Origin: Cryobacterium psychrotolerans
GTDB taxonomy: Bacteria; Actinomycetota; Actinomycetes; Actinomycetales; Microbacteriaceae
Direction: 5' to 3'
NCBI RefSeq assembly: GCF_900101115.1
Contig: NZ_FNFU01000002.1
Location: 249,971 to 313,970, forward strand
DNA: 64,000 nucleotides
Shown here: positions 1-64,000 of the stretch, in pieces
Layout: every line of letters begins with the position of its first letter
Position numbering within the stretch: position 1 is the first letter of the stretch
Notes under the pieces: model-generated
Databases searched by the model: none
The model's input: only the letters and a program-made list of their open reading frames with translations
Told to the model about the DNA's origin: nothing
Made by a program: the position numbers and the translations under genes

Positions 1-560
1 AGCCTGGGCGGGCTGCGGCCGAACCTGATCGTGACGGTCCCGATGCTCACCCTCCTCGGTGTCACCGAGGAGCCCGGCAGCCTCGACGGGTACGGGCCGA
101 TCGATCCCGACACGGCCAGGGCGCTGGCGGCGAAGTGTCCGAGCGCGGTGCGGATCCTGACCCACCCCGAGACCGGCGCGGTGCTCTCGGTGGGCCGGGA
201 CCGGTACACGATCCCCGCCTCGCTCCGCACGATGCTTCAGGTGCGGGACGGCACCTGCCGGCACCCCGGGTGCAGCCGGGCGGCCAGCCGCTCGGACATC
301 GACCACGGCCTCGACTGGGCATTCGGCAGACGAACCGACCACAACAACTCGCCCACCTCTGCCCCGCCAGCCACGCCCTCAAACACGAGGCCGGCTGGAA
401 AGTCAGCCAGGCCTCCGACGGAACCGGCACCCTGACCTGGACCACCCCGACCGGCCACACCTACGTGACCGAGCCGGAGACCATAATCGGCACCGCCATC
501 AGCGCCGAACTCCGACGCAAAGCCGACGCGCCCGACGGCCCGACCCGCGAGGAGCACTGA
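1..560 (+). pseudogene. DUF222/HNH endonuclease, 3' part, frameshifted
   Basis: The reading frame is open from the window edge (RPNLIVTVPMLTLLG...) and carries the typical DUF222-HNH C-terminus: CRHPGCSRAASRSDIDH then DWAFG-RTDHNN. At about 345-346 the frame breaks: frame 1 continues with unrelated residues to a stop at 435, while the expected continuation LAHLCPASHALKHEAGWK is in the third frame, running to a TGA at 558-560. One missing C after the AACAAC codons explains this. The family is common in Actinomycetota in many diverged copies with HNH nuclease domains, often of unknown role. The 5' end is outside the window. A sequencing error is the alternative to a true frameshift. Confidence 0.8.
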
Positions 561-613
561 GGGCTGAGGGCTGAAGGAGCAGGCGGACAACTCAGCTGGA
601 GGGCCTGCGGTAG

Positions 614-949
614 CTAGCCGCCGTGGAGCGCCGGGACGATCAGGTAGACGCCGAACAGCACCGCACCGACACAGAGCGCGAAACAGGCGTATGCGCCGAC
701 CAGGGCGAGCTTCTTCTGATCGTCGGTGAGCGGGTTCGCGGCGAGGGCCTTGCGCGTGCGCTTGGCCTCCTTGGCCGCCCGCTTCGGGGTCAGCACGGTG
801 ATCGCCCCGGTGAACTCGGCGGGGCCCACCACCGGGCTGCGGCCCGCGCTGGTCATCAGGCGCAGGCCGAGCGAGTACAGGGTCACGATCAGGGCGGATG
901 AGATGAGCGAGGCGCCGGCGACAACGACAAACGCGAGCCAGTCGATCAC
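614..949 (-). CDS. Small two-helix membrane protein downstream of pit
   Basis: 111 residues with a GTG start. The GTG overlaps the TGA of the phosphate transporter gene (GTGA, 946-949), so translation is probably coupled. One transmembrane segment lies at the N-terminus (about residues 4-30) and one at the C-terminus (about 82-108), separated by a basic loop rich in Lys/Arg (KRAAKEAKRTRKALA). I do not recognise a named domain. Proteins of this layout commonly follow PiT transporters in actinobacteria, so a helper role in phosphate uptake is plausible but only inferred. The longer open frame extending to 1459 lies antiparallel within the transporter codons and is a shadow. Confidence 0.7.
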   Translation of the reverse strand: MIDWLAFVVVAGASLISSALIVTLYSLGLRLMTSAGRSPVVGPAEFTGAITVLTPKRAAKEAKRTRKALAANPLTDDQKKLALVGAYACFALCVGAVLFGVYLIVPALHGG

Positions 950-2142
950 AGGGCCACCTTCTTTCGGTCCCGGCGAGCCGGCTTCCGCGGGGTCTTGGTG
1001 ATCCTCACCACGTGACCGGCGTCGTCGATGTCGTGGAGCAGATGGTGGTGTGTCACCCGGCTGCTGCGCGACCACCAGTAGATGCCGGCGACGACGATCG
1101 AACCGATGATCACGTCGAGCACGATCCCGACCGGGCCGAGGAGGGCCAGACCGGCGGCGAACGCGCCCATGATGCCGGCGGCAGGCAGGGTGAGCACCCA
1201 GCCGAGCGCTATGTGGCCCGCCATCCCCCAGCGCACGGTCGAGCCACGGCGTCCGAGGCCGGACCCGATCACGGAGCCGGAGGCAACCTGGGTGGTCGAC
1301 AGGGCGAACCCGAGGTGGCTGGAGGCGAGGATGGTGGCGGCGGTGCTGGTCTCCGCGGCGAAGCCCTGGGCCGGCTTGACGTCGGTGAGGCCGCGTCCCA
1401 TGGTCTGGATGATGCGCCAGCCGCCCGTGTAGGTTCCGATCGCGATCGCGAGCGCACACGACGCGATGACCCAGAACTCCGGTCCGGTCCCGACGGTCTG
1501 GTATCCGCTGGCGATCAGGGTCAGGGTGATCACACCCATGGTCTTCTGCGCGTCGTTGGTGCCGTGCGCGAGGGCGACGAGCGACGACGAGAAGACCTGC
1601 GCGTAACGGAAGCCGCCGCGGCCGTCGGGCCGGCCCACCTCCCGGCGGGTGACGGCGTAGGCGAGCCGGGTCGCGATGAAGGCCACAACCCCCACGATGA
1701 TCGGGGCGATGATCGCCGGCAGGATGACCTTGGCCATCACGACGTCGTAGTCGACCGCCTGGAATCCGACGCCGATGACGGTGGCTCCGATCAGTCCGCC
1801 GAAGAGCGCATGGCTCGAGCTGGACGGCAGGCCGCGCAGCCAGGTGATCAGGTTCCAGACGATGGCCCCGATCAGGCCGGCGAAGATGAGCTCCGGGGTG
1901 ATCAGGATGCCGTCCTCACCCTCCTTGATCATGCCGCCGGAAATCGTCCTGGCGACCTCTGTGGACAGGAACGCGCCGATCAGGTTGAGTACGGCCGCGA
2001 CCATGACGGCGACTTTGGGCTTCATCGCGCCGGTGGCGATCGGGGTCGCCATCGCGTTCGCCGTGTCGTGGAAGCCGTTGGTGAAGTCGAAGATGAGCGC
2101 CAGGGCGATCACCAGCACAACGATGAGGGTCAATTCAGGCAC
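946..2142 (-). CDS. pit: PiT-family low-affinity inorganic phosphate transporter
   Basis: About 398 residues of highly hydrophobic protein with roughly ten membrane helices and both PiT signature repeats: GFHDTANAMATPIATGAM near the N-terminus and ALAHGTNDAQKTMGV in the second half. The family imports metal-phosphate using the proton gradient (PitA-like). I take the GTG at 2140-2142 as start (VPELTLIVVL...) because it overlaps the stop of the upstream Nudix gene by 8 nt. The in-frame extension to 2235 has no transporter-like sequence and lies inside that gene. The C-terminus is basic and cytoplasmic. It forms a three-gene unit with the Nudix gene and the small membrane gene downstream. Confidence 0.92.
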   Translation of the reverse strand: MPELTLIVVLVIALALIFDFTNGFHDTANAMATPIATGAMKPKVAVMVAAVLNLIGAFLSTEVARTISGGMIKEGEDGILITPELIFAGLIGAIVWNLITWLRGLPSSSSHALFGGLIGATVIGVGFQAVDYDVVMAKVILPAIIAPIIVGVVAFIATRLAYAVTRREVGRPDGRGGFRYAQVFSSSLVALAHGTNDAQKTMGVITLTLIASGYQTVGTGPEFWVIASCALAIAIGTYTGGWRIIQTMGRGLTDVKPAQGFAAETSTAATILASSHLGFALSTTQVASGSVIGSGLGRRGSTVRWGMAGHIALGWVLTLPAAGIMGAFAAGLALLGPVGIVLDVIIGSIVVAGIYWWSRSSRVTHHHLLHDIDDAGHVVRITKTPRKPARRDRKKVAL

Positions 2143-2608
2143 GAGCCACAACCGTCTCCAGGTCTTCGCCAAACGTGAATGTTGCGCGCACCGGAGTCCC
2201 GGCGAGCACTCCCGGCAGCCAGTGCCGGGCGTCATCCCACATCTCGTCGACGGGCAGGGTCGCCACGTCGAACCATTCGGGGTTGAGCTCGTCGGACTCC
2301 CGCGGGGTGCCGGTCCATTCCGTGCAGACGAACACGTTCGATTCCTGGCTCCACGATTCCCGGTGCGGGAACAGGTAGGTCAGCACGCCGAGCGGAACGA
2401 GGGCCGCGGTCGTCACGACCAGGCCGGATTCCTCCTCGACCTCGCGGACGGCGGCATCCAGAGCCGATTCGCCCGGCTCGAGTTTGCCGCCCAGACCGAC
2501 GATGTTGCCGATGCCGAGGCCCTTCTTCTTGCGCCCGAGCAGCACCTGCTGCGTACCGTCCGGAGAGCGTCGTGTCAGATAGCACACGCACACCTGGGGC
2601 AAGTTCAT
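2135..2608 (-). CDS. Nudix hydrolase, MTH1/MutT-like
   Basis: 157 residues with a complete Nudix box at residues 40-62 (GGKLEPGES, then REVEEESG), the Mg2+-binding signature of nucleoside-diphosphate-X hydrolases. The preceding VLLGRKKKGLGIGNIVGLGG and the later WFDVATLPVDEMWDDARHWL resemble MTH1-type 8-oxo-purine nucleotide sanitisers, but the substrate cannot be fixed from sequence. The start is placed at the ATG 2606-2608 (MNLPQVCVCYL). An 8-codon TTG extension is possible but not needed. There is no Shine-Dalgarno; a TACGAT box lies 7 nt upstream, suggesting a leaderless mRNA. It is the first gene of the Nudix-pit unit. Confidence 0.9.
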   Translation of the reverse strand: MNLPQVCVCYLTRRSPDGTQQVLLGRKKKGLGIGNIVGLGGKLEPGESALDAAVREVEEESGLVVTTAALVPLGVLTYLFPHRESWSQESNVFVCTEWTGTPRESDELNPEWFDVATLPVDEMWDDARHWLPGVLAGTPVRATFTFGEDLETVVARA

Positions 2609-2615
2609 GGAGCCA

Positions 2616-2621
2616 ATCGTA
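2616..2621 (-). promoter_or_regulatory. -10-like box TACGAT, Nudix-pit unit
   Basis: TACGAT read on the minus strand, 7 nt from the ATG of the Nudix gene, with no ribosome-binding sequence between. Confidence 0.5.
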
Positions 2622-2651
2622 GTGGCGGGCAAGCTCCCAGCGGCGCCCGGT

Positions 2652-2657
2652 TAGGCT
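2652..2657 (+). promoter_or_regulatory. -10-like box TAGGCT, mycoredoxin gene
   Basis: TAGGCT followed by 6 nt (TCGGGG) and then the ATG at 2664. Transcription would start at or next to the ATG. Confidence 0.55.
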
Positions 2658-2663
2658 TCGGGG

Positions 2664-2918
2664 ATGGACTTTGTGCCCGCCTCCGGAATGATCACCATGT
2701 TTACGACGACCTGGTGCGGCTACTGCTCGCGCCTGAAGTCGCAACTCGACCGGGCCGGGATCGGCTACACCGAGGTCAACGTCGAGCAAGTCGACGGCAC
2801 GTCCGAGCTGGTGATGAGCCTCAATGGGGGCAACCGCACGGTGCCGACGGTGCTCTTCCCCGACGGTTCCGCCGCGACGAACCCCTCGCTAGCCCACATC
2901 CAAACCAAACTCGCCTGA
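2664..2918 (+). CDS. mrx1: Mycoredoxin (glutaredoxin-fold, mycothiol-dependent)
   Basis: 84 residues with the thioredoxin/glutaredoxin fold: an active-site CxxC, C18-G-Y-C21 in TTTWCGYCSRLK, the cis-Pro segment TVPTVLF, and a C-terminal helix. Mycoredoxins reduce mycothiolated proteins in actinobacteria, with electrons from mycothiol and Mtr. The WCGYC motif and the 80-90 residue length match Mrx1. Leaderless start at ATG 2664. It is convergent with pfkA, with a palindromic repeat between the two. Confidence 0.88.
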   Translation: MDFVPASGMITMFTTTWCGYCSRLKSQLDRAGIGYTEVNVEQVDGTSELVMSLNGGNRTVPTVLFPDGSAATNPSLAHIQTKLA

Positions 2919-2936
2919 CACCCCCCTCTCCCCTTC

Positions 2937-2999
2937 CCGCGAAACCGCAGTTGTGCGCGCTAAACGGCGGTCATAACGCGCACAAGTGCGGTTTCGCGG
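2937..2999. repeat. Palindromic intergenic repeat, copy 1 of 5
   Basis: Two ~23-nt arms beginning CCGCGAAACCGCAGTTGTG and ending TGCGGTTTCGCGG, with one G/G mismatch and a ~17-nt loop. It starts 18 nt after the mycoredoxin stop and ends 23 nt before the pfkA stop (convergent genes). Probably a bidirectional terminator-like hairpin; it lacks a U tract. Confidence 0.85.
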
Positions 3000-3022
3000 C
3001 ATGAGGGTTGGTCGGGCAGGGG

Positions 3023-4051
3023 TCAGCCGAAGAGGACTGCGGCCTCGTCGTAGCGCGCGTCGGGAACGGTCTTCAGGCCGATGGTCGCGTCCGCGATGCT
3101 GACGATCTCGATGTCCGTGCCCTTGAGCGAGACCATCGAGCCCCACTGGCCGGCGTAGATCGCGTCGACGGCCGCGAGGCCGAGGCGGGTGGCGAGCACC
3201 CGGTCGTAGGCCGACGGGGCGCCGCCGCGCTGGGTGTGGCCGAGCACGGTGGCCCTCGACTCCACTCCGGTGCGTTCCTCGATCATCGGGGCGATGATTT
3301 CCCCGATGCCGCCGAGACGCGGGCGGTTGAAGGCGTCCAGGCCCTTGGTCGAGTGCGCCTCCTCCATCCCGGCGAGCAGGAAGCCCTCGGAGACGACGAT
3401 CAGGGGCGCTCGGCCGCGGTCGCGGACGTGCTCCACCCACCCGCAGATCTGCTCGATGGTCTTGGGCTGTTCGGGGATGAGGATCGCGTGCGCGCCCCCG
3501 GCCATGCCCGAGTGCAGGGCGATCCACCCGACGTGGCGTCCCATGACCTCGACGACCATGCAGCGGCCATGCGACTCCGCGGTGGTGCGGAGACGGTCGA
3601 TGGCCTCGGTGGCGATCTCCACGGCCGTGTCGAAGCCGAACGAGTAGTCCGTGGCGGCCAGGTCGTTGTCGATGGTCTTGGGCACGCCCACAATCTTCAG
3701 CCCGGCATCCGTCAGGCGGCGCGCCGCGGTGAGGGTTCCCTCGCCGCCGATCGCGATGACCGCATCGATGCCTTCGGCGTCGAGCATCCTCTGGATGTTC
3801 TCCGGCCCGCCGTTCTCGCCCTCGAACGGGTTCGTTCGTGAGCTGCCGAGGATCGTCCCGCCCTGGCGGGAGAGGCCCCGCACGCTGTGCCGGTCGAGTT
3901 TCATGAACTCGCCCTCGACGAGGCCGCGCCAGCCGTTGCGGATGCCGACGAACTCGGCATCGTGCACGCGCACGCCCTTGAGCACCGCACCGCGGATCAC
4001 CGCATTCAAGCCCGGGCAGTCACCACCGCTGGTGAGGATACCGATCTTCAT
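3023..4051 (-). CDS. pfkA: 6-phosphofructokinase, group III
   Basis: 342 residues, phosphofructokinase fold. N-terminal GGDCPGLNAVIRG binds phosphate. GGEGT at 102-106 has Gly at the position that is Asp in pyrophosphate-dependent enzymes, and PKTIDND at 124-130 carries the Lys typical of the actinobacterial mixed group with the catalytic Asp. MGRHVGW follows. Gly plus Lys predicts ATP rather than pyrophosphate as donor in this group (family knowledge). It catalyses fructose-6-phosphate to fructose-1,6-bisphosphate in glycolysis. ATG start with a good AAGGAG 8 nt upstream. Confidence 0.93.
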   Translation of the reverse strand: MKIGILTSGGDCPGLNAVIRGAVLKGVRVHDAEFVGIRNGWRGLVEGEFMKLDRHSVRGLSRQGGTILGSSRTNPFEGENGGPENIQRMLDAEGIDAVIAIGGEGTLTAARRLTDAGLKIVGVPKTIDNDLAATDYSFGFDTAVEIATEAIDRLRTTAESHGRCMVVEVMGRHVGWIALHSGMAGGAHAILIPEQPKTIEQICGWVEHVRDRGRAPLIVVSEGFLLAGMEEAHSTKGLDAFNRPRLGGIGEIIAPMIEERTGVESRATVLGHTQRGGAPSAYDRVLATRLGLAAVDAIYAGQWGSMVSLKGTDIEIVSIADATIGLKTVPDARYDEAAVLFG

Positions 4052-4145
4052 TGGGCCGCTCCTTCATGCACACGAATTCATGTCGGCGCCAGTCACCGCC
4101 TACATATCATGCTGCCTCCGGGCGACCGGATTCAAATCAGGAACC

Positions 4146-6329
4146 CTATATTTCGCCGTCGAGCGCCTGACCGAGCAGATAGATGAGCGCGCTGGCCTGC
4201 ACGGAGTCGGCCGAGGAGATCTCCTCCTCCGAGCCGTCGAGCGCCCGGGCGGCGAGGCCCTGCTTGCTCCCGATGAGCTCGGCGATGCGGGCGTCGATGG
4301 TGTGCGCGGCGATGATCCGCCACGCGGTGACGGGCTCGTCCTGGCCGATGCGGTGCACCCGGTCGATCGCCTGGGTCTGCTCGGCGGCGGTCCAACTGAG
4401 TTCGGCCAGGACCACGTTCGACGCGGCCTGCAGGTTGACGCCGACGCCGGCCGCGGTGAGCGAACAGACCGCGACCGCGACATCCGGGTCATTGTTGAAC
4501 GCGTCGATGGCGGCCTGGCGTGCCACCGCGGTCTGGTCTCCGCGCAGGGACACCGTGCGGAGGTCGCGCTTGGCGAAGATCTTCTCCGCGGCATCCATCA
4601 CGTCGATGTGCTTGGCGAAGAAGACGACCTTGCCGACGGAGTGCGCCAGCTGGGCGGCGTAGTCCGCCGCCAGGCCGGCCTTCGCCTGGCCGATCTTGCG
4701 TACCATGGTGAAGACGTTCTCGCCGGTCGTCTGGCCCTTGGACTCTTCGAGTTCGGCGTTGGCGACGGCCCGGATGTAGGCGGTGCGTTGTTCGTCGTCG
4801 AGGTCCGCCGGCGCCGTCCCCGGGTGCCTGGCCGCCACGAGTGCGTTGTACCGGGTGACGAGGCGTGCGGCCAGTTCCCGCTCGGCCTGGCGGATGGAGC
4901 GTCCCAGGTCGTCATCGAGCTCGACCGGGAGGTCGGCGATGCGCTTGGCCGGCAGGTCGGCTGCGACATCCACCTTGCGCCGTCGCACGATGCCCATGTC
5001 GATGACGGCCTTGCGGGCCTCGGCGTAGAAGCCGAAATCGGCCGGTGTCAGGCCGATTTCTTCGAGCTTCGCCATCAGGGCCGGCGCCGGCTTGTCTCCG
5101 TCGATCCAGCCGAGGAACTGCCAGATCGCCCGGAAGTCGTCGACGTCGTTGATCAGCGGCGTGCCGGTGAGGGCCATCAGCAGCGGGTTGCCGCCGGGCG
5201 TGCGCCGCCGGATCTGCTCGGCCAGTGCCAGCACGTGCTTGGACCGCTGCGACTGCAGGTTCTTGATGAAGTGCGCCTCGTCAACGACCATGCCCTTGAA
5301 ACCGAGGGTGCCGAGCCAGGTGCGGTGCCGGTCGAGCACGTCGTAGTTGACGATGACGACGTCGGCGAAGGCGTCCAGGGTGTCGCCGTCACCGTGGATG
5401 ACGGTGGCCCGGCGGTGCGGGGTCCACAGCTCGACCTCGCGAGCCCAGTTCATCTTGACGACGTTCGGCACGACGGCCAGCAGCGGGTAGGCGCCGGCGA
5501 CGGATGCGGCCAGCAGGCTCTGCGCGGTCTTGCCGAGGCCCGGCTCGTCGGCGAGCAGGTAGCTGCGGTGGCCGAGGCGCGCGCTTTCGATGAACCTGGC
5601 CTGGTGGTGCATGAGTTCCATGCCCCGCGGGGACAGCCGGTCGAGCCGGGGCGCCTCGGGCAGCGCCATGGTGGCAGCCTGTCCGCCGGAGCCGTACTCG
5701 AACGATTTGAACAGCGGGCCGAGCAGTTCCCAGTTGGCCAGCCGGCGAACGGTAACGACGGGGCGCGCCTGCGCCGCGCTGAAATCGGGGGCGAGAAAGG
5801 GATTCGCAAGCTGCCTGGCCTTGACCGACTTCGGAACGACCTGGTTCTGCGGCAGTTCCGGTTTGGCCTCCGCCTCGCGGGTGATGATGAGTTCGTCGGG
5901 GCTCAGCTCGGCGCCGGATTCCAGCAGCCAGTCGCGGCGGAAACGCTGGGCGACGGTGGAGACCCCGGCGTCCGGTTCCAGCAGAGTGATCAGGCTGGTG
6001 TCCCTGGCGGCCGTCCTGGCCAGAATCTGGGCGATGCCGTCCAGCCGCTTGAGCAGTTCGGCCCGGTTCACGTCGCCGAGTTCAGAGTCGCCCTTGACCC
6101 TGGCGCGTTCCTCGCGCATCAGCAGCGCGATGACCTGGTACTTGGTGCGGTTGGTGGGGCCCAGCTTGCCGCCGGCCTGCGCCTTCGCCTCCACTTCGCG
6201 CACCTTGCGCGCGAGAATCGGGATGATCGGGGCATCGTCGTCGCGGGACCTGGGCCGCTGGCGGCTGCCCCTGCTGGGGGCGCTGCCTCGGCTGGCCGAG
6301 CCTGAGGCCTGGTGGCGGGTGTTAGCCAT
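4146..6329 (-). CDS. SNF2-family DEAD/DEAH-box helicase
   Basis: 727 residues. The start ATG 6327-6329 (MANTRHQASG) has a GGAGA ribosome site; the 37-codon upstream extension is unlikely. The first ~30 residues are disordered and Arg/Ser-rich. The helicase core has motif I DEPGLGKT (261-268), DEAH (350-353), motif III TGTPLIND, and a C-terminal RecA lobe ending in QAIDRVHRIGQ (motif VI), the SNF2 signature. ATP-driven remodelling of DNA-protein complexes is the family role. About 190 residues between the start and motif I are lineage-specific and may target it. No methylase or nuclease partner is adjacent, so it looks like a stand-alone housekeeping or repair enzyme. Confidence 0.85.
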   Translation of the reverse strand: MANTRHQASGSASRGSAPSRGSRQRPRSRDDDAPIIPILARKVREVEAKAQAGGKLGPTNRTKYQVIALLMREERARVKGDSELGDVNRAELLKRLDGIAQILARTAARDTSLITLLEPDAGVSTVAQRFRRDWLLESGAELSPDELIITREAEAKPELPQNQVVPKSVKARQLANPFLAPDFSAAQARPVVTVRRLANWELLGPLFKSFEYGSGGQAATMALPEAPRLDRLSPRGMELMHHQARFIESARLGHRSYLLADEPGLGKTAQSLLAASVAGAYPLLAVVPNVVKMNWAREVELWTPHRRATVIHGDGDTLDAFADVVIVNYDVLDRHRTWLGTLGFKGMVVDEAHFIKNLQSQRSKHVLALAEQIRRRTPGGNPLLMALTGTPLINDVDDFRAIWQFLGWIDGDKPAPALMAKLEEIGLTPADFGFYAEARKAVIDMGIVRRRKVDVAADLPAKRIADLPVELDDDLGRSIRQAERELAARLVTRYNALVAARHPGTAPADLDDEQRTAYIRAVANAELEESKGQTTGENVFTMVRKIGQAKAGLAADYAAQLAHSVGKVVFFAKHIDVMDAAEKIFAKRDLRTVSLRGDQTAVARQAAIDAFNNDPDVAVAVCSLTAAGVGVNLQAASNVVLAELSWTAAEQTQAIDRVHRIGQDEPVTAWRIIAAHTIDARIAELIGSKQGLAARALDGSEEEISSADSVQASALIYLLGQALDGEI

Positions 6330-6348
6330 GCTTCTCCACTTCACTTCA

Positions 6349-6372
6349 GAGCGAGTGCGGAAGCACTCGCTC
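6349..6372 (-). promoter_or_regulatory. Perfect 10-bp hairpin with tetraloop upstream of the helicase gene
   Basis: GAGCGAGTGC and GCACTCGCTC flank a 4-nt loop (TTCC on the transcribed minus strand, GGAA on plus). It sits about 20 nt before the helicase ATG, just 5' of the ribosome site. It could shape translation of the helicase or end transcription from the DUF2207 gene upstream. Confidence 0.45.
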
Positions 6373-6546
6373 GTCGTGTCGCGGCATCCGCGGATGCCGG
6401 TGCGATCGATGCGCCGAACCCTGAGGCGAGCATCGTGCAACTGCGGTTGTGATGCAGGTGCACGGTCGAGACGGTGACCGGGTCCTTCAGGCGCGCCTTC
6501 AGTGTACGCCCACGCGGCGGTGCCCGAGCACCGGCACGCGCGCGGG

Positions 6547-8412
6547 TCAGACTCCTCCGCCGCCTCCGCCGCCGCCGCCGCCGCCGCCGACCGAACCCCC
6601 GCCGCCGGAGCCGGAACTCGACGAGCTGCCCGACCAGCTGGCCGAGGTGGTGCTGGCGAACGAGCTGATACCGGCCGCGAAATAGCCGGCGTTGAATCCG
6701 CCTGGTCCGCTGTACCAGCCGGGCTGGGTTCCGCCGGCCTCGTAGTACTCTCCCAGGACCCGCGACCACTGCTTCTCCTGGCCGAACAGCACGGCGAAGG
6801 GCAGGAGTCGTTCGTAGAGTTTCAGGACCTGCGGCGTTCCCTCGGCGCCGGCGTCGGTCGGCAGCGCCGCCTGGTCGGGCCGGTACGGCGAGCGCAGGGC
6901 GCCCTCCGGGCTCTGCAGCACCCGAAGCCGGTCGGCTTCGGCGAGCGCGATGTACACCTTCACGCCCTTGAGGTAGTCGCGGAGCTCCGCCCCCGCGGCG
7001 GTGAGCGGGCGGACGCTGGCCGTCAGGGCGAGGATGCCGCCGGAGAACGCCGCGCCCAGGATGAGGACCAGGATCGGCCAGGCTCCCCCGATCTCGCTGC
7101 CGATCGCGACGGCGCTCGCGCCGATGCTCACGATGCCGGAGACCACGGCGAGGGCGATGAGCCAGACGCGCAGGGCGCCGCCTTTCTTCTGCCGCAGACC
7201 CGCGGTGAGCATCCGTTTGCGGGATGCCCGCAGCTCGCGCTGCAGGGCGAGCGAGAGCTTCGCGTCCCTCGCCTTGAGGTCACGGCGGGTGCCCTGTTGC
7301 AGCCCGGGGAAGAGCCTGGCGAGGATGCTGCGCTCGGCCTCGTCGACCTGGTCGGCGTGCTCTAATTCGAGCTGGTAATGCTTCTTGCCCTCCACCTCGA
7401 GCACGCGCACGTTACCGCGGACAGCGAAGCTGAGGAATTGGGCGGCCATGGCCTTGGTGGTGGCCCGCGCCACGTCCGCCGCCTCGAGCAGGTTGACGCC
7501 CTTCGGTGGCAGGTACTCGGCGATAATCGTCGGCCTCCCCGGCTGGCTGCGCCACCGGCCCAGGCGGGCGATCCCGGCCACGACCATCGCGGCCAGGCCG
7601 AGCAGGGCCGCCCCGAGCCCGATGCCGGGGAACGGGCTAGCGGTGAACGAGCCGTCCCTGGGCAGGAAGGTCCCGGCCTGGAAGCCGACCGCCAGGGTCA
7701 GGCCCTCCTGCGGCCCGAGGCTGCCGGCACTTACGTCGATCCGCCAACGGTCGCCGTCCGCCTCGCTGGTGAGCGTGGCGCAGGACTCGCCGGAAGCACT
7801 GGCGCCCTGGTAGCAGCTGGTGGCCCCGGTGAGCTTCGGGACGAGTTCGGGGGCCACGTGCAGCGTCGCGCTCACCTCTCCGAACGGTTGGGCCCACCCG
7901 GAGCCGTTCACCTCCCAGTAGAACTCCTCGTCGTCGGCGTTGCTTGGGAACAGCGTCACGTTGGTTTGGCGATACCTGATCGTGTACGTCTGGGCGCCGT
8001 GAACGAAGTCGTCGGCCGCGATCGTGACCATCAGGAACCCGCCGTCGTCGCTCGTTTCGGTCTCGTAGTCGCGCGGCGCACCGGTGCCGTCGGTGACGCT
8101 CTCGACCGTCAGGTCGGTCGGATGCCCGTCGTAGTGGGTCGGGATGGCGCGACGGATGCCCCGGTTCTGGTCGGCGTCGGGAAACCTGGCCACGATCGCC
8201 TCGGTTGTGGTCAGCGTCGAGCGCCCGTCGGCGGAGAGGCCGAGCCGGAAGTCCGAGTGCCAGGAGTCGAACGTGAAGTGCTCGGTGCCCTGGTGCACCG
8301 CGCCGATGACGGAAACCCGCGCTGTGGATGCCGCGGCCGCGCCGCCCATCGACCCGACAACGAGCGCGAGGGCGCCGAACAGCGCCACCAGGAGCAGGGC
8401 TACTCGACGCAT
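6547..8412 (-). CDS. DUF2207-type membrane protein with Gly-rich tail
   Basis: 621 residues: signal peptide (1-28, ending GGAAAA), a ~220-residue extracytoplasmic beta-rich domain (DUF2207), a membrane segment near 255-275 (GLGAALLGLAAMVVAG), a cytoplasmic region starting TIIAEYLPPKGVNLLEAADV, two further membrane helices around 410-465, and a cytoplasmic tail ending in a long Ser then Gly run. Proteins of this layout are widespread in actinobacteria and unassigned. The Gly tail is encoded by a GGC/GGT triplet repeat at 6550-6605 and may vary in length between strains. Leaderless ATG start. Confidence 0.85.
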   Translation of the reverse strand: MRRVALLLVALFGALALVVGSMGGAAAASTARVSVIGAVHQGTEHFTFDSWHSDFRLGLSADGRSTLTTTEAIVARFPDADQNRGIRRAIPTHYDGHPTDLTVESVTDGTGAPRDYETETSDDGGFLMVTIAADDFVHGAQTYTIRYRQTNVTLFPSNADDEEFYWEVNGSGWAQPFGEVSATLHVAPELVPKLTGATSCYQGASASGESCATLTSEADGDRWRIDVSAGSLGPQEGLTLAVGFQAGTFLPRDGSFTASPFPGIGLGAALLGLAAMVVAGIARLGRWRSQPGRPTIIAEYLPPKGVNLLEAADVARATTKAMAAQFLSFAVRGNVRVLEVEGKKHYQLELEHADQVDEAERSILARLFPGLQQGTRRDLKARDAKLSLALQRELRASRKRMLTAGLRQKKGGALRVWLIALAVVSGIVSIGASAVAIGSEIGGAWPILVLILGAAFSGGILALTASVRPLTAAGAELRDYLKGVKVYIALAEADRLRVLQSPEGALRSPYRPDQAALPTDAGAEGTPQVLKLYERLLPFAVLFGQEKQWSRVLGEYYEAGGTQPGWYSGPGGFNAGYFAAGISSFASTTSASWSGSSSSSGSGGGGSVGGGGGGGGGGGGV

Positions 8413-8418
8413 GCGCCC

Positions 8419-8424
8419 ACCTTA
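8419..8424 (-). promoter_or_regulatory. -10-like box TAAGGT, DUF2207 gene
   Basis: TAAGGT, 6 nt, then ATG at 8412 on the minus strand. Confidence 0.5.
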
Positions 8425-8431
8425 CCGACGA

Positions 8432-8992
8432 TCAGGCGTGCTGGATCGGTATGGCCGTTGTGGTCGGTGCGTGCAGGAAGAGCGTCTCGAGCGCCGGGCC
8501 GAGTTCGGCGACCCACGCCGCGTAGCCTTCGTCATTGACGTGGAGCCGGTCGTTGGTGAACGCGGCAGACAGTTCGCCGTCGGGCTCGGCCATCGCCGGC
8601 CAGAGGTCCAGGTACTGCGCGTGCTGGGTGGGCGCGAATTGGCGGAGGTGGCGGTTGATCGACCGGATGGTGGTCGCGAATTCACGCTCGCGCGGCAGCA
8701 CGGACTGCACGAGGAGCCGGGTATGCGGGAGGCGCTTGCGGAGGGTCACGAGGATGGTCTCGATGTTGCGGACGACATACTCGTCCGACCGGCGCCAGCC
8801 CAGGTCGTTAGTGCCGATCAGCAGCACGACGGCGTCCGGTGCCATGCCGACGACGGAATCCAGCCGGGCAATGGCCTCGTCGGTGGTGTCCCCGCCGACA
8901 CCGAGATTCTGCACCTCGAACGTCGGAAGCGATTCCTCCCAGCGGCCAGCCGCTGTGAGTCCGTCCCCGAGAAAAACTATCGATCCCGACAT
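8432..8992 (-). CDS. SGNH-fold protein lacking the nucleophile Ser
   Basis: 186 residues, SGNH/GDSL hydrolase fold. Block I reads FLGDGLTAAGRW: the catalytic Ser of GDS is Gly11 (codon GGA). The rest is intact: block II Gly in NLGVGGDTT, block III GTND at 60-63, block V D148-x-x-H151 in NDRLHVNDEGY. The family hydrolyses esters or acyl groups on lipids and sugars. Without Ser it may be a binding protein or an inactive relative. Start ATG 8990-8992 has a strong GAGGGAGG upstream; the 19-codon upstream extension is not needed. The next gene upstream is a glycerophosphodiesterase. Confidence 0.8.
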   Translation of the reverse strand: MSGSIVFLGDGLTAAGRWEESLPTFEVQNLGVGGDTTDEAIARLDSVVGMAPDAVVLLIGTNDLGWRRSDEYVVRNIETILVTLRKRLPHTRLLVQSVLPREREFATTIRSINRHLRQFAPTQHAQYLDLWPAMAEPDGELSAAFTNDRLHVNDEGYAAWVAELGPALETLFLHAPTTTAIPIQHA

Positions 8993-9061
8993 GCAGGCCT
9001 CCCTCAAACCATCTCCATCATGCCCCCAACGGGGCGGGGTGGCTAGCACTCCCAGCCGATG

Positions 9062-9970
9062 CTAGGTTGCGGAACCGGCCGCGCGCCCGGTCCCGGGCCC
9101 CGTGCCGGCCAGCCACGACTCGAGGTCGCCGGGCGTGTCCGTGATGATCCCGTCGACCCCGTGGTCCCGCACTTCGCTCCACATGTCCCGGGAATTGAGC
9201 GTGTAGCAGATCACGCCGAGCCCCGCCTCGTGCAGCAGCCGCACGGCATCCGGCGCATTCTGGACCGCGGCCGCCGTGGTCGCGAGCGCGATGACACCGA
9301 ACTGGCGGGCCATCGGCACAGGGTCGCCCGGGAGCTCCCGCACCAGCATGATCCGCGGGTAGCGCGCCGCCGCGACTTGGAGATTGGCCAGGGTGTCGAG
9401 GCTGAAGCTCTGCAGCACGACCCTCGACCGAACGTCATGGCGGTCGATCAGGGTGGTGACCGTGCGCACCTGCTCCACCGTCCAGCCGAACTTCAGCTCG
9501 ACCAGCGCCTTCTTGTCCGATTCCGCCACGCGGGCGAGGAACGCGTCGAGGGTGGGGATCCGGGTGCCGGCATAGGACTTGCCGTACCAGGCGCCGGCGT
9601 CGAGCCTCGCGAGCTCGGCCGCGGTGTGGTCGGAGACGCTTCCGTGACCGTCGGTCGTTCGGTCCAGCGTGACGTCGTGGAAGAGGACGGGCACGCCGTC
9701 GCTGCTCAGTTGCACGTCGGTCTCGACGAACTCGATGGGTCCGCTGAGCGCTAGGTCGAAGGCGGGCATGGTGTTCTCCGGCGCCGCGGACCCGTCGCCG
9801 CGGTGGCCGGCCACGAAGGCGCCTTCACCCGGCGCTCGGAGCGTTCCGAAAACGTCGACGGCCTCGACCCGCTCGGTGAGCGGACCGAGCACGAGCACGA
9901 GGACCACGAGGGCCGTCGCCGGGATCGCGAACAGGAGGGACATGCCGCGGACGGACCTCAATGCGCTCAT
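9062..9970 (-). CDS. Membrane-anchored glycerophosphodiester phosphodiesterase
   Basis: 302 residues: an N-terminal uncleaved-looking helix (about 10-30), then a GDPD TIM barrel with H56-R-G, E65-N-T, E83-x-D85 and H98-D, the metal and acid-base residues of the family. It hydrolyses glycerophosphodiesters to glycerol-3-phosphate and alcohol, probably outside the membrane. The C-terminus GVDGIITDTPGDLESWL is the standard barrel end. ATG start; no clear Shine-Dalgarno, and the TACCCT 3 nt before the ATG is too close for a normal leaderless start, so start choice is less certain. Confidence 0.88.
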   Translation of the reverse strand: MSALRSVRGMSLLFAIPATALVVLVLVLGPLTERVEAVDVFGTLRAPGEGAFVAGHRGDGSAAPENTMPAFDLALSGPIEFVETDVQLSSDGVPVLFHDVTLDRTTDGHGSVSDHTAAELARLDAGAWYGKSYAGTRIPTLDAFLARVAESDKKALVELKFGWTVEQVRTVTTLIDRHDVRSRVVLQSFSLDTLANLQVAAARYPRIMLVRELPGDPVPMARQFGVIALATTAAAVQNAPDAVRLLHEAGLGVICYTLNSRDMWSEVRDHGVDGIITDTPGDLESWLAGTGPGTGRAAGSAT

Positions 9971-10053
9971 TGCAGGGTAGAGCCTCTCTGGCTGCCCGGC
10001 GCCACGCTGCGGCGGACAGTCCGGTCACTCTACCGCGACCCGTTATCGTTCCG

Positions 10054-11568
10054 TTACCTGCGACGCTGCCCCAGCTCGGGGGTGACTTCTGCCGGGCCTG
10101 ACTCCTCTGCGGCGGCCTCTTCGGTGATCCGGTTGGCCATGCCGCTGAAGATGATGCCGTGGAACGGGAGGATCGACCACCAGTACAGCCGGCCGCCGAG
10201 CCCTCGGGGGAAGAAGATGGCGCGCTGCCGGTAGAGCGCCCCGCCGTCATCCGTGGGTTCGACGCTCAGCTCGAGCCACGCGCGGCCGGGCACCCGCATC
10301 TCCGCTCGCAGGCGCAGGAAGCGGCCGCGGTCGATGCGTTCCACCCGCCAGAAGTCGAGCGCGTCGCCGGTGTGCAGGCGGTCGGGATCGCGGCGACCGC
10401 GGCGGAGGCCCACTCCGCCGACAACCTTGTCCATCCAGCCGCGGACGGCCCAAGCGAGCGGGAACGAATACCAGCCGTTCTCCCCGCCGATGCCCTCGAT
10501 CACCCGCCACAGGGCCTCCGGCTTCGCCGGCGTGCGCTTCTGGCGCAGGTCGGTGTACACGAGGTGTCCGGCCCAGTCCGGGTCGCTGGGCAGCGGGTTG
10601 CTCGAGGCGCCCTCGATCGACGCGTTCCGCCAGCTCGTTTCGACCTCGCCGCCCTGCATCCGGCCCAGGGCGAGCCGCACGGCGCGCCGATACCCGGTCA
10701 GGCCCCCCTCGGGCCGGGGGATGTACGTGTCGATGTCCCGCTCGCCCACCACGCAATCGTATTGGAGCGACGCGATGATCGGGATGGCGAGGTTGCGCGG
10801 GATGGGCGTGACCAGGTTGACCCACTGGGATGCCAGCCAGGGCGTGAGCACGGGGAGGGCCGCGATCGGGCGCTGCCGGAGACCGGCCTCCAGCGCGTAG
10901 CCGTTCATCATCTGGCCGTACCGGAGCACATCGGGGCCGCCGATGTCGAAGGTGCGGTTGACGTCGGCCGGGAGACCGGCGGCGGCCACGAGGTAGTAGA
11001 GCACGTCACGCACGGCGATCGGCTGGATGCGGTTGCGCACCCATTTGGGCGCCGGCATGTAGGGCAGCACGTCGGTGAGGTGGCGGATCATTTCGAATGA
11101 CGTCGAGCCGGATCCGATCACCACGCCGGCTTGCAACGCTGCCGTCGGCACGCCCGAGGCCAGCAGGATCCTGCCCACTTCCGCGCGCGACCGGAGGTGC
11201 GGGGAGAGCGTGTCGGTATCGGGGTGGAGCCCGCCCAGGTAGACGATCCGGGAGACGCCGGCGGCTGCCGCGGCTGCCGCGACGTTCTCGGCGGCCGTGC
11301 GCTCCGTTGCCTCGAAGTCCCCGCGGGCGCCCATGGAATGCACGAGGTAGTACAGCACGTCAACGTCGGCGCAGGCTTCCCGCAACGATCCGGGGTCCGC
11401 CAGGTCGCCCCGGACGATCTCGACCTGGCCGGCCCAGGGGACATCCGTCAGCTTCTGCGGCGAACGCACGAGTACGCGCACCGTGAAACCCGCCTCGAGC
11501 AGCAGGGGTACCAACCGGCCGCCGATGTAACCCGTTGCTCCGGTGACCAGGACGCGTCGTGAAGTCAT
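10054..11568 (-). CDS. NAD(P)-binding SDR fused to DUF2867
   Basis: 504 residues. The N-terminal atypical SDR (NmrA/YbjT-like) has GATGYIGG at 10-17, DLADPGSL and a middle region LGGLHPDTDTLSPHLRSR. From about residue 330 a DUF2867 domain follows (LWRVIEGIGGENGWYSFPLAW, then LELSVEPTDDGGALYRQ, IFFPRGLGGRLYWW). The same fusion occurs across actinobacteria, annotated as an SDR oxidoreductase of unknown substrate. The Tyr-x3-Lys of classical SDRs is not evident. Leaderless ATG start. Confidence 0.85.
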   Translation of the reverse strand: MTSRRVLVTGATGYIGGRLVPLLLEAGFTVRVLVRSPQKLTDVPWAGQVEIVRGDLADPGSLREACADVDVLYYLVHSMGARGDFEATERTAAENVAAAAAAAGVSRIVYLGGLHPDTDTLSPHLRSRAEVGRILLASGVPTAALQAGVVIGSGSTSFEMIRHLTDVLPYMPAPKWVRNRIQPIAVRDVLYYLVAAAGLPADVNRTFDIGGPDVLRYGQMMNGYALEAGLRQRPIAALPVLTPWLASQWVNLVTPIPRNLAIPIIASLQYDCVVGERDIDTYIPRPEGGLTGYRRAVRLALGRMQGGEVETSWRNASIEGASSNPLPSDPDWAGHLVYTDLRQKRTPAKPEALWRVIEGIGGENGWYSFPLAWAVRGWMDKVVGGVGLRRGRRDPDRLHTGDALDFWRVERIDRGRFLRLRAEMRVPGRAWLELSVEPTDDGGALYRQRAIFFPRGLGGRLYWWSILPFHGIIFSGMANRITEEAAAEESGPAEVTPELGQRRR

Positions 11569-11574
11569 GGCGGC

Positions 11575-11580
11575 AGTCTA
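11575..11580 (-). promoter_or_regulatory. -10-like box TAGACT, SDR-DUF2867 gene
   Basis: TAGACT, 6 nt (GCCGCC), then ATG at 11568 on the minus strand. Confidence 0.55.
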
Positions 11581-11688
11581 GGTGTCGCGCCTGATCCTCC
11601 GGTGGTATTTGGTGCGGCATCAGGGCCCGATTGACCGTCACGGTCCCGTGACCGGGCGCCGGGCCACTGTCCCCGAAAGGCAAAGTCC

Positions 11689-11784
11689 ATGGATTTTTGG
11701 GCGAGTTTATGGGATTTCGTTGGGTTCTTCTTCTGAACGATGGTGCTCGTCAGCTACCTGTATGTCCTGTTCGCGGTCACAGCG
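11689..11784 (+). pseudogene. Remnant of a small SHOCT/PLDc_N-type membrane protein gene
   Basis: An ATG 7 nt after an AAAGG ribosome-like site begins MDFWASLWDFVGFFF, then TGA at 11734, then in the same frame TMVLVSYLYVLFAVTA. Joined across the stop this matches, from memory of the family, the aromatic first helix of actinobacterial SHOCT/PLDc_N-like proteins (F-W-x-F-W-D...W-F-F-W-x-F-x-x-x-A-Y-L-x-x-L-F-A). Trp is expected where the TGA stands, a one-base change from TGG. After AVTA the frame becomes Arg/Gly-rich and unrelated, so the 3' part is lost. It is also unusually AT-rich for the window. Confidence 0.6.
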
Positions 11785-11843
11785 AGCAGGCAGGGCCCTC
11801 GGCGGCGCCCAGGCCGGGCGGGTCACCGACTAGGTGCACCCCG

Positions 11844-11860
11844 CCCGGTGCGGCACCGGG
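11844..11860 (-). terminator. Hairpin after the aldehyde dehydrogenase operon
   Basis: CCCGGTGC and GCACCGGG with a one-base loop, beginning 14 nt beyond the stop of the last gene of the deo operon. No U tract follows. Confidence 0.5.
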
Positions 11861-11874
11861 TGGATCGGATCGGG

Positions 11875-12738
11875 TTAGATCAGGCCCTTCGTGTGCCACA
11901 CGGTCTTCGTCTCGGTGAACGCGACGATCCGGTCGATCGACGGGGTCGCCGCATCCGGGCCGTTCTCCGGTGGGAGCACGCGTTTGAGCGTCTCGGCGGC
12001 CGCGATCTGCAGGTCGACCCAGTCGATGGCTCCGGCCCCGACGAGGTCGAGCGCGTTGACATCCGCGTGGCTGGCCAGCCAGGGCGCGATCTCGGCGGGC
12101 GAACCGGTCAGGATGTTCACCACCCCGCCGGGCACGTCGCTGGTCGCGAGCACCTCGCTCAGGCTGATCGCCGACAGCGGCATGGTTTCGTTGGCGATGA
12201 CCACGACGGTGTTTCCGGCCACCAGTGCCGGGGCGACGACGCTGACGAGGCCGAGCAGCGAGCCACCGGCCTGCGGGGCGACGATCGCCACGATACCCGT
12301 GGGCTCGGGAACCGAAATATTGAAGAAGGGTCCGGAAACCGGGTTCGCGTTGCCGGCAACCTGCACGTACTTGTCGGCCCAGCCGGCGTACCAGACCCAG
12401 CGGTCGATGGCCTCGTCGACCTGGGCGGATGCCGCCGCGACGCTCACGCCCTCCGTCTGCACGATCTCGTCGACGAACTGCGCGCGACGCCCCTCGAGCA
12501 GCTCCGCGATCCGGTACAGCACCTGGCCGCGGTTGTAGGCGGTGGCGCCGGCCCAGCCACCCACTGCCGCCCGGGCCGCCACGACCGCCTCGCGGGCATC
12601 CTTACGGGAGGCCTTCGCCGCGTTGGCGAGGAAGTCGCCCTTCTTCGCGAGGATCTCGTACACGCGGCCGGACTCACTGCGCGGGAACTTGCCGCCGATG
12701 TAGAGCTTGTAGGTCTTGGGGATGGCGAGGCGGGTCAC
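11875..12738 (-). CDS. Half-length aldehyde dehydrogenase homologue
   Basis: 287 residues; full dehydrogenases have about 480. It matches the NAD-binding half (YKLYIGGKFPRSESG, WYAGWADKYVQV, PTGIVAIVAPQAGG, LVAGNTVVVIANE, PGGVVNILTG) but ends soon after the ADVNALDLVGAG segment. The ELGG glutamate and the catalytic Cys region are absent. The GTG start overlaps the stop of the full-length dehydrogenase gene (GTGA), so the two are made together, pointing to a partner subunit rather than an independent enzyme. The frame open upstream to 13821 is a shadow of the neighbour. Confidence 0.82.
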   Translation of the reverse strand: MTRLAIPKTYKLYIGGKFPRSESGRVYEILAKKGDFLANAAKASRKDAREAVVAARAAVGGWAGATAYNRGQVLYRIAELLEGRRAQFVDEIVQTEGVSVAAASAQVDEAIDRWVWYAGWADKYVQVAGNANPVSGPFFNISVPEPTGIVAIVAPQAGGSLLGLVSVVAPALVAGNTVVVIANETMPLSAISLSEVLATSDVPGGVVNILTGSPAEIAPWLASHADVNALDLVGAGAIDWVDLQIAAAETLKRVLPPENGPDAATPSIDRIVAFTETKTVWHTKGLI

Positions 12739-14294
12739 TTGGCGGCCTTCTTTCGAGCGGAAACGGCGGGGGCTGCGGGGGCTGCGGGGGCTGCGGGAGT
12801 GGCGGAGGCGGCAGGAGCGGTGCCCGAACGCGGACGGCTCGGCGCCGGCTTGAGGTACGGCGCCGGCTTGAGGTACGCGGCCAGGCCCGGGCGGCCTCCC
12901 TCGCGTCCGTACCCGGATTCCTTGTAGCCGCCGAAGGGACTGGCCGGGTCGAACCGGTTGAAGGTGTTCGCCCAGATGACGCCGGCGCGCAGCTTGTCGG
13001 CGACGGCCAGGATGCGGCTGCCCTTGTCGCTCCAGATGCCGGCGGAGAGGCCGTAGGGGGTGTTGTTCGCCTTCGCGATGGCCTCGGCGGGTGTGCGGAA
13101 GGTCAGCACCGAGAGCACGGGTCCGAAGATCTCGTCGCGGGCGATGCGGTGGCTGGTCGACACGTTGGTGAAGATCGTCGGCGCGAACCAGAAGCCGTTC
13201 TCCGGGATGGCGCAGTCGGCGCTCCAGCGCTCGGCGCCTTCCTGCTCCCCCATGGCGGTGAGCTCGGTGATGCGCCGAAGCTGGTCGGCGCTGTTGATCG
13301 CACCGATGTCGGTGTTCTTGTCGAGCGGGTCGCCGAGGCGGAGGGTGGAGATGCGGTCCTTGAGCCGGTCGATGACCTCGTCGTGGATGCTCTCCTGCAC
13401 CAGGAGCCGGCTGCCGGCGCAGCAGACGTGGCCCTGGTTGAAGAAGATGCCGTTGACGACGCCCTCGATGGCCTGGTCGATCGGCGCGTCGTCGAAGACG
13501 ATGTTCGCGGCCTTGCCGCCGAGCTCGAGGGTGAGCTTCTTGTCGGTGCCCGCGACGGAGCGGGCGATCGCCCGGCCGACCGCGGTCGAGCCGGTGAAGG
13601 CGACCTTGTTGACATCCGGGTGGTTGACGAGCGCCTGCCCGGTGTCGCCGGCGCCGGTGATGATGTTGACCACCCCGGGCGGCAGGTCGGCCTGCTGCAG
13701 GATCTCGGCGAAGAGCAGGGCGGTCAGCGAGGTCGTCTCGGCGGGCTTCAGCACGACCGTGTTGCCCGCGGCGAGCGCCGGCGCGATCTTCCACGCCAGC
13801 ATGAGCAGGGGGAAGTTCCACGGGATGACCTGGGCGGCGACGCCGAGCGAGGCCGGGTTCGGGCCGAGCCCGGCGTGATCGAGCTTGTCGGCCCAGCCGG
13901 CGTAGTAGAAGAACCAGGCTGCGACGAGGGGAACGTCGACGTCGCGGCTCTCCTTGATCGGCTTGCCGTTGTCGAGGCTCTCGGCCACGGCCAGTTCACG
14001 GGCCCGTTCCTGCACGAGTCGGGCGATGCGGAACAGGTACTTTCCGCGGTCGCTGCCGGAGAGGCGGGACCAGGCACCGGTGTAGGCGCGGCGTGCTGCG
14101 GCCACGGCGGCGTCGACATCCGCCGCATTGGCGTTGGCGATCATCGCGATCTGCTTCTCGGTGGCCGGGTTGATGGTCTGGAAGGGTGTGCCTCGTCCGG
14201 CGACGAATTCGCCGTCGATGAACAGGCCGTAGTCCGAACGGAGGTTCAGGATCGCCTGCGACTCCGGGGCCGGGGCGTAATCAAGGAAGTTCAT
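12735..14294 (-). CDS. Aldehyde dehydrogenase, deoxyribose operon
   Basis: 519 residues with all key residues: IPWNFPLLM, LKPAE, FTGSTAVGR, E257 in LELGG, and C291 in GHVCCAGSR. It oxidises an aldehyde with NAD(P)+. Beside deoC the obvious substrate is acetaldehyde from deoxyribose-5-phosphate cleavage, which is inference. A C-terminal extension of about 45 residues follows the normal end: a direct repeat YLKPAPYLKPAP, an Ala/Pro run (encoded by 9-nt repeats near 12775-12800), and a basic RKKAAK end. ATG start with AGGA overlapping the deoC stop, 8 nt from it. Confidence 0.9.
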   Translation of the reverse strand: MNFLDYAPAPESQAILNLRSDYGLFIDGEFVAGRGTPFQTINPATEKQIAMIANANAADVDAAVAAARRAYTGAWSRLSGSDRGKYLFRIARLVQERARELAVAESLDNGKPIKESRDVDVPLVAAWFFYYAGWADKLDHAGLGPNPASLGVAAQVIPWNFPLLMLAWKIAPALAAGNTVVLKPAETTSLTALLFAEILQQADLPPGVVNIITGAGDTGQALVNHPDVNKVAFTGSTAVGRAIARSVAGTDKKLTLELGGKAANIVFDDAPIDQAIEGVVNGIFFNQGHVCCAGSRLLVQESIHDEVIDRLKDRISTLRLGDPLDKNTDIGAINSADQLRRITELTAMGEQEGAERWSADCAIPENGFWFAPTIFTNVSTSHRIARDEIFGPVLSVLTFRTPAEAIAKANNTPYGLSAGIWSDKGSRILAVADKLRAGVIWANTFNRFDPASPFGGYKESGYGREGGRPGLAAYLKPAPYLKPAPSRPRSGTAPAASATPAAPAAPAAPAVSARKKAAK

Positions 14295-14302
14295 GGGATG
14301 TC

Positions 14303-15319
14303 CTAATCGATCGTCACGTAGTCGGGGCCGGAGTAGTGCCCGGTCGTCATCTTCTGGCGCTGCAGCAGCACGTCGTTGAGCAGGCTGGACGCGCCGAAGC
14401 GGAACAGGTGCGGCTGGAGCCACTCCTCGCCCACGGTCTCGGCGACGGTCACGAGGTACTTGATCGCGTCCTTGGAGGTGCGGATGCCGCCGGCCGGCTT
14501 GACGCCGATCTTCTCGCCGGTCAGGCGGTGCCAGTCGCGCACCACCTCGAGCATCGACAGGGTCACCGGGAGGGTTGCCGCGGGCGCCACCTTGCCGGTC
14601 GAGGTCTTGATGAAGTCGCCGCCGGCGAGGATGGCGAGCCAGGACGCCCTGCGCACGTTGTCGTAGGTGTTGAGTTCGCCGGTCTCCAGGATCACCTTGA
14701 GGTGCGCGTGGCTTCCGTCTTGCCGCCGGCAGGCCTCCTTGACGGCGACGATCTCGTCGAAGACGCGCCCATAGTGGCCGGAGAGGAACGCCCCCCGGTC
14801 GATCACCATGTCGATTTCGTCGGCACCGGCCGCGACCGCGTCGGCGGTATCGGCCAGCTTGACGGCGAGCGACGCACGCCCGCTCGGGAAGGCCGTGGCG
14901 ACGGCGGCGACGGCGATGCCGTTACCGGTGCCTGCCGCGTGGGCGGAGCCGAGGGCCTCGACGGCGTGCGGGACCATGTCGCCGTACACGCAGACCGCGG
15001 CCACTCGCGGGCAGTCCGGGTCGCCGGCATCCGGGGTGAGGGCCTTGCCCACGAGGGAACGCACCTTGCCTCGGGTGTCGGCACCCTCGAGGGTGGTGAG
15101 GTCGATCAGCCCGATGGTCGTGTCGAGCGCCAACTTCTTCGAGGTGGTCTTGATCGAACGGCTGCCGAGGTCGGCCGCGCGCTGTTCGAGGCCGACGGCG
15201 TCGATCCCGGGGATGCCGTGCAGGTAGCGGCGCAGGTTCGCGTCGGTGGCCTCACCGCCCAGCAGAGCCAGGGTGCGGTCGCGGGGGGCCAGGCGTGCGG
15301 CCAGTTGACTGCTAGTCAT
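14303..15319 (-). CDS. deoC: Deoxyribose-phosphate aldolase
   Basis: 338 residues, class I aldolase. Schiff-base Lys238 in GGDFIKTSTGK, second Lys274 in GVKPAGGIRTS, and acidic ADEIDMVID. It splits 2-deoxyribose-5-phosphate into glyceraldehyde-3-phosphate and acetaldehyde. It is about 70-80 residues longer than the E. coli enzyme because of an N-terminal extension (RTLALLGGEATDANLRRYL) typical of actinobacterial forms. ATG start with AAGGA upstream. It lies 25 nt after the regulator gene and 8 nt before the dehydrogenase gene. Confidence 0.93.
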   Translation of the reverse strand: MTSSQLAARLAPRDRTLALLGGEATDANLRRYLHGIPGIDAVGLEQRAADLGSRSIKTTSKKLALDTTIGLIDLTTLEGADTRGKVRSLVGKALTPDAGDPDCPRVAAVCVYGDMVPHAVEALGSAHAAGTGNGIAVAAVATAFPSGRASLAVKLADTADAVAAGADEIDMVIDRGAFLSGHYGRVFDEIVAVKEACRRQDGSHAHLKVILETGELNTYDNVRRASWLAILAGGDFIKTSTGKVAPAATLPVTLSMLEVVRDWHRLTGEKIGVKPAGGIRTSKDAIKYLVTVAETVGEEWLQPHLFRFGASSLLNDVLLQRQKMTTGHYSGPDYVTID

Positions 15320-15344
15320 GAGTTGTCCTTGCGGTTGGTGTGTG

Positions 15345-16304
15345 TCATACGTCGTCGCCGAGCAGGGCCCGGGCGGTGTCTTCGTCGGTGACCAGCACGG
15401 TGCAGAGCCCGCTGCCGACGATCGCGCGGGCGACGGCGTGCTTGGCGCCGCCGGAGATCACGGCTATGGCGAGGGTCGCCCGCCGCAGTTGTTCAAGCTG
15501 GATGCCGAGCGTGCGTTCGTCGAGCTCGGAGTCGACGATGTCGCCGTTCTTGTCGATGTAGCGGCCGACGATGTCGCCCACAGCCCCCCTGCGCACGAGC
15601 TCCGCCACCTCGTCCGGGCTCAGGTAGCCGCTGTCGACGAGCGCGGAATGGGCGTCGGCCTGGCCCGCGCTGTAGAGGTATGCGGATGCCCCGGCCGCCT
15701 GTTCGAGGACGGCGGCCACGGCGCGGTCCGATTCGATCGCCTGCTTCGTTTCCAGCCGTTCCAGGATGGCCGGACTCGGCAGCAGGGTCGCCGCGCCGAA
15801 CGCCTTGTGGGCGATGGTGACCGCGGTCGTCGCGGCGGTGCCCGCACGTTTGTTCAGGCTGACGCCGCCGTTGATCTGCACGACGTCGACCCCGGGGGCC
15901 CAGCCGTGCTTGAGGTGCAGCGACACGTCGTGGAGGGTGCGGCCCCAGCTGATGCCCAGGGTGCGCGGGATCGGGCGGAGTCCGGTGAGGTAGTCGGCAG
16001 CCGCCTGCGCGGTGCGGGACTGGAGTTCCTCGTCGTTGGCCACGCCGACCGACGACACGACGATGGCGTCCGTCAGGCCGGTCGACTCGCGGAGGCGGCG
16101 TTCGACGGGAAGCCGCCGGGCGCGCGGATGCACGATCTCGATCCGGATGAATCCGCTCGCCTTCGCCTGGGCGAGGAGCCGGCCGACCTTCCAGCGGGTG
16201 AGGCGCAGGATCGATCCGATCTCATCCTGCGTCTTGTTCTCTTCGTAGTAGAGCTCGGCGGCACGAATGGACATCAACTCGTCGGTATTGATCACCCGGG
16301 GCAC
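15345..16304 (-). CDS. SorC/DeoR-type transcriptional regulator of the deo operon
   Basis: About 319 residues: an N-terminal helix-turn-helix (YYEENKTQDEIGSILRLTRWKVGRLL, residues ~20-45) and a SorC-type sugar-phosphate-binding domain (LGISWGRTLHDVS, QINGGVS, LLPSPAIL, AVISGGAKHAVARAI). The family includes B. subtilis DeoR, which senses deoxyribose-5-phosphate, matching deoC downstream. Start is unsure: the GTG at 16304 has GGAGA only 2 nt away; the GTG three codons in has a better spacing of about 9 nt. Its promoter and a 14-bp palindrome lie upstream. Confidence 0.88.
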   Translation of the reverse strand: MPRVINTDELMSIRAAELYYEENKTQDEIGSILRLTRWKVGRLLAQAKASGFIRIEIVHPRARRLPVERRLRESTGLTDAIVVSSVGVANDEELQSRTAQAAADYLTGLRPIPRTLGISWGRTLHDVSLHLKHGWAPGVDVVQINGGVSLNKRAGTAATTAVTIAHKAFGAATLLPSPAILERLETKQAIESDRAVAAVLEQAAGASAYLYSAGQADAHSALVDSGYLSPDEVAELVRRGAVGDIVGRYIDKNGDIVDSELDERTLGIQLEQLRRATLAIAVISGGAKHAVARAIVGSGLCTVLVTDEDTARALLGDDV

Positions 16305-16325
16305 TCTCCATTCGCGTCGTCCCCC

Positions 16326-16354
16326 AGCCTAAGAGTCACGGAGCATCCGAACAA
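16326..16354 (-). promoter_or_regulatory. Promoter of the deo operon (TTGTTC-17-TAGGCT)
   Basis: On the minus strand TTGTTC (16354-16349), a 17-nt spacer and TAGGCT (16331-16326). The best -35/-10 pair in the window, giving a leader of about 15 nt before the regulator gene. Confidence 0.6.
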
Positions 16355-16370
16355 CAGCTGTGGGGCATAT

Positions 16371-16384
16371 TGCTCATATGAGCA
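16371..16384. promoter_or_regulatory. 14-bp perfect palindrome, candidate operator
   Basis: TGCTCATATGAGCA, between the divergent deo operon and ROK kinase genes. It lies just upstream of where the -35 of the kinase promoter would be and about 17 nt upstream of the deo -35. The neighbouring SorC/DeoR regulator is the natural candidate to bind it. Confidence 0.5.
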
Positions 16385-16407
16385 GGAGGGGCTGCCCGGT
16401 CACGCCC

Positions 16408-16413
16408 TAGGCT
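16408..16413 (+). promoter_or_regulatory. -10-like box TAGGCT, ROK kinase gene
   Basis: TAGGCT, 6 nt (CGGAAC), ATG at 16420. Confidence 0.55.
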
Positions 16414-16419
16414 CGGAAC

Positions 16420-17367
16420 ATGACCTCAAGTACCGGGCCGATCAGAGCCGTTCTCGCCGTGGATCTCGGCGGAACCAAGGTCGAAGCCGTCCTCGTCGAT
16501 CACCGGGGGAACCTGCTCCCGGGGAGCCGGAACCGCTCCCCCACCGGACCGACCGCCACCAGCGAGGAGCTCGCGCGCAGCGTCACGTCGGCCGTCACCC
16601 TGGCGCTGGCCGGCCTGCCGGCCGGGGCGACCCTCGTCGGCGTGGGAATCGGCTCCGCCGGCCCGATCACGGTCGCCTCGGGATCGGTCTCCCCGCTCAA
16701 CCTCCCGGCCTGGCGCGAGTTCCCGCTGCGCGACCTGGTGCTGGGGCTCGTCCCGGATGTCCCGGTGCGGCTGCGGCTGGACGGCCTCTGCATCACGCTC
16801 GCCGAGCACTGGCTCGGCGCCGGCCAGGGCGTCGGCAACCTGATGGGCATGGTCGTCTCCACCGGGGTGGGCGGCGGCCTCATCCTGGACGGCCGGACGG
16901 TGTCGGGCCCGACCGGCAATGCCGGCCACATCGGCCACGTCGAGGTCGGCGGGTTCGACGACCCGTGCGCCTGCGGCGGACGCGGTTGCCTCGAGGCGAT
17001 CGCATCCGGACCGCGGACCGTCGCCTGGGCCAGGGCCCAGGGCTGGTCCGGCCGAACCGGAGAGCACCTCGCTGCCGCCTACGCGGCCGGCGACGAGATC
17101 GCGGAGCGCGCCGTACGGCGGAGCGGCGGTGCCATCGGCCAGGCGATCGCCTCGGCCACCAACCTGGTCGACCTGGACCTCGTCGCGATCGGCGGGGGGT
17201 TCTCGCATGTGGCACCCGAGCTGTTCGACGCCATCCGCGAGGCGATCGCCGAACGCACCGAGTTCGCCTTCGCGACGAAGGTGAGGGTCGTGCATTCCGC
17301 CCTGACCGCCGACGGGCCGCTGATCGGCGCCGCTGCGCTCATCCACCGCGCCGAACTGGTCCCCTAG
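16420..17367 (+). CDS. ROK-family sugar kinase (glucokinase-like)
   Basis: 315 residues. AVDLGGTKVEAVLVD forms the N-terminal phosphate-binding loop; RLDGLCITLAEHW carries the catalytic Asp; STGVGGGLI; GNAGHIGHVEV with zinc-binding CACGGRGCLE; and AIGGGFS near the C-terminus. ROK kinases phosphorylate glucose or related hexoses with ATP; the exact sugar is not determinable. It is divergent from the deo operon, so it may share its regulator. Its stop overlaps that of the MFS gene (CTAG, 17364-17367). Confidence 0.88.
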   Translation: MTSSTGPIRAVLAVDLGGTKVEAVLVDHRGNLLPGSRNRSPTGPTATSEELARSVTSAVTLALAGLPAGATLVGVGIGSAGPITVASGSVSPLNLPAWREFPLRDLVLGLVPDVPVRLRLDGLCITLAEHWLGAGQGVGNLMGMVVSTGVGGGLILDGRTVSGPTGNAGHIGHVEVGGFDDPCACGGRGCLEAIASGPRTVAWARAQGWSGRTGEHLAAAYAAGDEIAERAVRRSGGAIGQAIASATNLVDLDLVAIGGGFSHVAPELFDAIREAIAERTEFAFATKVRVVHSALTADGPLIGAAALIHRAELVP

Positions 17368-18596
17368 TCCGGAGTGCGGGCCCGGTTCAGGTCGTCCTCG
17401 AGCATGTGCGGCCGCGCGATGACCGCGCCGGCGACGGTCACCGCGAGCGCAGTGGCCGTGAGGAAGATCAGCGGCGCCAGCCAGTCGCCGGTCAGCTCGT
17501 GCAGCACCCCGACCACCAGCGGGCCGAACGCGCCGAGCGTGTAACCGACTCCCTGCACGAAGCCGCTCATCGCGACGGCGCCCTCGTGCGTGCGGGTACG
17601 GAGATTGATCAGCACGAGCGCGAGAGGGAAGAGCAGCTGGCCGAGGCCCGTCGCCGACACCCAGAGCCAGGTCAGCGGCGCGGGCGCGAAGATCAGGCCG
17701 AGGTATCCGATCACAAAACAGAACGCGCCGGCGTACACGATCAGGCCGACGTTCTTCATCCGCGCGGTGAGCACGGGGATGATCACCGCGCACGGGATGC
17801 CCATGGCCGCGAACAGGGACAGCAGGGTGCCCGCCTCCCCCTCCGTCACAAGCGACCGGTCGACCAGCAGCTGGGGCAGCCAGGCGAACATTGAGTAGGC
17901 GTTGAGGGACGAGACGGCGAAGACGGCGGCGATCGCCCAGGCCACGCTCGAGTGCCGAATCCGGCCGAGGAGGGCCGGTTCTGCTTCCTCGACAACAGGG
18001 GTCGGCACGCTCCGGGTGCGGTGGCGCACGAGCATCGTGATCCACGGGACGAGGGCGATCAGGGCGAGGACGCTCCACATGGCCAGCGAGACGCGCCAGC
18101 CGGCGGCATCCGCCACCGGGACCGCAACGAGCGGGGGCACCAGCGTGCTGAACGAGATCACCGTGACGTACAACGACGTCACCAGGCCGACCCGATCCGG
18201 GAAGTACTTCTTCACCAGGGGCGGCAACAGCACGTTGCCGACGCCCAGGCCGGCGAAGGTGACCACGCTGCCCAGCAGCAGCACGGCCAGCGAGCCGGAC
18301 AGGCCCCGCGCCAGGTGGCCGATCAGCAGGGCGACGAGCGAGAGCGCGAGCACGGTCTCGAGTCCGTGGCGCTTCGTGAACATCGGGGTGAAGATGCCGA
18401 ACAGGGCGAAACACACCGGCGGCAGCATGCCGACGACACCGATGGCCAGGGCTTCGAGGGGGATGTCGACGTCGATCCGGGTGATGATCGGCGAGAGCGC
18501 GGCGACGGCCGTGCGCAGGTTCGCGGCCACGAGCAGGATGCCCAGCAGGGCCAGCGTGCGACCGGCCCACAGGCTTCGGGCTCGGGTTTCGGTCAC
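17364..18596 (-). CDS. MFS transporter, CynX/NimT-like
   Basis: 410 residues with about twelve membrane helices and the CynX/NimT pattern: NLRTAVAALSPII in the first helix, FAGLGVGNVLLPPLVKKYFPDR, and SGFVQGVGYTLGAFGPLVVG in the second half. Relatives move cyanate, nitroimidazoles or other small molecules; here the substrate is unknown. GTG start at 18594-18596, leaderless. Convergent with and overlapping the kinase gene by 4 nt at the stops. Confidence 0.85.
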   Translation of the reverse strand: MTETRARSLWAGRTLALLGILLVAANLRTAVAALSPIITRIDVDIPLEALAIGVVGMLPPVCFALFGIFTPMFTKRHGLETVLALSLVALLIGHLARGLSGSLAVLLLGSVVTFAGLGVGNVLLPPLVKKYFPDRVGLVTSLYVTVISFSTLVPPLVAVPVADAAGWRVSLAMWSVLALIALVPWITMLVRHRTRSVPTPVVEEAEPALLGRIRHSSVAWAIAAVFAVSSLNAYSMFAWLPQLLVDRSLVTEGEAGTLLSLFAAMGIPCAVIIPVLTARMKNVGLIVYAGAFCFVIGYLGLIFAPAPLTWLWVSATGLGQLLFPLALVLINLRTRTHEGAVAMSGFVQGVGYTLGAFGPLVVGVLHELTGDWLAPLIFLTATALAVTVAGAVIARPHMLEDDLNRARTPD

Positions 18597-18602
18597 CGGG
18601 CA

Positions 18603-18608
18603 AGTCTA
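18603..18608 (-). promoter_or_regulatory. -10-like box TAGACT, MFS gene
   Basis: TAGACT, 6 nt (TGCCCG), GTG at 18596 on the minus strand. Confidence 0.5.
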
Positions 18609-18646
18609 GGGACCCGGACGCCCTCCCCCGCCCGGTATCCCGCGCC

Positions 18647-18652
18647 TAGGCT
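18647..18652 (+). promoter_or_regulatory. -10-like box TAGGCT, MDMPI-family gene
   Basis: TAGGCT, 6 nt (GGACCC), ATG at 18659. Confidence 0.55.
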
Positions 18653-18658
18653 GGACCC

Positions 18659-19354
18659 ATGGCAGACCTCGCGAAGTACCTCCCGCTCAGCCGACGCCCG
18701 GCCGGCGACGAGTCCGGCGCGAACTCCAACTGGAGCGGTCACCTCACTGCCACGCTCACAGCGACCGCGGACCTGCTCGACGGGCTCGCGGCCGAGCAGT
18801 GGGAGGCGCCGAGCCTCTGCGCGGAATGGCGGGTGAGGGATGTCGCCGGCCACATCGTCTGGCGCCTGGGCAGTTCCAGCCGCGACCTCGTGCACACCGC
18901 GGCCCGCGCCTACCTCGGCCACTTCGTCAATCCGAACCGGGCAATCGACGTGGTGAGTCGGGCGGCGGCCGAGGCGGCGCCGGCGGACCTGGTCGCCCGG
19001 ATCCGGCAGATTGCGGCGGACAAGGCCGCCGGCCGCGGGCGCTGCGGCATCATCGAACTCACCGAGGCCGTCGTGCACGGCTACGACATCGCCCGCCCGC
19101 TCGGGCTCAGCCTGATGCTCGCACCGACCGCCTCCGGCGCCGTCGCCCTCCGGCGGAGCCTGATCGCACCCACCGGGATCAAGGCCGTCCTGCACGGCCG
19201 CACCCTTGTGGCCACGGATGCCGACTGGAGCGTCGGCCGCGGCCCGGCCCTCCCCGGCACGGCCGAGGAGATCGTGCTGTTCCTCTTCAATCGAGGCCCC
19301 CTCCCCGCCTCTCCCCTTCCCGCCGCCTCTCCCCCTCCCGCGAAACCGCAGTAG
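18659..19354 (+). CDS. Maleylpyruvate-isomerase-fold, mycothiol-dependent enzyme family
   Basis: 231 residues. DinB-like four-helix fold with the family segments SLCAEWRVRDVAGHIVW (metal His) and EAVVHGYDIARPLG (second metal His), followed by the small C-terminal domain. Members use mycothiol in thiol-dependent isomerisation or detoxification; this member's substrate is unknown. The last residues (PASPPPAKPQ) and the TAG stop are read out of the palindromic repeat that begins at 19338, so the natural C-terminus was probably altered when the repeat arrived. Confidence 0.83.
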   Translation: MADLAKYLPLSRRPAGDESGANSNWSGHLTATLTATADLLDGLAAEQWEAPSLCAEWRVRDVAGHIVWRLGSSSRDLVHTAARAYLGHFVNPNRAIDVVSRAAAEAAPADLVARIRQIAADKAAGRGRCGIIELTEAVVHGYDIARPLGLSLMLAPTASGAVALRRSLIAPTGIKAVLHGRTLVATDADWSVGRGPALPGTAEEIVLFLFNRGPLPASPLPAASPPPAKPQ

Positions 19355-19400
19355 TGCGCGCTAAACGTCGCGAATAACGCGCACGACTGCGGTTTCGCGG
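19338..19400. repeat. Palindromic intergenic repeat, copy 2 of 5
   Basis: Same arms as the copy at 2937, with TAG in place of TTG in the left arm (19352-19354), which supplies the stop codon of the preceding gene. It ends 27 nt before the ribF stop; the flanking genes are convergent. Confidence 0.85.
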
Positions 19401-19427
19401 GGAGTGGGAAGGGGGAAGAGGCGGGGG

Positions 19428-20357
19428 TCAGACGAGGAGGGCTCGGACGCGGTCCACGTCGTCGCGCATTTGTGCGATCAGCGGCTCGATGCCGGTGAAG
19501 GCGACCATGCCGCGGATGCGTTCTTCGAATGCCACCTCCACCACATGGCCGTACAGGTCGATGTCGCGGTCGAGCACGTAGGCCTCGACCTGCTTCTGGG
19601 CCACGCCGTCGAAGGTCGGGTTGTTGCCCACCGAAATCGCCGCCGGGTACCGGGTGCCGTCATCCGTCAGCCAGCCCGCGTAGACGCCGTCGGCCGGCAC
19701 GAGTCCCTCGGAGTCGGGCGACAGGTTCGCGGTGGGGAAGCCCAGCTCGCGGCCGCGGGCGGCACCGTGAACGACGACTCCGCGTACGGAGTGAACGTGC
19801 CCGAGCAGCTCGGCGGCGGCCTGCGTTTCGCCCGCCAGGAGCAGCCCGCGAACCACGGAGGAGGAGACCCTGGTGACCTCGTCGGGTTTGACGTCGTCGA
19901 CCAGCCGCACGTCGAAACCGAAGCGGCGGCCGAGTCGCTGCAGCAGGGTGACGTCGCCCGCGCCTTTGGCACCGAATCGGAAGTCCCGGCCGACCAGGAC
20001 CTGCCTCACGCGCAGCGCCTTGACGAGGACCTTCTCGATGAACGCCTCGGGCGGCAGCGAGGCGAGGGCCTCGTTGAACTCCAGCACGACCGTGGCGTCG
20101 ACGCCGGTCTCGGCCAGCAGCTCGAGCTTCTGCCGTGGGCTGAGGAGCGCCTCCGGGCAGGTGGCCGGCGACAAGAGGGCCAGCGGATGCCGGTCGAAGG
20201 TCACGACGACGGCAACAAGTCCGTGCGCCCGGGCGACGGTCTTCAACTCGGTCAGCACGGCTCGGTGGCCGACGTGGACGCCGTCGAACTTGCCGATGCT
20301 GACCGCCGATGCCGGCCAGTCGGCCGGGATCCTTGCTATCCCATGGAACGTCTTCAT
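19428..20357 (-). CDS. ribF: Bifunctional riboflavin kinase/FAD synthetase
   Basis: 309 residues. N-terminal nucleotidyltransferase: VSIGKFDGVHVGHRAVL (HxGH), FDRHPLALLSP, LVGRDFRFGAKGAGD and VSSSVVRGLL. C-terminal riboflavin kinase: GFPTANL and SVGNNPTFDG, EAYVLD. It makes FMN and FAD from riboflavin. Start ATG 20355-20357 (MKTFHGIARI) overlaps the stop of the upstream membrane gene (ATGA); the 38-codon extension is discarded. Confidence 0.94.
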   Translation of the reverse strand: MKTFHGIARIPADWPASAVSIGKFDGVHVGHRAVLTELKTVARAHGLVAVVVTFDRHPLALLSPATCPEALLSPRQKLELLAETGVDATVVLEFNEALASLPPEAFIEKVLVKALRVRQVLVGRDFRFGAKGAGDVTLLQRLGRRFGFDVRLVDDVKPDEVTRVSSSVVRGLLLAGETQAAAELLGHVHSVRGVVVHGAARGRELGFPTANLSPDSEGLVPADGVYAGWLTDDGTRYPAAISVGNNPTFDGVAQKQVEAYVLDRDIDLYGHVVEVAFEERIRGMVAFTGIEPLIAQMRDDVDRVRALLV

Positions 20358-20800
20358 GCGTCGCTCGTCACGGGCTCGACCCCGGTCACGGGGTGGCGGG
20401 CCAGCCACCACATCCCGAGGACAGGCAGCGCGAGCGGGATGAACAGGTACCCGCGGCCGAAGACCGACCACACGGTGTCGTGCGGGAAGAGGGCGGGGTC
20501 GACGAGGCTGAGGGTGCCGATGACGAGCACGCCGAGCAGCTCGAACGTGATCGTGATCCAGGCCGTGCGGTACCAGCCGCGACCCCGGTTGACGAGCGCG
20601 ACCGTGGCCACGATGTACACGACCGCGGCAAGCGCGGACAGCGAGTAGGCCAGTGGGGCCTGCTCGTACTTTCCGACGATCTGCACGAAGGAGCGCCCCG
20701 TGGCGGCCAGCGCCAGCACCCCGTACACGGCTATCAGGAGTCGGCCGACGCCGGTCACTCGATTCGGTCGGGCAGCTGTCTGGGGCCGTAGTTCAGTCAT
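20354..20800 (-). CDS. Four-helix membrane protein between truB and ribF
   Basis: 148 residues, hydrophobic helices at about 18-36, 48-70, 78-102 and 115-133, with short basic loops (RGRGWYR). No named domain recognised. Proteins of this kind often sit between truB and ribF in this family, but nothing in the sequence shows a function. Coupled to ribF by ATGA. Confidence 0.7.
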   Translation of the reverse strand: MTELRPQTAARPNRVTGVGRLLIAVYGVLALAATGRSFVQIVGKYEQAPLAYSLSALAAVVYIVATVALVNRGRGWYRTAWITITFELLGVLVIGTLSLVDPALFPHDTVWSVFGRGYLFIPLALPVLGMWWLARHPVTGVEPVTSDA

Positions 20801-20821
20801 CGCTAGTCAATTATCGCAGTA

Positions 20822-21190
20822 TCAGGCGGACTGCACTGTCCAGATCTGCAGCATCCGATAGAGCATGACCGCGACGGACAGGCACGCCACGCCCAGGATG
20901 ACCGTGCTCCAGCGGCTGCGCTCGATCAGCGCCCACAGCCCGGCAGCAAGGGGCAGCAGGATGGCGCTGATCAGGTAGACGTAGAACTCGAGCAGGCTTC
21001 CGCTCGCGGTGTTGCCGGTGAGCGGGGCGACGACGGCCACGACCAGCTGCGCGAGGAGCAGCACCTCGACCAGGGCGGTCGCCCCCATGGTGAGGTCGGT
21101 CGGTTTACGGCCGGCCAGCCCGAGTCCGACGCAGAGAGCGCCGCCGAGCACCGCGACCGCCAGCTGTAGCCAGGCGAACCACTCGATCAT
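20822..21190 (-). CDS. Small membrane protein, four predicted helices
   Basis: 122 residues starting MIEWFAWLQLAVAVLGG, with hydrophobic stretches covering most of the protein and short polar loops (GRKPTDLTM, ERSRWS). Its ATG overlaps the truB stop (ATGA, 21187-21190), so it belongs to the truB-ribF unit. Function unknown. Confidence 0.7.
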   Translation of the reverse strand: MIEWFAWLQLAVAVLGGALCVGLGLAGRKPTDLTMGATALVEVLLLAQLVVAVVAPLTGNTASGSLLEFYVYLISAILLPLAAGLWALIERSRWSTVILGVACLSVAVMLYRMLQIWTVQSA

Positions 21191-22137
21191 GTGACATCCG
21201 CCTGATCCGAGAGCGCGGCCTCGTCGGGCGCGGCCTCGTCGGGCGCGGCCTCGTCGGGCGGGAAGTTGATCAGCGATTTCGCCTGGTCGCCGCGGTACTC
21301 GACCAGTCCGATCAGACGTCCGTCGGGCGCGATCGCCGCGATCGGGCCCGCCTGGCTGCCCGCCGGGTCGACGGTGATGCGCTTGCCGTGGCCGAGGTCG
21401 ATCGCCTGCTGTTCGCTGAGGTCGAGGCGGCCGAGCAGCCGCGTTGCCGCGTCGGCGGGACCGATCAGCGCGGACGCGACGTCCAGTTCGTCGAGGGGCT
21501 GGGCCGCCTCGAGCCGGAAAGGCCCGATCCGCGTGCGGCGCAGGCTGGTGAGGTGTCCGCCGACGCCGAGCGCGGCGCCGAGGTCGCGGGCGAGGGCACG
21601 GATGTAGGTGCCGGAGGAGCAGACGACCCGCACCTCCAGGTCGAGGAATCCGTCCACCGCGGTGCTCGAGAGGAGCTCGAACACGCTGACGGTGACCGGC
21701 CTGGCCGGGAGTTCGACGTCTTCGCCGTCCCGCACGCGCGCGTAGGCCCGTTTGCCGTCGACCTTGATCGCGCTCACCGCGCTCGGCTGCTGGCTGATGA
21801 AACCGGTGAGAGTGGCGATGCCGGCCTCGACGGCCCCCGGACGGATGGCCGCAACGGTCTCCGCGGGGGCGCGGACGAGCTGCTCGCCCTCGGCGTCATC
21901 CGTCGTCGTCGACGCGCCCAGCCGGATCGTGGCCAGGTATTCCTTGTCGAGCCCGACGATGTAGGTGAGCAGGCGGGTGGAGCTGTCGACGCCGAGGATG
22001 AGCAGGCCGGTCGCCATCGGGTCGAGCGTCCCGGCGTGGCCGACCTTGCGGGTTCCGGCGAGGCGCCGGGTGCGGGCGACCGCGTCGTGGCTGGTCCAGC
22101 CCTGCGGCTTGTCGATGAGGAGGAGGCCGCTGGTCAC
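21187..22137 (-). CDS. truB: tRNA pseudouridine-55 synthase
   Basis: 316 residues. LLLIDKPQGWTSHDAV, GHAGTLDPMATGLL with the catalytic Asp, KEYLATIRLG, QQPSAVSAIKVDGKRAYARVR and CSSGTYIRALARDLG are the TruB motifs. It makes the pseudouridine in the T-loop of tRNAs. The C-terminus ends in three tandem PDEAA repeats, encoded by a 15-nt unit at 21214-21258, an acidic tail not needed for activity. GTG start, leaderless; divergent from panE with only 40 nt between start codons. Confidence 0.94.
   Translation of the reverse strand: MTSGLLLIDKPQGWTSHDAVARTRRLAGTRKVGHAGTLDPMATGLLILGVDSSTRLLTYIVGLDKEYLATIRLGASTTTDDAEGEQLVRAPAETVAAIRPGAVEAGIATLTGFISQQPSAVSAIKVDGKRAYARVRDGEDVELPARPVTVSVFELLSSTAVDGFLDLEVRVVCSSGTYIRALARDLGAALGVGGHLTSLRRTRIGPFRLEAAQPLDELDVASALIGPADAATRLLGRLDLSEQQAIDLGHGKRITVDPAGSQAGPIAAIAPDGRLIGLVEYRGDQAKSLINFPPDEAAPDEAAPDEAALSDQADVT
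21214..21258. repeat. 15-nt tandem repeat x3 in truB
   Basis: Unit CGCGGCCTCGTCGGG repeated three times without change, coding PDEAA on the minus strand. Confidence 0.85.
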
Positions 22138-22143
22138 ACGTCG

Positions 22144-22149
22144 AGGCTA
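22144..22149 (-). promoter_or_regulatory. -10-like box TAGCCT, truB operon
   Basis: TAGCCT, 6 nt (CGACGT), GTG at 22137 on the minus strand. Confidence 0.5.
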
Positions 22150-22164
22150 CCAGCGCCGCCCCCG

Positions 22165-22170
22165 TAGGAT
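22165..22170 (+). promoter_or_regulatory. -10-like box TAGGAT, panE
   Basis: TAGGAT, 7 nt (GTGAGCC), GTG at 22178; its -35 would overlap the truB promoter. Confidence 0.5.
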
Positions 22171-22177
22171 GTGAGCC

Positions 22178-23182
22178 GTGAGAATCGCGGTGATCGGAGC
22201 GGGCGCCCTCGGCGGCACGTTCGCGACCCTGCTCGCCCGAGCCGGCCACGACGTCACCGTCACCGCGCGCGGCCCCGGGCTGGCTGCGATCCGCGCCGAC
22301 GGCATCCGGTTGTCCGGCGCGTTCGGCGACGCGGAGGCGAGGCCGCGCGCCCTCGAGCGGCTTGTGGAGACGCCCGAGCTGACCCTGGTCTGCACCAAGG
22401 CTCAGGATGCCGCGGCCGCCATCTCGGCAAACGCCGCGTTCATCGACGGGTCGCCGGTGATTGTCGTACAGAACGGCCTGGACGGGGTGAGCACGGCGGA
22501 ACGGCTGCTCCCCCACTCCGACTGTTTCGGCGCCCTGGTGATCATCGCGGCCAACTACACCGAACCGGGTCGGGTGACGGTGACGACCGCGGCTCCGAGC
22601 TACCTCGGCCGCGGGAGCGGCCCGGCCGACGCGCTTGCGCGCGCATGGCAGGCCGTGCTTGCCGAGGCGGTGCCGGTCACTGCCATCGACAATTTCGTGG
22701 GCGCCCAGTGGACCAAGCTGATCGTGAACATGCTCAACGCACTGCCGGCCATCACCGGGCTGAGCGTGCAGGCGGTCGTCGACCATGCCGGCCTGCGCCG
22801 GGTGATGACGGCGAGCATGCGGGAGGCCGTTCGCGTCGGTCTGAAGCGAGGCGTGCACTTCGGCGCGCTGCAGGGGCTCGGCCATCGGCGGCTGCGGGTA
22901 TTCTCGCTGCTGCCGCTGTGGCTGGGCCAACTGCTGCCGCGGATGATGCGGGCGCGGATGGGCAACGTGCCGAACCTCGGCTCGACCCAGCAGAGCATCC
23001 GCCGCGGCCAGCGCACCGAAATCGACTTCCTCAACGGAGCGATCGTGCGGGAGGCGGGCATCGCCGGCGTCGCCGCGCCGGTGAACGCGCTGCTCACCGC
23101 CCTCGTGCACGAGGTCGAGACTCGCGGCGCCTCCCTGACCCCCGCCGACGTCATCGCCCGCGTCGACGCCCTCCCCCTCTAG
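22178..23182 (+). CDS. panE: 2-dehydropantoate 2-reductase (ketopantoate reductase)
   Basis: 334 residues. MRIAVIGAGALGGTFATLLARAG is the NADPH-binding loop; VCTKAQD and VQNGLDG are family motifs; the C-terminal domain has WTKLIVNMLNALPAITGLS (catalytic Lys) and RGQRTEIDFLNGAIV. It reduces ketopantoate to pantoate for coenzyme A synthesis; some relatives act on other 2-oxoacids. GTG start, leaderless. Confidence 0.88.
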   Translation: MRIAVIGAGALGGTFATLLARAGHDVTVTARGPGLAAIRADGIRLSGAFGDAEARPRALERLVETPELTLVCTKAQDAAAAISANAAFIDGSPVIVVQNGLDGVSTAERLLPHSDCFGALVIIAANYTEPGRVTVTTAAPSYLGRGSGPADALARAWQAVLAEAVPVTAIDNFVGAQWTKLIVNMLNALPAITGLSVQAVVDHAGLRRVMTASMREAVRVGLKRGVHFGALQGLGHRRLRVFSLLPLWLGQLLPRMMRARMGNVPNLGSTQQSIRRGQRTEIDFLNGAIVREAGIAGVAAPVNALLTALVHEVETRGASLTPADVIARVDALPL

Positions 23183-23236
23183 CCGCCCCCTCCCCGTCCC
23201 TCGCCGCCTCCGCCCCCTGACCTCCGTCGTATCCCT

Positions 23237-23300
23237 CCGCCGAACTGTGAGTTTGGCACCTTCCCTGGGCGTTTAGGGTGCCAAACTCACAGTTCGGCGG
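23237..23300. repeat. Perfect 24-bp palindrome, 16-nt loop (type 2)
   Basis: Arms 23237-23260 and 23277-23300 are exact reverse complements (left arm begins CCGCCGAACTGTGAGTTTG). It lies between panE and mutY, which run in the same direction. Sequence differs from the five-copy family, but the size and build are alike. May terminate panE transcription. Confidence 0.8.
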
Positions 23301-23343
23301 GGAGGCGTGGACGGGTTCGGAGACTGACGTCGCGAATCGACCC

Positions 23344-23349
23344 TAGATT
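23344..23349 (+). promoter_or_regulatory. -10-like box TAGATT, mutY
   Basis: TAGATT, 7 nt (GGGAAGG), GTG at 23357. Confidence 0.5.
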
Positions 23350-23356
23350 GGGAAGG

Positions 23357-24244
23357 GTGAACGCCGCCGCCCACACGCCCTCCATCGCCCCGTCGATCAC
23401 GGCCTGGTTCGACGCCCACGGCAGGGATCTGCCGTGGCGCCGCGAGGGCTTCTCCGCCTGGGGCACCCTGGTCAGCGAATTCATGCTGCAGCAGACCCCG
23501 GTCAGTCGCGTCATCCCCCGGCTCGAGGAGTGGCTCGATCGCTGGCCCACGCCAGCCGATCTGGCAGCCGTGCCTCCGGGCGAGGCGGTGCGCGCCTGGG
23601 CGACCCTCGGCTACCCGCGGCGCGCACTCTGGCTGCATTCTGCCGCGGTCGAGATCACCGAGCGCCACGGCGGTGAGGTTCCGGACGACGTCGACGCGCT
23701 GCTGGCCCTCACCGGCATCGGCGATTACACGGCCAGGGCGGTCGCCGCCTTCGCGTACGGACACCGGCATCCGGTCGTCGACACGAACACGAGGCGGGTC
23801 ATCGCGCGGGCCGTCGGCGGCCAGGGCGAACCCGCTCCGCCGTCCGGGCGGCGCGACCTCGAAGCCATGTCGGTGCTGCTTCCGGAGAGCCGAGGCGAGG
23901 CGGCCGCCTTCAACGCGGCGATCATGGAACTCGGCGCCCTGGTCTGCACCGCCCGGAAGCCCGGCTGCGACGTATGCCCGATTCGGAATGCGTGCGCCTG
24001 GCGGGCGGCGGGCTACCCGGAAAGCACCGGGCCTCGCAAGCCCGTGCAGAAGAAATTCGCGGGAAGCGACCGGCAGGTGCGCGGGCTGATCATGGCCGAG
24101 CTGCGGGCGACGCGGCATCCGGTGACGGATGCCGAGATCGACGGACTCTGGCCCGACCGGGCCCAGCGCGGGCGCGCCCTGGTCGGCCTCCTGGCCGACG
24201 GACTCGCCGTCCGGGCGCCGGGCGGCTACACCCTGCCGCACTGA
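23357..24244 (+). CDS. mutY: A/G-specific adenine glycosylase
   Basis: 295 residues. WFDAHGRDLPWR, SEFMLQQTPVSRVIP (catalytic Glu), LTGIGDYTARAVAAFAYG (helix-hairpin-helix), VVDTNTRRVIAR (catalytic Asp), and the 4Fe-4S loop C-x6-C-x2-C-x5-C (CTARKPGCDVCPIRNAC). It removes adenine mispaired with 8-oxoguanine. The C-terminal Nudix-like domain of longer MutY proteins is reduced to a short winged region. The start is taken at GTG 23357, leaderless; a TTG three codons upstream overlaps the -10 box. Confidence 0.9.
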   Translation: MNAAAHTPSIAPSITAWFDAHGRDLPWRREGFSAWGTLVSEFMLQQTPVSRVIPRLEEWLDRWPTPADLAAVPPGEAVRAWATLGYPRRALWLHSAAVEITERHGGEVPDDVDALLALTGIGDYTARAVAAFAYGHRHPVVDTNTRRVIARAVGGQGEPAPPSGRRDLEAMSVLLPESRGEAAAFNAAIMELGALVCTARKPGCDVCPIRNACAWRAAGYPESTGPRKPVQKKFAGSDRQVRGLIMAELRATRHPVTDAEIDGLWPDRAQRGRALVGLLADGLAVRAPGGYTLPH

Positions 24245-24263
24245 CGGCGGATCGGTCGCGCCT

Positions 24264-24318
24264 GAGGGGTCGCAAATCGACCTTCAACCGGCCAACGAAG
24301 GTCGATCTGCGACCCCTC
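24264..24318. repeat. 22-bp palindrome, one mismatch, 11-nt loop (type 3)
   Basis: Left arm 24264-24285 (begins GAGGGGTCGCAAATCGACC) and right arm 24297-24318, one A/G difference in the stem. It lies between mutY and rbfA, which are convergent; terminator-like. Confidence 0.8.
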
Positions 24319-24350
24319 GGTGTGTCGATCAGTGAGTGGCGGCCGACGGA

Positions 24351-24866
24351 TTAGTCGGCGGCGTGCGCCCCGCGGGACACGGGCTCGTCTGCGTCGTCGT
24401 CGTCATCGGCGTCGTCATCGTCGGCGTCGTCGTCGTCGGCTTCTTCCAGATCGCGAGACTTGTACGGGTCTGCGTCGCCGGCATACTGGGCCGTGCGGGC
24501 AAGCTGCTCCACCTCGGTGTCGCGGTCGCGCGCCTCACGCAGGAGGTCGTCGATCAGCGCGGCATTCTCCGGGATGGCGTCGGCGATGAATTCGAGGGAC
24601 GGCGTGAGCCTGGCGGTGATGTTCTTGCCCACCTCGCTGCGCAGCATGCCCGTGGCGGCCTTGAGCGCCGCGGCGCTGTCCGTGCGCTCCTCTTCGTTGC
24701 CGTAGACCGTGTAGAAGACCGAGGCGTGCTGCAGGTCGCCGGTCACCTTGACGTCCGTGATGGTCACAAAACCAAGTCTCGGATCGCGGAGGCCGCGTTC
24801 GAGACGCTTGGCCACGATGACCTTGATGCGGTCCGCCATCTTCCTGGCGCGTGCCGGATCTGCCAT
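24351..24866 (-). CDS. rbfA: Ribosome-binding factor A with acidic tail
   Basis: 171 residues. KH-like RbfA domain: MADRIKVIVAKRLERGLRDPRLGFVTIT, VTGDLQHASVFYTVYG, RSEVGKNITARLTPSLEFIAD. It helps mature the 30S subunit and 16S rRNA 5' end. Residues ~140-165 are an Asp-rich tail (runs of 4-5 Asp), encoded by GTC/GTCGTC triplet repeats at about 24376-24450; the core alone is ~120 residues. ATG start with AAGGGAG. Confidence 0.93.
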   Translation of the reverse strand: MADPARARKMADRIKVIVAKRLERGLRDPRLGFVTITDVKVTGDLQHASVFYTVYGNEEERTDSAAALKAATGMLRSEVGKNITARLTPSLEFIADAIPENAALIDDLLREARDRDTEVEQLARTAQYAGDADPYKSRDLEEADDDDADDDDADDDDDADEPVSRGAHAAD

Positions 24867-24909
24867 GACTAACTCCCTTTTCCCAAAACTCTGACGCTCT
24901 TAAGCTTTC

Positions 24910-24961
24910 CAGGGGTCCCCGCTCGCTTCCCTTTTTAGGGGGAGGATCGCGGAGACCCCTG
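24910..24961 (-). terminator. Hairpin between infB and rbfA
   Basis: 13-nt arms CAGGGGTCCCCGC (24910-24922) and GCGGAGACCCCTG (24949-24961), one mismatch, 26-nt loop, starting 12 nt after the infB stop. Likely an attenuator or processing site reducing rbfA relative to infB. Confidence 0.55.
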
Positions 24962-24973
24962 AAGCAACGGGTA

Positions 24974-27808
24974 TTAGACCCGCGGCTTTTCCTTCATTTC
25001 GATCGTCTCGATCTCGTCGCCGACCTGGATGTCGTTGAACTTGCCGAGGCCGATACCGCACTCGAAGTCCGTCCGGACCTCGGTGACGTCGTCCTTGAAG
25101 CGACGCAGCGACTCGATGCCCAGGTTGTCCCCCACCACGACGCCCTCGCGGATGACGCGAGCCTTGGCGTTTCGGGTGATGGTTCCGGAGCGAACGATGA
25201 CACCGGCGACGTTTCCGAACTTGGAGGAACGGAACACCTCGCGGATCTCGGCGACACCACTCTGCACCTCTTCGAACTCGGGCTTGAGCATTCCCTTGAG
25301 GGAGCTCTCAATGTCCTCGAGCGCGTTGTAGATGACGGAGTAGAAGCGCACGTCCACGCCTTCACGGGCGGCGCGCTCGCGCGCCTTCGTGTCGGGGCGA
25401 ACGTTGAACCCGATGATGATGGCGTTGTCGACGGTGGCGAGGTTGACGTCGCTCTCCGTGACGGCACCGACACCGCGGTGGATGATCCGAAGCTGCACCG
25501 ACTCGTCGACCTCGATCTTGAGGAGCGACTCTTCCAGTGCTTCAACGGCACCGGACACGTCACCCTTGATGATGAGGTTGAGCGACTCGACCTTGCCCTC
25601 TTCGAGTGCACGGGTGAAGTCTTCGAGGCTGATCCGCTTGCGGGCCTTGGCCAGCAGGGCGTTGCGCTCGGCGGCTTCACGCTTCTCGGCGATCTGGCGC
25701 GCGGTGCGGTCGTCATCGATGACCAGGAAGGTGTCGCCGGCGCGCGGGACGCTCGACAGACCCTGCACCTGGACGGCACGGGACGGGGTTGCGGCCAGGA
25801 CCGGCACACCGTTCTCGTCGGCCATTGCGCGGACGCGGCCATAAGCCGTTCCGGCGACGATCGAGTCTCCGACGTGCAGCGTTCCCGACTGGATGAGCAC
25901 GGTTGCAACCGCACCGCGACCCTTGTCGAGCTTGGCCTCGATGGCCACGCCGCGAGCATCCTTGTCGGGCTTGGCGCGCATGTCGAGCCCGGCGTCCGCG
26001 GTGAGCAGGACGGCGTCGAGGACTTCCTGGATGCCGACCTTGTTCTTCGCCGACACGTCGACGAACATGACGTCTCCACCGTATTCTTCGGCGACGAGGC
26101 CGAACTCGGTCAGCTGCTGACGCACCTTCTGCGGGTTGGCGCCGGGCTTGTCGATCTTGTTCACCGCGACCACGATCGGCACGTTGGCTGCCTGCGCGTG
26201 GTTGAGTGCCTCAATCGTCTGCGGCATGATGCCGTCATCGGCTGCCACCACGAGGATGGCGATGTCGGTGACCTGCGCACCACGAGCACGCATGGCGGTG
26301 AACGCCTCGTGGCCCGGGGTGTCAATGAAGGTGATGGCGCGTTCGATGCCCTCGTGCTCGGTGACGACCTGGTAGGCACCGATGTGCTGGGTGATACCGC
26401 CGGCTTCGCCCGCGGCAACCTTGGCGTTACGGATGGCGTCCAGGAGCGCGGTCTTACCGTGGTCGACGTGACCCATGACGGTGACAACGGGGGGACGTGC
26501 GACGAGTTCCTCATCGGTCTCCTCCGCCAGTTCCTCATCGATGTCGATGTCGAAGCCGAGAAGCAGTTCGCGGTCCTCGTCGTCGGGCGAGACCATCTGG
26601 ATCTTGTAGCCCAGCTCTTCGCCGAGCACGTCGAACGTGGCCTCGTCGAGGGACTCGGTCGCCGTGGCCATCTCACCGAGGTGGAAGAGCACGGTGACGA
26701 GGTTTCCAGGGCTCGCGTCGATCTTGTCGGCGAAGTCGGTGATCGAGGCACCGCGACGCAGGCGAACAACGGTTCCGCCATCGCCGCGGGGTACGCTCAC
26801 GCCACCCAGCGACGGGGCCTCGCGCAGTTCGAATTCCTGCCTCTTCGTGCGCTTCGACTTGCGGGCACGGCTCTTGCCGCCACCGCGGCCGAATGCACCG
26901 GCGGTTCCTCCACCAGGTCCGCGACCGCGGCCACCCGCGCCGCCACCGCCGGCGGGGCGGGGCGGGCCGAAGCCGGGAGCTCCGGCCGGGGCGCCACCGG
27001 GGCGCGCGAAGCCGGGGCGGGCGCCGCCGGCGCCTCCCGGTGCTCCGCCGGGACGCTGGAAAGCGCCCGGACGCTGGCCGAAACCGGTCGGGCGCGGGGC
27101 CTGGCCGGGGCCACCCGGACGCGGTGCACCGGGGCGCGGTGCGGCGGGACGCGGGATGTTGCTCGGTGAGGCGGAGGGCGGGCGTTGGCCCATGCCCTGG
27201 GCGCTCGCGAACGGGTTGTTGCCCGGACGCGGCGTGGGGGTCTTGCCCATGCCCTGGTTGCTGGCGAACGGGTTGTTACCCGGTCGTGCGGCTCCCGGAC
27301 GCGGTGCGCTGCCCGGCTTGACCGGGGCGGCAGCGCCGCCCTCTGTCCTGGCTTCGGGGGTCTCGGTGCCGGTCGTGGCTTCCGCCGCGACATCCTTCTC
27401 GGCTGCCTTGCCTGCCGCGGCTGCCTTTTCGGCGGCCTGGGCCTGACGCTCGGCAACGGTGAGCGGCGCCGCGGGGAGCGGCGGGGCGTCGACTGCGGCT
27501 GCGGCCGGGGCTTCCACCACGGCGACGGGCTGTGCGGCCGGCTTGGCGGGTGCCGGACGGGCTCCCGGCTTCGCCGTCGATGCGGAAGCCGGCTTGGCGG
27601 CGACCGGCGCTTCGGTTTTGGCACCCGCGGGGGCGGTCTTCACGCCGTCGGCCTCGAGCGCGGCGCGGAGGCGCCGGGCGACGGGGGGCTCAACACTGCT
27701 GGACGGTCCCTTGACGAACTCGCCCATTTCTTTCAATTTGGCAAGGGCTACCTTGCTGTCGACGCCGAGCTCGGTTGCGATCTCGTGTACGCGTGGTTTT
27801 GCAGCCAC
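24974..27808 (-). CDS. infB: Translation initiation factor IF-2
   Basis: 944 residues. The N-terminal IF2_N segment ([33 protein letters not shown]) is followed by ~300 residues of Ala/Pro/Gly-rich linker, with direct repeats such as [14 protein letters not shown] / [14 protein letters not shown]. The GTPase domain starts near residue 440 ([24 protein letters not shown]), then the beta-barrel and C-terminal fMet-tRNA-binding domains. GTG start at 27806-27808 with AGGAG 7 nt away; the eight extra upstream codons are not used. Preceded by ylxR and nusA. Confidence 0.96.
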
Positions 27809-27884
27809 AATTCTCCTGTTCCGGGCCTGCACCCGGAAAGGGGCAGACCGTTAGTAACGGACGGTTCTCATTTCGAGCCGCTCA

Positions 27885-28142
27885 TTAGTTATCCATTAGC
27901 CAAGTCAGCCTGTTCTCTAGTTGTTTCGCGTCCACGGAACTGGTCACGCGAAGGGCACGCCCGAAAGCGCGTCGCCGCTGTGCGTCCTGGAAGCACGCGA
28001 CGGTGGGATGCAACCACGCGCCTCTGCCAGGGAGTGTGGCGGTTTCATCCGCCACGAGTTCCGATTCCCGGGCCACAACCCTCAGAAGTGAGGACCGAGG
28101 TGCGCGCAAACGGCATCCAATGCACGTTCTTACGGGTTCCAT
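27885..28142 (-). CDS. ylxR: YlxR (DUF448) RNA-binding protein
   Basis: 85 residues: RTCIGCRLRAPRSSLLRVV and GRGAWLHPTVACFQDAQRRRAFGRAL are the YlxR motifs. The family binds RNA (RnpM, RNase P modulator, in B. subtilis). It begins 8 nt after the nusA stop with AGGGGG 5 nt before its ATG, in the nusA-ylxR-infB order conserved in bacteria. Confidence 0.92.
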   Translation of the reverse strand: MEPVRTCIGCRLRAPRSSLLRVVARESELVADETATLPGRGAWLHPTVACFQDAQRRRAFGRALRVTSSVDAKQLENRLTWLMDN

Positions 28143-28150
28143 CGTACCCC

Positions 28151-29161
28151 CTATTCGGCGTCCTCCAGAATACTGTCAGGCTGGATGTCGATTTTGGCCC
28201 CGGTCAGCTTGGCCGCGAGGCGGGCATTCTGGCCCTCCTTGCCGATGGCGAGGGACAGCTGGTAATCGGGCACGAGAGCCCTGACGGCCTTGATCGACTC
28301 GTCGATGACATAGGCGCTGGTGACCTTGGCGGGCGACAGCGCGCTGGCGACGAACGTGGCCAGGTCGGGCGAGTAGTCGACGATGTCGATCTTCTCGTTG
28401 TTGAGCTCGGCGGTGACCGCGCGCACCCGCTGCCCGAGTTCGCCGATGCAGGCGCCCTTGGCGTTCACGCCGGGTTCGGTGGCCCGCACGGCGATCTTGG
28501 TGCGGTGGCCGGCCTCGCGGGCGAGCGACACGATCTCGACGACGCCGCTGGCGATCTCGGGGACCTCGAGCGCGAACAGGCGGCGAACCAGCGACGGGTG
28601 GGTGCGCGACACCGTGATCTGCGGGCCCTTGAGCCCCTTGCCGACGGCCGTCACGTAGACGCGGATGCGCGTGCCGTGCGTGTAGCTCTCACCGGGCACC
28701 TGCTCCTCAGGAGGCAGGATCGCCTCGATGCTGCCGAGGTCGACGTGGATCATGCGCGGGTTCGGGCCCTGCTGGATGATCCCGGCGACGATCTCGCCCT
28801 CGCGGCTGCGGAACTCCCCGAGCACCGCGTCATCGGCCAGGTCCCGCAGGCGCTGGTTGATGACCTGCTTGGCCGCGAACGCGGCGATCCGGCCGAAGTC
28901 CGTTGGCTCGTCGACGCCCTCGCCGATGATGTTGCCCTCGTCGTCGTGTTCGGGCACGAAGATGGTGATGTGGCCGGTCTTGCGGTCGAGAACGACCCGC
29001 GCCCCCGGCTCTTCCTCGACGGCCTGCTTCATGTGCTCACCCGGGTGGATGTGCTTGAGGTAGGCGGTCAGAATTGCCTGTTCAATGATCCGCGCGAGTT
29101 CCTCGAAGGGGATCTCTTTCTCGCGCTCCATCTGCCGCAACATACTGAGGTCGATGTCCAT
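28151..29161 (-). CDS. nusA: Transcription termination/antitermination factor NusA
   Basis: 336 residues: N-terminal RNA-polymerase-binding domain (IDLSMLRQMEREKEIPFEELARI), S1 domain (GEIVAGIIQQGPNPRMIHVDLGS), and two KH domains (VSRTHPSLVRRLF, IGELGQRVRAVTAELNNEKIDIV, LAIGKEGQNARLAAKLTGAKIDI). It lacks the C-terminal acidic repeats of E. coli, as usual in actinobacteria. ATG with GAGGAGG 7 nt upstream. rimP, which usually precedes nusA, is not here. Confidence 0.95.
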   Translation of the reverse strand: MDIDLSMLRQMEREKEIPFEELARIIEQAILTAYLKHIHPGEHMKQAVEEEPGARVVLDRKTGHITIFVPEHDDEGNIIGEGVDEPTDFGRIAAFAAKQVINQRLRDLADDAVLGEFRSREGEIVAGIIQQGPNPRMIHVDLGSIEAILPPEEQVPGESYTHGTRIRVYVTAVGKGLKGPQITVSRTHPSLVRRLFALEVPEIASGVVEIVSLAREAGHRTKIAVRATEPGVNAKGACIGELGQRVRAVTAELNNEKIDIVDYSPDLATFVASALSPAKVTSAYVIDESIKAVRALVPDYQLSLAIGKEGQNARLAAKLTGAKIDIQPDSILEDAE

Positions 29162-29219
29162 GGCCGGCCTCCTCTATTCAAATTGTGCCGCCGCGAAACT
29201 GCGCAGCGGGCTCTCCTCT

Positions 29220-29248
29220 ACGGTACCCGAATCCGAGCGGGTCCGTCA
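29220..29248 (-). promoter_or_regulatory. Promoter candidate for nusA-ylxR-infB (TGACGG-17-TACCGT)
   Basis: On the minus strand TGACGG (29248-29243), 17 nt, TACCGT (29225-29220), giving a ~50-nt leader to nusA that contains GAGGAGG. Confidence 0.4.
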
Positions 29249-29285
29249 CCGTCGATGCCCCTGTCGCCGGTGGCGTTCCCGCGGC

Positions 29286-29291
29286 TAGTCT
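29286..29291 (+). promoter_or_regulatory. -10-like box TAGTCT, DUF1206 gene
   Basis: TAGTCT, 6 nt (GGGCCA), ATG at 29298. Confidence 0.55.
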
Positions 29292-29297
29292 GGGCCA

Positions 29298-30119
29298 ATG
29301 ACGACTGATTCCGCAGGCAAGACTGCGCGCAAGGCCGCACGCAAGGCCGAAGACAGCACCCCTTTCCGTACCCTGGCCCGCGTGGGCTACGCGGTCAACG
29401 GCCTGCTGCACCTGCTGATCGGCATCATCGCCATCGGAGTCGCGACCGGCACGAGCGGCGCGAAAGCAGACCAGTCCGGCGCCCTCGGGCAACTCGCCGC
29501 CACTCCCGGCGGGGTGTTCCTGCTGTGGACCGTGGTGATCGGCCTGGCCGCCCTCGGCTTGTGGCAGGTTGTCCAGGCCTTCCTCGTGCCGGCCTATGAC
29601 CCGAAGCGCAAGTGGGCGCACCGGGTGATCGAGCTCGGCAAGGGGGTCGCCTACCTCGCGGTCGCGGCAACGGCGCTCACGTTCGCCGTGGGCGCCACGT
29701 CGGACGCAGCCCGGAGCACGCAGGACTTCACCGCGACGTTGCTCGGGGCACCGGGCGGAATCCTCCTGCTCGTCCTGATCGGGCTCCTCGTGCTCGTGAT
29801 CGGCGGTTTCTTCGTCTACCGGGGAGCGGCGAGGACGTTCACCGAGGCGATTACCGTGCCGAGCGGGCCGGTCGGCACGGTAATCGTGGGACTCGGCGTC
29901 TTCGGTTACATCGCGAAGGGAATCGCGCTGGGGGTGGTCGGCATCCTGTTCCTGGTCGCGGCGTTCACGGCCAATGCCGCCAAGGCGACCGGGCTCGACG
30001 GGGCGCTCAAGGCCCTGGTCGCCCTGCCGTTCGGTCCCGGCCTCCTGATCGTGGTCGGGGTGGGACTGATCGCCTTCGGCGTCTACAGCTTCGCGAGGGC
30101 GCGCTACGCCCGGCTCTGA
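29298..30119 (+). CDS. DUF1206 membrane protein
   Basis: 273 residues. A basic N-terminus (KTARKAARKAE) precedes six membrane helices arranged as three repeats of a two-helix unit, each starting with an aromatic/Gly helix (ARVGYAVNGLLHLLIGIIAIGVA; ELGKGVAYLAVAATALTFAVGA; FGYIAKGIALGVVGILFLVAAF). This is the DUF1206 pattern; function unknown. It is on the opposite strand, between nusA and proS, interrupting an otherwise minus-strand series. Confidence 0.88.
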   Translation: MTTDSAGKTARKAARKAEDSTPFRTLARVGYAVNGLLHLLIGIIAIGVATGTSGAKADQSGALGQLAATPGGVFLLWTVVIGLAALGLWQVVQAFLVPAYDPKRKWAHRVIELGKGVAYLAVAATALTFAVGATSDAARSTQDFTATLLGAPGGILLLVLIGLLVLVIGGFFVYRGAARTFTEAITVPSGPVGTVIVGLGVFGYIAKGIALGVVGILFLVAAFTANAAKATGLDGALKALVALPFGPGLLIVVGVGLIAFGVYSFARARYARL

Positions 30120-30122
30120 TCA

Positions 30123-30139
30123 CGCGGCGACCCGCCGCG
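30123..30139. terminator. Short hairpin between convergent DUF1206 and proS
   Basis: CGCGGCG-ACC-CGCCGCG starting 3 nt after the DUF1206 stop and ending 9 nt before the proS stop. No U tract; could serve both genes. Confidence 0.4.
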
Positions 30140-30148
30140 GGCCGGGAC

Positions 30149-31915
30149 TCAGCCCAGGCGGGTCACGACGTCGGCGACGGCGACCTGTTCTCGTTCCCCG
30201 GTGCGCCGGTCCCACAGCTCGACGATGCCGTCGGCCGCGCCACGGCCCACGATGACGATCTTCGGGACGCCGATCAGTTCGGCGTCCCCGAACTTCACGC
30301 CGGGCGAGACCTTGCCGCGACGGTCGTCGTAGAGCACCTCGCGGCCGGTGGCCTCGATCGCCGCGACGACGGTCTCGGAGGTCTCGAAGACGAGCTCGTC
30401 ACGGCCGGTGGCGATCACGTGCACGTCGAACGGCGCCACTGATTCCGGCCAGATCAGGCCCTTCGCGTCGTTGTTGAGCTCGGCGATGGTGGCCAGGATG
30501 CGGGTCACCCCGATCCCGTAAGACCCCATCGTGACGGTGACGAGCTTGCCGTTCTCGTCGAGCACCTTGAGGCCGAGCGCTTCGGCGTACTTGCGGCCGA
30601 GCTGGAAGACGTGGCCGATTTCCATGCCGCGGGCGAGTTCGACCGGGCCGGAGCCGTCGGGGGCGGGGTCTCCGGCACGCACGTCGGCGGCCTCGACGGT
30701 TCCGTCGGCGTGGAAGTCGCGTCCGGCAACGAGCCCGAAGACATGGCGGCCCGACTCGTTCGCCCCGGTGATCCATTCGGTACCGTCGACGACGCGCGGG
30801 TCGAGCAGGAACCTGATGCCGGTGGCCGACTTCTCACCGAGGATGGCCCCGGCGATCGACCACGGGCCGATGTAGCCCTTGACCAGGCCGGGGTGCCTGG
30901 CGAAGTCGGCCTCATTGGCCGCCTCGACCTCGGCCGGCGCGAATGCGACCTCGACCCGCTTGAGGTCGACCTCGCGGTCGCCGGGCAGGCCGATCACGAC
31001 GAGCTCCCGCGTTCCGTCCGGCAGCATCAGCGCGAGGACAACGTTCTTGAGCGTGTCGGCCGCCGTCCACTCGCGGCCGTCCGGGCGAGGGTGGGCGGAG
31101 TTGGCCCGGTCGACGAGGGTCTGGATGGTGGGGGTGTCCGGGGTGTCGAACACCTCGGCCGACGTCAGGTCCTTGAAGCTGATCGCGGGAGGCGCGACGG
31201 TCGTGAACGCTTCGATGTTGGCCGCGTAGCCGCCGGCCGACCGCACGAAGGTGTCCTCGCCGACCGGGGTCGGGTGCAGGAATTCCTCGCTTTTCGAGCC
31301 ACCCATGGCGCCGGCATCCGCCTGCACGATCACGTATTCCAGGCCGAGCCGGGTGAAGATGCGCTCGTAGGCGTCGCGCTGGGCCTGGTAGCTGGCATCC
31401 AGGCCCGCGTCGGTGTAGTCGAAGGAATAGGCATCCTTCATCGTGAACTCGCGACCGCGCAGCAGGCCTCCGCGTGAGCGGGCCTCGTCGCGATACTTGT
31501 CCTGGATCTGGTAGATCGACAGGGGCAGGTCCTTGTAGCTGTTGTACAGGTCCTTGACCAGCAGGGTGAAGACCTCTTCGTGGGTGGGTGCCAGCAGGAG
31601 GTCGCTTCCCTTGCGGTCCTTCAGGCGGAACAGCCCGTCGCCGTACTCGTCCCAGCGCCCGGTGATGTCGTACGGTTCCCTGGGAAGCAGAGCGGGGAAG
31701 TGCACCTCGTGGGCGCCGGCCGCCGTCATCTCCTCGCGCACGATCGCCTCGATCTTCGCCTTCACCCGCAGGCCGATCGGCAGCCAGGCGAAGATGCCTG
31801 GGGCCTGGCGACGGATGTAGCCGGCCCGCACGAGCAGGCGGTGGCTGGTCACCTCGGCGTCGGAGGGGTCTTCGCGGAGGGTACGGAGGAAGTAGTTCGA
31901 CAGGCGTGTAGGCAC
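30149..31915 (-). CDS. proS: Prolyl-tRNA synthetase
   Basis: 588 residues, bacterial-type ProRS. Class II motifs: motif 1 region [25 protein letters not shown], motif 2 [40 protein letters not shown], the INS editing domain in the middle, motif 3 [17 protein letters not shown], and a C-terminal anticodon-binding domain. It charges tRNA-Pro. GTG start, leaderless. A palindromic repeat lies 29 nt upstream. Confidence 0.95.
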
Positions 31916-31921
31916 CCGTCT

Positions 31922-31927
31922 ACTTTA
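31922..31927 (-). promoter_or_regulatory. -10-like box TAAAGT, proS
   Basis: TAAAGT, 6 nt (AGACGG), GTG at 31915 on the minus strand. The -35 region would fall in the palindromic repeat (31945 onward). Confidence 0.55.
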
Positions 31928-31944
31928 GGCCGCGCCCGCCCGGT

Positions 31945-32009
31945 CCCGCGAAACCGCAGTTGTGCGCGCTAAAACGCCGTCATAACGCGCACGACTGCGG
32001 TTTCGCGGG
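31945..32009. repeat. Palindromic intergenic repeat, copy 3 of 5
   Basis: Begins CCCGCGAAACCGCAGTTG and ends CTGCGGTTTCGCGGG; one T-G wobble in the stem. The only copy between genes in tandem: 11 nt after the ispG stop, 29 nt before the proS start. Confidence 0.85.
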
Positions 32010-32020
32010 GAGGGGTGGGG

Positions 32021-33178
32021 CTATTTGCCGACGGTGACGACGGGGGCGCCGAGGCTGTCCTCGCTGGGCGGCATTTCGGCGGCCAGGCGGTTGGCTTCCT
32101 CGATCAGGGTCGCGACGATCTCCGACTCGGGGACGGTCTTGATGACCTCGCCCTTGACGAAGATCTGGCCCTTGCCGTTGCCGGATGCGACGCCGAGGTC
32201 GGCCTCGCGGGCCTCGCCGGGTCCGTTGACGACGCAGCCCATCACGGCGACGCGGAGCGGCACGGTCATGCCCTCGAGGCCGTCGGTGACGTCGTTGGCG
32301 AGCTTGTAGACATCCACCTGGGCGCGCCCGCAGCTGGGGCAGGAGACGATCTCAAGCTTGCGCTCGCGCAGGTTCAGCGACTGCAGGATCTGCAGGCCGA
32401 CCTTGATCTCCTCGACCGGCGGGGCACTCAGCGACACCCGGATCGTGTCGCCGATGCCCTCGGAGAGCAGGATGCCGAACGCCGTGGCGCTCTTGATCGT
32501 GCCCTGGAACGACGGCCCGGCCTCGGTCACGCCGAGGTGCAGGGGCCAGTCGCCGCGCTCGGCCAGCAGCCGGTAGGCCTTGACCATGATGATCGGGTCG
32601 TTGTGCTTGACCGAGATCTTGAAGTCGTGGAAGTCGTGCTCCTCGAACAGGCTCGCCTCCCAGACGGCGCTCTCGACGAGGGCCTCCGGGGTGGCCTTGC
32701 CGTATTTCTGCAGCAGGCGCGGGTCGAGCGAGCCGGCGTTCACGCCGATCCGGATGCTGACGCCCGCGGCCTTCGCCCGGCGTGCGATCTCGCCGACCTG
32801 GTCGTCGAACTTGCGGATGTTGCCCGGGTTCACACGCACGGCCGCGCAGCCGGCGTCGATTGCGGCGTAGACGTAACTGGGCTGGAAGTGGATGTCGGCG
32901 ATGACCGGGATCTGGCTCTTCTTCGCGATGATCGGCAGCGCCTCGGCGTCGTCGCGGCTGGGCACGGCGACGCGCACGATGTCGCAGCCGGACGCGGTGA
33001 GCTCGGCGATCTGCTGGAGCGTCGCGTTGATGTTCGGTGTCGGCGTGGTCGTCATCGACTGCACGCTCACCTGGGCGTCGCCGCCGACGAGCACCTTGCC
33101 GACCTTGATCTGACGGGTCTTACGTCTGGGAGCGAGTACCTCAGGCACCTTGGGCATCCCTAAATTGATTGCAGCCAC
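32021..33178 (-). CDS. ispG: 4-hydroxy-3-methylbut-2-enyl diphosphate synthase (flavodoxin)
   Basis: 385 residues, GcpE family. N-terminal TIM barrel ([41 protein letters not shown]) and C-terminal iron-sulfur domain with [10 protein letters not shown] and [17 protein letters not shown] supplying the three cluster Cys and the Glu. Penultimate step of the MEP isoprenoid pathway, whose first committed enzyme dxr is also in the window. GTG start at 33178 (leaderless TAAGCT); an ATG at the eighth codon is possible. Confidence 0.95.
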
Positions 33179-33184
33179 GCCGTT

Positions 33185-33190
33185 AGCTTA
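33185..33190 (-). promoter_or_regulatory. -10-like box TAAGCT, ispG
   Basis: TAAGCT, 6 nt (AACGGC), GTG at 33178 on the minus strand. Confidence 0.55.
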
Positions 33191-33231
33191 CGCGTCGTGC
33201 CCGGCGCGGTGCCTGTGCGGCGGACCGCCCG

Positions 33232-33957
33232 TCAGCTGACCCAGTGACTCAGGTTGACCGGGGCCCCGATGTTATTGATGACCCCGGAGCCTGAAGTGGA
33301 ACTGACGTGCACAGCCCATGCGTTGGGGTATTCGATGTTGTCTCCCGCCGGTGTCGTCAGCTCGGGACCGACTTCGATCAGAAAGAACAGGTGCCCGGCA
33401 GACGCGAAATCCCTGTTGACGCTCAGCCCCAGTTCGTCCGCCACGGCATCCATGTCGTCGCCGACCGTACTACCGGACTCCGTCGTGATCGCGACCCCGT
33501 CGCCCACCTGGCCCGCCGTGAAGTCGAGCGAGTAATCGCTCTCGCCGAGGAATTTCCCTTCCGGCGGCAGGTAGTCGGTGAGCGTCAGACCCGCCCAGGA
33601 ATACGTCTGCCCCGCCGGGCGCTCCAGCCCGCCCTCGTACGATGCCGTCGCGGGCTCTTCTCCGACCACCACGGACAACGCGCCCAGCATCGCCGCCAGA
33701 GGATCTTCGTACGTCAGAGAGGCCACCAGTGATCCCGACTCGTCCATGAGCTCGAGCGCCTCCGGGCGTACGACGATGGTGGTGACGCTCGTGAGGGGGT
33801 CGACCTCCGGGCCCGGCGAGGAAGAGGGCGCCACGTCCCCGGCCGGGCCTGCCGCCGAGTCCGCGCCGGATTGGTTCGAGGCGCACGCCGTGCCGGCAAA
33901 CAGTATCCCCGACACCATCAGGCCCACCATGGTGAATTTGCTGGCTGACCGGTTCAT
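33232..33957 (-). CDS. Putative lipoprotein, paralogue A
   Basis: 241 residues from ATG 33955-33957 (MNRSASKFTMVG), with GGAAG/GGGA upstream; the longer frame to 34092 is not convincing. Signal peptide with probable lipid-attachment Cys25 in FAGTAC, then a Ser/Gly/Pro linker and an extracytoplasmic domain: TIVVRPEALELMDESG, SLTYEDPLAAMLGALS, TYSWAGLTLTDYLPPE, HLFFLIEVG. The same order of motifs is in the lipoprotein at 39121-39816, so the two are diverged paralogues. No named domain recognised. Confidence 0.75.
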   Translation of the reverse strand: MNRSASKFTMVGLMVSGILFAGTACASNQSGADSAAGPAGDVAPSSSPGPEVDPLTSVTTIVVRPEALELMDESGSLVASLTYEDPLAAMLGALSVVVGEEPATASYEGGLERPAGQTYSWAGLTLTDYLPPEGKFLGESDYSLDFTAGQVGDGVAITTESGSTVGDDMDAVADELGLSVNRDFASAGHLFFLIEVGPELTTPAGDNIEYPNAWAVHVSSTSGSGVINNIGAPVNLSHWVS

Positions 33958-34124
33958 CGCGTCCCACTTCCCCCGGCGCGTCCCCCGCGCCGCCTGCCGC
34001 CAGTCTCGCACCGGGCGGGCAGCCGACGGAAGAATCCCCGATAACGATTCGAATCCGGAACGGCCTTCGCCCGCGGCCCTCGCCCGCGGCATCCGCCCGG
34101 TGCGTCCCGGGCGTCGATCGGCGA

Positions 34125-34130
34125 TACAGT
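34125..34130 (+). promoter_or_regulatory. -10-like box TACAGT, thiolase gene
   Basis: TACAGT about 36 nt before the thiolase ATG, leaving a short leader that contains AAGGAG; no good -35. Confidence 0.35.
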
Positions 34131-34166
34131 CGAAAGATCAGTGTGAAGACGAAGGAGTCACCCCTC

Positions 34167-35351
34167 ATGCCCGCAATCGAAGTAGTCATCGTGGCCGGAT
34201 CGCGCACGCCGCAGGGCCGCGTGAACGGCCAGCTGTCCTCCCTCACCGCCGTGCAGCTGGGGACCGCCGCCATCGCGGGCGCCCTCGAGCGCGCCGGCGT
34301 CAGCCCCGACCAGGTCGACGCCGTGCTGATGGGGCAGGTGCTGCAGGCCGGCTGCGGGCAGAACCCCGCCCGCCAGAGCTCGATCGCCGCCGGCATCCCG
34401 TGGAACGTGCCCGCGATGACGCTGAACAAGGTGTGCCTGTCCGGGCTCGCCGCGGTGATCGACGCGGCCCGTCTCATCCGGCTCGGCGAAGCGGATGTCG
34501 TCGTCGCCGGCGGGCAGGAATCCATGTCGAAGGCCCCGCACCTGCTCCCCGGCTCCCGCCAGGGCTGGGCCTACGGCAGCGTCACCGCCCTCGACCACGC
34601 CGCCCACGACGGGCTGACGGACGCCTTCGACGGCCTGTCGATGGGCATCTCGACCGAGCGGGTCAACGAGAAACTCGAGATGAACCGGGTCGAGCAGGAC
34701 GAAATCGCGGCCGCCTCGCACCAGCGAGCCGCCGCCGCCATGGCCGACGGCACCTTCGACAACGAGATCACGCCGATCAGCGTGCCGCAGCGCAAGGGCG
34801 AACCGAAGCTCATCGACGCCGACGAGGGTGTGCGCGGCGACAGCACAGTGGAGTCCCTCGGGCGCCTGCGCCCCGCCTTCTCGACCGACGGAACGATCAC
34901 GGCCGGGAACTCCTCGCCGCTCAGCGACGGCGCGAGCGCGGTCGTCGTGACCAGCCGGCGGTGGGCCGAGGCGCACGGGCTCGCCTGGCTGGCCGTCATC
35001 GAGGCATCCGGGCACGTCGCCGGTCCCGACAACTCCCTGCACTCGCAGCCCGCGAACGCAATCGCGCACGCCCTCGGCCGAGCGGGCTGGTCAGCCGAAG
35101 ACCTCGACGTCGTCGAGATCAACGAGGCGTTCGCCGCCGTCGCCCTGCAGTCCTCGCGTGAGCTCGGCCTCAGCAGCGACAAGGTGAACATCCACGGCGG
35201 CGGGATCGCCATCGGCCACCCGATCGGCGCCTCCGGCGGACGGCTCGCGCTGCACGCCGCGCTGGAACTCGCTCGCCGCGGCGGCGGCAAGGCGGCCGTG
35301 TCGCTGTGCGGCGGCGGCGGCCAGGGCGACGCCCTGCTGCTCTCCCGCTAG
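34167..35351 (+). CDS. Acetyl-CoA C-acetyltransferase (thiolase)
   Basis: 394 residues. Nucleophile Cys in LNKVCLSGLAAV, GGQESMSKAPHLLPG, the His loop GGGIAIGHPIGASGGRL and the second catalytic Cys in VSLCGGGGQGDA are complete. It condenses or cleaves acetyl-CoA/3-ketoacyl-CoA. ATG 34167 is chosen because AAGGAG is 9 nt upstream; the GTG at 34143 lies before that ribosome site. It stands alone between ispG and rseP with no beta-oxidation partners. Confidence 0.93.
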   Translation: MPAIEVVIVAGSRTPQGRVNGQLSSLTAVQLGTAAIAGALERAGVSPDQVDAVLMGQVLQAGCGQNPARQSSIAAGIPWNVPAMTLNKVCLSGLAAVIDAARLIRLGEADVVVAGGQESMSKAPHLLPGSRQGWAYGSVTALDHAAHDGLTDAFDGLSMGISTERVNEKLEMNRVEQDEIAAASHQRAAAAMADGTFDNEITPISVPQRKGEPKLIDADEGVRGDSTVESLGRLRPAFSTDGTITAGNSSPLSDGASAVVVTSRRWAEAHGLAWLAVIEASGHVAGPDNSLHSQPANAIAHALGRAGWSAEDLDVVEINEAFAAVALQSSRELGLSSDKVNIHGGGIAIGHPIGASGGRLALHAALELARRGGGKAAVSLCGGGGQGDALLLSR

Positions 35352-35368
35352 AAGCCCCTCCGCCCCTC

Positions 35369-35433
35369 CCGCGAAACCGCAGTTGTGCGCGTCAAAACGC
35401 GTTTATAGCGCGCACAACTGCGGTTTCGCGGGA
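35369..35433. repeat. Palindromic intergenic repeat, copy 4 of 5
   Basis: Perfect 24-bp arms (35369-35392 and 35410-35433) with a 17-nt loop. 17 nt after the thiolase stop and 11 nt before the rseP stop; the genes converge. Confidence 0.88.
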
Positions 35434-35444
35434 GGTAGGAAGCG

Positions 35445-36773
35445 TTAGCCGAAGATGCTGATCGGCTTGACGATGTCCGCGTAGATCAGCAGCAGGCTCA
35501 TCGCGCCGAGCACGATGACCACCGCGAACGTCAGCGGCATGAGCTTGGCCGTGTCGACGGGCCCGGGCACGGGGCGCTTGAAGAGCTTCGCGAAGAAGCG
35601 GCGGATGCCCTCCCACAGCGCTCCGGCCACGTGGCCGCCGTCGAGCGGCAGCAGCGGGATCAGGTTGAACACGAACAGGGCGATGTTGACGGAGCCGAGC
35701 AGGCCGAGCAGGCTCGCCACCTTGCTGGCGACGGGAACGGAGTCGATGCTCGTGATCTCCCCGGCGACGCGGCCGACGCCCACGACGCTGATCGGGCCGT
35801 TCGGGTCGCGCTCCCCCGGGCCGAATGCGGCATTGGCCACTTCGACGAGCCGCTGCGGCAGGTTGAGGATCATCTGGCCTACCCTGACGATGTTGTCGCC
35901 CACCGCGGGAAGCACCGCGGTCGCCGGCTGCTGGACGAGCTCGCTGGCCGGCCCGATCCCGACGAATCCGACCTCGGTGGTGACAGGCTGCCCGGAGGCA
36001 TCCTCTTCAATCTGGCCCGCCTCGTCCATCACGTACCGCTCGGTGAGCTTCGGCGTGATGGTGAGGGCGACGTCCTCGCCGTCGCGCTCGACGACGAATT
36101 CGAGGGGCGTGCCCGGAGACTCGCGGATGATCGCGGTCGACTGCTCCCAGGTCGCAATGGGGGTGCCGTTGACGCTGACGATCCGATCGCCCGGCTGGAG
36201 TCCGGCCGCGGCGCCGGGCGCCGGCTCGTCGGACGCGTCGCAGGTCTGGCGGACGCTCGTGGCCGGCAGCACGCACTCGGAGACGCTCCCGACGGTCGTG
36301 CTCGCCTGCGCCGTGCCGAAGCCCATCAGCACGATGGAGAAGAGGATGATCCCGATCAGGAGGTTCATGGTCGGTCCGCCGAGCATGATGATGACGCGCT
36401 TGAAAACCGGCAGACGGTAGAAGGCCCGGGCCTCCTCCCCCTCGCCGATCGAGTCGGCGCTGCTGCTGCGGGCATCCTGCACCAGGGTGTTGAAGAAGCC
36501 GGTCCCCGAGGTGCGCGCGGCGCCGCCCTTGACCGGGGGGAACATGCCGATCATCGAAATGTAGCCGCCGAGCGGGATGGCCTTGACGCCGTATTCGGTC
36601 TCGCCCTTGCGCCTGGACCACAGGGTCGGGCCGAATCCGACCATGTACTGCGTGACCTTGACCCCGAATGCCTTCGCCGGCACCAGGTGGCCGATTTCAT
36701 GCAGGCCGATGGACAGGGCAAGGCCGACAATCACGACGACGACACCTAAGATGAACAGAAGCACGGTTTCCAC
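35445..36773 (-). CDS. rseP: Site-2 metalloprotease (RIP family)
   Basis: 442 residues. HEIGH zinc motif (25-29) in the first membrane helix, FGPTLWSRRKGETEYGVKAIPLGGYISMIG, an internal PDZ domain (AAGLQPGDRIVSVNGTPIATWEQ), and the third zinc ligand in LIPLLPLDGGHVAGAL. It cuts anti-sigma factors or other membrane proteins within the bilayer; in mycobacteria the homologue Rip1 is linked to dxr and ispG, as here. GTG start, leaderless. Confidence 0.93.
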   Translation of the reverse strand: METVLLFILGVVVVIVGLALSIGLHEIGHLVPAKAFGVKVTQYMVGFGPTLWSRRKGETEYGVKAIPLGGYISMIGMFPPVKGGAARTSGTGFFNTLVQDARSSSADSIGEGEEARAFYRLPVFKRVIIMLGGPTMNLLIGIILFSIVLMGFGTAQASTTVGSVSECVLPATSVRQTCDASDEPAPGAAAGLQPGDRIVSVNGTPIATWEQSTAIIRESPGTPLEFVVERDGEDVALTITPKLTERYVMDEAGQIEEDASGQPVTTEVGFVGIGPASELVQQPATAVLPAVGDNIVRVGQMILNLPQRLVEVANAAFGPGERDPNGPISVVGVGRVAGEITSIDSVPVASKVASLLGLLGSVNIALFVFNLIPLLPLDGGHVAGALWEGIRRFFAKLFKRPVPGPVDTAKLMPLTFAVVIVLGAMSLLLIYADIVKPISIFG

Positions 36774-36779
36774 AGGCCC

Positions 36780-36785
36780 AGATTA
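36780..36785 (-). promoter_or_regulatory. -10-like box TAATCT, rseP
   Basis: TAATCT, 6 nt (GGGCCT), GTG at 36773 on the minus strand. Confidence 0.55.
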
Positions 36786-36856
36786 GCCGCATCAAGCTGC
36801 AAAGCTGCTGGTTACAGGCCCCTCGCGGGTCGCGTTCCGGCCACAGCATCCCCCCC

Positions 36857-36862
36857 GAGGAG
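36857..36862 (+). promoter_or_regulatory. Ribosome-binding site before a CTG start
   Basis: GAGGAG, followed by AATCCC and CTG at 36869. The 6-nt spacing is ideal, and no ATG, GTG or TTG lies in the kinase frame from 36785 until 36953. Confidence 0.65.
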
Positions 36863-36868
36863 AATCCC

Positions 36869-38131
36869 CTGTCCGCACAGCAAACTGCCAGCCCCATCGG
36901 CGATGTCCTCGCCGATCGGTTTCGCGTCGATCGCCTGATCGGCAACGGCGGCATGGCGGCCGTCTACCAGGCGACGGATGTCATTCTCGGCCGCACCGTG
37001 GCCCTCAAGTTGTTCCGCAATGACTCGCTCGACGATTCGTCCGGAGCGGAGCGCCAGAGCGGGGAAGTCGCCCTGCTGGCGAGCCTCAACCACTTCGCCC
37101 TCGTCACCCTCTTCGACGTGGGAACCGCCGTCATCGACGGCTCTGCGCGCACGTTCATCGTGATGGAGTTCATCGACGGCCCCGACCTTCGCAGCCAGAT
37201 CGCGGGCGGGCCCCTTTCGGCCGCCGAGGTGGCCGAGATGGGCGCCGACCTGGCCGAGGCGCTGCACTACGTGCATTCCCAGGGCATCATCCACCGCGAC
37301 ATCAAGCCGGCGAACGTCCTGCTGGCACCCTCAAGTTTCCCTGGCCGTATTTCCCACGCCAAGCTCGCCGACTTCGGCATCGCCCGGCTCCTCGACGAGG
37401 CCAGGCTCACAGCGACCGGCACGCTCATCGGCACCGCGAGCTATCTCAGCCCCGAGCAGGCCCTGGGCGCGGCGATCGGGCCGCCCAGCGACGTGTACTC
37501 GTTCGGGCTGGTGCTGCTCGAGTGCCTGACCGGCGAACGCGCCTACCCCGGCACCGCCATCGAGTCCGCGACGGCCCGGCTGCAACGCCAGCCCGAGATC
37601 CCGGCGACCCTTGGCCGCGACTGGGTGAACCTGCTCGGCGCGATGACCAGCCGGGAAGCCGCAGACCGGCCCAGCGCCTCCGACGCCGCCGTGGCCCTTC
37701 GGGCCCTGGCCTCCGCGGGCGCCGGCGCCGCGGACGACGCCACGCAGCTCATGCCCACCGGCGCCTCGGATGCCACTGCTCTCCTGGCCACCGACGCGGC
37801 CACGGCCCTGCTGCCCGTCTCCTCGCCCGCCAGTGCCCTTCCCTCCAGTGACGCCTCGGCGGAGACGGTGGTCCTGGGCAGGGTGCAATCGCCGCAGGAC
37901 TCCGACGACACCGCGGCCCGGACCACTCCCGGAACAGGGCGCCCTTCCCGGGGCGGACGCCGGAAGTGGGTGCCGATCATCCTGGTCGTCGCCGCGGTCG
38001 TCATCGGAATTCTGGCCTTCGTGCTCCTCCAGCGCCCAAGCGGGCCCGAAGCGACCCCGCCGAGCTACCCCGCCGTCGAAGGCCCCCTGGGCACGCATCT
38101 CCAGGAGCTCCAGAAGAGCGTCGAGCCGTGA
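36869..38131 (+). CDS. Membrane Ser/Thr protein kinase, apparent CTG start
   Basis: About 420 residues if read from CTG 36869. Reading from the only in-frame ATG (36953) would remove the glycine loop RLIGNGGMAAVY (residues ~23-33), which is clearly coded upstream. Kinase motifs: VALK47, HRD144 in IIHRDIKPANVLL, DFG 168-170, TASYLSPEQ, and DVYSFGLVLLE. An Ala/Ser/Thr-rich juxtamembrane region (~280-370) precedes a single helix WVPIILVVAAVVIGILAFVLL and ~35 outside residues. There are no PASTA domains. The stop overlaps the next gene's GTG. The outside tail (LGTHLQELQKSV) faintly resembles the helical domain of the two lipoproteins that follow. Confidence 0.88.
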   Translation: MSAQQTASPIGDVLADRFRVDRLIGNGGMAAVYQATDVILGRTVALKLFRNDSLDDSSGAERQSGEVALLASLNHFALVTLFDVGTAVIDGSARTFIVMEFIDGPDLRSQIAGGPLSAAEVAEMGADLAEALHYVHSQGIIHRDIKPANVLLAPSSFPGRISHAKLADFGIARLLDEARLTATGTLIGTASYLSPEQALGAAIGPPSDVYSFGLVLLECLTGERAYPGTAIESATARLQRQPEIPATLGRDWVNLLGAMTSREAADRPSASDAAVALRALASAGAGAADDATQLMPTGASDATALLATDAATALLPVSSPASALPSSDASAETVVLGRVQSPQDSDDTAARTTPGTGRPSRGGRRKWVPIILVVAAVVIGILAFVLLQRPSGPEATPPSYPAVEGPLGTHLQELQKSVEP

Positions 38132-38661
38132 GCGGGTTCCGTTCGCGGTCCGTCGCGCTGGCCGCCACCCTCCTGATTGCCACCGCCGCCCTGACCGGCT
38201 GTTCTGACGCGAGCCCCGACCTCACGCCCGGTGCGGCCAGTCAGCTGCAGGACGGGGTGCTCGCCGTGTCGACCGCCGCCGCGGCCGGCGACTTCGCAGA
38301 GGCCCAGACCGCGCTCGCTGTGGTGCAGGCGGACGTGCTCGCCGCGACGAAGGCCGGCGATGTGACGGCCGACCGATCCGCCGAGATCCAGGCGGCCATC
38401 AAGCTCGTCGGCACCGACCTCGCGGCGGCGATCGCCGTGTCGACCCCGGAGCCGACGAAGGCCCCGGAGCCGACGGACGAACCCGCACCCTCCCCGGAGC
38501 CGACGACGACGCCCACCCCGACTCCCACCCCGGCTCCGGAACCGACGGTCGAGCCCGCGCCGGATCCGACCGTCGAGCCGGTCCCCGAGCCGGCGCCCGC
38601 ACCGGAGCCGCCAACGGCCCCCGGCGAAGCGCCGCCGGCGTCCACGGTGCCGGTGCCGTGA
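38128..38661 (+). CDS. Lipoprotein with helical domain and Pro/Glu/Thr-rich tail
   Basis: 177 residues from GTG 38128, overlapping the kinase stop (GTGA). Signal peptide with lipobox LTGC, lipid-attachment Cys25. A ~70-residue helical domain follows (LQDGVLAVSTAAAAGDFAEA, QADVLAATKAGDVTADRSAEI, AIKLVGTDLAAAIA), then ~75 residues of PEPT/TPTP repeats, cell-wall-spanning in character. It is a paralogue of the next gene's product. Similar actinobacterial proteins are sometimes labelled mucin-associated surface proteins; function unknown. Confidence 0.78.
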   Translation: MSGFRSRSVALAATLLIATAALTGCSDASPDLTPGAASQLQDGVLAVSTAAAAGDFAEAQTALAVVQADVLAATKAGDVTADRSAEIQAAIKLVGTDLAAAIAVSTPEPTKAPEPTDEPAPSPEPTTTPTPTPTPAPEPTVEPAPDPTVEPVPEPAPAPEPPTAPGEAPPASTVPVP

Positions 38662-39086
38662 TGACGCGCCTTCCCCGTGCCTCACGCGCCGCGATCGCTG
38701 CGGTCATCCTCGCGGTCGCCCTCTCCGGATGCGCGAACGATCCGTCCGCCCTGGAGCAGTCCACGGCCGAGCGGCTGCAAACCGGCGTCCGCGCAGTCGC
38801 CACCTCCGCCGCCGCGGGCGACTACACGAGCGCGCAATCCGCCCTGGACGCGCTCCAGGCCGACCTGCTGGCCGCCTCCGCCGCGGGCGAGGTGACGGGC
38901 GAACGCTCAGCCCGCATCCAGTCGGCCATCAATCTGGTGGGCGCCGACCTGAACGCCGCGATCGAGGCCGCCAAACCCGCGCCGGTGCTCACGCAGACTC
39001 CCACGCCGACGCCGACCAAGGATTCGAAGCCGGGCAAGGGCAACGACGAGGACGACGACAAGAAGGGCAACGGCAAGGACGACTAG
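38661..39086 (+). CDS. Lipoprotein, tandem paralogue of the preceding gene
   Basis: 141 residues from ATG 38661, overlapping the previous stop by one base (a GTG one codon earlier is possible). Lipobox LSGC, Cys24. The helical domain matches the neighbour: LQTGVRAVATSAAAGDYTSA, LQADLLAASAAGEVTGERSA, AINLVGADLNAAIEAA. The tail differs: TPTPTPTKDSKPGKG then an acidic-basic end (DEDDDKKGNGKDD). Third gene of the kinase operon. Confidence 0.78.
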   Translation: MTRLPRASRAAIAAVILAVALSGCANDPSALEQSTAERLQTGVRAVATSAAAGDYTSAQSALDALQADLLAASAAGEVTGERSARIQSAINLVGADLNAAIEAAKPAPVLTQTPTPTPTKDSKPGKGNDEDDDKKGNGKDD

Positions 39087-39120
39087 TCAGGCTTCGACGT
39101 CACCCGCCCGGCGCACGTTC

Positions 39121-39816
39121 CTAGTTTCCCCAGTCCGGGGCTGGGGCCAGGATGGTTGTCACAGTCAGGGGAGAGCCCTCCAGACGTACGAACGTCACGT
39201 GGTGGAGCGCGGTCTCGCCGTTCTTGCCGACCTCGAGCAGCTCGTACCGGCCGTCCATCACGGTGGAACCTGCAACTTCCACGGTGCTCAGCGTGCCCGG
39301 GACGAGAGTCTCAACCTCCGCCTGGGACTGACCCACCGCGACGTGCTCGGCCGTGGTCACCGCCAGGGTTCCCGCGGTCGGCCCATCGACCCGCACGTGC
39401 CACTCCGGGTCGAGGCGCGGGGCAGCCACGGGTTCGTCGGTGTCATTCAGCAGCAGCCCGTCCCAGACGTAAAAAGTGCCCGGTGACGACTCGCTCCCCC
39501 CGGTATGCGCCTCGACAACCGGATCGCTTCCGATCGCCGTCGTGAGCACGGCGACCACATCGGCGATGGGATCGAAGTAGGTCACCGTCTCAAGCACATC
39601 CCCGGCTGCGTCGACAACCCGCAGGCCGTCCGAGTGCACCAGGATGGCGGCGGCAACGGCCGGCGGATCCGTCTGTGCCGGGTCGCTCGCGGAAGGCGAC
39701 GGGCCGATCGCGGGTGCGGGGCTTGCCGCTCTCGATGCGCAGCCCACGAGCGACATCGCGAGTACGCCCACGGCCCCCAGGATCACTGCAGTCCTGGCGA
39801 TGGTTTTTCTGGTCAT
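39121..39816 (-). CDS. Putative lipoprotein, paralogue B
   Basis: 231 residues, lipobox LVGC (Cys26), then a Ser/Pro linker and a domain with AILVHSDGLRVVDAAGDVLE, VTYFDPIADVVAVLTTAIG, GTFYVWDGLLLND, matching the order in the 33232-33957 protein. Both probably come from one ancestral gene. ATG start with GGGGGAA upstream. Convergent with the kinase-lipoprotein operon, 34 nt apart. No known domain recognised. Confidence 0.75.
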   Translation of the reverse strand: MTRKTIARTAVILGAVGVLAMSLVGCASRAASPAPAIGPSPSASDPAQTDPPAVAAAILVHSDGLRVVDAAGDVLETVTYFDPIADVVAVLTTAIGSDPVVEAHTGGSESSPGTFYVWDGLLLNDTDEPVAAPRLDPEWHVRVDGPTAGTLAVTTAEHVAVGQSQAEVETLVPGTLSTVEVAGSTVMDGRYELLEVGKNGETALHHVTFVRLEGSPLTVTTILAPAPDWGN

Positions 39817-39843
39817 TCGCGTTCCCCCTGCGCTCGTGTGGTC

Positions 39844-39864
39844 CGAGGGGGCTCGCCCCCTTCG
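39844..39864 (-). terminator. GC hairpin between dxr and lipoprotein B gene
   Basis: CGAGGGGGC and GCCCCCTTCG pair around a TC loop with one bulged base. It is ~100 nt past the dxr stop and in the leader of the lipoprotein gene, so it could be a dxr terminator or a 5'-leader hairpin. Confidence 0.35.
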
Positions 39865-39867
39865 CCC

Positions 39868-39873
39868 AACCTA
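39868..39873 (-). promoter_or_regulatory. -10-like box TAGGTT, lipoprotein B gene
   Basis: TAGGTT on the minus strand, ~51 nt before the ATG; the leader would open with the hairpin at 39844-39864. Confidence 0.3.
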
Positions 39874-39959
39874 GCGGCATGCGGGAACCCGGGACCCTCA
39901 GCGACGAAATTGCGGCCGATTCGATGCCTGCAGGGACCGGCCGACGGTGGTCGCCGGGG

Positions 39960-41036
39960 TCAGGCCAGCAGCTTGTCGGCCGCGGCCCGCGCCCAGGCCT
40001 CTGCCGCGGCCAGCGACTCCAGTGTGAGCATGCCGTCCTGCTCGTGCGCCTCCACGACGCGCTGCACGGTCGCGACGATGTCCAGGAAGCCGATCCGGCG
40101 CGCATGGAACGCGGCCACGGCCTGCTCGTTGGCCGCGTTGAACACGGCGGGATAGGTTCCGCCGGCCCGGCCGACCTGCTTGGCCAGCTCGACCGCCGGG
40201 AAGGCCGCGTCGTCGAGCGGCTCGAACGTCCAGGTGTGCGGGGTCGTCCAGTCGATCGGAACACCGACGGCCGCGACCCGGTTCGGCCAGTCCAGCCCCA
40301 GCGAGATCGGCAGCCGCATGTCGGGCGGGGACGCCTGGGCGATGGTCGAGCCGTCGATGAACTCGACCATCGAGTGCACGACCGACTGGGGATGAACCAC
40401 CACATCGATGCGGTCGTACTCCACGTCGAAGAGCAGGTGCGCCTCGATCACCTCGAGGCCCTTGTTCACCAGCGTGGCGGAATTGGTGGTGACGACGAGG
40501 CCCATGTTCCAGGTCGGATGCGCCAGCGCCTGCTCGGGCGTGGCCGTCGCCAGCGACTGGCGGCTGCGACCCCGGAAGGGGCCCCCGGATGCCGTGAGCA
40601 CGAGGCGCCGGACCTCGCGGGGAGTGCCCGACCGCAGCGCCTGCGCGATCGCGGAGTGCTCCGAATCCACCGGCACGATCTGCCCGGGCGCCGCAAGGGA
40701 CTTCACCAGGTCCCCGCCGACGATGAGGGACTCCTTGTTCGCCAGCGCGAGTGTGCGCCCGGCCTTCAACGCGGCGAGGGTCGGGCCCAGGCCCACCGAA
40801 CCGGTGATGCCGTTGAGCACGACGTCGGCCTCGACATCCCGCACCAGCTGCTCAGCCTCCGCGGCGCCCAGCGCCGTGTGCTCCACGCCGAACGCCTCGG
40901 CCTGCGCGTCGAGCAGCTCCCGGTTGCTGCCCGCGGACAACCCGACCACGTCGAAGCGGAACGGGTTGGCCTTGATCACGTCGAGGGCCTGGGTACCGAT
41001 CGACCCGGTCGATCCGAGGATGATTACTCTCTGCAC
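39960..41036 (-). CDS. dxr: 1-deoxy-D-xylulose-5-phosphate reductoisomerase
   Basis: 358 residues. [14 protein letters not shown] binds [48 protein letters not shown], and [18 protein letters not shown] are DXR motifs. First committed step of the MEP pathway (target of fosmidomycin). GTG start, leaderless. It heads the dxr-rseP-ispG order seen in actinobacteria, here interrupted by the kinase and lipoprotein genes. Confidence 0.95.
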
Positions 41037-41042
41037 GCTCCC

Positions 41043-41048
41043 ATGCTA
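41043..41048 (-). promoter_or_regulatory. -10-like box TAGCAT, dxr
   Basis: TAGCAT, 6 nt (GGGAGC), GTG at 41036 on the minus strand. Confidence 0.5.
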
Positions 41049-41104
41049 GGGCCCGTGCACTCGAGCCGGGGGTACGCATTCCCTGGAACGCATACGAACA
41101 GCGC

Positions 41105-41110
41105 TATCGT
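41105..41110 (+). promoter_or_regulatory. -10-like box TATCGT, acyltransferase gene
   Basis: TATCGT, 6 nt (CGAAGG), GTG at 41117. Confidence 0.5.
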
Positions 41111-41116
41111 CGAAGG

Positions 41117-41899
41117 GTGACAGCTGCCAGCGTAGACCCGGATTTCGTCGACGAGGCAGCGGCGCCGGGGCCCGCGAAACGGCCCGGATTCGTCTATTTC
41201 CTCGGCTACGGGATCATGGCCCCAATCGCCCGCCTGGTCTTCCGTCCCCACATCACCGGCCGGGAGAACATCCCGGAAACCGGACGCGTCATCCTGGCCA
41301 GCAATCACCTCTCGTTCATCGACAGCCTGGTGATCCCGCTCACCGCGCCCCGTCCGGTGCAGTTCCTGGCCAAGTCCACCTACTTCACCGGCACCGGATT
41401 CAGGGGCTGGATCTCCCGGACCTTCTTCACCGCGATCGGCGCGGTCGGCGTCGAACGCGGCGCCGGGCAGGCGGCCCAGGACGCGCTCGACGCGGGCCGG
41501 CGCATCCTGGAGTCGGACAGCGCGTTCGCGATCTACCCCGAGGGCACCCGGTCGCTCGACGGGCGCCTCTACCGCGGCCGCACCGGCGTCGCCTGGCTCG
41601 CCCTGACCACGAATTCGGTCGTCGTGCCGGTTGGGCTCATCGGCACCCAGGAGATCCAGCCGGTCGGCGCCAGGCTCCCGCGGATCCGCAGGGTGACGGT
41701 GAAATTCGGCGAACCGATCGACGTCAGCAGGCACGGGACCGCCGACTCCGGCCGGGCCAGGCGCCGGGCAACGGATGAGATCATGGCCGCCATCCACGAC
41801 CTCACCGGGCAGGAACTCGCGAACGAATACAACGAGACGCCGCCGTCGGGCGTCGTGCAGCGCGTCGCCCAGGCGATCCTTCGCCCCGAGCGCCGCTGA
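41117..41899 (+). CDS. 1-acyl-sn-glycerol-3-phosphate acyltransferase (PlsC-like)
   Basis: 260 residues. Acyltransferase block I NHLSFID (NHxxxxD), block III FAIYPEGTRS, and block IV VVPVGLIG. It transfers an acyl chain to lysophosphatidate or a similar acceptor at the membrane. One weak N-terminal membrane helix (FVYFLGYGIMAPIARLVF). GTG start, leaderless; divergent from dxr. Confidence 0.88.
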   Translation: MTAASVDPDFVDEAAAPGPAKRPGFVYFLGYGIMAPIARLVFRPHITGRENIPETGRVILASNHLSFIDSLVIPLTAPRPVQFLAKSTYFTGTGFRGWISRTFFTAIGAVGVERGAGQAAQDALDAGRRILESDSAFAIYPEGTRSLDGRLYRGRTGVAWLALTTNSVVVPVGLIGTQEIQPVGARLPRIRRVTVKFGEPIDVSRHGTADSGRARRRATDEIMAAIHDLTGQELANEYNETPPSGVVQRVAQAILRPERR

Positions 41900-41908
41900 G
41901 CCGAGGCG

Positions 41909-42397
41909 TCAGGCCGGTTTGGCGCGGAAGTTCCGCGCCTTCGAGCGGTTCCCGCAGATCTCCATGCTGCACCACGCCCGCGAGCCATTCCGCGAGTGGT
42001 CGTAGTAGGCGAACCGGCAGGTCTCGGCCTGGCAGAGCTTGACCCGGCTGATCTTCCCCTGGATGCTCAGGACCACCGTGGCCGCGATCGCGGCCTCGGC
42101 GACCGTGCTCGACCGCAGGCACACCCCGTCGCCCTCGCAGGACGGATGCAGCGGGACGGCCGGCAGCTCGGGCCGGCCGCCCGTCACCAGGGACCGCAGC
42201 GCGTCCCGGGCGCCGCGGGCGTCGTCGAGAGTGCCCGGTTCGAGCCCGTGGGCGCTGGCCCAGGACGCCAGCCCGGCTGACGTCGCCAGCTGGTCCGTAC
42301 CGTCCTCCACGTCGAGCGTGTTGAGGAAGTCGACCAGGAGCTCCGCATCGTGAGAGCCATTCCGGACGACTTTCGACTCATTCCTGCCATCGGTCAT
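41909..42397 (-). CDS. ABATE/CGNR zinc-finger regulator
   Basis: 162 residues. The N-terminal ABATE domain (LLVDFLNTLDVEDGTDQLAT) and C-terminal CGNR finger: C-x4-C in LCQAETC, then RAWCSMEICGNRSKARNFR. The family is thought to bind DNA and ligands in stress-linked regulation; nothing here shows the target. ATG start with TACAAT 6 nt upstream. An inverted repeat overlaps its promoter, suggesting self-control. Confidence 0.87.
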   Translation of the reverse strand: MTDGRNESKVVRNGSHDAELLVDFLNTLDVEDGTDQLATSAGLASWASAHGLEPGTLDDARGARDALRSLVTGGRPELPAVPLHPSCEGDGVCLRSSTVAEAAIAATVVLSIQGKISRVKLCQAETCRFAYYDHSRNGSRAWCSMEICGNRSKARNFRAKPA

Positions 42398-42403
42398 ATA
42401 ACC

Positions 42404-42409
42404 ATTGTA
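42404..42409 (-). promoter_or_regulatory. -10-like box TACAAT, CGNR gene
   Basis: TACAAT, 6 nt (GGTTAT), ATG at 42397 on the minus strand; the closest to the TATAAT consensus in the window. Confidence 0.6.
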
Positions 42410-42421
42410 CGCGGTTTGCTA

Positions 42422-42438
42422 GTTACGTAGCATGTAAC
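42422..42438. promoter_or_regulatory. Inverted repeat GTTAC-N7-GTAAC, candidate operator
   Basis: GTTACGTAGCATGTAAC lies 12 nt upstream of the CGNR -10 box, over its -35 region, and 42 nt before the divergent small gene at 42480. Confidence 0.4.
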
Positions 42439-42479
42439 CCGTAAAGCAGTTTCACTGGTTATTTTGAACGGAGAGAACA

Positions 42480-42716
42480 ATGAACCCCCTGGCCTACTTC
42501 GCCATCGAACTGAACCGCCAGAACCAGGAGGAAGCGGAACGAGCGCGCCGACTGCGCCGCCAGCGCTACGGCGATGACGAACCTGCCGCAGCCCGCGACC
42601 GCCTCTGGGCAGCGGCCATCCACCGCTTCGCCGAACGCTCCGCTGAGCGCTCAGCCGAGGCGACCACGCCGGAACGTCGACCCAAGTCGCTCAGTCGGCC
42701 GATTCCAGCCCGGTGA
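42480..42716 (+). CDS. Small hypothetical protein, Arg/Glu-rich helix
   Basis: 78 residues: MNPLAYFAIELNRQNQEEAERARRLRRQRYGDD, a charged helix, then WAAAIHRFAERSAERSAE. GGAGAG lies 6 nt before the ATG, so it is probably translated. No domain recognised. Divergent from the CGNR regulator gene and overlapping the convergent OsmC gene by 26 nt at the 3' ends. Confidence 0.55.
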   Translation: MNPLAYFAIELNRQNQEEAERARRLRRQRYGDDEPAAARDRLWAAAIHRFAERSAERSAEATTPERRPKSLSRPIPAR

Positions 42717-43188
42717 CGACCTCGGGCACGGTCATCGCCTCATGGCCGACCGGGAAGTTGACCGATGCCGCGATGAAGCACTCCCGCGCGGCCTCGGCGT
42801 GCAGCGACTGGGCCAGGTCCAGCTGGCTCGGGTCCGCAATCGTCACCCGGGGGCGCAGCGTCGCCGAGGTGAAGCGGCCGCCGACGGGCGGGAGCTGTTC
42901 CATGGTGCCGACCGCGTCATCCGTGTAGGCCACGACGGTCACGCCGTGCCGAACGGCGACATGCAGGTAGGACAGCATGTGGCACTGGCTGAGGGCCGTG
43001 AGCAGAAGCTCCTCGGGATTCCAGCGATCGGCGTTGCCGTGGAAGGTGCGATCGGCGGACCCGTCGATGGGGTGTTTCCCGGCGGACGTGATGGTGTGTT
43101 CGCGCCCGTACTCGCGGTATCCGCTCGTGCCGGCGCCCCGGTTTCCGGTCCAGGAAAGCCGCACGGCGTAGTGATGTGCAGTTTTCAT
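42691..43188 (-). CDS. OsmC/Ohr-family peroxide-detoxifying protein
   Basis: 165 residues from ATG 43186-43188 (MKTAHHYAVRLSW) with AGGAG 7 nt upstream; the 36-codon extension is discarded. OsmC fold with both reactive Cys: NPEELLLTALSQCHMLSYL and AARECFIAASV, and basic Arg in RTFHGNADRWNPEE. Members reduce organic hydroperoxides via the Cys pair. Single gene. Confidence 0.88.
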   Translation of the reverse strand: MKTAHHYAVRLSWTGNRGAGTSGYREYGREHTITSAGKHPIDGSADRTFHGNADRWNPEELLLTALSQCHMLSYLHVAVRHGVTVVAYTDDAVGTMEQLPPVGGRFTSATLRPRVTIADPSQLDLAQSLHAEAARECFIAASVNFPVGHEAMTVPEVVTGLESAD

Positions 43189-43264
43189 GTCATCTCCTGG
43201 GGTAATCGCGGGACCGGACACGATTCTCGCAGGAAAACGCTGCCGTGAGCGAGCGTCCGGTCGG

Positions 43265-43270
43265 TAAACT
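43265..43270 (+). promoter_or_regulatory. -10-like box TAAACT, gabT
   Basis: TAAACT, 9 nt, ATG at 43280; a leader of at most a few bases. Confidence 0.5.
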
Positions 43271-43279
43271 GGGGACACT

Positions 43280-44653
43280 ATGACTGAGATCCTCAACGCG
43301 CCCGCTGCCCCCGTCGTTCCCGTCTATTCCGTGACACAGGAACGCAAAATCGTGACCAGTATCCCCGGTCCGAAGTCAGAGGAGTTGCACAAGCGACGCC
43401 TGGCGAGCGTATCCGGTGGAGTCAGCTCCATGCTCCCGGTCTACGTCGCCAGGGCCAACGGCGCCATCGTCGTCGACGTCGACGGCAACCAGTTCATCGA
43501 CCTCGGCGCCGGCATCGGCGTCACCACGATCGGCCACACGGAGTCCAGTGTCGTCGACGCCGTTGTCGGCCAAACGGCCGAGTTCATCCACACGCTGTTC
43601 ACGATCACGCCCTACGAGGAATACGTCCGCGTCTGCGAGCTGCTGGCCGAACACACCCCCGGCACCTTCGCCAAGAAGAGCGTGCTGATCAACTCCGGCG
43701 CCGAAGCAGTGGAGAACGGCGTGAAGATCGCCCGCAAGCACACCGGCCGCCGCGCTGTCGCCGTGCTCGACCACGCCTACCACGGTCGCACCGTGCTCAC
43801 GATGGCCATGAACTACAAGGCGATGCCGTACGCGACCGGGTTCGGCCCGCTGGCCGGCGACGTCTACCACGCACCCAGTTCGTACCCGTATCACGACGGA
43901 CTGAGCGGTGCGGATGCCGCCAAGCGCACCATCACGTACCTCGAGAAGGCCGTCGGGGCCACTGACCTCGCCTGCCTCGTCGTCGAGCCCATCCAGGGCG
44001 AGGGCGGCTTCATGGTTCCGGCCGACGGCTTCCTCCCCGCCCTGCAGGAATGGTGCACGGCCAACGGCGTCGTCATGATCGCCGACGAGATCCAGAGCGG
44101 CATGGCCCGCACCGGCGCCTACTACGCGGCCGAGCACTTCGGCTGGGTCCCCGACCTGGTCCTCACCGCGAAGGGCATCGCCGGCGGAATGCCGCTGGCC
44201 GCCGTCACCGGTCGCGCCGAAATCATGGATGCCTCCCAGCCCGGCGGCCTCGGCGGAACCTTCGGCGGCAACCCGGTCGCCTGCGCCGCAGCGATCGCGG
44301 TCTTCGACGCAATCGAGAAGAACAACCTCCTCGCCGAAGGAAAGCGGATCGAAGCGACCCTCACCGCAGGCCTCGAGGTGCTCAAGGCGAAGTACGACAT
44401 CATCGGCGAGATCCGCGGCCGCGGCGCCATGATCGCCATCGAGCTCGTGCAGCCGGGCACCGGCGACACGACGAAGGAGCCCAACGCGCCCGCCGTGTCG
44501 AAGATCTCCGCCTACGCGGCCCAGCACGGCGTGCTGCTGCTGACCGCCGGCACCTACGGAAACGTGCTGCGCTTCCTGCCGAGCCTGGCCGTCACCGACG
44601 CGCTGCTCGCCGATGCCCTCTCGGTCATCGACGACGCCATCGCGGCGCTCTAA
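43280..44653 (+). CDS. gabT: 4-aminobutyrate transaminase
   Basis: 457 residues, class III PLP aminotransferase. INSGAEAVENGVKIARKHTG, DHAYHGRTVLTMAMN, EPIQGEGGFMVP, IADEIQSGMARTG and the PLP Lys in LTAKGIAGGMPLAAVTGR, then GTFGGNPVACAAA. The pattern matches GabT, which converts GABA and 2-oxoglutarate to succinate semialdehyde and glutamate. No succinate-semialdehyde dehydrogenase is adjacent. The asparaginase gene follows after 2 nt. Confidence 0.92.
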   Translation: MTEILNAPAAPVVPVYSVTQERKIVTSIPGPKSEELHKRRLASVSGGVSSMLPVYVARANGAIVVDVDGNQFIDLGAGIGVTTIGHTESSVVDAVVGQTAEFIHTLFTITPYEEYVRVCELLAEHTPGTFAKKSVLINSGAEAVENGVKIARKHTGRRAVAVLDHAYHGRTVLTMAMNYKAMPYATGFGPLAGDVYHAPSSYPYHDGLSGADAAKRTITYLEKAVGATDLACLVVEPIQGEGGFMVPADGFLPALQEWCTANGVVMIADEIQSGMARTGAYYAAEHFGWVPDLVLTAKGIAGGMPLAAVTGRAEIMDASQPGGLGGTFGGNPVACAAAIAVFDAIEKNNLLAEGKRIEATLTAGLEVLKAKYDIIGEIRGRGAMIAIELVQPGTGDTTKEPNAPAVSKISAYAAQHGVLLLTAGTYGNVLRFLPSLAVTDALLADALSVIDDAIAAL

Positions 44654-44655
44654 GG

Positions 44656-45663
44656 GTGGCAGCCGCAAGCGTCACGGAGACCTTCGCCGTCGGCAACGCG
44701 GTCGAACTGGCCGTCGTCGAGCGGAGCGGTTTCGTCGAGTCGAGGCATGCCGGCTCCGCCGTCGTGCTCCGGGCCGACGGCACGCTCATCCGTGCCCTGG
44801 GCGACGTGACGACCCCGATTTTCCCCCGGTCCTCGATGAAGCCGTTCCAGGCGATCGCCGTGATGGCCAGCGGCGTTACCCTCCGTGGCGAGGATGCGGC
44901 AGTCGCGACCGCCAGCCACAGCGGCACGGAGAAGCACGCCACCCTCGCGCGCGGGCTCCTCAGCCGTGCGGGCGTGCCCGAGTCCGCCCTCGGCTGCCCG
45001 GCGGCCTGGCCGGATGACACGGCGTCCCGCGACGCCCTGGTGCGGCTCGGCGCCGGCAAGGCCCCGATCTACATGAACTGCTCCGGCAAGCATGCGGCCA
45101 TGCTGGCGGCGTGCGCCCAGAACGACTGGCCGCTGGCCGGCTACCTCGACCCGGAACATCCGCTGCAGAAGCGGATCCTCGACGTGGTCGAGCGGTTCAC
45201 CGGAGAACGCCCGGCGGCGTCCGGCATCGACGGCTGCGGGGCACCCGTGCACGCGCTCTCCCTCACCGCGCTCGCCCGCGGAATCGCCCGGATCGCCACC
45301 TCCAAGTCGAGTTCGCCGTTCGCCATCTACCGGGAGGCGGGCTTCCTGGCCGAGGCCGTTCGCTCGAACGGCTGGGTGATCGCCGGACCCGGGATGCCGG
45401 ACACCGTCGTGATCGACCGCCTCGGCCTCTTCATCAAGACCGGGGCCGAGGGAATCATGGTCGCCTCGGCGGACGACGGCACCACGGTTGCCTTGAAGGT
45501 CCTCGACGGCAGCCTGCGCGCGGCGACCATCGTCGCGCTCAGCCTGCTCGCCGATGCCGGGGCCATCGCACGCTCCGACGTCGACGCGCTGGCACCCGAC
45601 CTGCACCTCGCCGTGTCCGGCGGCGGACGCCAGGTCGGCGAAATCCGAGCCAGCTACATCTAA
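44656..45663 (+). CDS. Type II-like asparaginase (R. etli AnsA family)
   Basis: 335 residues from GTG 44656 (VAAASVTETFAVG). Family PF06089 motifs: FPRSSMKPFQAIAVM, ASHSGTEKHATLARGLL, LGCPAAWPDD, YMNCSGKHAAMLAAC and GIDGCGAPVHALSLTALA. It hydrolyses asparagine to aspartate and ammonia using a different fold from E. coli asparaginases. Two bases after gabT, hence the same mRNA. Followed 10 nt later by a palindromic repeat. Confidence 0.88.
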   Translation: MAAASVTETFAVGNAVELAVVERSGFVESRHAGSAVVLRADGTLIRALGDVTTPIFPRSSMKPFQAIAVMASGVTLRGEDAAVATASHSGTEKHATLARGLLSRAGVPESALGCPAAWPDDTASRDALVRLGAGKAPIYMNCSGKHAAMLAACAQNDWPLAGYLDPEHPLQKRILDVVERFTGERPAASGIDGCGAPVHALSLTALARGIARIATSKSSSPFAIYREAGFLAEAVRSNGWVIAGPGMPDTVVIDRLGLFIKTGAEGIMVASADDGTTVALKVLDGSLRAATIVALSLLADAGAIARSDVDALAPDLHLAVSGGGRQVGEIRASYI

Positions 45664-45673
45664 CCCTCAAACC

Positions 45674-45740
45674 CCCCGCGAAACCGCAGTTGTGCGCGTT
45701 AAAACGCCCGCATAACGCGCACAACTGCGGTTTCGCGGGG
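45674..45740. repeat. Palindromic intergenic repeat, copy 5 of 5
   Basis: The most perfect copy: 28-bp arms (45674-45701 and 45713-45740), 11-nt loop AAACGCCCGCA. It lies 10 nt after the asparaginase stop and 4 nt before the permease stop, between convergent genes. Confidence 0.88.
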
Positions 45741-45744
45741 AGGG

Positions 45745-46551
45745 CTAGCCGAGTTTGGCGAGACGTTTGGCGCGGGCCGCGGCCGAGACCTGCGTCGTGA
45801 CGACCACCACGAGCGCGATCAGGAACACGGCCGAGGCGATCACGTTCGCTTCCGCCGGGATGCCGCGGGAAGCGGAGATGTAGATGTACTTCGGGAACGT
45901 CGTCACCGAACCGGAGTTGAAGTTCGTGATGATGAAGTCGTCGAAGCTGAGCGCGAAGGACAGCAGCGCGGCGGCCAGGATCCCCGGCAGGAGCAGGGGG
46001 AAGGTGATCCGCATGAACACCTGGCTCGGCGAACCGTAGAGGTCCCGTCCGGCCTCCTCGAGGGCGGGGTCGAGGCTGGCGACCCTCGCCTTGACGGTCA
46101 CCACCACGAAACTGATGCAGAACATCGTGTGCGCGAGGATGATCGTGGTCATGTCCTTGGGCACGCCGACCGACAGGAACTGGGCGGCCAGGCCCGCGCC
46201 GAGCACGACCTCGGGCGTTGCCATCGGGAGGAAGAGCAGCAGGCTGGTCGCCGAGCGGAACTTGAACTTGTACCGCACGATGGCGATGGCGATCATGGTG
46301 CCCATGACCGTCGCCGCGACGGTTGCGACGGCACCGATGATGAGGCTGTTGCCGAACGCCTCGCAGACCGCGCCGCCCTGCACCTTGCAGACGTTGAGCC
46401 ACTTGTCGAGGGTGAAGCCGCGCCAGGTGATGTTGGACTTCAGGGAATCATTGAAGGAGAAGATGAAGGTATAGATGATCGGAATCATCAGGAAGGTGAG
46501 GGCCAGGACCGCGTAGACGGGAAGCAGCCACTTGCCGAGCGAGAACTTCAC
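45745..46551 (-). CDS. potC: Spermidine/putrescine ABC permease, PotC type
   Basis: 268 residues, six membrane helices, and the EAA loop EEAGRDLYGSPSQVFMRITFP that contacts the ATPase. LSFDDFIITNFNSG is typical of PotC. The GTG start (VKFSLGKWLLPVY) overlaps the potB stop (GTGA, 46548-46551); the frame open to 47259 is a shadow of potB. Order on the minus strand: potD-potA-potB-potC. Confidence 0.9.
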   Translation of the reverse strand: MKFSLGKWLLPVYAVLALTFLMIPIIYTFIFSFNDSLKSNITWRGFTLDKWLNVCKVQGGAVCEAFGNSLIIGAVATVAATVMGTMIAIAIVRYKFKFRSATSLLLFLPMATPEVVLGAGLAAQFLSVGVPKDMTTIILAHTMFCISFVVVTVKARVASLDPALEEAGRDLYGSPSQVFMRITFPLLLPGILAAALLSFALSFDDFIITNFNSGSVTTFPKYIYISASRGIPAEANVIASAVFLIALVVVVTTQVSAAARAKRLAKLG

Positions 46552-47462
46552 AGCAGCTCCTCCGTTCCGGCGCGCCGGATGTAGATCGTGACGATGACCA
46601 GGATGACGGACATCAGGATGATCGACAGCGCAGCCGCGGCCGGGTAGTTCTCGAGCACGAGGAAATTCGCCTCGATCACGTTTCCGATCATCTGGGTGTC
46701 CGAACCGCCAAGGAACGATCTGCTCGCGTTCACGTAGTCGCCGGCGGCCGGGATGAACGTGAGCAGCGTGCCGGCAACGATTCCGGGCATCGAGAGCGGG
46801 ATGGTCACCTTGCGGAACACCTGCAGCGGGCTGGCGTAGAGGTCGCTGCCGGCCTCGAGGTAGCGCACATCGAGCCGTTCGAGGGTCGTATAGAGCGGCA
46901 GCGTCATGAACGGGATGAAGTTGTAGGTCAACCCGAAGATGACCGCCACGGGTGTCCCGGTGAAGTGCGCATCCGGGGGCATCACCGACAGCGCCTTGAG
47001 CGTTGTGATGACGAACGATTCGTCCGAGAGGAGCTGCTTCCAGGCCAGCGTGCGCAGGAGGAAGCTGATGAAGAACGGCGCGATGACCAGGACGAGCATC
47101 AGGCTTTGCAGCAGGGGCCACGGCCTGGCCTTGACGCCGATGAAATAGGCGAGCGGGTAGCTGAACGCGAGCGCCAGCACGGTTGCGATCAGCGCGTAGC
47201 CGAACGAGCGCAGGATGTGCGGCAAGTAGTCGTTGATGACCGTGACGTAGTTTTCCCACTTGAAGGCTGGATCGTACACGCCGGGTTCGCCCGTCGCGGA
47301 CGGCACCTGCAGGGAGGTCAGGACGAGCGAGACGAGCGGGGTGAGGAAGAACAGGGCGAGGTAGAGGATGCCCGGCAGCAGCAGGAGCAGGGCGATCGGA
47401 CTCCGCCGCCTCTGTAGCTCTTCGCCCGGCCCGGTCGTGGTGGCAAACGCCGCGAAGGCCAT
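46548..47462 (-). CDS. potB: Spermidine/putrescine ABC permease, PotB type
   Basis: 304 residues, six membrane helices with a large first periplasmic loop; FISFLLRTLAWKQLLSDE and the EAA loop LEAGSDLYASPLQVFRKVTIPLS mark PotB. GDYVNASRSFLGG follows. ATG start 3 nt after potA. Confidence 0.9.
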   Translation of the reverse strand: MAFAAFATTTGPGEELQRRRSPIALLLLLPGILYLALFFLTPLVSLVLTSLQVPSATGEPGVYDPAFKWENYVTVINDYLPHILRSFGYALIATVLALAFSYPLAYFIGVKARPWPLLQSLMLVLVIAPFFISFLLRTLAWKQLLSDESFVITTLKALSVMPPDAHFTGTPVAVIFGLTYNFIPFMTLPLYTTLERLDVRYLEAGSDLYASPLQVFRKVTIPLSMPGIVAGTLLTFIPAAGDYVNASRSFLGGSDTQMIGNVIEANFLVLENYPAAAALSIILMSVILVIVTIYIRRAGTEELL

Positions 47463-47465
47463 GCC

Positions 47466-48671
47466 CTAGGCCTCCCCGAGCTCCGCGATCAGGGCGGCGT
47501 GCCGCTGAGCCGCGATGCTCTTCGTGTCGGTGTCCGCGGCGAACCGCGGGTTCTCCGCCGGGTCGTCTGCCAGCCCGAAGCCGTGTTCGATGTCCCAGCT
47601 CACCCAGACCTGTTCGCCCACGTGGGCCACCGGCCCGAAGGCCATGTTCTGGGCGAAGACGACGATGGTGCCGAGGGAGGGGTGCGCGATCAGGTACTGC
47701 GTGCTCACACCGCTGAAGGACACGTCGATCACATGCGCCGGCCCGATCACGTTGCGCGCCGGATCGATGACGGGCGCCTCCCTGTGCAGGCTCAGCTTCT
47801 CCGGGCGGACGCCGATGGTGACGTCGCCGGAGTGGCGGTGCGACCGTCCGACCGGCACGACGATCTTCTGGCCGGCGATGTCGACCGAGATGGCGGTGCT
47901 CGTCGTGCCGACGACCGTGCCCGTGAACAGGTTCGACTGGCCCAGGAAGTTGGCGACGAACGCCGTTTTCGGCAGCTCGTAGAGCTGCTCGGGGGCGCCC
48001 ATCTGCTCAATCCGGCCCTTGTTCATCACCGCGATCGTGTCGGCCATGGTCATGGCCTCCTCCTGGTCGTGGGTCACGTGCAGGAAGGTGAGACCGACCT
48101 CCTCCTGGATGGTCTTCAGTTCCAGCTGCATCTGGCGGCGCAGCTTCAGGTCGAGGGCGCCGAGCGGCTCGTCGAGCAGCAGCAGCGCCGGACGGTTGAC
48201 CAGGGCCCTGGCCAGCGCGACTCGCTGCTGCTGGCCGCCGGAGAGCTGCTGCGGCTTGCGAGCTGCGAGATGGTCGAGCTCGACCAGTCGAAGAGCTTCG
48301 TGCGCCTTGCCGACCGGGTCGGCAAGCTTGCGCCGACGCAGCCCGAACGCCACATTTTCGAGCACCGTCATGTGCGGGAACAGCGCGTAGCTTTGGAACA
48401 CCGTGTTCACCGGACGCTGGTACGGCTTGAGATTCGTGACGTCCTTGCCGCCGATCAGGATGCGACCCGTCGTCGGCTCCTCAAGTCCGGCGACCAGCCG
48501 CAGGGTGGTCGTCTTGCCGCAGCCGGACGGACCGAGCAAGGCGAAGAACGAGCCCGCCGGGATGGTCAGGTCGAGGCTTTCAATCGCGGTGAAGCCGGGA
48601 AAACGTTTGGAAATGCCGACCAACTCGAGGTCGGCACCCCGTTCGGCGAATGCGCCTGTTGCCATACTCAT
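47466..48671 (-). CDS. potA: Spermidine/putrescine ABC ATPase
   Basis: 401 residues. Walker A GPSGCGKT (47-54), Q-loop [10 protein letters not shown], signature LSGGQQQR, Walker [14 protein letters not shown]-loop [10 protein letters not shown], then a C-terminal TOBE domain ([19 protein letters not shown] IGVRPEKLS). Drives polyamine import. Start ATG 48669-48671 overlaps the potD TGA by one base; a TTG one codon earlier is less likely. Confidence 0.92.
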
Positions 48672-49882
48672 CAACCCAGCAGCACCTTCTGGAACTCAGC
48701 GTTGTACTTGGCCTCTTCGGCCGGGGACAGCCCCCGGAAGACGTGCGCCTGGGACAGCGTTTCCTCGTTCGGGAAGATGAGCTGGTTCTCGGCCAGCTCC
48801 GGGTCGATCGCCATGGCGGCCTCCTGGGCACCCACGACCGGGGTGATGTAGTTCACCCAGGCGGCAACCTCCGCAGCCACTTCGGGCTCGTAGTAGTAGT
48901 TGATCAGCGCCTCGGCGTTGGCCTTGCGCGGCGACCCGATCGGCACGAGGAAGTTGTCGTTCCACAGGGTTCCGCCCGCCGTCGGGATGGCGAACTCCCA
49001 GTGGTCGCCGGCCTCCGCGTTGATGACGGTGATGTCACCGGACCAGACGATGGCCGCCAGGGTGTCCTCGCTCTTGAGGTCCTCCAGGTAGGCGTTGCCC
49101 TTGATGTTGCGGATCTGGCCGTCACCGACCTGCTTCGCGAAGATGTCGTTCGCGGCGTTGAACTCGTCGTCGCCCCAGTCCCCCGCGATGTCGACGCCGT
49201 TCTGCAGCATGATCAGGCCGAGGGTGTCGCGCATCTCGGAGAGCACACCGACGCGTCCCTTCAGGGACGGGTCCCAGAGGTCGTCAACCGACTTGAGTCC
49301 ACCCGGGAGCTTGTCCTTGTTCCAGGCGATACCCGCGAAACCACCCTGCCAGGGGAGCGACTGGTTTCGTCCCTTGTCGAAGTCCACGTTGAGCAGGTTC
49401 GGCGTGAGGTTTTTCAGGTTCGGGATGTTCGCGTGGTCGAGCTTCTGCGTGTAGCCGAGGCGGATCCACCGGGCGACCATCCAGTCGGTCAGGCAGACGG
49501 TATCCGCGCCGATGTCCTGGCCGAGGGCGAGCTGGTCCTTGACCTTGCCGTAGTAGGTGTTGTTGTCGTCGACGGCCACGTCGTAGTTGACCTTGATTCC
49601 GGTCTCCTTGGTGAACGCCTCAATGGTGGGGTATTTGCCGGCGTCATCCTCGTCGATGTACGCGGCCCAGTTAGCCCAGTTCACTTTCTTGTCGCTGGCC
49701 GACGTGTCCTTGGCCGGGGTCGGCTTGGTGCTGCCGCCTCCGGTCGAGCAAGCGGCGAGGGCGAGGGACGCCGCGCCCGCACCGGCACCGGCAAGAACGG
49801 TGCGACGACCGACCTGCGCCCGCTGCGCCTGACGGATCAGCTCCTGGATCATCGGATCAGCTGGCATAGTCCTGGGCTTCAT
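48671..49882 (-). CDS. potD: Spermidine/putrescine-binding lipoprotein, Tat signal
   Basis: 403 residues from ATG 49880-49882 with AAGGAGA upstream; the 30-codon extension is unlikely. Twin-Arg motif GRRTVLAGAGAGAASLALAAC with Cys45 suggests Tat export and lipid anchoring. Binding domain: WANWAAYIDED, GIKVNYDVAVDDNNTYYGKV, DTVCLTDWMVARWIRLGY, SLPWQGGFAGIAWNKDKL; PotD-like acidic and aromatic residues for polyamine. First gene of the pot operon. Confidence 0.9.
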   Translation of the reverse strand: MKPRTMPADPMIQELIRQAQRAQVGRRTVLAGAGAGAASLALAACSTGGGSTKPTPAKDTSASDKKVNWANWAAYIDEDDAGKYPTIEAFTKETGIKVNYDVAVDDNNTYYGKVKDQLALGQDIGADTVCLTDWMVARWIRLGYTQKLDHANIPNLKNLTPNLLNVDFDKGRNQSLPWQGGFAGIAWNKDKLPGGLKSVDDLWDPSLKGRVGVLSEMRDTLGLIMLQNGVDIAGDWGDDEFNAANDIFAKQVGDGQIRNIKGNAYLEDLKSEDTLAAIVWSGDITVINAEAGDHWEFAIPTAGGTLWNDNFLVPIGSPRKANAEALINYYYEPEVAAEVAAWVNYITPVVGAQEAAMAIDPELAENQLIFPNEETLSQAHVFRGLSPAEEAKYNAEFQKVLLG

Positions 49883-50070
49883 GGTCGGTCTCCTTGCGTA
49901 TTCGGCGGGCAAACTCTCACGCCTCGCGACACTGCGAGTGGATTGATAATCGCACAATCGAGCCGCCCACACACCCCAGAGTGACCAAATCGTTAATTTT
50001 CTTGGCCTTTCATCACGAAATCAGCACTTAGGCCTGACATTTGCATCTGAAAACGGCAGTCGAGCGGCGG

Positions 50071-50076
50071 TAGGCT
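50071..50076 (+). promoter_or_regulatory. -10-like box TAGGCT, ald
   Basis: TAGGCT with CTGAAA 18 nt upstream as a possible -35. It gives a ~37-nt leader with AAGGAG (50110-50115) 4 nt before the ATG; unlike most genes here it has a leader. Confidence 0.45.
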
Positions 50077-50119
50077 GGCGTCACGGACAGAGCTGTCCCC
50101 CGCTGAGCTAAGGAGCACC

Positions 50120-51235
50120 ATGAAGGTCGCCATTCCGAAGGAGATCAAGAACAACGAATTCAGGGTCGCGATCACCCCGGCCGGCGTGTACGACCTCGTG
50201 TCCAACGGGCATGAGGTGCTCGTTGAAACCGGCGCCGGACTCGGGTCGTCGATCACCGACGAGAGCTACGCGGCGGCCGGCGCTACGATCATGCCGACGG
50301 CCGAATCCACCTGGGCCGCCGCCGAGATGCTCCTCAAGGTCAAGGAGCCCGTCGAGAGCGAGTACGTCCACTTCCGCGCCGGGCTGGTGCTGTTCACCTA
50401 CCTGCACCTTGCCGCGGAGCCGGAACTCACTCGCGCACTGCTTCAGGGCGGCGTCACGGCGATCGCCTACGAAACGGTGCAGCTGCCCTCCCGGGCGCTT
50501 CCGCTCCTCGCCCCGATGAGCGAGGTAGCCGGGCGGCTCGCCCCGATCGTCGGCGCCAACGCCATGCTCAAGCCCAACGGCGGCCCCGGCCTGCTCGTCC
50601 CCGGCGTGCCCGGGACGCACCCGGCGAAGATCACCGTGCTCGGCGGTGGCGTCGCCGGCACGGCCGCCATGCAGGTCGCCCTCGGTCTGGGCGCCGAGGT
50701 CACCGTGCTCGACACGAACCTGTTCCGGCTTCGCGAGCTCGACGCCCTGCATTACGGGCGGGTGAAGACGATCGCCTCGAACGGCTTCGAGATCGACAAG
50801 GCCGTGCTCGACTCCGACATGGTCATCGGATCCGTGCTCATCCCCGGAGCCAGGGCCCCGAAGCTCGTCAGCAACGACCTCGTCTCGCGGATGCGGCCGG
50901 GGAGCGTCCTCGTCGACATCGCCGTCGACCAGGGCGGATGCTTCGCCGACTCGCACTCCACAACGCACGCCGATCCCACCTTCACGGTGCACGGGTCGTT
51001 GTTCTACTGCGTCGCGAACATGCCCGGCGCAGTCCCGAACACCTCGACCTACGCCCTGACGAACGCGACCCTGCCGTATGTCCGCGCCGTCGCCAACCGA
51101 GGTTGGAAGGATGCCCTCCGGGCCGACCCGGCACTGGCCCTCGGCCTGAACACCTTCGACGGCGTGCTCACGAACGGCCCGGTCGCGACCGCGCACGGCC
51201 TCGAGTACCGGCCCCTGGCCGACGTCCTGGCCTGA
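50120..51235 (+). CDS. ald: Alanine dehydrogenase
   Basis: 371 residues. MKVAIPKEIKNNEFRVAITPAGV, LLKVKEPVESEY (Lys), FTYLHLAAEPELT (His), MSEVAGRLAP, the NAD loop ITVLGGGVAGTAAMQVALG, and VDIAVDQGGCFADS are alanine-dehydrogenase motifs. It interconverts alanine and pyruvate plus ammonia. Divergent from the polyamine transporter; with gabT and asparaginase it forms a nitrogen-metabolism neighbourhood. Confidence 0.95.
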   Translation: MKVAIPKEIKNNEFRVAITPAGVYDLVSNGHEVLVETGAGLGSSITDESYAAAGATIMPTAESTWAAAEMLLKVKEPVESEYVHFRAGLVLFTYLHLAAEPELTRALLQGGVTAIAYETVQLPSRALPLLAPMSEVAGRLAPIVGANAMLKPNGGPGLLVPGVPGTHPAKITVLGGGVAGTAAMQVALGLGAEVTVLDTNLFRLRELDALHYGRVKTIASNGFEIDKAVLDSDMVIGSVLIPGARAPKLVSNDLVSRMRPGSVLVDIAVDQGGCFADSHSTTHADPTFTVHGSLFYCVANMPGAVPNTSTYALTNATLPYVRAVANRGWKDALRADPALALGLNTFDGVLTNGPVATAHGLEYRPLADVLA

Positions 51236-51243
51236 GGACCGCT

Positions 51244-54180
51244 TCACTCCAGGCGAGGAGCCACGGGGAGGGACACCCGGCCCAGAGTCCCGTCCGGGCA
51301 CAGCATCCACGCGTGGCCCCTACCCGGCGCCAGCGCGGGCGGAAGCTCCCTTCGGCGGCTGATCATCCGGAAGTCGCCGACGCTGCATCCGTCGAAAACG
51401 ATGACGGCGTGGGCGCGCAGCGCGGCCATCAGCGCCCACTGCGCCTGCCACGATTCCGCATCGCCCACGAACACCGTGCCCGGCGCCGCATCGCCCGGTT
51501 CGATGCGCGCGAGCCGGCCGGGGGCCGGCGCCGAGATCTCGACGACGGTACGCCGCCCACCCGGGGCGGCCCGCAGCATCCCGGCGGCGCGGCCCGGCGC
51601 CGCGGAGACCACGAGCAGGGTCCCCGCACAGTCGAGGATCGACGGGGTGGGCGTGCCGGCGGCGAGGGGGCGGGCGCCCGGCCCGGGGTGTGGCGTCTGG
51701 ATGCGCAGGCCCTGCCAGCTTCCACCCCCGGGCGCCAGGGACGGGTCGAACAGCGCGCCGTCTCCCCCGGCGGCGAGATGGTCCAGGCGGGAGGGCATTC
51801 GCAGCAGCAATGTGGCCTGGCACAGGCCGGAGAGACCCTGCAGCACGGCGACGCGCTGCACGGCGATCACCAGGCGCAGCCCATAGGCCCGCCCGTCACG
51901 CAGCAGGCCGGCGAGCAGCTCCGCCGTCTTCATTTGGTACTCGGGTTCCCACCGAGCCCAGAGGGAATCCAGGTCGTCCAGCAGCAGCAGCCGCGCCTCC
52001 CCGGTCCCTCCGGCCGCGAGCTCCCCGTGCGCCTTCGCCAGCGCGTCCCAGGCGGCCTCGACGTCAGGGGCGACGAACTCGACCCGCTCGAAGCCCGGCG
52101 AGCCATTCGCCGCCAGCGCGTCGAGCACGGAACTCTTCCCCGAGCCGGCGCCGCCGATGACGAGCAGGTTCCCGTCGCGTTCGGGGAGGTAGCGGGCGAC
52201 CCGGTAGCGCTGCCGGTCCGGCTCGTCGAGCAGGCCGAGCAGGTAGCCTTCCCGGTCCGCCTCGCGGCCGGCATCACGCTCGGCCGCGACGGCCGCCCGC
52301 AGATCGCGCAGGGTCACCCGCGCGGGAAGCGGGTCCAGCCAGGGCCGGCGGGAGGGCGTGCCGGCCGGGGTCAGCTCGGCGATCGCGCTGATGTCGCCCG
52401 GGAGCGTTGTGGCGACCTGGCAGGGCCGGATGCCCGCCCCGGCGTCGACCAGGCAGCGGCCCGGCTGGTCCTGCGCGAGCCGGGCTGCGCCATCCGTGCC
52501 GATCACGGCGATGCTGTCCGCCCTGTTGTTGACCCGGAGCGAGACGCGCAGGCTGCAATTGGCCAGGAGGGCGTCGCGCACCACCCCGGCCGGGCGCTGG
52601 GTGCAGAGAATGAGGTGCACTCCCAGGGAGCGACCCCGGGCCGCGATGTCAACGAACCGGGCGTGCAGCCCCGGGAAGGCGTCGAGCATCGTGGCGAATT
52701 CGTCCACCACGATCACCAGTCGCGGGAGCGCCGCTGCCGGGACGATCTCCGCGATGTCGCGCGCGCCGGCGGAGCGGATGGCCTCCTCGCGGTACCTGAG
52801 TTCGGCGGTCAGGCTCCGCAGGGCGCGTTCGGCCTCCGCCGCGTCAAGGTCGGTGATCAGGCCAACGCAGTGAGGCAGTGCGCGCAGGGGGCCAAACGCC
52901 GCCCCGCCTTTGAAGTCGACGAGGAGAAAGGTGACCTGCTCCGGTGAATAACGGGCGGCCATCGCGGCCACCCAGGTCACGAGGAGCTCGCTCTTGCCGC
53001 TCCCGGTCGTGCCGCCGACGACCGCATGGGGACCGGCGGCCACGAGGTCGAGCGACACCTCGCCATCCTCGCCCACGCCGATGACGGCCTCGAGGCCCCG
53101 CCCCCCGGACGCCGTCCCCTGCCCGTGGAGCTCCCCGAGGGCGACGCTGCGAGGAAGCGGGCGCGCGTGCCGGACCAGGCCGATGGCGACGGCGGCCTCG
53201 CGGAGCGAGGCCGCGAAGCGCGCGGCATCCTCGGTGGAGACGAGCTCGGGGCGGAACCGGGTCGCCCGCGCGTGCGCGGCCGACGCGATGATCTCCGCCC
53301 TCAGCGGGCCGTGCACGCGCACGATCGTCGCGCAGCCGGGCGGCAGTTCCCCGGCCGTTTCGGCCAGCGCGATGACCAGCGGGTCCGCCCCCGATGCCGG
53401 CGAGGTGGGGACGCGTCCTTCGGTCACGACGACCGTCTGCGCGGGCGGCCCGGCGCCGGCGTGCGGAAGCACCGCGGTCCATTCCCACCCGGCTCCGGGC
53501 TCCGCCGGCAGGGCGCACCGGTCCGGCGGGTGGGCAAAACAGACCTGGACGAGCAGCCCGCGAGCGAACGCCCGGACCAGCGGCAGCGGGCCGACGATGC
53601 CGATGCCGCCCCGCGGGTCCACCGTGAGCGGGGCGTCGGACAGCGTGGCCGCCCACCGCCGCAGTTCCCGCTCCTCGGCCGTGTCCCCGGGGCCGTTCAC
53701 ACGCAACCCGCTGTCCACCTCACCCGAGCCGAGAACGACCGTCGGGCCGTGTGCCCGGTGCCAGAGACCGGCGTCGTCGGCCCCGCCCAGGATGGTGCCG
53801 ACGGCCGGCGACCGGGCCCAGGCACTCTGCCGCAGCGTCTCGTGACGTGCGGCCACGTCGGCCCGCAGGGCCTCGACCGCTGCCGCGTAGGCCCGGGCTT
53901 CGGCCCGCAGTCCGGTTCGGCGCGTGCGCCGGGCGTCGACCATGCTCGCGACCGCGATCACCGGGCCGAGGGCCGCAAAGACCAGGCTGAAGGCCGAGCC
54001 GGTGATGGCCCAGATCACGCCGGCCGCGGCGAGGGGGGCGACGCCGGCGACCAGGGGAAAACGCGCCGGGGGCGGAGCCGCTGCCCGATTCGGCAGTGTG
54101 AGCTGTTCGGCGGGGTGAATCACCTGCCAAGGAGACCAGACTCCCGGGGCCCGCGGGCGGGGACCGTGCGATGCGTTCAC
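51244..54180 (-). CDS. FtsK/SpoIIIE (EssC-type) membrane ATPase
   Basis: 978 residues from GTG 54178-54180. A cytoplasmic start (~1-40), two membrane helices (~41-80), a coiled region, then two FtsK/SpoIIIE ATPase modules: P-loop 1 GGTTGSGKS (389-397) with VIVVDEF (489-495) and LILCTQRPAG, and P-loop 2 GGAGSGKS (676-683) with LLLLDDLDSLW. The domain order matches EssC/EccC, the motor of type VII secretion, with the third module degenerate or absent. EssC carries N-terminal FHA domains; here an FHA protein is encoded just upstream. Last gene of the operon. No WXG100 gene is in the window. Confidence 0.85.
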   Translation of the reverse strand: MNASHGPRPRAPGVWSPWQVIHPAEQLTLPNRAAAPPPARFPLVAGVAPLAAAGVIWAITGSAFSLVFAALGPVIAVASMVDARRTRRTGLRAEARAYAAAVEALRADVAARHETLRQSAWARSPAVGTILGGADDAGLWHRAHGPTVVLGSGEVDSGLRVNGPGDTAEERELRRWAATLSDAPLTVDPRGGIGIVGPLPLVRAFARGLLVQVCFAHPPDRCALPAEPGAGWEWTAVLPHAGAGPPAQTVVVTEGRVPTSPASGADPLVIALAETAGELPPGCATIVRVHGPLRAEIIASAAHARATRFRPELVSTEDAARFAASLREAAVAIGLVRHARPLPRSVALGELHGQGTASGGRGLEAVIGVGEDGEVSLDLVAAGPHAVVGGTTGSGKSELLVTWVAAMAARYSPEQVTFLLVDFKGGAAFGPLRALPHCVGLITDLDAAEAERALRSLTAELRYREEAIRSAGARDIAEIVPAAALPRLVIVVDEFATMLDAFPGLHARFVDIAARGRSLGVHLILCTQRPAGVVRDALLANCSLRVSLRVNNRADSIAVIGTDGAARLAQDQPGRCLVDAGAGIRPCQVATTLPGDISAIAELTPAGTPSRRPWLDPLPARVTLRDLRAAVAAERDAGREADREGYLLGLLDEPDRQRYRVARYLPERDGNLLVIGGAGSGKSSVLDALAANGSPGFERVEFVAPDVEAAWDALAKAHGELAAGGTGEARLLLLDDLDSLWARWEPEYQMKTAELLAGLLRDGRAYGLRLVIAVQRVAVLQGLSGLCQATLLLRMPSRLDHLAAGGDGALFDPSLAPGGGSWQGLRIQTPHPGPGARPLAAGTPTPSILDCAGTLLVVSAAPGRAAGMLRAAPGGRRTVVEISAPAPGRLARIEPGDAAPGTVFVGDAESWQAQWALMAALRAHAVIVFDGCSVGDFRMISRRRELPPALAPGRGHAWMLCPDGTLGRVSLPVAPRLE

Positions 54181-54272
54181 CGGGCTGCGCCGCGCGGCGG
54201 TGGTGAGGAACGGTAGTCAGGGCCCGGCAACAGCGGGGGCGAATTCGGACGCGCGGGCTGTGGGAGGCCGGC

Positions 54273-54983
54273 TCAGCTCAGGACGAAGAACTGGTCGGCG
54301 ATGTCCACCCGGGTGCCGCGGGGAACCCGGTACCGGCGGCCGGGTTCGCACCGCAGAGCAGCCTCGCCGGGCCGGCGGATGATGGTTCCATTGCCGGAGA
54401 ACCGGTCGCTCACCCAGAACTCGCCGTCCTGCTGCCCGAATTCGAGGTGGCTCTTCGACACCGACATCCCGGTGTCCGAAATCTGGATCAAGTGGTCGAA
54501 GACCTCCGACGGCTGCGGCAGGGGTCGGCGCCCGATCAGGCCGGTGCCGCCGACCCTGGCCCGCTCCCCCGTGCTGAATTGCAGTTCGAACAGCGGCGCG
54601 CTCGTCGAGATTGATTCGGCGACGGGCCTGGCCGCCGGCGTCGCGGGTGTCAGCTCGGTCGGCGGTTCCGCCGCGGGAGGCGAGGAGAACAGCAGGTCCG
54701 TCGGCGGCTCGTCAGTGTCGATCGGCAGATCAGTGTTGATCGGCGCGTCGGTGTCGATCGGCAGATCGTTACCGATCGGCTCGTCGGTGTCGATCGGCTC
54801 GTCGGTGTCGATCGGCACGGAGATGACTGTCGGTTGCGGCGGGAGCCGCTGGATGATCGTGGTGTCGCTGGGCCGAGGGTCCGGCCTCTTGCGCGTGGCC
54901 GGTGTGGCCGTGCTTGAGCTGCCGCATTCCCCGCAGAACATGGCGCCACCGGGCAGTTCTGTCCCGCAGATCCGGCAATTCAC
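54273..54983 (-). CDS. Zinc-ribbon/FHA-domain protein
   Basis: 236 residues from GTG 54981-54983 with AAGGAG 7 nt upstream. The N-terminal zinc ribbon has C3-x2-C6 and C17-x2-C20. A linker (57-92) of six-residue repeats (PIDTDE, PINTDL) follows, coded by 18-nt repeats at 54708-54815. The C-terminal FHA domain has LIGRRPL, VSKSHLEF and FSGNGTIIRRPG, binding phosphothreonine. The Ser of the usual RxxS is in the SVSKSH segment. It probably couples the operon to a Ser/Thr kinase. The start overlaps the stop of the next gene upstream (GTGA). Confidence 0.85.
   Translation of the reverse strand: MNCRICGTELPGGAMFCGECGSSSTATPATRKRPDPRPSDTTIIQRLPPQPTVISVPIDTDEPIDTDEPIGNDLPIDTDAPINTDLPIDTDEPPTDLLFSSPPAAEPPTELTPATPAARPVAESISTSAPLFELQFSTGERARVGGTGLIGRRPLPQPSEVFDHLIQISDTGMSVSKSHLEFGQQDGEFWVSDRFSGNGTIIRRPGEAALRCEPGRRYRVPRGTRVDIADQFFVLS
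54708..54815. repeat. Degenerate 18-nt tandem repeats in the FHA gene
   Basis: About six units around CTCGTCGGTGTCGATCGG, coding PIDTDE-like hexapeptides on the minus strand; two adjacent units are identical. Confidence 0.75.
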
Positions 54984-57322
54984 GATCCGGCTCCTTCCAC
55001 GGTCCGTTTGGACGCTCCTCCAGAGTACCGGCCGAAGGAGCGCACGGAGATGAGCGCCTTCACTCGCTCCCGCCGGCTGCTGGTTCCCCGGAAGGCGGCG
55101 CGCAGTTCGCCCACGGAACCCCACACCGCATCGGCGTCTGTGTGGGCCGGTTCGTCCGGCGAGAAGAGCGCACGATCGACGACGGATGCCAGTACCAGCG
55201 ACCGCTGCCCGCCCACCGCTTCAGCGAGCTCGGTGCGGGTGGCCGAAGGAGGCACGGGAACGCGGAAGTCGGTCGCGGTGTCGGCGAAGTCCCGCCAGCC
55301 ACCGCTGATCCGGTCGGCGGGCGAGTCGGCGGCTCGCCGCAGCCGCCTCCGTCGATGCTTGGCGGCGATGATCGCCAGGAACGGGGCGAGCAGGATGAGC
55401 AGGCCCAGCAGGGTCCAGCCGAGGGCCGTCAGGGCGGCCAGCAGGAAGGCGAGCAGAGGGTGCATCGGCGCCGGCGGGTCCTCGACCGTGCTCTCGGGCG
55501 GGCTGAGGTCTCCCGGCGCGGCAGCGTCGGGGGCCGGCGGCGGTACGACGGTCTGCGGCCGGGAAACGACGGTGGGCTCGTCGGGCTGCTTGGGCGGAAC
55601 CTCCCGCACGGCGGGATTGGGGTCGATGCTGATCCATCCGTCTGCGGCGGTCTGCACCTCTATCCACGCCGATATGTCGGCGCCGGTGACGGTCACCGAC
55701 TCCCCTCCGCCCGCACTGGCCGGCACGAAGCCGACGACCACGCGGCTCGGGAATCCCAGTTTCCGGGCCATCAGGGCGGCCGCGACCGCGTATTGCTCCT
55801 GATCGCCGAGCATCGGCTGGTCCCCGAACAGCTGGGTGATGCGGTCGGCGCCGTGTCCGGATCGGCTGGCGGGCTCATCCGCATTCACGCCGTGGCTGAT
55901 GTAACCGGTCGTCCGGAGGCCCTCGAGCATCGACTGGAGCTGCACTCCGGGCGGGTCGCCGGCTCGCACGTACCCGTCGAGTGCCTGGGTGATCCCGTCG
56001 GGAATCACGCTGATCGGCGAGAGGACTTCGGTGCCCGGCCGCGCACCCGCGAGTTCGGCCGCCGGGCGGGGAAGGACCGACCGGCTCCGGTAGCTGTCGC
56101 CCTCCTGCAGTCCGCCGAGGACCGCGGCCGTTGTGCTGTTGTCGTTGTAATAGAACGAGTCGGCACGCGCCGTCGCCGAGGAGCCGAGGAATTCAATCCG
56201 CTCGAGTGCGCCGGCGCCGGGCACCCAGACACCCCGGTAGCCGTCCACGGTCACGCGCAGGGTGAGCGGCTCGCCGTCGACCTGGCCCTGGTCGATCCGG
56301 TAGGGCAGGCGCGTGAACGAGCCCGAGGCGCTGCGGACTGTGTCGCTTCCGACCGAGTAGACGATCCCGTCGTAGCTGTCGAGGGTCGCGACGCGGAGCC
56401 TGCCGCCCGCAGGCAGCCCGGCCACGGTGAGCAGGGCCCGCTCGCTCTGCTCCGGTTGCAGGTAGCCGCGGAATCCGCTGAGCGGGCTGGGATAGTCGCG
56501 CGGATCGAACGGCTGCTGCACCCGGGCGCGCAGCACGTCCCGCGGCTCCGAGACCGGCACGGCGATCGCGGCGACGGTGCCGACGGCGATGGCCAGCGCG
56601 ATGATCACCGCGGCGCTGACCAGCCCGCGGGCGGCGGCGAGCGCCCGGTCGCCGGTGGACTCGAGGGTACGGCGAGACTGTTGCGCGATGAGCCGCACCG
56701 CGGTTCGGCGTCGCTGCCAGTGCACCCACAGCAGCCAGAAGAGCAGCACGACGAACAGGCCCAGGCCACCCTCGATCGGCGAAGACTCCGCTGTGGGGCC
56801 GAGCCCGATACCGGCGATGAACAGGGCGATCGGCGCCAGCAACGCGAGCTCGGCGATCCGCGACCGCAGCGCGGCGGAGAGCCCGATCACGGTGGACAGG
56901 AGCACCAGGATGAACGCGGGCACGAGCAGGGCCTGGTACGCGCCGACCGGCAGGACGATCGTGACCAGCTGCTTCCAGCTGAGGGCGGTGGCGGCGAGCA
57001 GCTCGAGCAGGCCGTCCACAGACGGCAGGATGCGTTCAATCGCCCGCCCGGGGATGGCCAGGGGCACACCGGCGAGCAGGTACACCGCCACGGTCACCAA
57101 CGCGACGAGCCAGGCGGGCCAGCACAGGCGCGCGCCGGCTATGGCGATGGCGGCGCCCAGGGCGAAGGTCGCGGCCACGAGCACGATGAATTCGATGCTC
57201 TGGTAGACCGGCCACAGGGTGAGGGATGCCATCGCCGTCGCCGCCATCAGGGCCAGGGTGTTTCCCGCGATGAATCCCCAGCCCGGACGCGTGCCGGCGG
57301 CGCGCGGTCGCTCGGCGTTCAT
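54980..57322 (-). CDS. Transglutaminase-fold membrane protein, catalytic Cys and His lost
   Basis: 780 residues: about six N-terminal membrane helices (18-210), another near 232-256, a large outside region with a TgpA-like N-terminal part and transglutaminase core, a Pro-rich stretch, a membrane helix at about 620-650, and a cytoplasmic tail. In active TgpA-like enzymes the core reads D-C-E-x-Y/F-A and D-A-H-A-W. Here it is GDQEQYAVAAALMARKLG (Gln508 for Cys) and ADISAWIEV (Ser551 for His); only the Asp in ISIDPNP (567) remains. Thus it is probably a non-enzymatic scaffold. ATG start overlaps the DUF58 stop (ATGA). MoxR-DUF58-transglutaminase is a widespread triad. Confidence 0.88.
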   Translation of the reverse strand: MNAERPRAAGTRPGWGFIAGNTLALMAATAMASLTLWPVYQSIEFIVLVAATFALGAAIAIAGARLCWPAWLVALVTVAVYLLAGVPLAIPGRAIERILPSVDGLLELLAATALSWKQLVTIVLPVGAYQALLVPAFILVLLSTVIGLSAALRSRIAELALLAPIALFIAGIGLGPTAESSPIEGGLGLFVVLLFWLLWVHWQRRRTAVRLIAQQSRRTLESTGDRALAAARGLVSAAVIIALAIAVGTVAAIAVPVSEPRDVLRARVQQPFDPRDYPSPLSGFRGYLQPEQSERALLTVAGLPAGGRLRVATLDSYDGIVYSVGSDTVRSASGSFTRLPYRIDQGQVDGEPLTLRVTVDGYRGVWVPGAGALERIEFLGSSATARADSFYYNDNSTTAAVLGGLQEGDSYRSRSVLPRPAAELAGARPGTEVLSPISVIPDGITQALDGYVRAGDPPGVQLQSMLEGLRTTGYISHGVNADEPASRSGHGADRITQLFGDQPMLGDQEQYAVAAALMARKLGFPSRVVVGFVPASAGGGESVTVTGADISAWIEVQTAADGWISIDPNPAVREVPPKQPDEPTVVSRPQTVVPPPAPDAAAPGDLSPPESTVEDPPAPMHPLLAFLLAALTALGWTLLGLLILLAPFLAIIAAKHRRRRLRRAADSPADRISGGWRDFADTATDFRVPVPPSATRTELAEAVGGQRSLVLASVVDRALFSPDEPAHTDADAVWGSVGELRAAFRGTSSRRERVKALISVRSFGRYSGGASKRTVEGAGS

Positions 57323-58620
57323 GCTCCGGCCGTCCTGGCGAGGCTCTTCTGCAGGTCGTCGAGAAAACCGATGGTGAGCACGCTGAGCTCGGCGACGCGC
57401 CGGAGGCTCGGCACCGACTCGGGGTCGCAGACGACGGCGACGACCTCGACCCCCGCGGGGAATCGCGTCGAGGCCGCGCGGAGCTCGGCCAGTGTCGCCC
57501 GCGACCCGCAGACCAGGAAGGCAACCGAGATGCCGGCCATGCTCTCGGCAGCGGCCCGAGCCAGTCCGGCCAGGGCAAGCGCCCTCGGCGACGTCTCCAC
57601 TCGGCTCAGGTCATCGAGCAGGCGAGTTCGGGTGAGCGTGCTCAGCGTGCGGAGCGCCGGCCCCCGGCTCCGGCCGGACGCCGCGGTCTTGTCTCCCGCG
57701 ACGACGGACACGGTCCGCCCGTCGCGGATGGCGCGCACACCGAGCGATCCGGCCACGCTGACGGCCATCTCGAAGTCGTCGTCGGTCGCGTAGTCGGATT
57801 CGGCCAGGCTGAGGGCGACCATCAGGTGGCTGCGACGCGTCTCCTCGAACTGGCGCACCATGTAGGTCCCGGTCTTGGCGGTGCTTTTCCAGTGGATGTT
57901 GCGGCGCTCGTCGCCGCGGACATACTCACGCAACGCGTGAAACGACACGTCGCTGCTGGTGAGGTCTTTGGTCGGATTGCCTTCGAGGTCCCGGATGAAC
58001 CCCGTGCTCATGCTGGGGATGGAGATGGTCCGCGGGTGCACGAACAGTTCGATCCGTTCGGCCCAGACGCGCTCCTTGCGCACCAGGCCGATGGGGTCGG
58101 CGCGCACCGTTCGGACGGGGCCGACCGGGATCACTCCGCGGCGCCTGGTGGGAACGATGAACACGTCGTCGAAGCTGGAATCCCTGGCCAGGCCGGGCAT
58201 CGCGAATTCGGCCAGCCCGGCGCCGACGGGCACCTCGACGTGCACACCGGGGAGGCGCCGCCTGGTCGGATTGTGCACGACCACCTGGCCGGGAACGCGG
58301 TCGCCCACGACCACGCGGTCGACCGGCATGGCCAGGGAGATCACGTAAGCGGTGCGCCCGATCAGGTAGCCGGAGGCCGCGCCGATGAGCACGAGCCCGG
58401 CCCAGCCGACGGCGACCAGTTCGGTCCAGCCGAGGGAGTAGCCGGCGACGAAGCAGAGCACGACAACGGCGAGGATGCTCCAGCCCAGCGGGGTGACCAC
58501 CGAGCCGAAGAGCTCCGCAACCGCTCGAAGGCGCACCCCCGCGACGCGTGCGGCGCCGACCGTCCGCGCGATGGAGTCGGCCAGGCGGCCGTCCCGGGGA
58601 ACAGCGACGGCCTGGCTCAC
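57319..58620 (-). CDS. DUF58 (VWA-like) membrane protein
   Basis: 433 residues. Two membrane helices (~45-90), then an outside/cytoplasmic beta region (VHNPTRRRLPGVHVEVPVG), and the DUF58 signature VSFHALREYVRGDERRNIHWKSTAKTGTYMVRQFEE followed by a VWA-like fold (LMVALSLAES). DUF58 proteins work with MoxR ATPases as VWA-type adaptors. Part of the six-gene operon; overlaps the transglutaminase-fold gene by 4 nt. ATG start, itself overlapping the MoxR stop (ATGA). Confidence 0.9.
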   Translation of the reverse strand: MSQAVAVPRDGRLADSIARTVGAARVAGVRLRAVAELFGSVVTPLGWSILAVVVLCFVAGYSLGWTELVAVGWAGLVLIGAASGYLIGRTAYVISLAMPVDRVVVGDRVPGQVVVHNPTRRRLPGVHVEVPVGAGLAEFAMPGLARDSSFDDVFIVPTRRRGVIPVGPVRTVRADPIGLVRKERVWAERIELFVHPRTISIPSMSTGFIRDLEGNPTKDLTSSDVSFHALREYVRGDERRNIHWKSTAKTGTYMVRQFEETRRSHLMVALSLAESDYATDDDFEMAVSVAGSLGVRAIRDGRTVSVVAGDKTAASGRSRGPALRTLSTLTRTRLLDDLSRVETSPRALALAGLARAAAESMAGISVAFLVCGSRATLAELRAASTRFPAGVEVVAVVCDPESVPSLRRVAELSVLTIGFLDDLQKSLARTAGA

Positions 58621-59645
58621 ACGAGCTGCCTGTCTCCGGGCGGCGGGGTCTCGATCAGGATCTGCGCGATCACACTCGACGGGGTGACACCGTCGAATTC
58701 GGCCTCCGGGTCGAGCAGGAGGCGGTGCGCCAGCACCGGTTCGGCCAGCTCCTTCACATCGTCCGGGATCACGTAGTGCCTGCCGTTGGCCGCGGCCAGC
58801 GTTTTGGCCGTGCGGATGAGGGCGAGCGCGGCGCGCACGCTGGCACCGAGGCGCACCTCGGTCGCGTTGCGGGTGGCGTCGACGAGCCGGGCGACGTAGT
58901 CGTTGATCGTCGCGTCCACATGCACCGTGCGCGCCAGCGCGGCGAGCTCGACGACGGTGGCTGCCGACAGCACGGGCGGAACCACGACGTCGTGGGCGCG
59001 CTTGTCGGACCCTTCGAGGATCCGGATCGTGGACGCGTGGTCGGGGTAGCCGATCGACGACTTCATAATGAACCGGTCGAGCTGGGCCTCCGGCAGCCGG
59101 TAAGTGCCCGCCTGCTCGATCGGGTTCTGGGTGGCGATGACCATGAACGGGGCAGCCACGGGGTGCGTGACCCCGTCCGCGGTGACCTGTCCCTCCTCCA
59201 TCACTTCGAGAAGTGCGGCCTGCGTCTTGGGGCTGGCCCGGTTGATCTCGTCGGCCAGGACGATGTTGGCGAACACCGGTCCGCGGTGGAAGTCGAAGGA
59301 ACCGCTCCGCTGGTCGTAGATGCTCACGCCGGTGATGTCGCTCGGCAGCAGGTCGGGCGTGAATTGAACCCGGTTGCTCGTGCCGCGTACGCTCTGCGCG
59401 ATCGCGCGCGCGAGGGAGGTCTTGCCCGTGCCCGGCACGTCCTCGAGGAGCAGGTGCCCTTCGCTGAGCAGCGCCGTGAACGACAGGCGGATGACGTGGG
59501 ATTTGCCGAGCAGCACTTGCTCGACCCCGCGCACCATCCGGTCGAAGACCTCGGCGAACTGGGTGGCCTGCTCGGGGGTCATCGTCATTGCGGGGTCTCT
59601 TTCGTTGGTGCTCGTCGCGGCGGTGCTGATCGCGTTGGTGCTCAT
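58617..59645 (-). CDS. MoxR-family AAA+ ATPase
   Basis: 342 residues from ATG 59643-59645, overlapping the upstream stop (ATGA). Walker A LLLEDVPGTGKTSLARAIA, Walker B IVLADEINRASPKTQAALLEVMEE, sensor 1 MVIATQNPIEQAGTYRLPEAQLDRF, and the C-terminal lid with sensor-2 Arg (DDVKELAEPVLAHRLLL). MoxR chaperones remodel or insert cofactors into VWA/DUF58 partners. Alternative start at Met20. The 97-codon frame upstream of the start is a shadow of the giant gene. Confidence 0.93.
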   Translation of the reverse strand: MSTNAISTAATSTNERDPAMTMTPEQATQFAEVFDRMVRGVEQVLLGKSHVIRLSFTALLSEGHLLLEDVPGTGKTSLARAIAQSVRGTSNRVQFTPDLLPSDITGVSIYDQRSGSFDFHRGPVFANIVLADEINRASPKTQAALLEVMEEGQVTADGVTHPVAAPFMVIATQNPIEQAGTYRLPEAQLDRFIMKSSIGYPDHASTIRILEGSDKRAHDVVVPPVLSAATVVELAALARTVHVDATINDYVARLVDATRNATEVRLGASVRAALALIRTAKTLAAANGRHYVIPDDVKELAEPVLAHRLLLDPEAEFDGVTPSSVIAQILIETPPPGDRQLV

Positions 59646-62600
59646 CGGTCGTAGGTGTAGCTTCGGTCGGTGCCGTCGATCGGGACTGTCACCGTCAGGC
59701 GTACTGTACCGGCTGGCGGCGCCGGGCTCGGCAGGGTGCAGGTGTTCGGTGAGTCGGCATCCGTCACCGGCACCGTGGCATCCCCGGGAACGGAACACCG
59801 GTAGCCGGCCGGCAGAGCGGGCCCGTTGTCCGGGCCGTTGGTCCAGCTGAAGACTCCCCCGGCTTCGTCGTAGGCCAGGCCGGTCACGGCGAAACTGACC
59901 GATTCCTCCGGCGCGGCCCACATCGACGACCACTCACCGCAGCCGCCCCACGGAGCGCAGGCCTGGAGCTGGAAGGCGACGGTTTCGCCGAACGGGCGAC
60001 CCAGGAGCTCCCGCGGCCAGCCGACTCCCTCGAATCGCACGGTCGGTCCGGTCCCGTCGGCGGCGCGGATGTTGTAGTGGTCGACGCCCGCGGAGGGGCT
60101 CACGCGGGTAACGCGGTAGTCCCAGGCGTCTTCGCGCTGCTCCATCGCCCCGCGCACATCGGTGATCGCTCCCGGGGCCTCGCGCACCCGCACGGTCGCC
60201 ACCGGGGTGTGCGCACAGCCTGCCCGGTTGTAGCCCCAGACGATGAAGTCGTAGGTGGCGTTGGCTGCGAGCAGGTTGTCGAAGGAAACGGAACGGGTTC
60301 CGGCGGACACGGCGACCTGCTCCTCGACCGCCCCGCCGGTCTGCGGAGGGTCGAGGCGACCGGGCGCCGGGGCGCTCACCGAGCACGCCTGCGCGCCCGT
60401 GGGCACGATATCGCTGCTGAGCCGCTGCACGATGTATCCGTCGATGGGGTCGCCCCTGCCCTCGAACGCGTCCCAGGAGACGATCACGGTTCCGTCGGAG
60501 TCGGAGCCGCTCGCCGAGATCCCGCCGGCTCGAGCCGGGCCGAAGGGACGCCCCGTGCCGGCCGAACTGGCCCAGGTGGAGAGCGCGGGGTACGCCTCGT
60601 TCCGCGCGCTGACTGTGTAGGCGACATCCGCGCCGTTGCTGAGGCCGGCCACGTCGATGCTGCAGGAAGACGCGTCGCATTGCGGTCCCGTGGCGCTCAC
60701 TTCGCCCTGGGGTGTGCCTCCGACGGTGACGACGTAGCCGCGGACGGGCGTGCCCCCGCCTACGGCGCCGACAGCGTCCCAGCTGAGGCGAAGCCCGCCG
60801 TCCAGTGGTGCGGCCGCAAGCCCGGACGGGGCCGGCGGCACCACGTCGGACCAGACCGGGTCGGCCAGGGAGGTAGGCACGGACAGGCCCATGCCGTTAC
60901 GGGCCGCGACGGAGACGCGCACGGCGCGTGACTGGCCGTTGCCCGGCGTGGGGATCTCACACGCGGTCGAGGCGCACAGGACGGTGCCCACCGATGCGCC
61001 GGAACCAACGTCGGTCAGGGTCACCTCGTAGCCGGAAATCGGCGAGTTGTTGGACGCCCCGGCGTTGAAGGAGACGGACAGTTTCTGGTCGCCGAATCCG
61101 GTCACGCGCAGGTTCGTGACCGGGTCTGCCTTGTCCTGCACGGAAATCCGCACCGTGCCCCAGGCGAAGCGGTCCGGGTCGCCCGTCGCATCGGCCACCT
61201 GGTATTCGAGGTTCGTGTCGACGGGCGCGGCCGTGTCGGACACGGTCACCGCGAGGCGGCTGCTGTCGGCGCTCCGGGTGATCGAGACGCCGGCCGGGAG
61301 CGAGGCGCGATCCAGGCCGCGCACCCCGACCACGGTCAGCGGGGTCGCCGGGAACGGGTTGGTCGCGCCGTCGTTCGCGAGCACGTCGACGACGGTGGTC
61401 CGGCCGCGCGGGGCGATCGCCGCATCCGGCGCCGGAACGGCGATCGGCCTGGTCGAACCGACAACGCGCACATCGATCCGGCCGGCCTTGCCGGCGCTGA
61501 GGTCGTCCCGGACCCCGATGGTGAGCGCGCTCCGGGCGCCCTTGCGCGTCTTCAGCGCGGCACGCACGGTGAGCAGCTGACCATCGATGGAATAGCTGAA
61601 ACCCGTGGGTTTGGGTTCGAGCACCGTGTAGGCGAGCTCTGCCCGGTCGTCCGGGTAGGGGTAGGCGGTGAGTTTGCCGAGGTCGATGACCTTGGTCTCG
61701 TCCGGCTCGATGTCGATGTCGGCGCCGTCGAAGGCGGGCGGCTGGTTCGTGCGCGGCGTGACCGTGATCGGCAGGACGATGGTGGACGTGCGAGCTGCGG
61801 GGTCTTTCGCGTCGGACCCGTCGGTCACCTCGAAGGAGATAGACGCGGGGCCGTAGTACTTGTCGGCGCTGGTGAAGGCAAGGCGGCGGTCGCCCGACAC
61901 CAGGCTCGCCCCGTCTGAGTGCGTCGCCTGCACCGTGGTGCGGTCGGTGAGCTTCACGCGCTTCCCGCCGACCGCGACGACGTAGTCGTTGATGTCGATC
62001 ATGAGCGTCGACTCGCTCGGGATACTGAGCGCCGGTGCCCCCCTGCGCAATTGCGGGAGCGCGTCGTCGTAGCCGGGAACCCAGATGAACGCGTGGGAGA
62101 CGAGCTCGGGGTCGTCGGGGTGGCTGACGGCGAACGGGATGATCCGGCTGTCATTGCCGATGCTCACCCGGATGCGTTTGGCGCTCGTCACCCGGGCGTC
62201 CCGGCCGAACCCGGGCACGACCGATACGTCCAGCTTGCGGGCCGCAGCGTCGGCGAAGAAGACGTTCGCGAGGACATCGACGTCGATCGTTGTGCGGTCG
62301 AGCACGTCCGAGAGCGTGAGCCGGGTGTCGCTGGCCTCCGGCCGCGACAGCGGCGCGTCCGCCCGCACCACGACGGTGAGGAAGTTCGAGCTTGTGCCGC
62401 CCCGCTCGTTGCGGATCTCGTAGATGAAGCCCAACCGGCCCTCCGTCTCCGGCACCGTCACCGAGACGACGTCACCGTCGACCACCGCCTGCCCCTGGCT
62501 GCCGCTCGGCTTGACCGCGGTGATGGTGAGCGCGCCGCCGTCGGGGTCGGAGTCGTTGCCCAGGACCCGGACCGAAACGGTGCTGCCGGGCCGCACCGTG

Positions 62601-64000
62601 ACTTCATCGGGGGCCGCGACGGGGTTCCGTGCACCGTCCAGGCGCGGGCTGATTCCCACCCGGATCGTCCCACTCGCCCGGGCGCCGAGGGCGTCGACGA
62701 CCGAGTAGGTGAAGGTGTCCGTGCCGGTCGAGTATTCCCCGGACGTGTATTCAATCGAATCGGAGCCGCCGGTTGCGACCGAGCCCTTCTCGGGGTTGGT
62801 GTCCTGGCCGAGCAGCTGGACCGAGTCGCCGTCGGGGTCGATTCCCGAGAGCGGAATCGGGATCCGCACCGTGTTCCCCGCGAGGACACGGGCGATCACG
62901 GTTTTCGGCACCGGCGGGTTGTTGGATTCCTCGTCGGCTTCGCGCACGGAGATGCTCACCTCGGCGTTGGCGAACTGGCCGTCCGGCGCATTGACGCGGT
63001 ACACGGCGGTGAAGTTGCCGGCCATGGTCGGTGCCAGATAGCGCAGCACGGTGCCCGAGGCGAACAGCACGCCGGCTCCGCGAGGCAGGCCCGCGGCGAG
63101 CGCGGGATCCAGGGTGAGGACTTCGCCGTCCGGGTGCTCGTCGTTGGCGAGAACCGGGATATCGATGGCGTCGCCGACCCGCACCGAGATGGTGTCCGCC
63201 GTGGCGATGGGGGCCTGCTTGCGCGCCGGCTCCGCGATCTCGACGACGGTCACCGTCCCCTCGGCCTCGGCCAGGCCGTTGCTCACCCGGTAGCCGAATG
63301 TCACCTGACCGGCGTCGAGTGGTTTCGTGAGCGTGAGCCGCAGCAGATGCTGGTCGAGGATCTCGACCCGGAGACCGCTGGCCGGGGCCACGTCCATCGT
63401 TCCGGTGACGAGCAGCACCCCGCCGGCGGGGTCGAAATCGGTGGCGAGCACGTCGACGACGGTCGACTGACGGCCGCGGATGAACGCCGTGTGCGGCACC
63501 GTGACGGGTTTGGTGTTCGACTCCGGCGCGGGAACGACCTCAACGCGCACCCTGCCTGTCGCCGTGGTTCGACCGTCCGTCACCGCGTATTCGACCTCAT
63601 GGGTGCCGACGACGTTGCTGGTGAAACGGAACGTGCCGCCGTCGAAGGACGGGGTCACGGTGACGTCCGGTTTGGCCGGGACGCTGCTCAGGCGAAGCGG
63701 GCCGGATCCCCCGCGCACATGGAGCAGCGGGGACACGGTCATCTCCCGGCCCGCGGCGGCCAGCACGACGAACGGCTCGGCGATGATGGGAACGGCTCCG
63801 GCCGGACGAACCGTCACGGCCATCGTTCCGGCGCCGGCCAGCCGCCCGTCCGAGACGACCAGGCCGACCTGCTTGAGCTCGCCTCCGCCGCCGGCGTCCG
63901 TGTAGATCACCGACCCCTCCGGGGTGAAGCTCGCCTGGTCCGGAGGGGGTGCTGTCGCCGAGGTGAGGTAGAACGGATCGCCGTCCGGGTCGATCCAGTC
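59642..64000 (-). CDS. Giant Ig-like/cadherin-like and FN3 surface protein, 5' end outside window
   Basis: The frame is open through the window edge, so at least ~1,452 residues of the C-terminal part are here (the GTG at 63910 is internal). It is built of tandem ~90-residue Ig/cadherin-like units with the calcium-type signature D-x-D-P-D-G (NDEHPDGEVLTL, SGIDPDGDSVQLLG, NDSDPDGGALTI), each beginning PVA..D.V.VR.G. The last ~450 residues are several FN3 domains (PVTNLRVTGFGDQKLSVSF, APSGLAAAPLDGGLRLSWDA). No LPXTG sorting signal or C-terminal helix is seen. Probably an extracellular stalk or adhesin exported or assembled by the genes that follow it. Confidence 0.85.
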   Translation of the reverse strand, partial: DWIDPDGDPFYLTSATAPPPDQASFTPEGSVIYTDAGGGGELKQVGLVVSDGRLAGAGTMAVTVRPAGAVPIIAEPFVVLAAAGREMTVSPLLHVRGGSGPLRLSSVPAKPDVTVTPSFDGGTFRFTSNVVGTHEVEYAVTDGRTTATGRVRVEVVPAPESNTKPVTVPHTAFIRGRQSTVVDVLATDFDPAGGVLLVTGTMDVAPASGLRVEILDQHLLRLTLTKPLDAGQVTFGYRVSNGLAEAEGTVTVVEIAEPARKQAPIATADTISVRVGDAIDIPVLANDEHPDGEVLTLDPALAAGLPRGAGVLFASGTVLRYLAPTMAGNFTAVYRVNAPDGQFANAEVSISVREADEESNNPPVPKTVIARVLAGNTVRIPIPLSGIDPDGDSVQLLGQDTNPEKGSVATGGSDSIEYTSGEYSTGTDTFTYSVVDALGARASGTIRVGISPRLDGARNPVAAPDEVTVRPGSTVSVRVLGNDSDPDGGALTITAVKPSGSQGQAVVDGDVVSVTVPETEGRLGFIYEIRNERGGTSSNFLTVVVRADAPLSRPEASDTRLTLSDVLDRTTIDVDVLANVFFADAAARKLDVSVVPGFGRDARVTSAKRIRVSIGNDSRIIPFAVSHPDDPELVSHAFIWVPGYDDALPQLRRGAPALSIPSESTLMIDINDYVVAVGGKRVKLTDRTTVQATHSDGASLVSGDRRLAFTSADKYYGPASISFEVTDGSDAKDPAARTSTIVLPITVTPRTNQPPAFDGADIDIEPDETKVIDLGKLTAYPYPDDRAELAYTVLEPKPTGFSYSIDGQLLTVRAALKTRKGARSALTIGVRDDLSAGKAGRIDVRVVGSTRPIAVPAPDAAIAPRGRTTVVDVLANDGATNPFPATPLTVVGVRGLDRASLPAGVSITRSADSSRLAVTVSDTAAPVDTNLEYQVADATGDPDRFAWGTVRISVQDKADPVTNLRVTGFGDQKLSVSFNAGASNNSPISGYEVTLTDVGSGASVGTVLCASTACEIPTPGNGQSRAVRVSVAARNGMGLSVPTSLADPVWSDVVPPAPSGLAAAPLDGGLRLSWDAVGAVGGGTPVRGYVVTVGGTPQGEVSATGPQCDASSCSIDVAGLSNGADVAYTVSARNEAYPALSTWASSAGTGRPFGPARAGGISASGSDSDGTVIVSWDAFEGRGDPIDGYIVQRLSSDIVPTGAQACSVSAPAPGRLDPPQTGGAVEEQVAVSAGTRSVSFDNLLAANATYDFIVWGYNRAGCAHTPVATVRVREAPGAITDVRGAMEQREDAWDYRVTRVSPSAGVDHYNIRAADGTGPTVRFEGVGWPRELLGRPFGETVAFQLQACAPWGGCGEWSSMWAAPEESVSFAVTGLAYDEAGGVFSWTNGPDNGPALPAGYRCSVPGDATVPVTDADSPNTCTLPSPAPPAGTVRLTVTVPIDGTDRSYTYDR

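What the first reader, a model, noticed from the sequence alone, without database searches (positions are those of the whole stretch)
51244..64000. Six-gene operon: giant Ig/FN3 protein, MoxR, DUF58, dead transglutaminase, FHA, split EssC-like ATPase
All genes run on the minus strand; four of the five junctions overlap by 4 nt and only the FHA-ATPase gap (92 nt) is open. MoxR-DUF58-transglutaminase is a known membrane-remodelling triad (family knowledge). Here it is coupled to an FHA protein and to a two-P-loop FtsK/EssC-type motor, with a >1,450-residue tandem-Ig/FN3 protein as first visible cargo. In Firmicutes EssC the FHA domains are fused to the motor; here they are separate but adjacent. 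I infer a phosphorylation-controlled envelope assembly or secretion system distinct from standard type VII secretion, since no WXG100 gene is seen. The combination may be undescribed.
Basis: partly seen in the sequence, partly recalled or inferred. Interest (0 to 1): 0.72.

Follow-up and report, generated by a model that had tools for sequence, protein, structure and literature searches.

The report
Compact type VII secretion operon
A conserved bacterial operon joins a kinase-controlled cell-surface module to a shrunken protein-export motor whose likely small partner protein is encoded elsewhere in the genome, pointing to a possible secretion system that has gone unrecognised in this bacterial family.

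Summary
The six genes are real and arranged as described; beyond the window the operon continues with a Ser/Thr kinase, a PP2C phosphatase and a second FHA gene. Kinase–FN3–MoxR–DUF58–transglutaminase is the gene order of the published bifidobacterial PFNA operon. The last gene is a type VII secretion ATPase (EccC/EssC class), shortened to 978 aa, with no fused FHA domain and a reduced C-terminus. In 28 of 40 loci (38 genera of the family, chosen for having this motor) the order is kept. Elsewhere in Actinomycetota the same Ig–MoxR–DUF58–TG block precedes a full-length EssC and a WXG100 gene. Over 150 family genomes this orphan and the short motor are both present in 105, both absent in 36, discordant in 9. 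Eleven operons read in motor-less genomes all keep the core and lack motor and orphan. Best reading: a phosphorylation-gated, reduced T7SSd-like system with its WXG100 in trans. Secretion is untested, and core and motor can occur apart. The transglutaminase lacks the catalytic Cys in 54 of 54 relatives.

The parts
51244..54180 (-). compact EccC/EssC-class ATPase, 978 aa: N-terminal membrane helices, stalk/DUF domain, intact first ATPase domain, second domain with P-loop, reduced C-terminal domain
54273..54983 (-). FHA2 protein (weak zinc ribbon + FHA), GTG start overlapping the TG stop by 4 nt
   Evidence: in a full-length relative an FHA domain is fused to the motor
54980..57322 (-). TgpA_N/transglutaminase-core membrane protein without catalytic Cys and His
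57319..58620 (-). DUF58 protein
58617..59645 (-). MoxR AAA+ ATPase (342 aa from ATG 59645)
59642..64000 (-). giant tandem Ig/cadherin-like/FN3 protein, 1965 aa in full; its start lies outside the window at 65539

Best explanation
The operon encodes a reduced type VII-like secretion system. The compact EssC-class ATPase is the inner-membrane motor; its main client or partner is the single WXG100 protein encoded in trans beside groEL. The kinase, PP2C phosphatase and two FHA proteins gate it: FHA2, whose counterpart is fused to the ATPase in full-length relatives, would dock the motor onto phosphothreonine-marked components. The PFNA core forms the envelope part: the anchored 1965-aa Ig/FN3 rod reaches through the wall, and MoxR with DUF58 and the non-catalytic transglutaminase-like membrane protein assembles or remodels it. 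Shown here: anatomy, class of the motor, conserved linkage, co-occurrence with the WXG100. Inferred: secretion, phospho-gating, the role of the core.
For: Motor class. Linkage: 28 of 40 loci with Ig-MoxR-DUF58-TG-motor in the same order and strand, 26 of these with an FHA2 match. Same block before a full-length EssC and a WXG100 match in Actinospica, Aeromicrobium (2), Lentzea, Pseudoclavibacter and Microbacterium allomyrinae (6 of 49 distant named loci), and near full-length EssC and WXG100 in five genomes of the family. WXG100: 28 of 28 genomes chosen for a short motor and no second motor match have at least one over the curated cut-off, none at the motor locus; response regulator-histidine kinase-WXG100-groEL neighbourhood in 20 of 21 loci (own-genome neighbours by Pfam); W43xG45 and Y83xxxE87 invariant in 20 of 20; TIGR03930 over its cut-off; ESAT-6 nearest solved relative. 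Co-occurrence 105 both, 1 motor only, 8 orphan only, 36 neither of 150. Motor-less operons: 11 of 11 read are in genomes without the orphan; 5 parsimony changes of motor state on a 41-tip core tree.
Confidence: 0.65

Rival explanations
1. The core is a PFNA-type envelope-sensing module, and the motor module (PP2C, FHA2, ATPase, WXG100) is a functionally separate type VII system that merely shares the transcription unit and the kinase/phosphatase.
For: Motor away from the core in 12 of 40 loci; core without motor in the 11 motor-less genomes read.
Against: Order kept in 28 of 40 loci, and the same core precedes full-length EssC in other families.
Confidence: 0.24
2. The ATPase is not a protein exporter but an envelope-assembly or DNA motor, and the WXG100 correlation reflects shared ancestry.
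For: No secretion test; compact C-terminus; second-domain lysine kept in only 16 of 26 (counted from its listing); FtsK fits the first ATPase domain well.
Against: EccC/EssC match over membrane, stalk and both ATPase parts, FtsK rows only about 323-617; motor-less tips without the orphan fall in several places on the core tree.
Confidence: 0.09
3. A decaying remnant without function.
For: Reduced motor, non-catalytic TG, motor remnants in two dwarf genomes, a motor split in two frames in one Cryobacterium (L224).
Against: Walker A lysine and Walker B DE of the first domain kept in 26 of 26 aligned motors at 33-54% identity to the window's.
Confidence: 0.02

Closest known systems
PFNA operon of Bifidobacterium (pkb2-fn3-aaa-atp-duf58-tgm, with prpC and fha in some species)
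   Same: Kinase, FN3 protein, MoxR, DUF58, TG in the same order; PP2C and FHA as further genes (PMC8430577 and PMC6803598, passages)
   Different: The term FtsK occurs 0 times in both papers; here PP2C and FHA1 stand upstream of the kinase; sequence homology to the bifidobacterial proteins not tested
T7SSd (Garrett, Higginson and Palmer 2024)
   Same: EssC-class ATPase, Ser/Thr kinase, giant Ig-domain protein, no ubiquitin-like protein (PMC11217815, section 9 and passages)
   Different: WXG100 in trans; FHA not fused; compact motor; PP2C, FHA1, MoxR, DUF58 and TG are not among the five T7SSd core parts
EccC of T. curvata / EssC of Firmicutes
   Same: Membrane-stalk-ATPase chain, EccC best structural match
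   Different: About 500 residues shorter than the full-length relatives read here (1467-1512 aa in six of seven), FHA separate, C-terminal domain reduced

Membership tests
Type VII secretion system | EccC/EssC-class membrane ATPase | tested here: met
   but below NCBIfam's curated cut-off for EssC (274.5 of 778.4 bits), as might be expected of a motor lacking parts
Type VII secretion system | WXG100 gene in the genome | tested here: met
   one over the cut-off, G000:C21:36469-36750, unlinked
Type VII secretion system | WXG100 gene inside the cluster | tested here: not met
   the own genome's only hit over the cut-off is on another contig
Type VII secretion system | ATPase-dependent export of WXG100 | not testable with these tools
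   needs experiment
T7SSd | kinase and giant Ig protein beside the ATPase | tested here: met
   orthology to TsdD and TsdI not tested, and no C-terminal TM helix was looked for by a tool
T7SSd | FHA domain fused to the ATPase N-terminus | tested here: not met
   the short motor begins at about position 226 of the full-length profile; no FHA hit in it; FHA is a separate gene
T7SSd | four NTPase domains in the ATPase | tested here: inconclusive
   stalk/DUF, first and second ATPase domains present; C-terminal domain reduced, weak profile match
T7SSd | TsdH small one-TM protein | not tested
   not looked for
PFNA operon | gene order kinase-FN3-MoxR-DUF58-TG | tested here: met
PFNA operon | orthology to the bifidobacterial proteins | not tested
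   no bifidobacterial locus was fetched

The most novel reading that the evidence does not exclude
PFNA and T7SSd are two descriptions of one actinobacterial machine: a kinase/FHA-gated type VII system with a MoxR-DUF58-pseudo-transglutaminase-assembled Ig/FN3 rod. The operon in this family is its stripped form, with FHA split from a compact motor and the WXG100 moved beside groEL: a functional secretion system in bacteria thought to lack type VII secretion.
Probability: 0.45. Interest if true: 0.78.

Novelty: new variant of a known kind. Interest (0 to 1): 0.6.

Why it matters
It would give a bacterial family an unrecognised secretion system, help explain why PFNA genes travel together, name a partner for an orphan WXG100 protein that is widespread in the order, and offer a minimal motor with FHA in trans for testing how phosphorylation gates type VII secretion. 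One paper on a member of the family states that the organism 'has no type VII systems' (PMC6106888, passage). A held genome whose single contig has the chromosome length given in that paper's abstract (G030, 1,760,810 bp; identity inferred from length alone) has the orphan WXG100 (121.6 bits) and a short-motor match (286 bits over positions 11-699), though my gene finder did not recover that motor as one gene.

Tried and rejected
WXG100 inside the operon: the own genome's one hit over the cut-off lies on another contig. YukD: none in the own genome. FtsK identity: rejected on sequence and on the non-D1 parts. 'C-terminal ATPase domain simply missing': first thought, withdrawn; the tail may be a shrunken third domain, supported only weakly (hhalign probability 5.9, E 0.0064). 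'Orphan WXG100 is private to the short motor': rejected at order level. Genes beside the motors in several loci look like Tad-pilus genes by size pattern only; not tested. The bifidobacterial TG active site was not tested; Iyer et al. 2004 on FtsK-HerA is not held.

Absence from print rests on searches of one open library, whose lists are capped (12 of 325 shown, 15 of 28); none of the listed papers was seen to link PFNA or MoxR-DUF58-TG with T7SS. PMC8191103 (passages) has MoxR and DUF58 in an expression table and WXG100 and T7SS only in its references. PMC7159879, on MoxR conflict systems, has no 'WXG' or 'type VII' and its FtsK, FHA and FN3 passages concern other systems (passages).

Short motors were classed by hand: 95, 11, two of these (G067, G027) on partial matches; remnants in G010 and G092 counted as no motor. 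Only up to 5 candidates per genome were scored, 15, 2, and the match lists are cut; the genome tallies are not. In the tree the outgroup bore a motor label; one search recounted the ingroup. The two split loci L114 and L116 count there as motor-bearing because their genomes have the motor elsewhere. The 11 motor-less operons were picked from the 36 'neither' genomes by good giant-protein matches; four of the eight orphan-only genomes (G010, G013, G039, G066) were searched too and have no giant-protein match at 1e-20.

Full report
What is there. The window is part of a 3.25-Mb draft genome (contig C34:249971-313970). The six minus-strand genes are confirmed with their overlaps. The contig shows the rest: the giant gene is 1965 aa long from GTG 65539 and overlaps the kinase stop by 4 nt; then come a Ser/Thr kinase (454 aa from the start my gene finder chose), a PP2C phosphatase and a 353-aa FHA protein, followed by an aldehyde dehydrogenase. 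Downstream the ATPase ends 8 nt from a convergent alanine dehydrogenase gene. Reading the translations, the kinase keeps HRDIKPSN and DFG, PP2C its DGMGGH, and both FHA domains GR, SxxH and NGT (motifs recalled; sequences), so the phospho-relay looks intact.

Linkage. Of 150 genomes of the family I class 95 as having the short motor and 11 more. At E 1e-80 it was seen in no genome outside the family in a phylum sample (6 of 396 matched, all in the family, own genome included). Forty loci from 38 genera were taken (chosen because they have the motor). 28 of 40 hold Ig/FN3, MoxR, DUF58, TG and motor in the same order and strand; 26 of the 28 also have the FHA2 match. In 12 the motor stands away from the core: 10 keep PP2C nearby, 2 show none of the other genes; one of the 12 (L067) has diverged DUF58 and TG matches some 13 kb off. 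In a sequence scan of named genomes (best 80 of at least 581 kept) short-motor holders include Cryobacterium, Planctomonas, Rhodoglobus, Mycetocola, Leifsonia, Agromyces, Clavibacter, Plantibacter and Microbacterium.

The same block in fuller systems. In five genomes of the family (G002, G043, G050, G123, G141) a locus with a 1496-1512-aa EssC and WXG100 genes of about 98-104 aa also holds giant Ig, kinase, MoxR, DUF58, TG, PP2C and FHA genes, as far as the fetched stretch reaches (WXG100 by Pfam in all five). Among 49 more distant named loci (L239-L287), MoxR and DUF58 lie within the flank held of a full-length EssC in 6 (Actinospica, two Aeromicrobium, Lentzea, Pseudoclavibacter, M. allomyrinae), in two short-motor loci, and two more show part of the block; 39 show none (flanks up to 10 kb, less on short contigs). 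All six also show a WXG100 match; those in Actinospica, Pseudoclavibacter and Lentzea are weak profile hits of 18-21 bits. This is my basis for reading the window operon as a reduced relative of a PFNA-core T7SS.

The missing WXG100. The own genome has one WXG100 over the curated cut-off, on contig C21. Of 28 genomes chosen for a short motor and no second motor match, 28 have one or more over the cut-off, none at the motor locus; 26 have exactly one at E 1e-3, G048 has three and G100 two. 21 WXG100 loci (the own one and 20 fetched) were compared: in 20 it lies with a response regulator/histidine kinase pair on one side and groEL on the other (in the own genome a GDPD gene intervenes); the other (L136) is a different WXG100. 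Aligned, W43, G45, Y83 and E87 are invariant in 20 of 20. YxxxD/E is the reported T7SS signal, and the C-terminal pattern resembles that of PMC3935865 (passages). In the listed rows a profile of it splits the family cleanly: 90 bits or more for 113 genomes, 57 or less otherwise.

Co-occurrence. 150 genomes: both 105; motor only 1 (G061, 75% complete); orphan only 8 (G010, G013, G039, G066, G081, G092, G095, G144: six genomes of 1.1-1.7 Mb, one 83% complete, and G066, 97% complete and unexplained; G010 and G092 keep a motor remnant); neither 36. Fisher p 1e-25, not corrected for ancestry. As a partial correction, 11 operons of motor-less genomes were read: all 11 have the Ig-MoxR-DUF58-TG core, none a motor in the stretch read, and those genomes lack the orphan at 90 bits. 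On a tree of the concatenated core (41 ingroup tips) they fall in six groups with 5 parsimony changes (shuffled mean 9.8, minimum 6 of 500, so absence is clustered). Two nested placements, L117/L193 and L192, have parent support 1.0; that of L195/L196/L198 is weak (0.175), and the remaining groups branch deep and could be ancestral absence. So core and motor can part, whereas motor and WXG100 seldom do in this family.

Against. In the order as a whole 246 of 297 genomes have an orphan-like WXG100 at E 1e-6 and 277 of 297 some match to the motor profile at 1e-35, in the listed rows outside the family mostly in frames above 1100 aa; 0 of 20 fetched examples showed the core beside the motor. The orphan is therefore a general partner of such motors at most, not evidence of a private pair. 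Nothing here shows secretion.

The transglutaminase. In an alignment of 54 relatives, including full-length-EssC loci and other families, none has Cys at the catalytic position (Q, A, E, G or D instead); His is kept in 4 (L106, L108, L109, L112) (positions from the recalled motif). The protein is a pseudo-enzyme across this set, perhaps a scaffold. Whether bifidobacterial TGM has the Cys was not tested.

Known or new. PMC8430577 (passages) calls the PFNA genes unique to bifidobacteria; it and PMC6803598 (passages) do not contain the term FtsK. T7SSd: PMC11217815 (section 9 and passages) lists WXG100, FHA-bearing ATPase, kinase, TsdH and giant Ig protein; the search listing counts no MoxR, DUF58 or transglutaminase in it. 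No listed paper was seen to join the two. I therefore call it a new variant of a known kind.

Noticed in passing
L118:10470-10760 (own genome C21:36469-36759): Orphan WXG100 gene beside groEL; orthologue-like matches in 246 of 297 genomes of the order.
   Followed up: yes
L099, L101, L102, L105, L107, L114, L116: Giant Ig/FN3 proteins occur in up to three places per genome; most of those read have MoxR-DUF58-TG next to them, L107 does not.
   Followed up: partly
L175-L179, L181, L184, L187-L190: In other families of the order an EssC-type motor sits beside a run of genes whose sizes resemble a Tad pilus locus; identity not tested.
   Followed up: no
L217:4772-12718: A second FHA2 plus a motor fragment upstream of the complete FHA2-motor pair in Microbacteriaceae bacterium VKM Ac-2855.
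   Followed up: no
L202, L203: Two 1.4-Mb genomes keep the orphan WXG100 but only 318/338-aa motor-like frames.
   Followed up: partly
window:48671-49972: Extracellular solute-binding protein gene (SBP_bac_8) on the minus strand, beyond the alanine dehydrogenase gene at 50120-51235.
   Followed up: no
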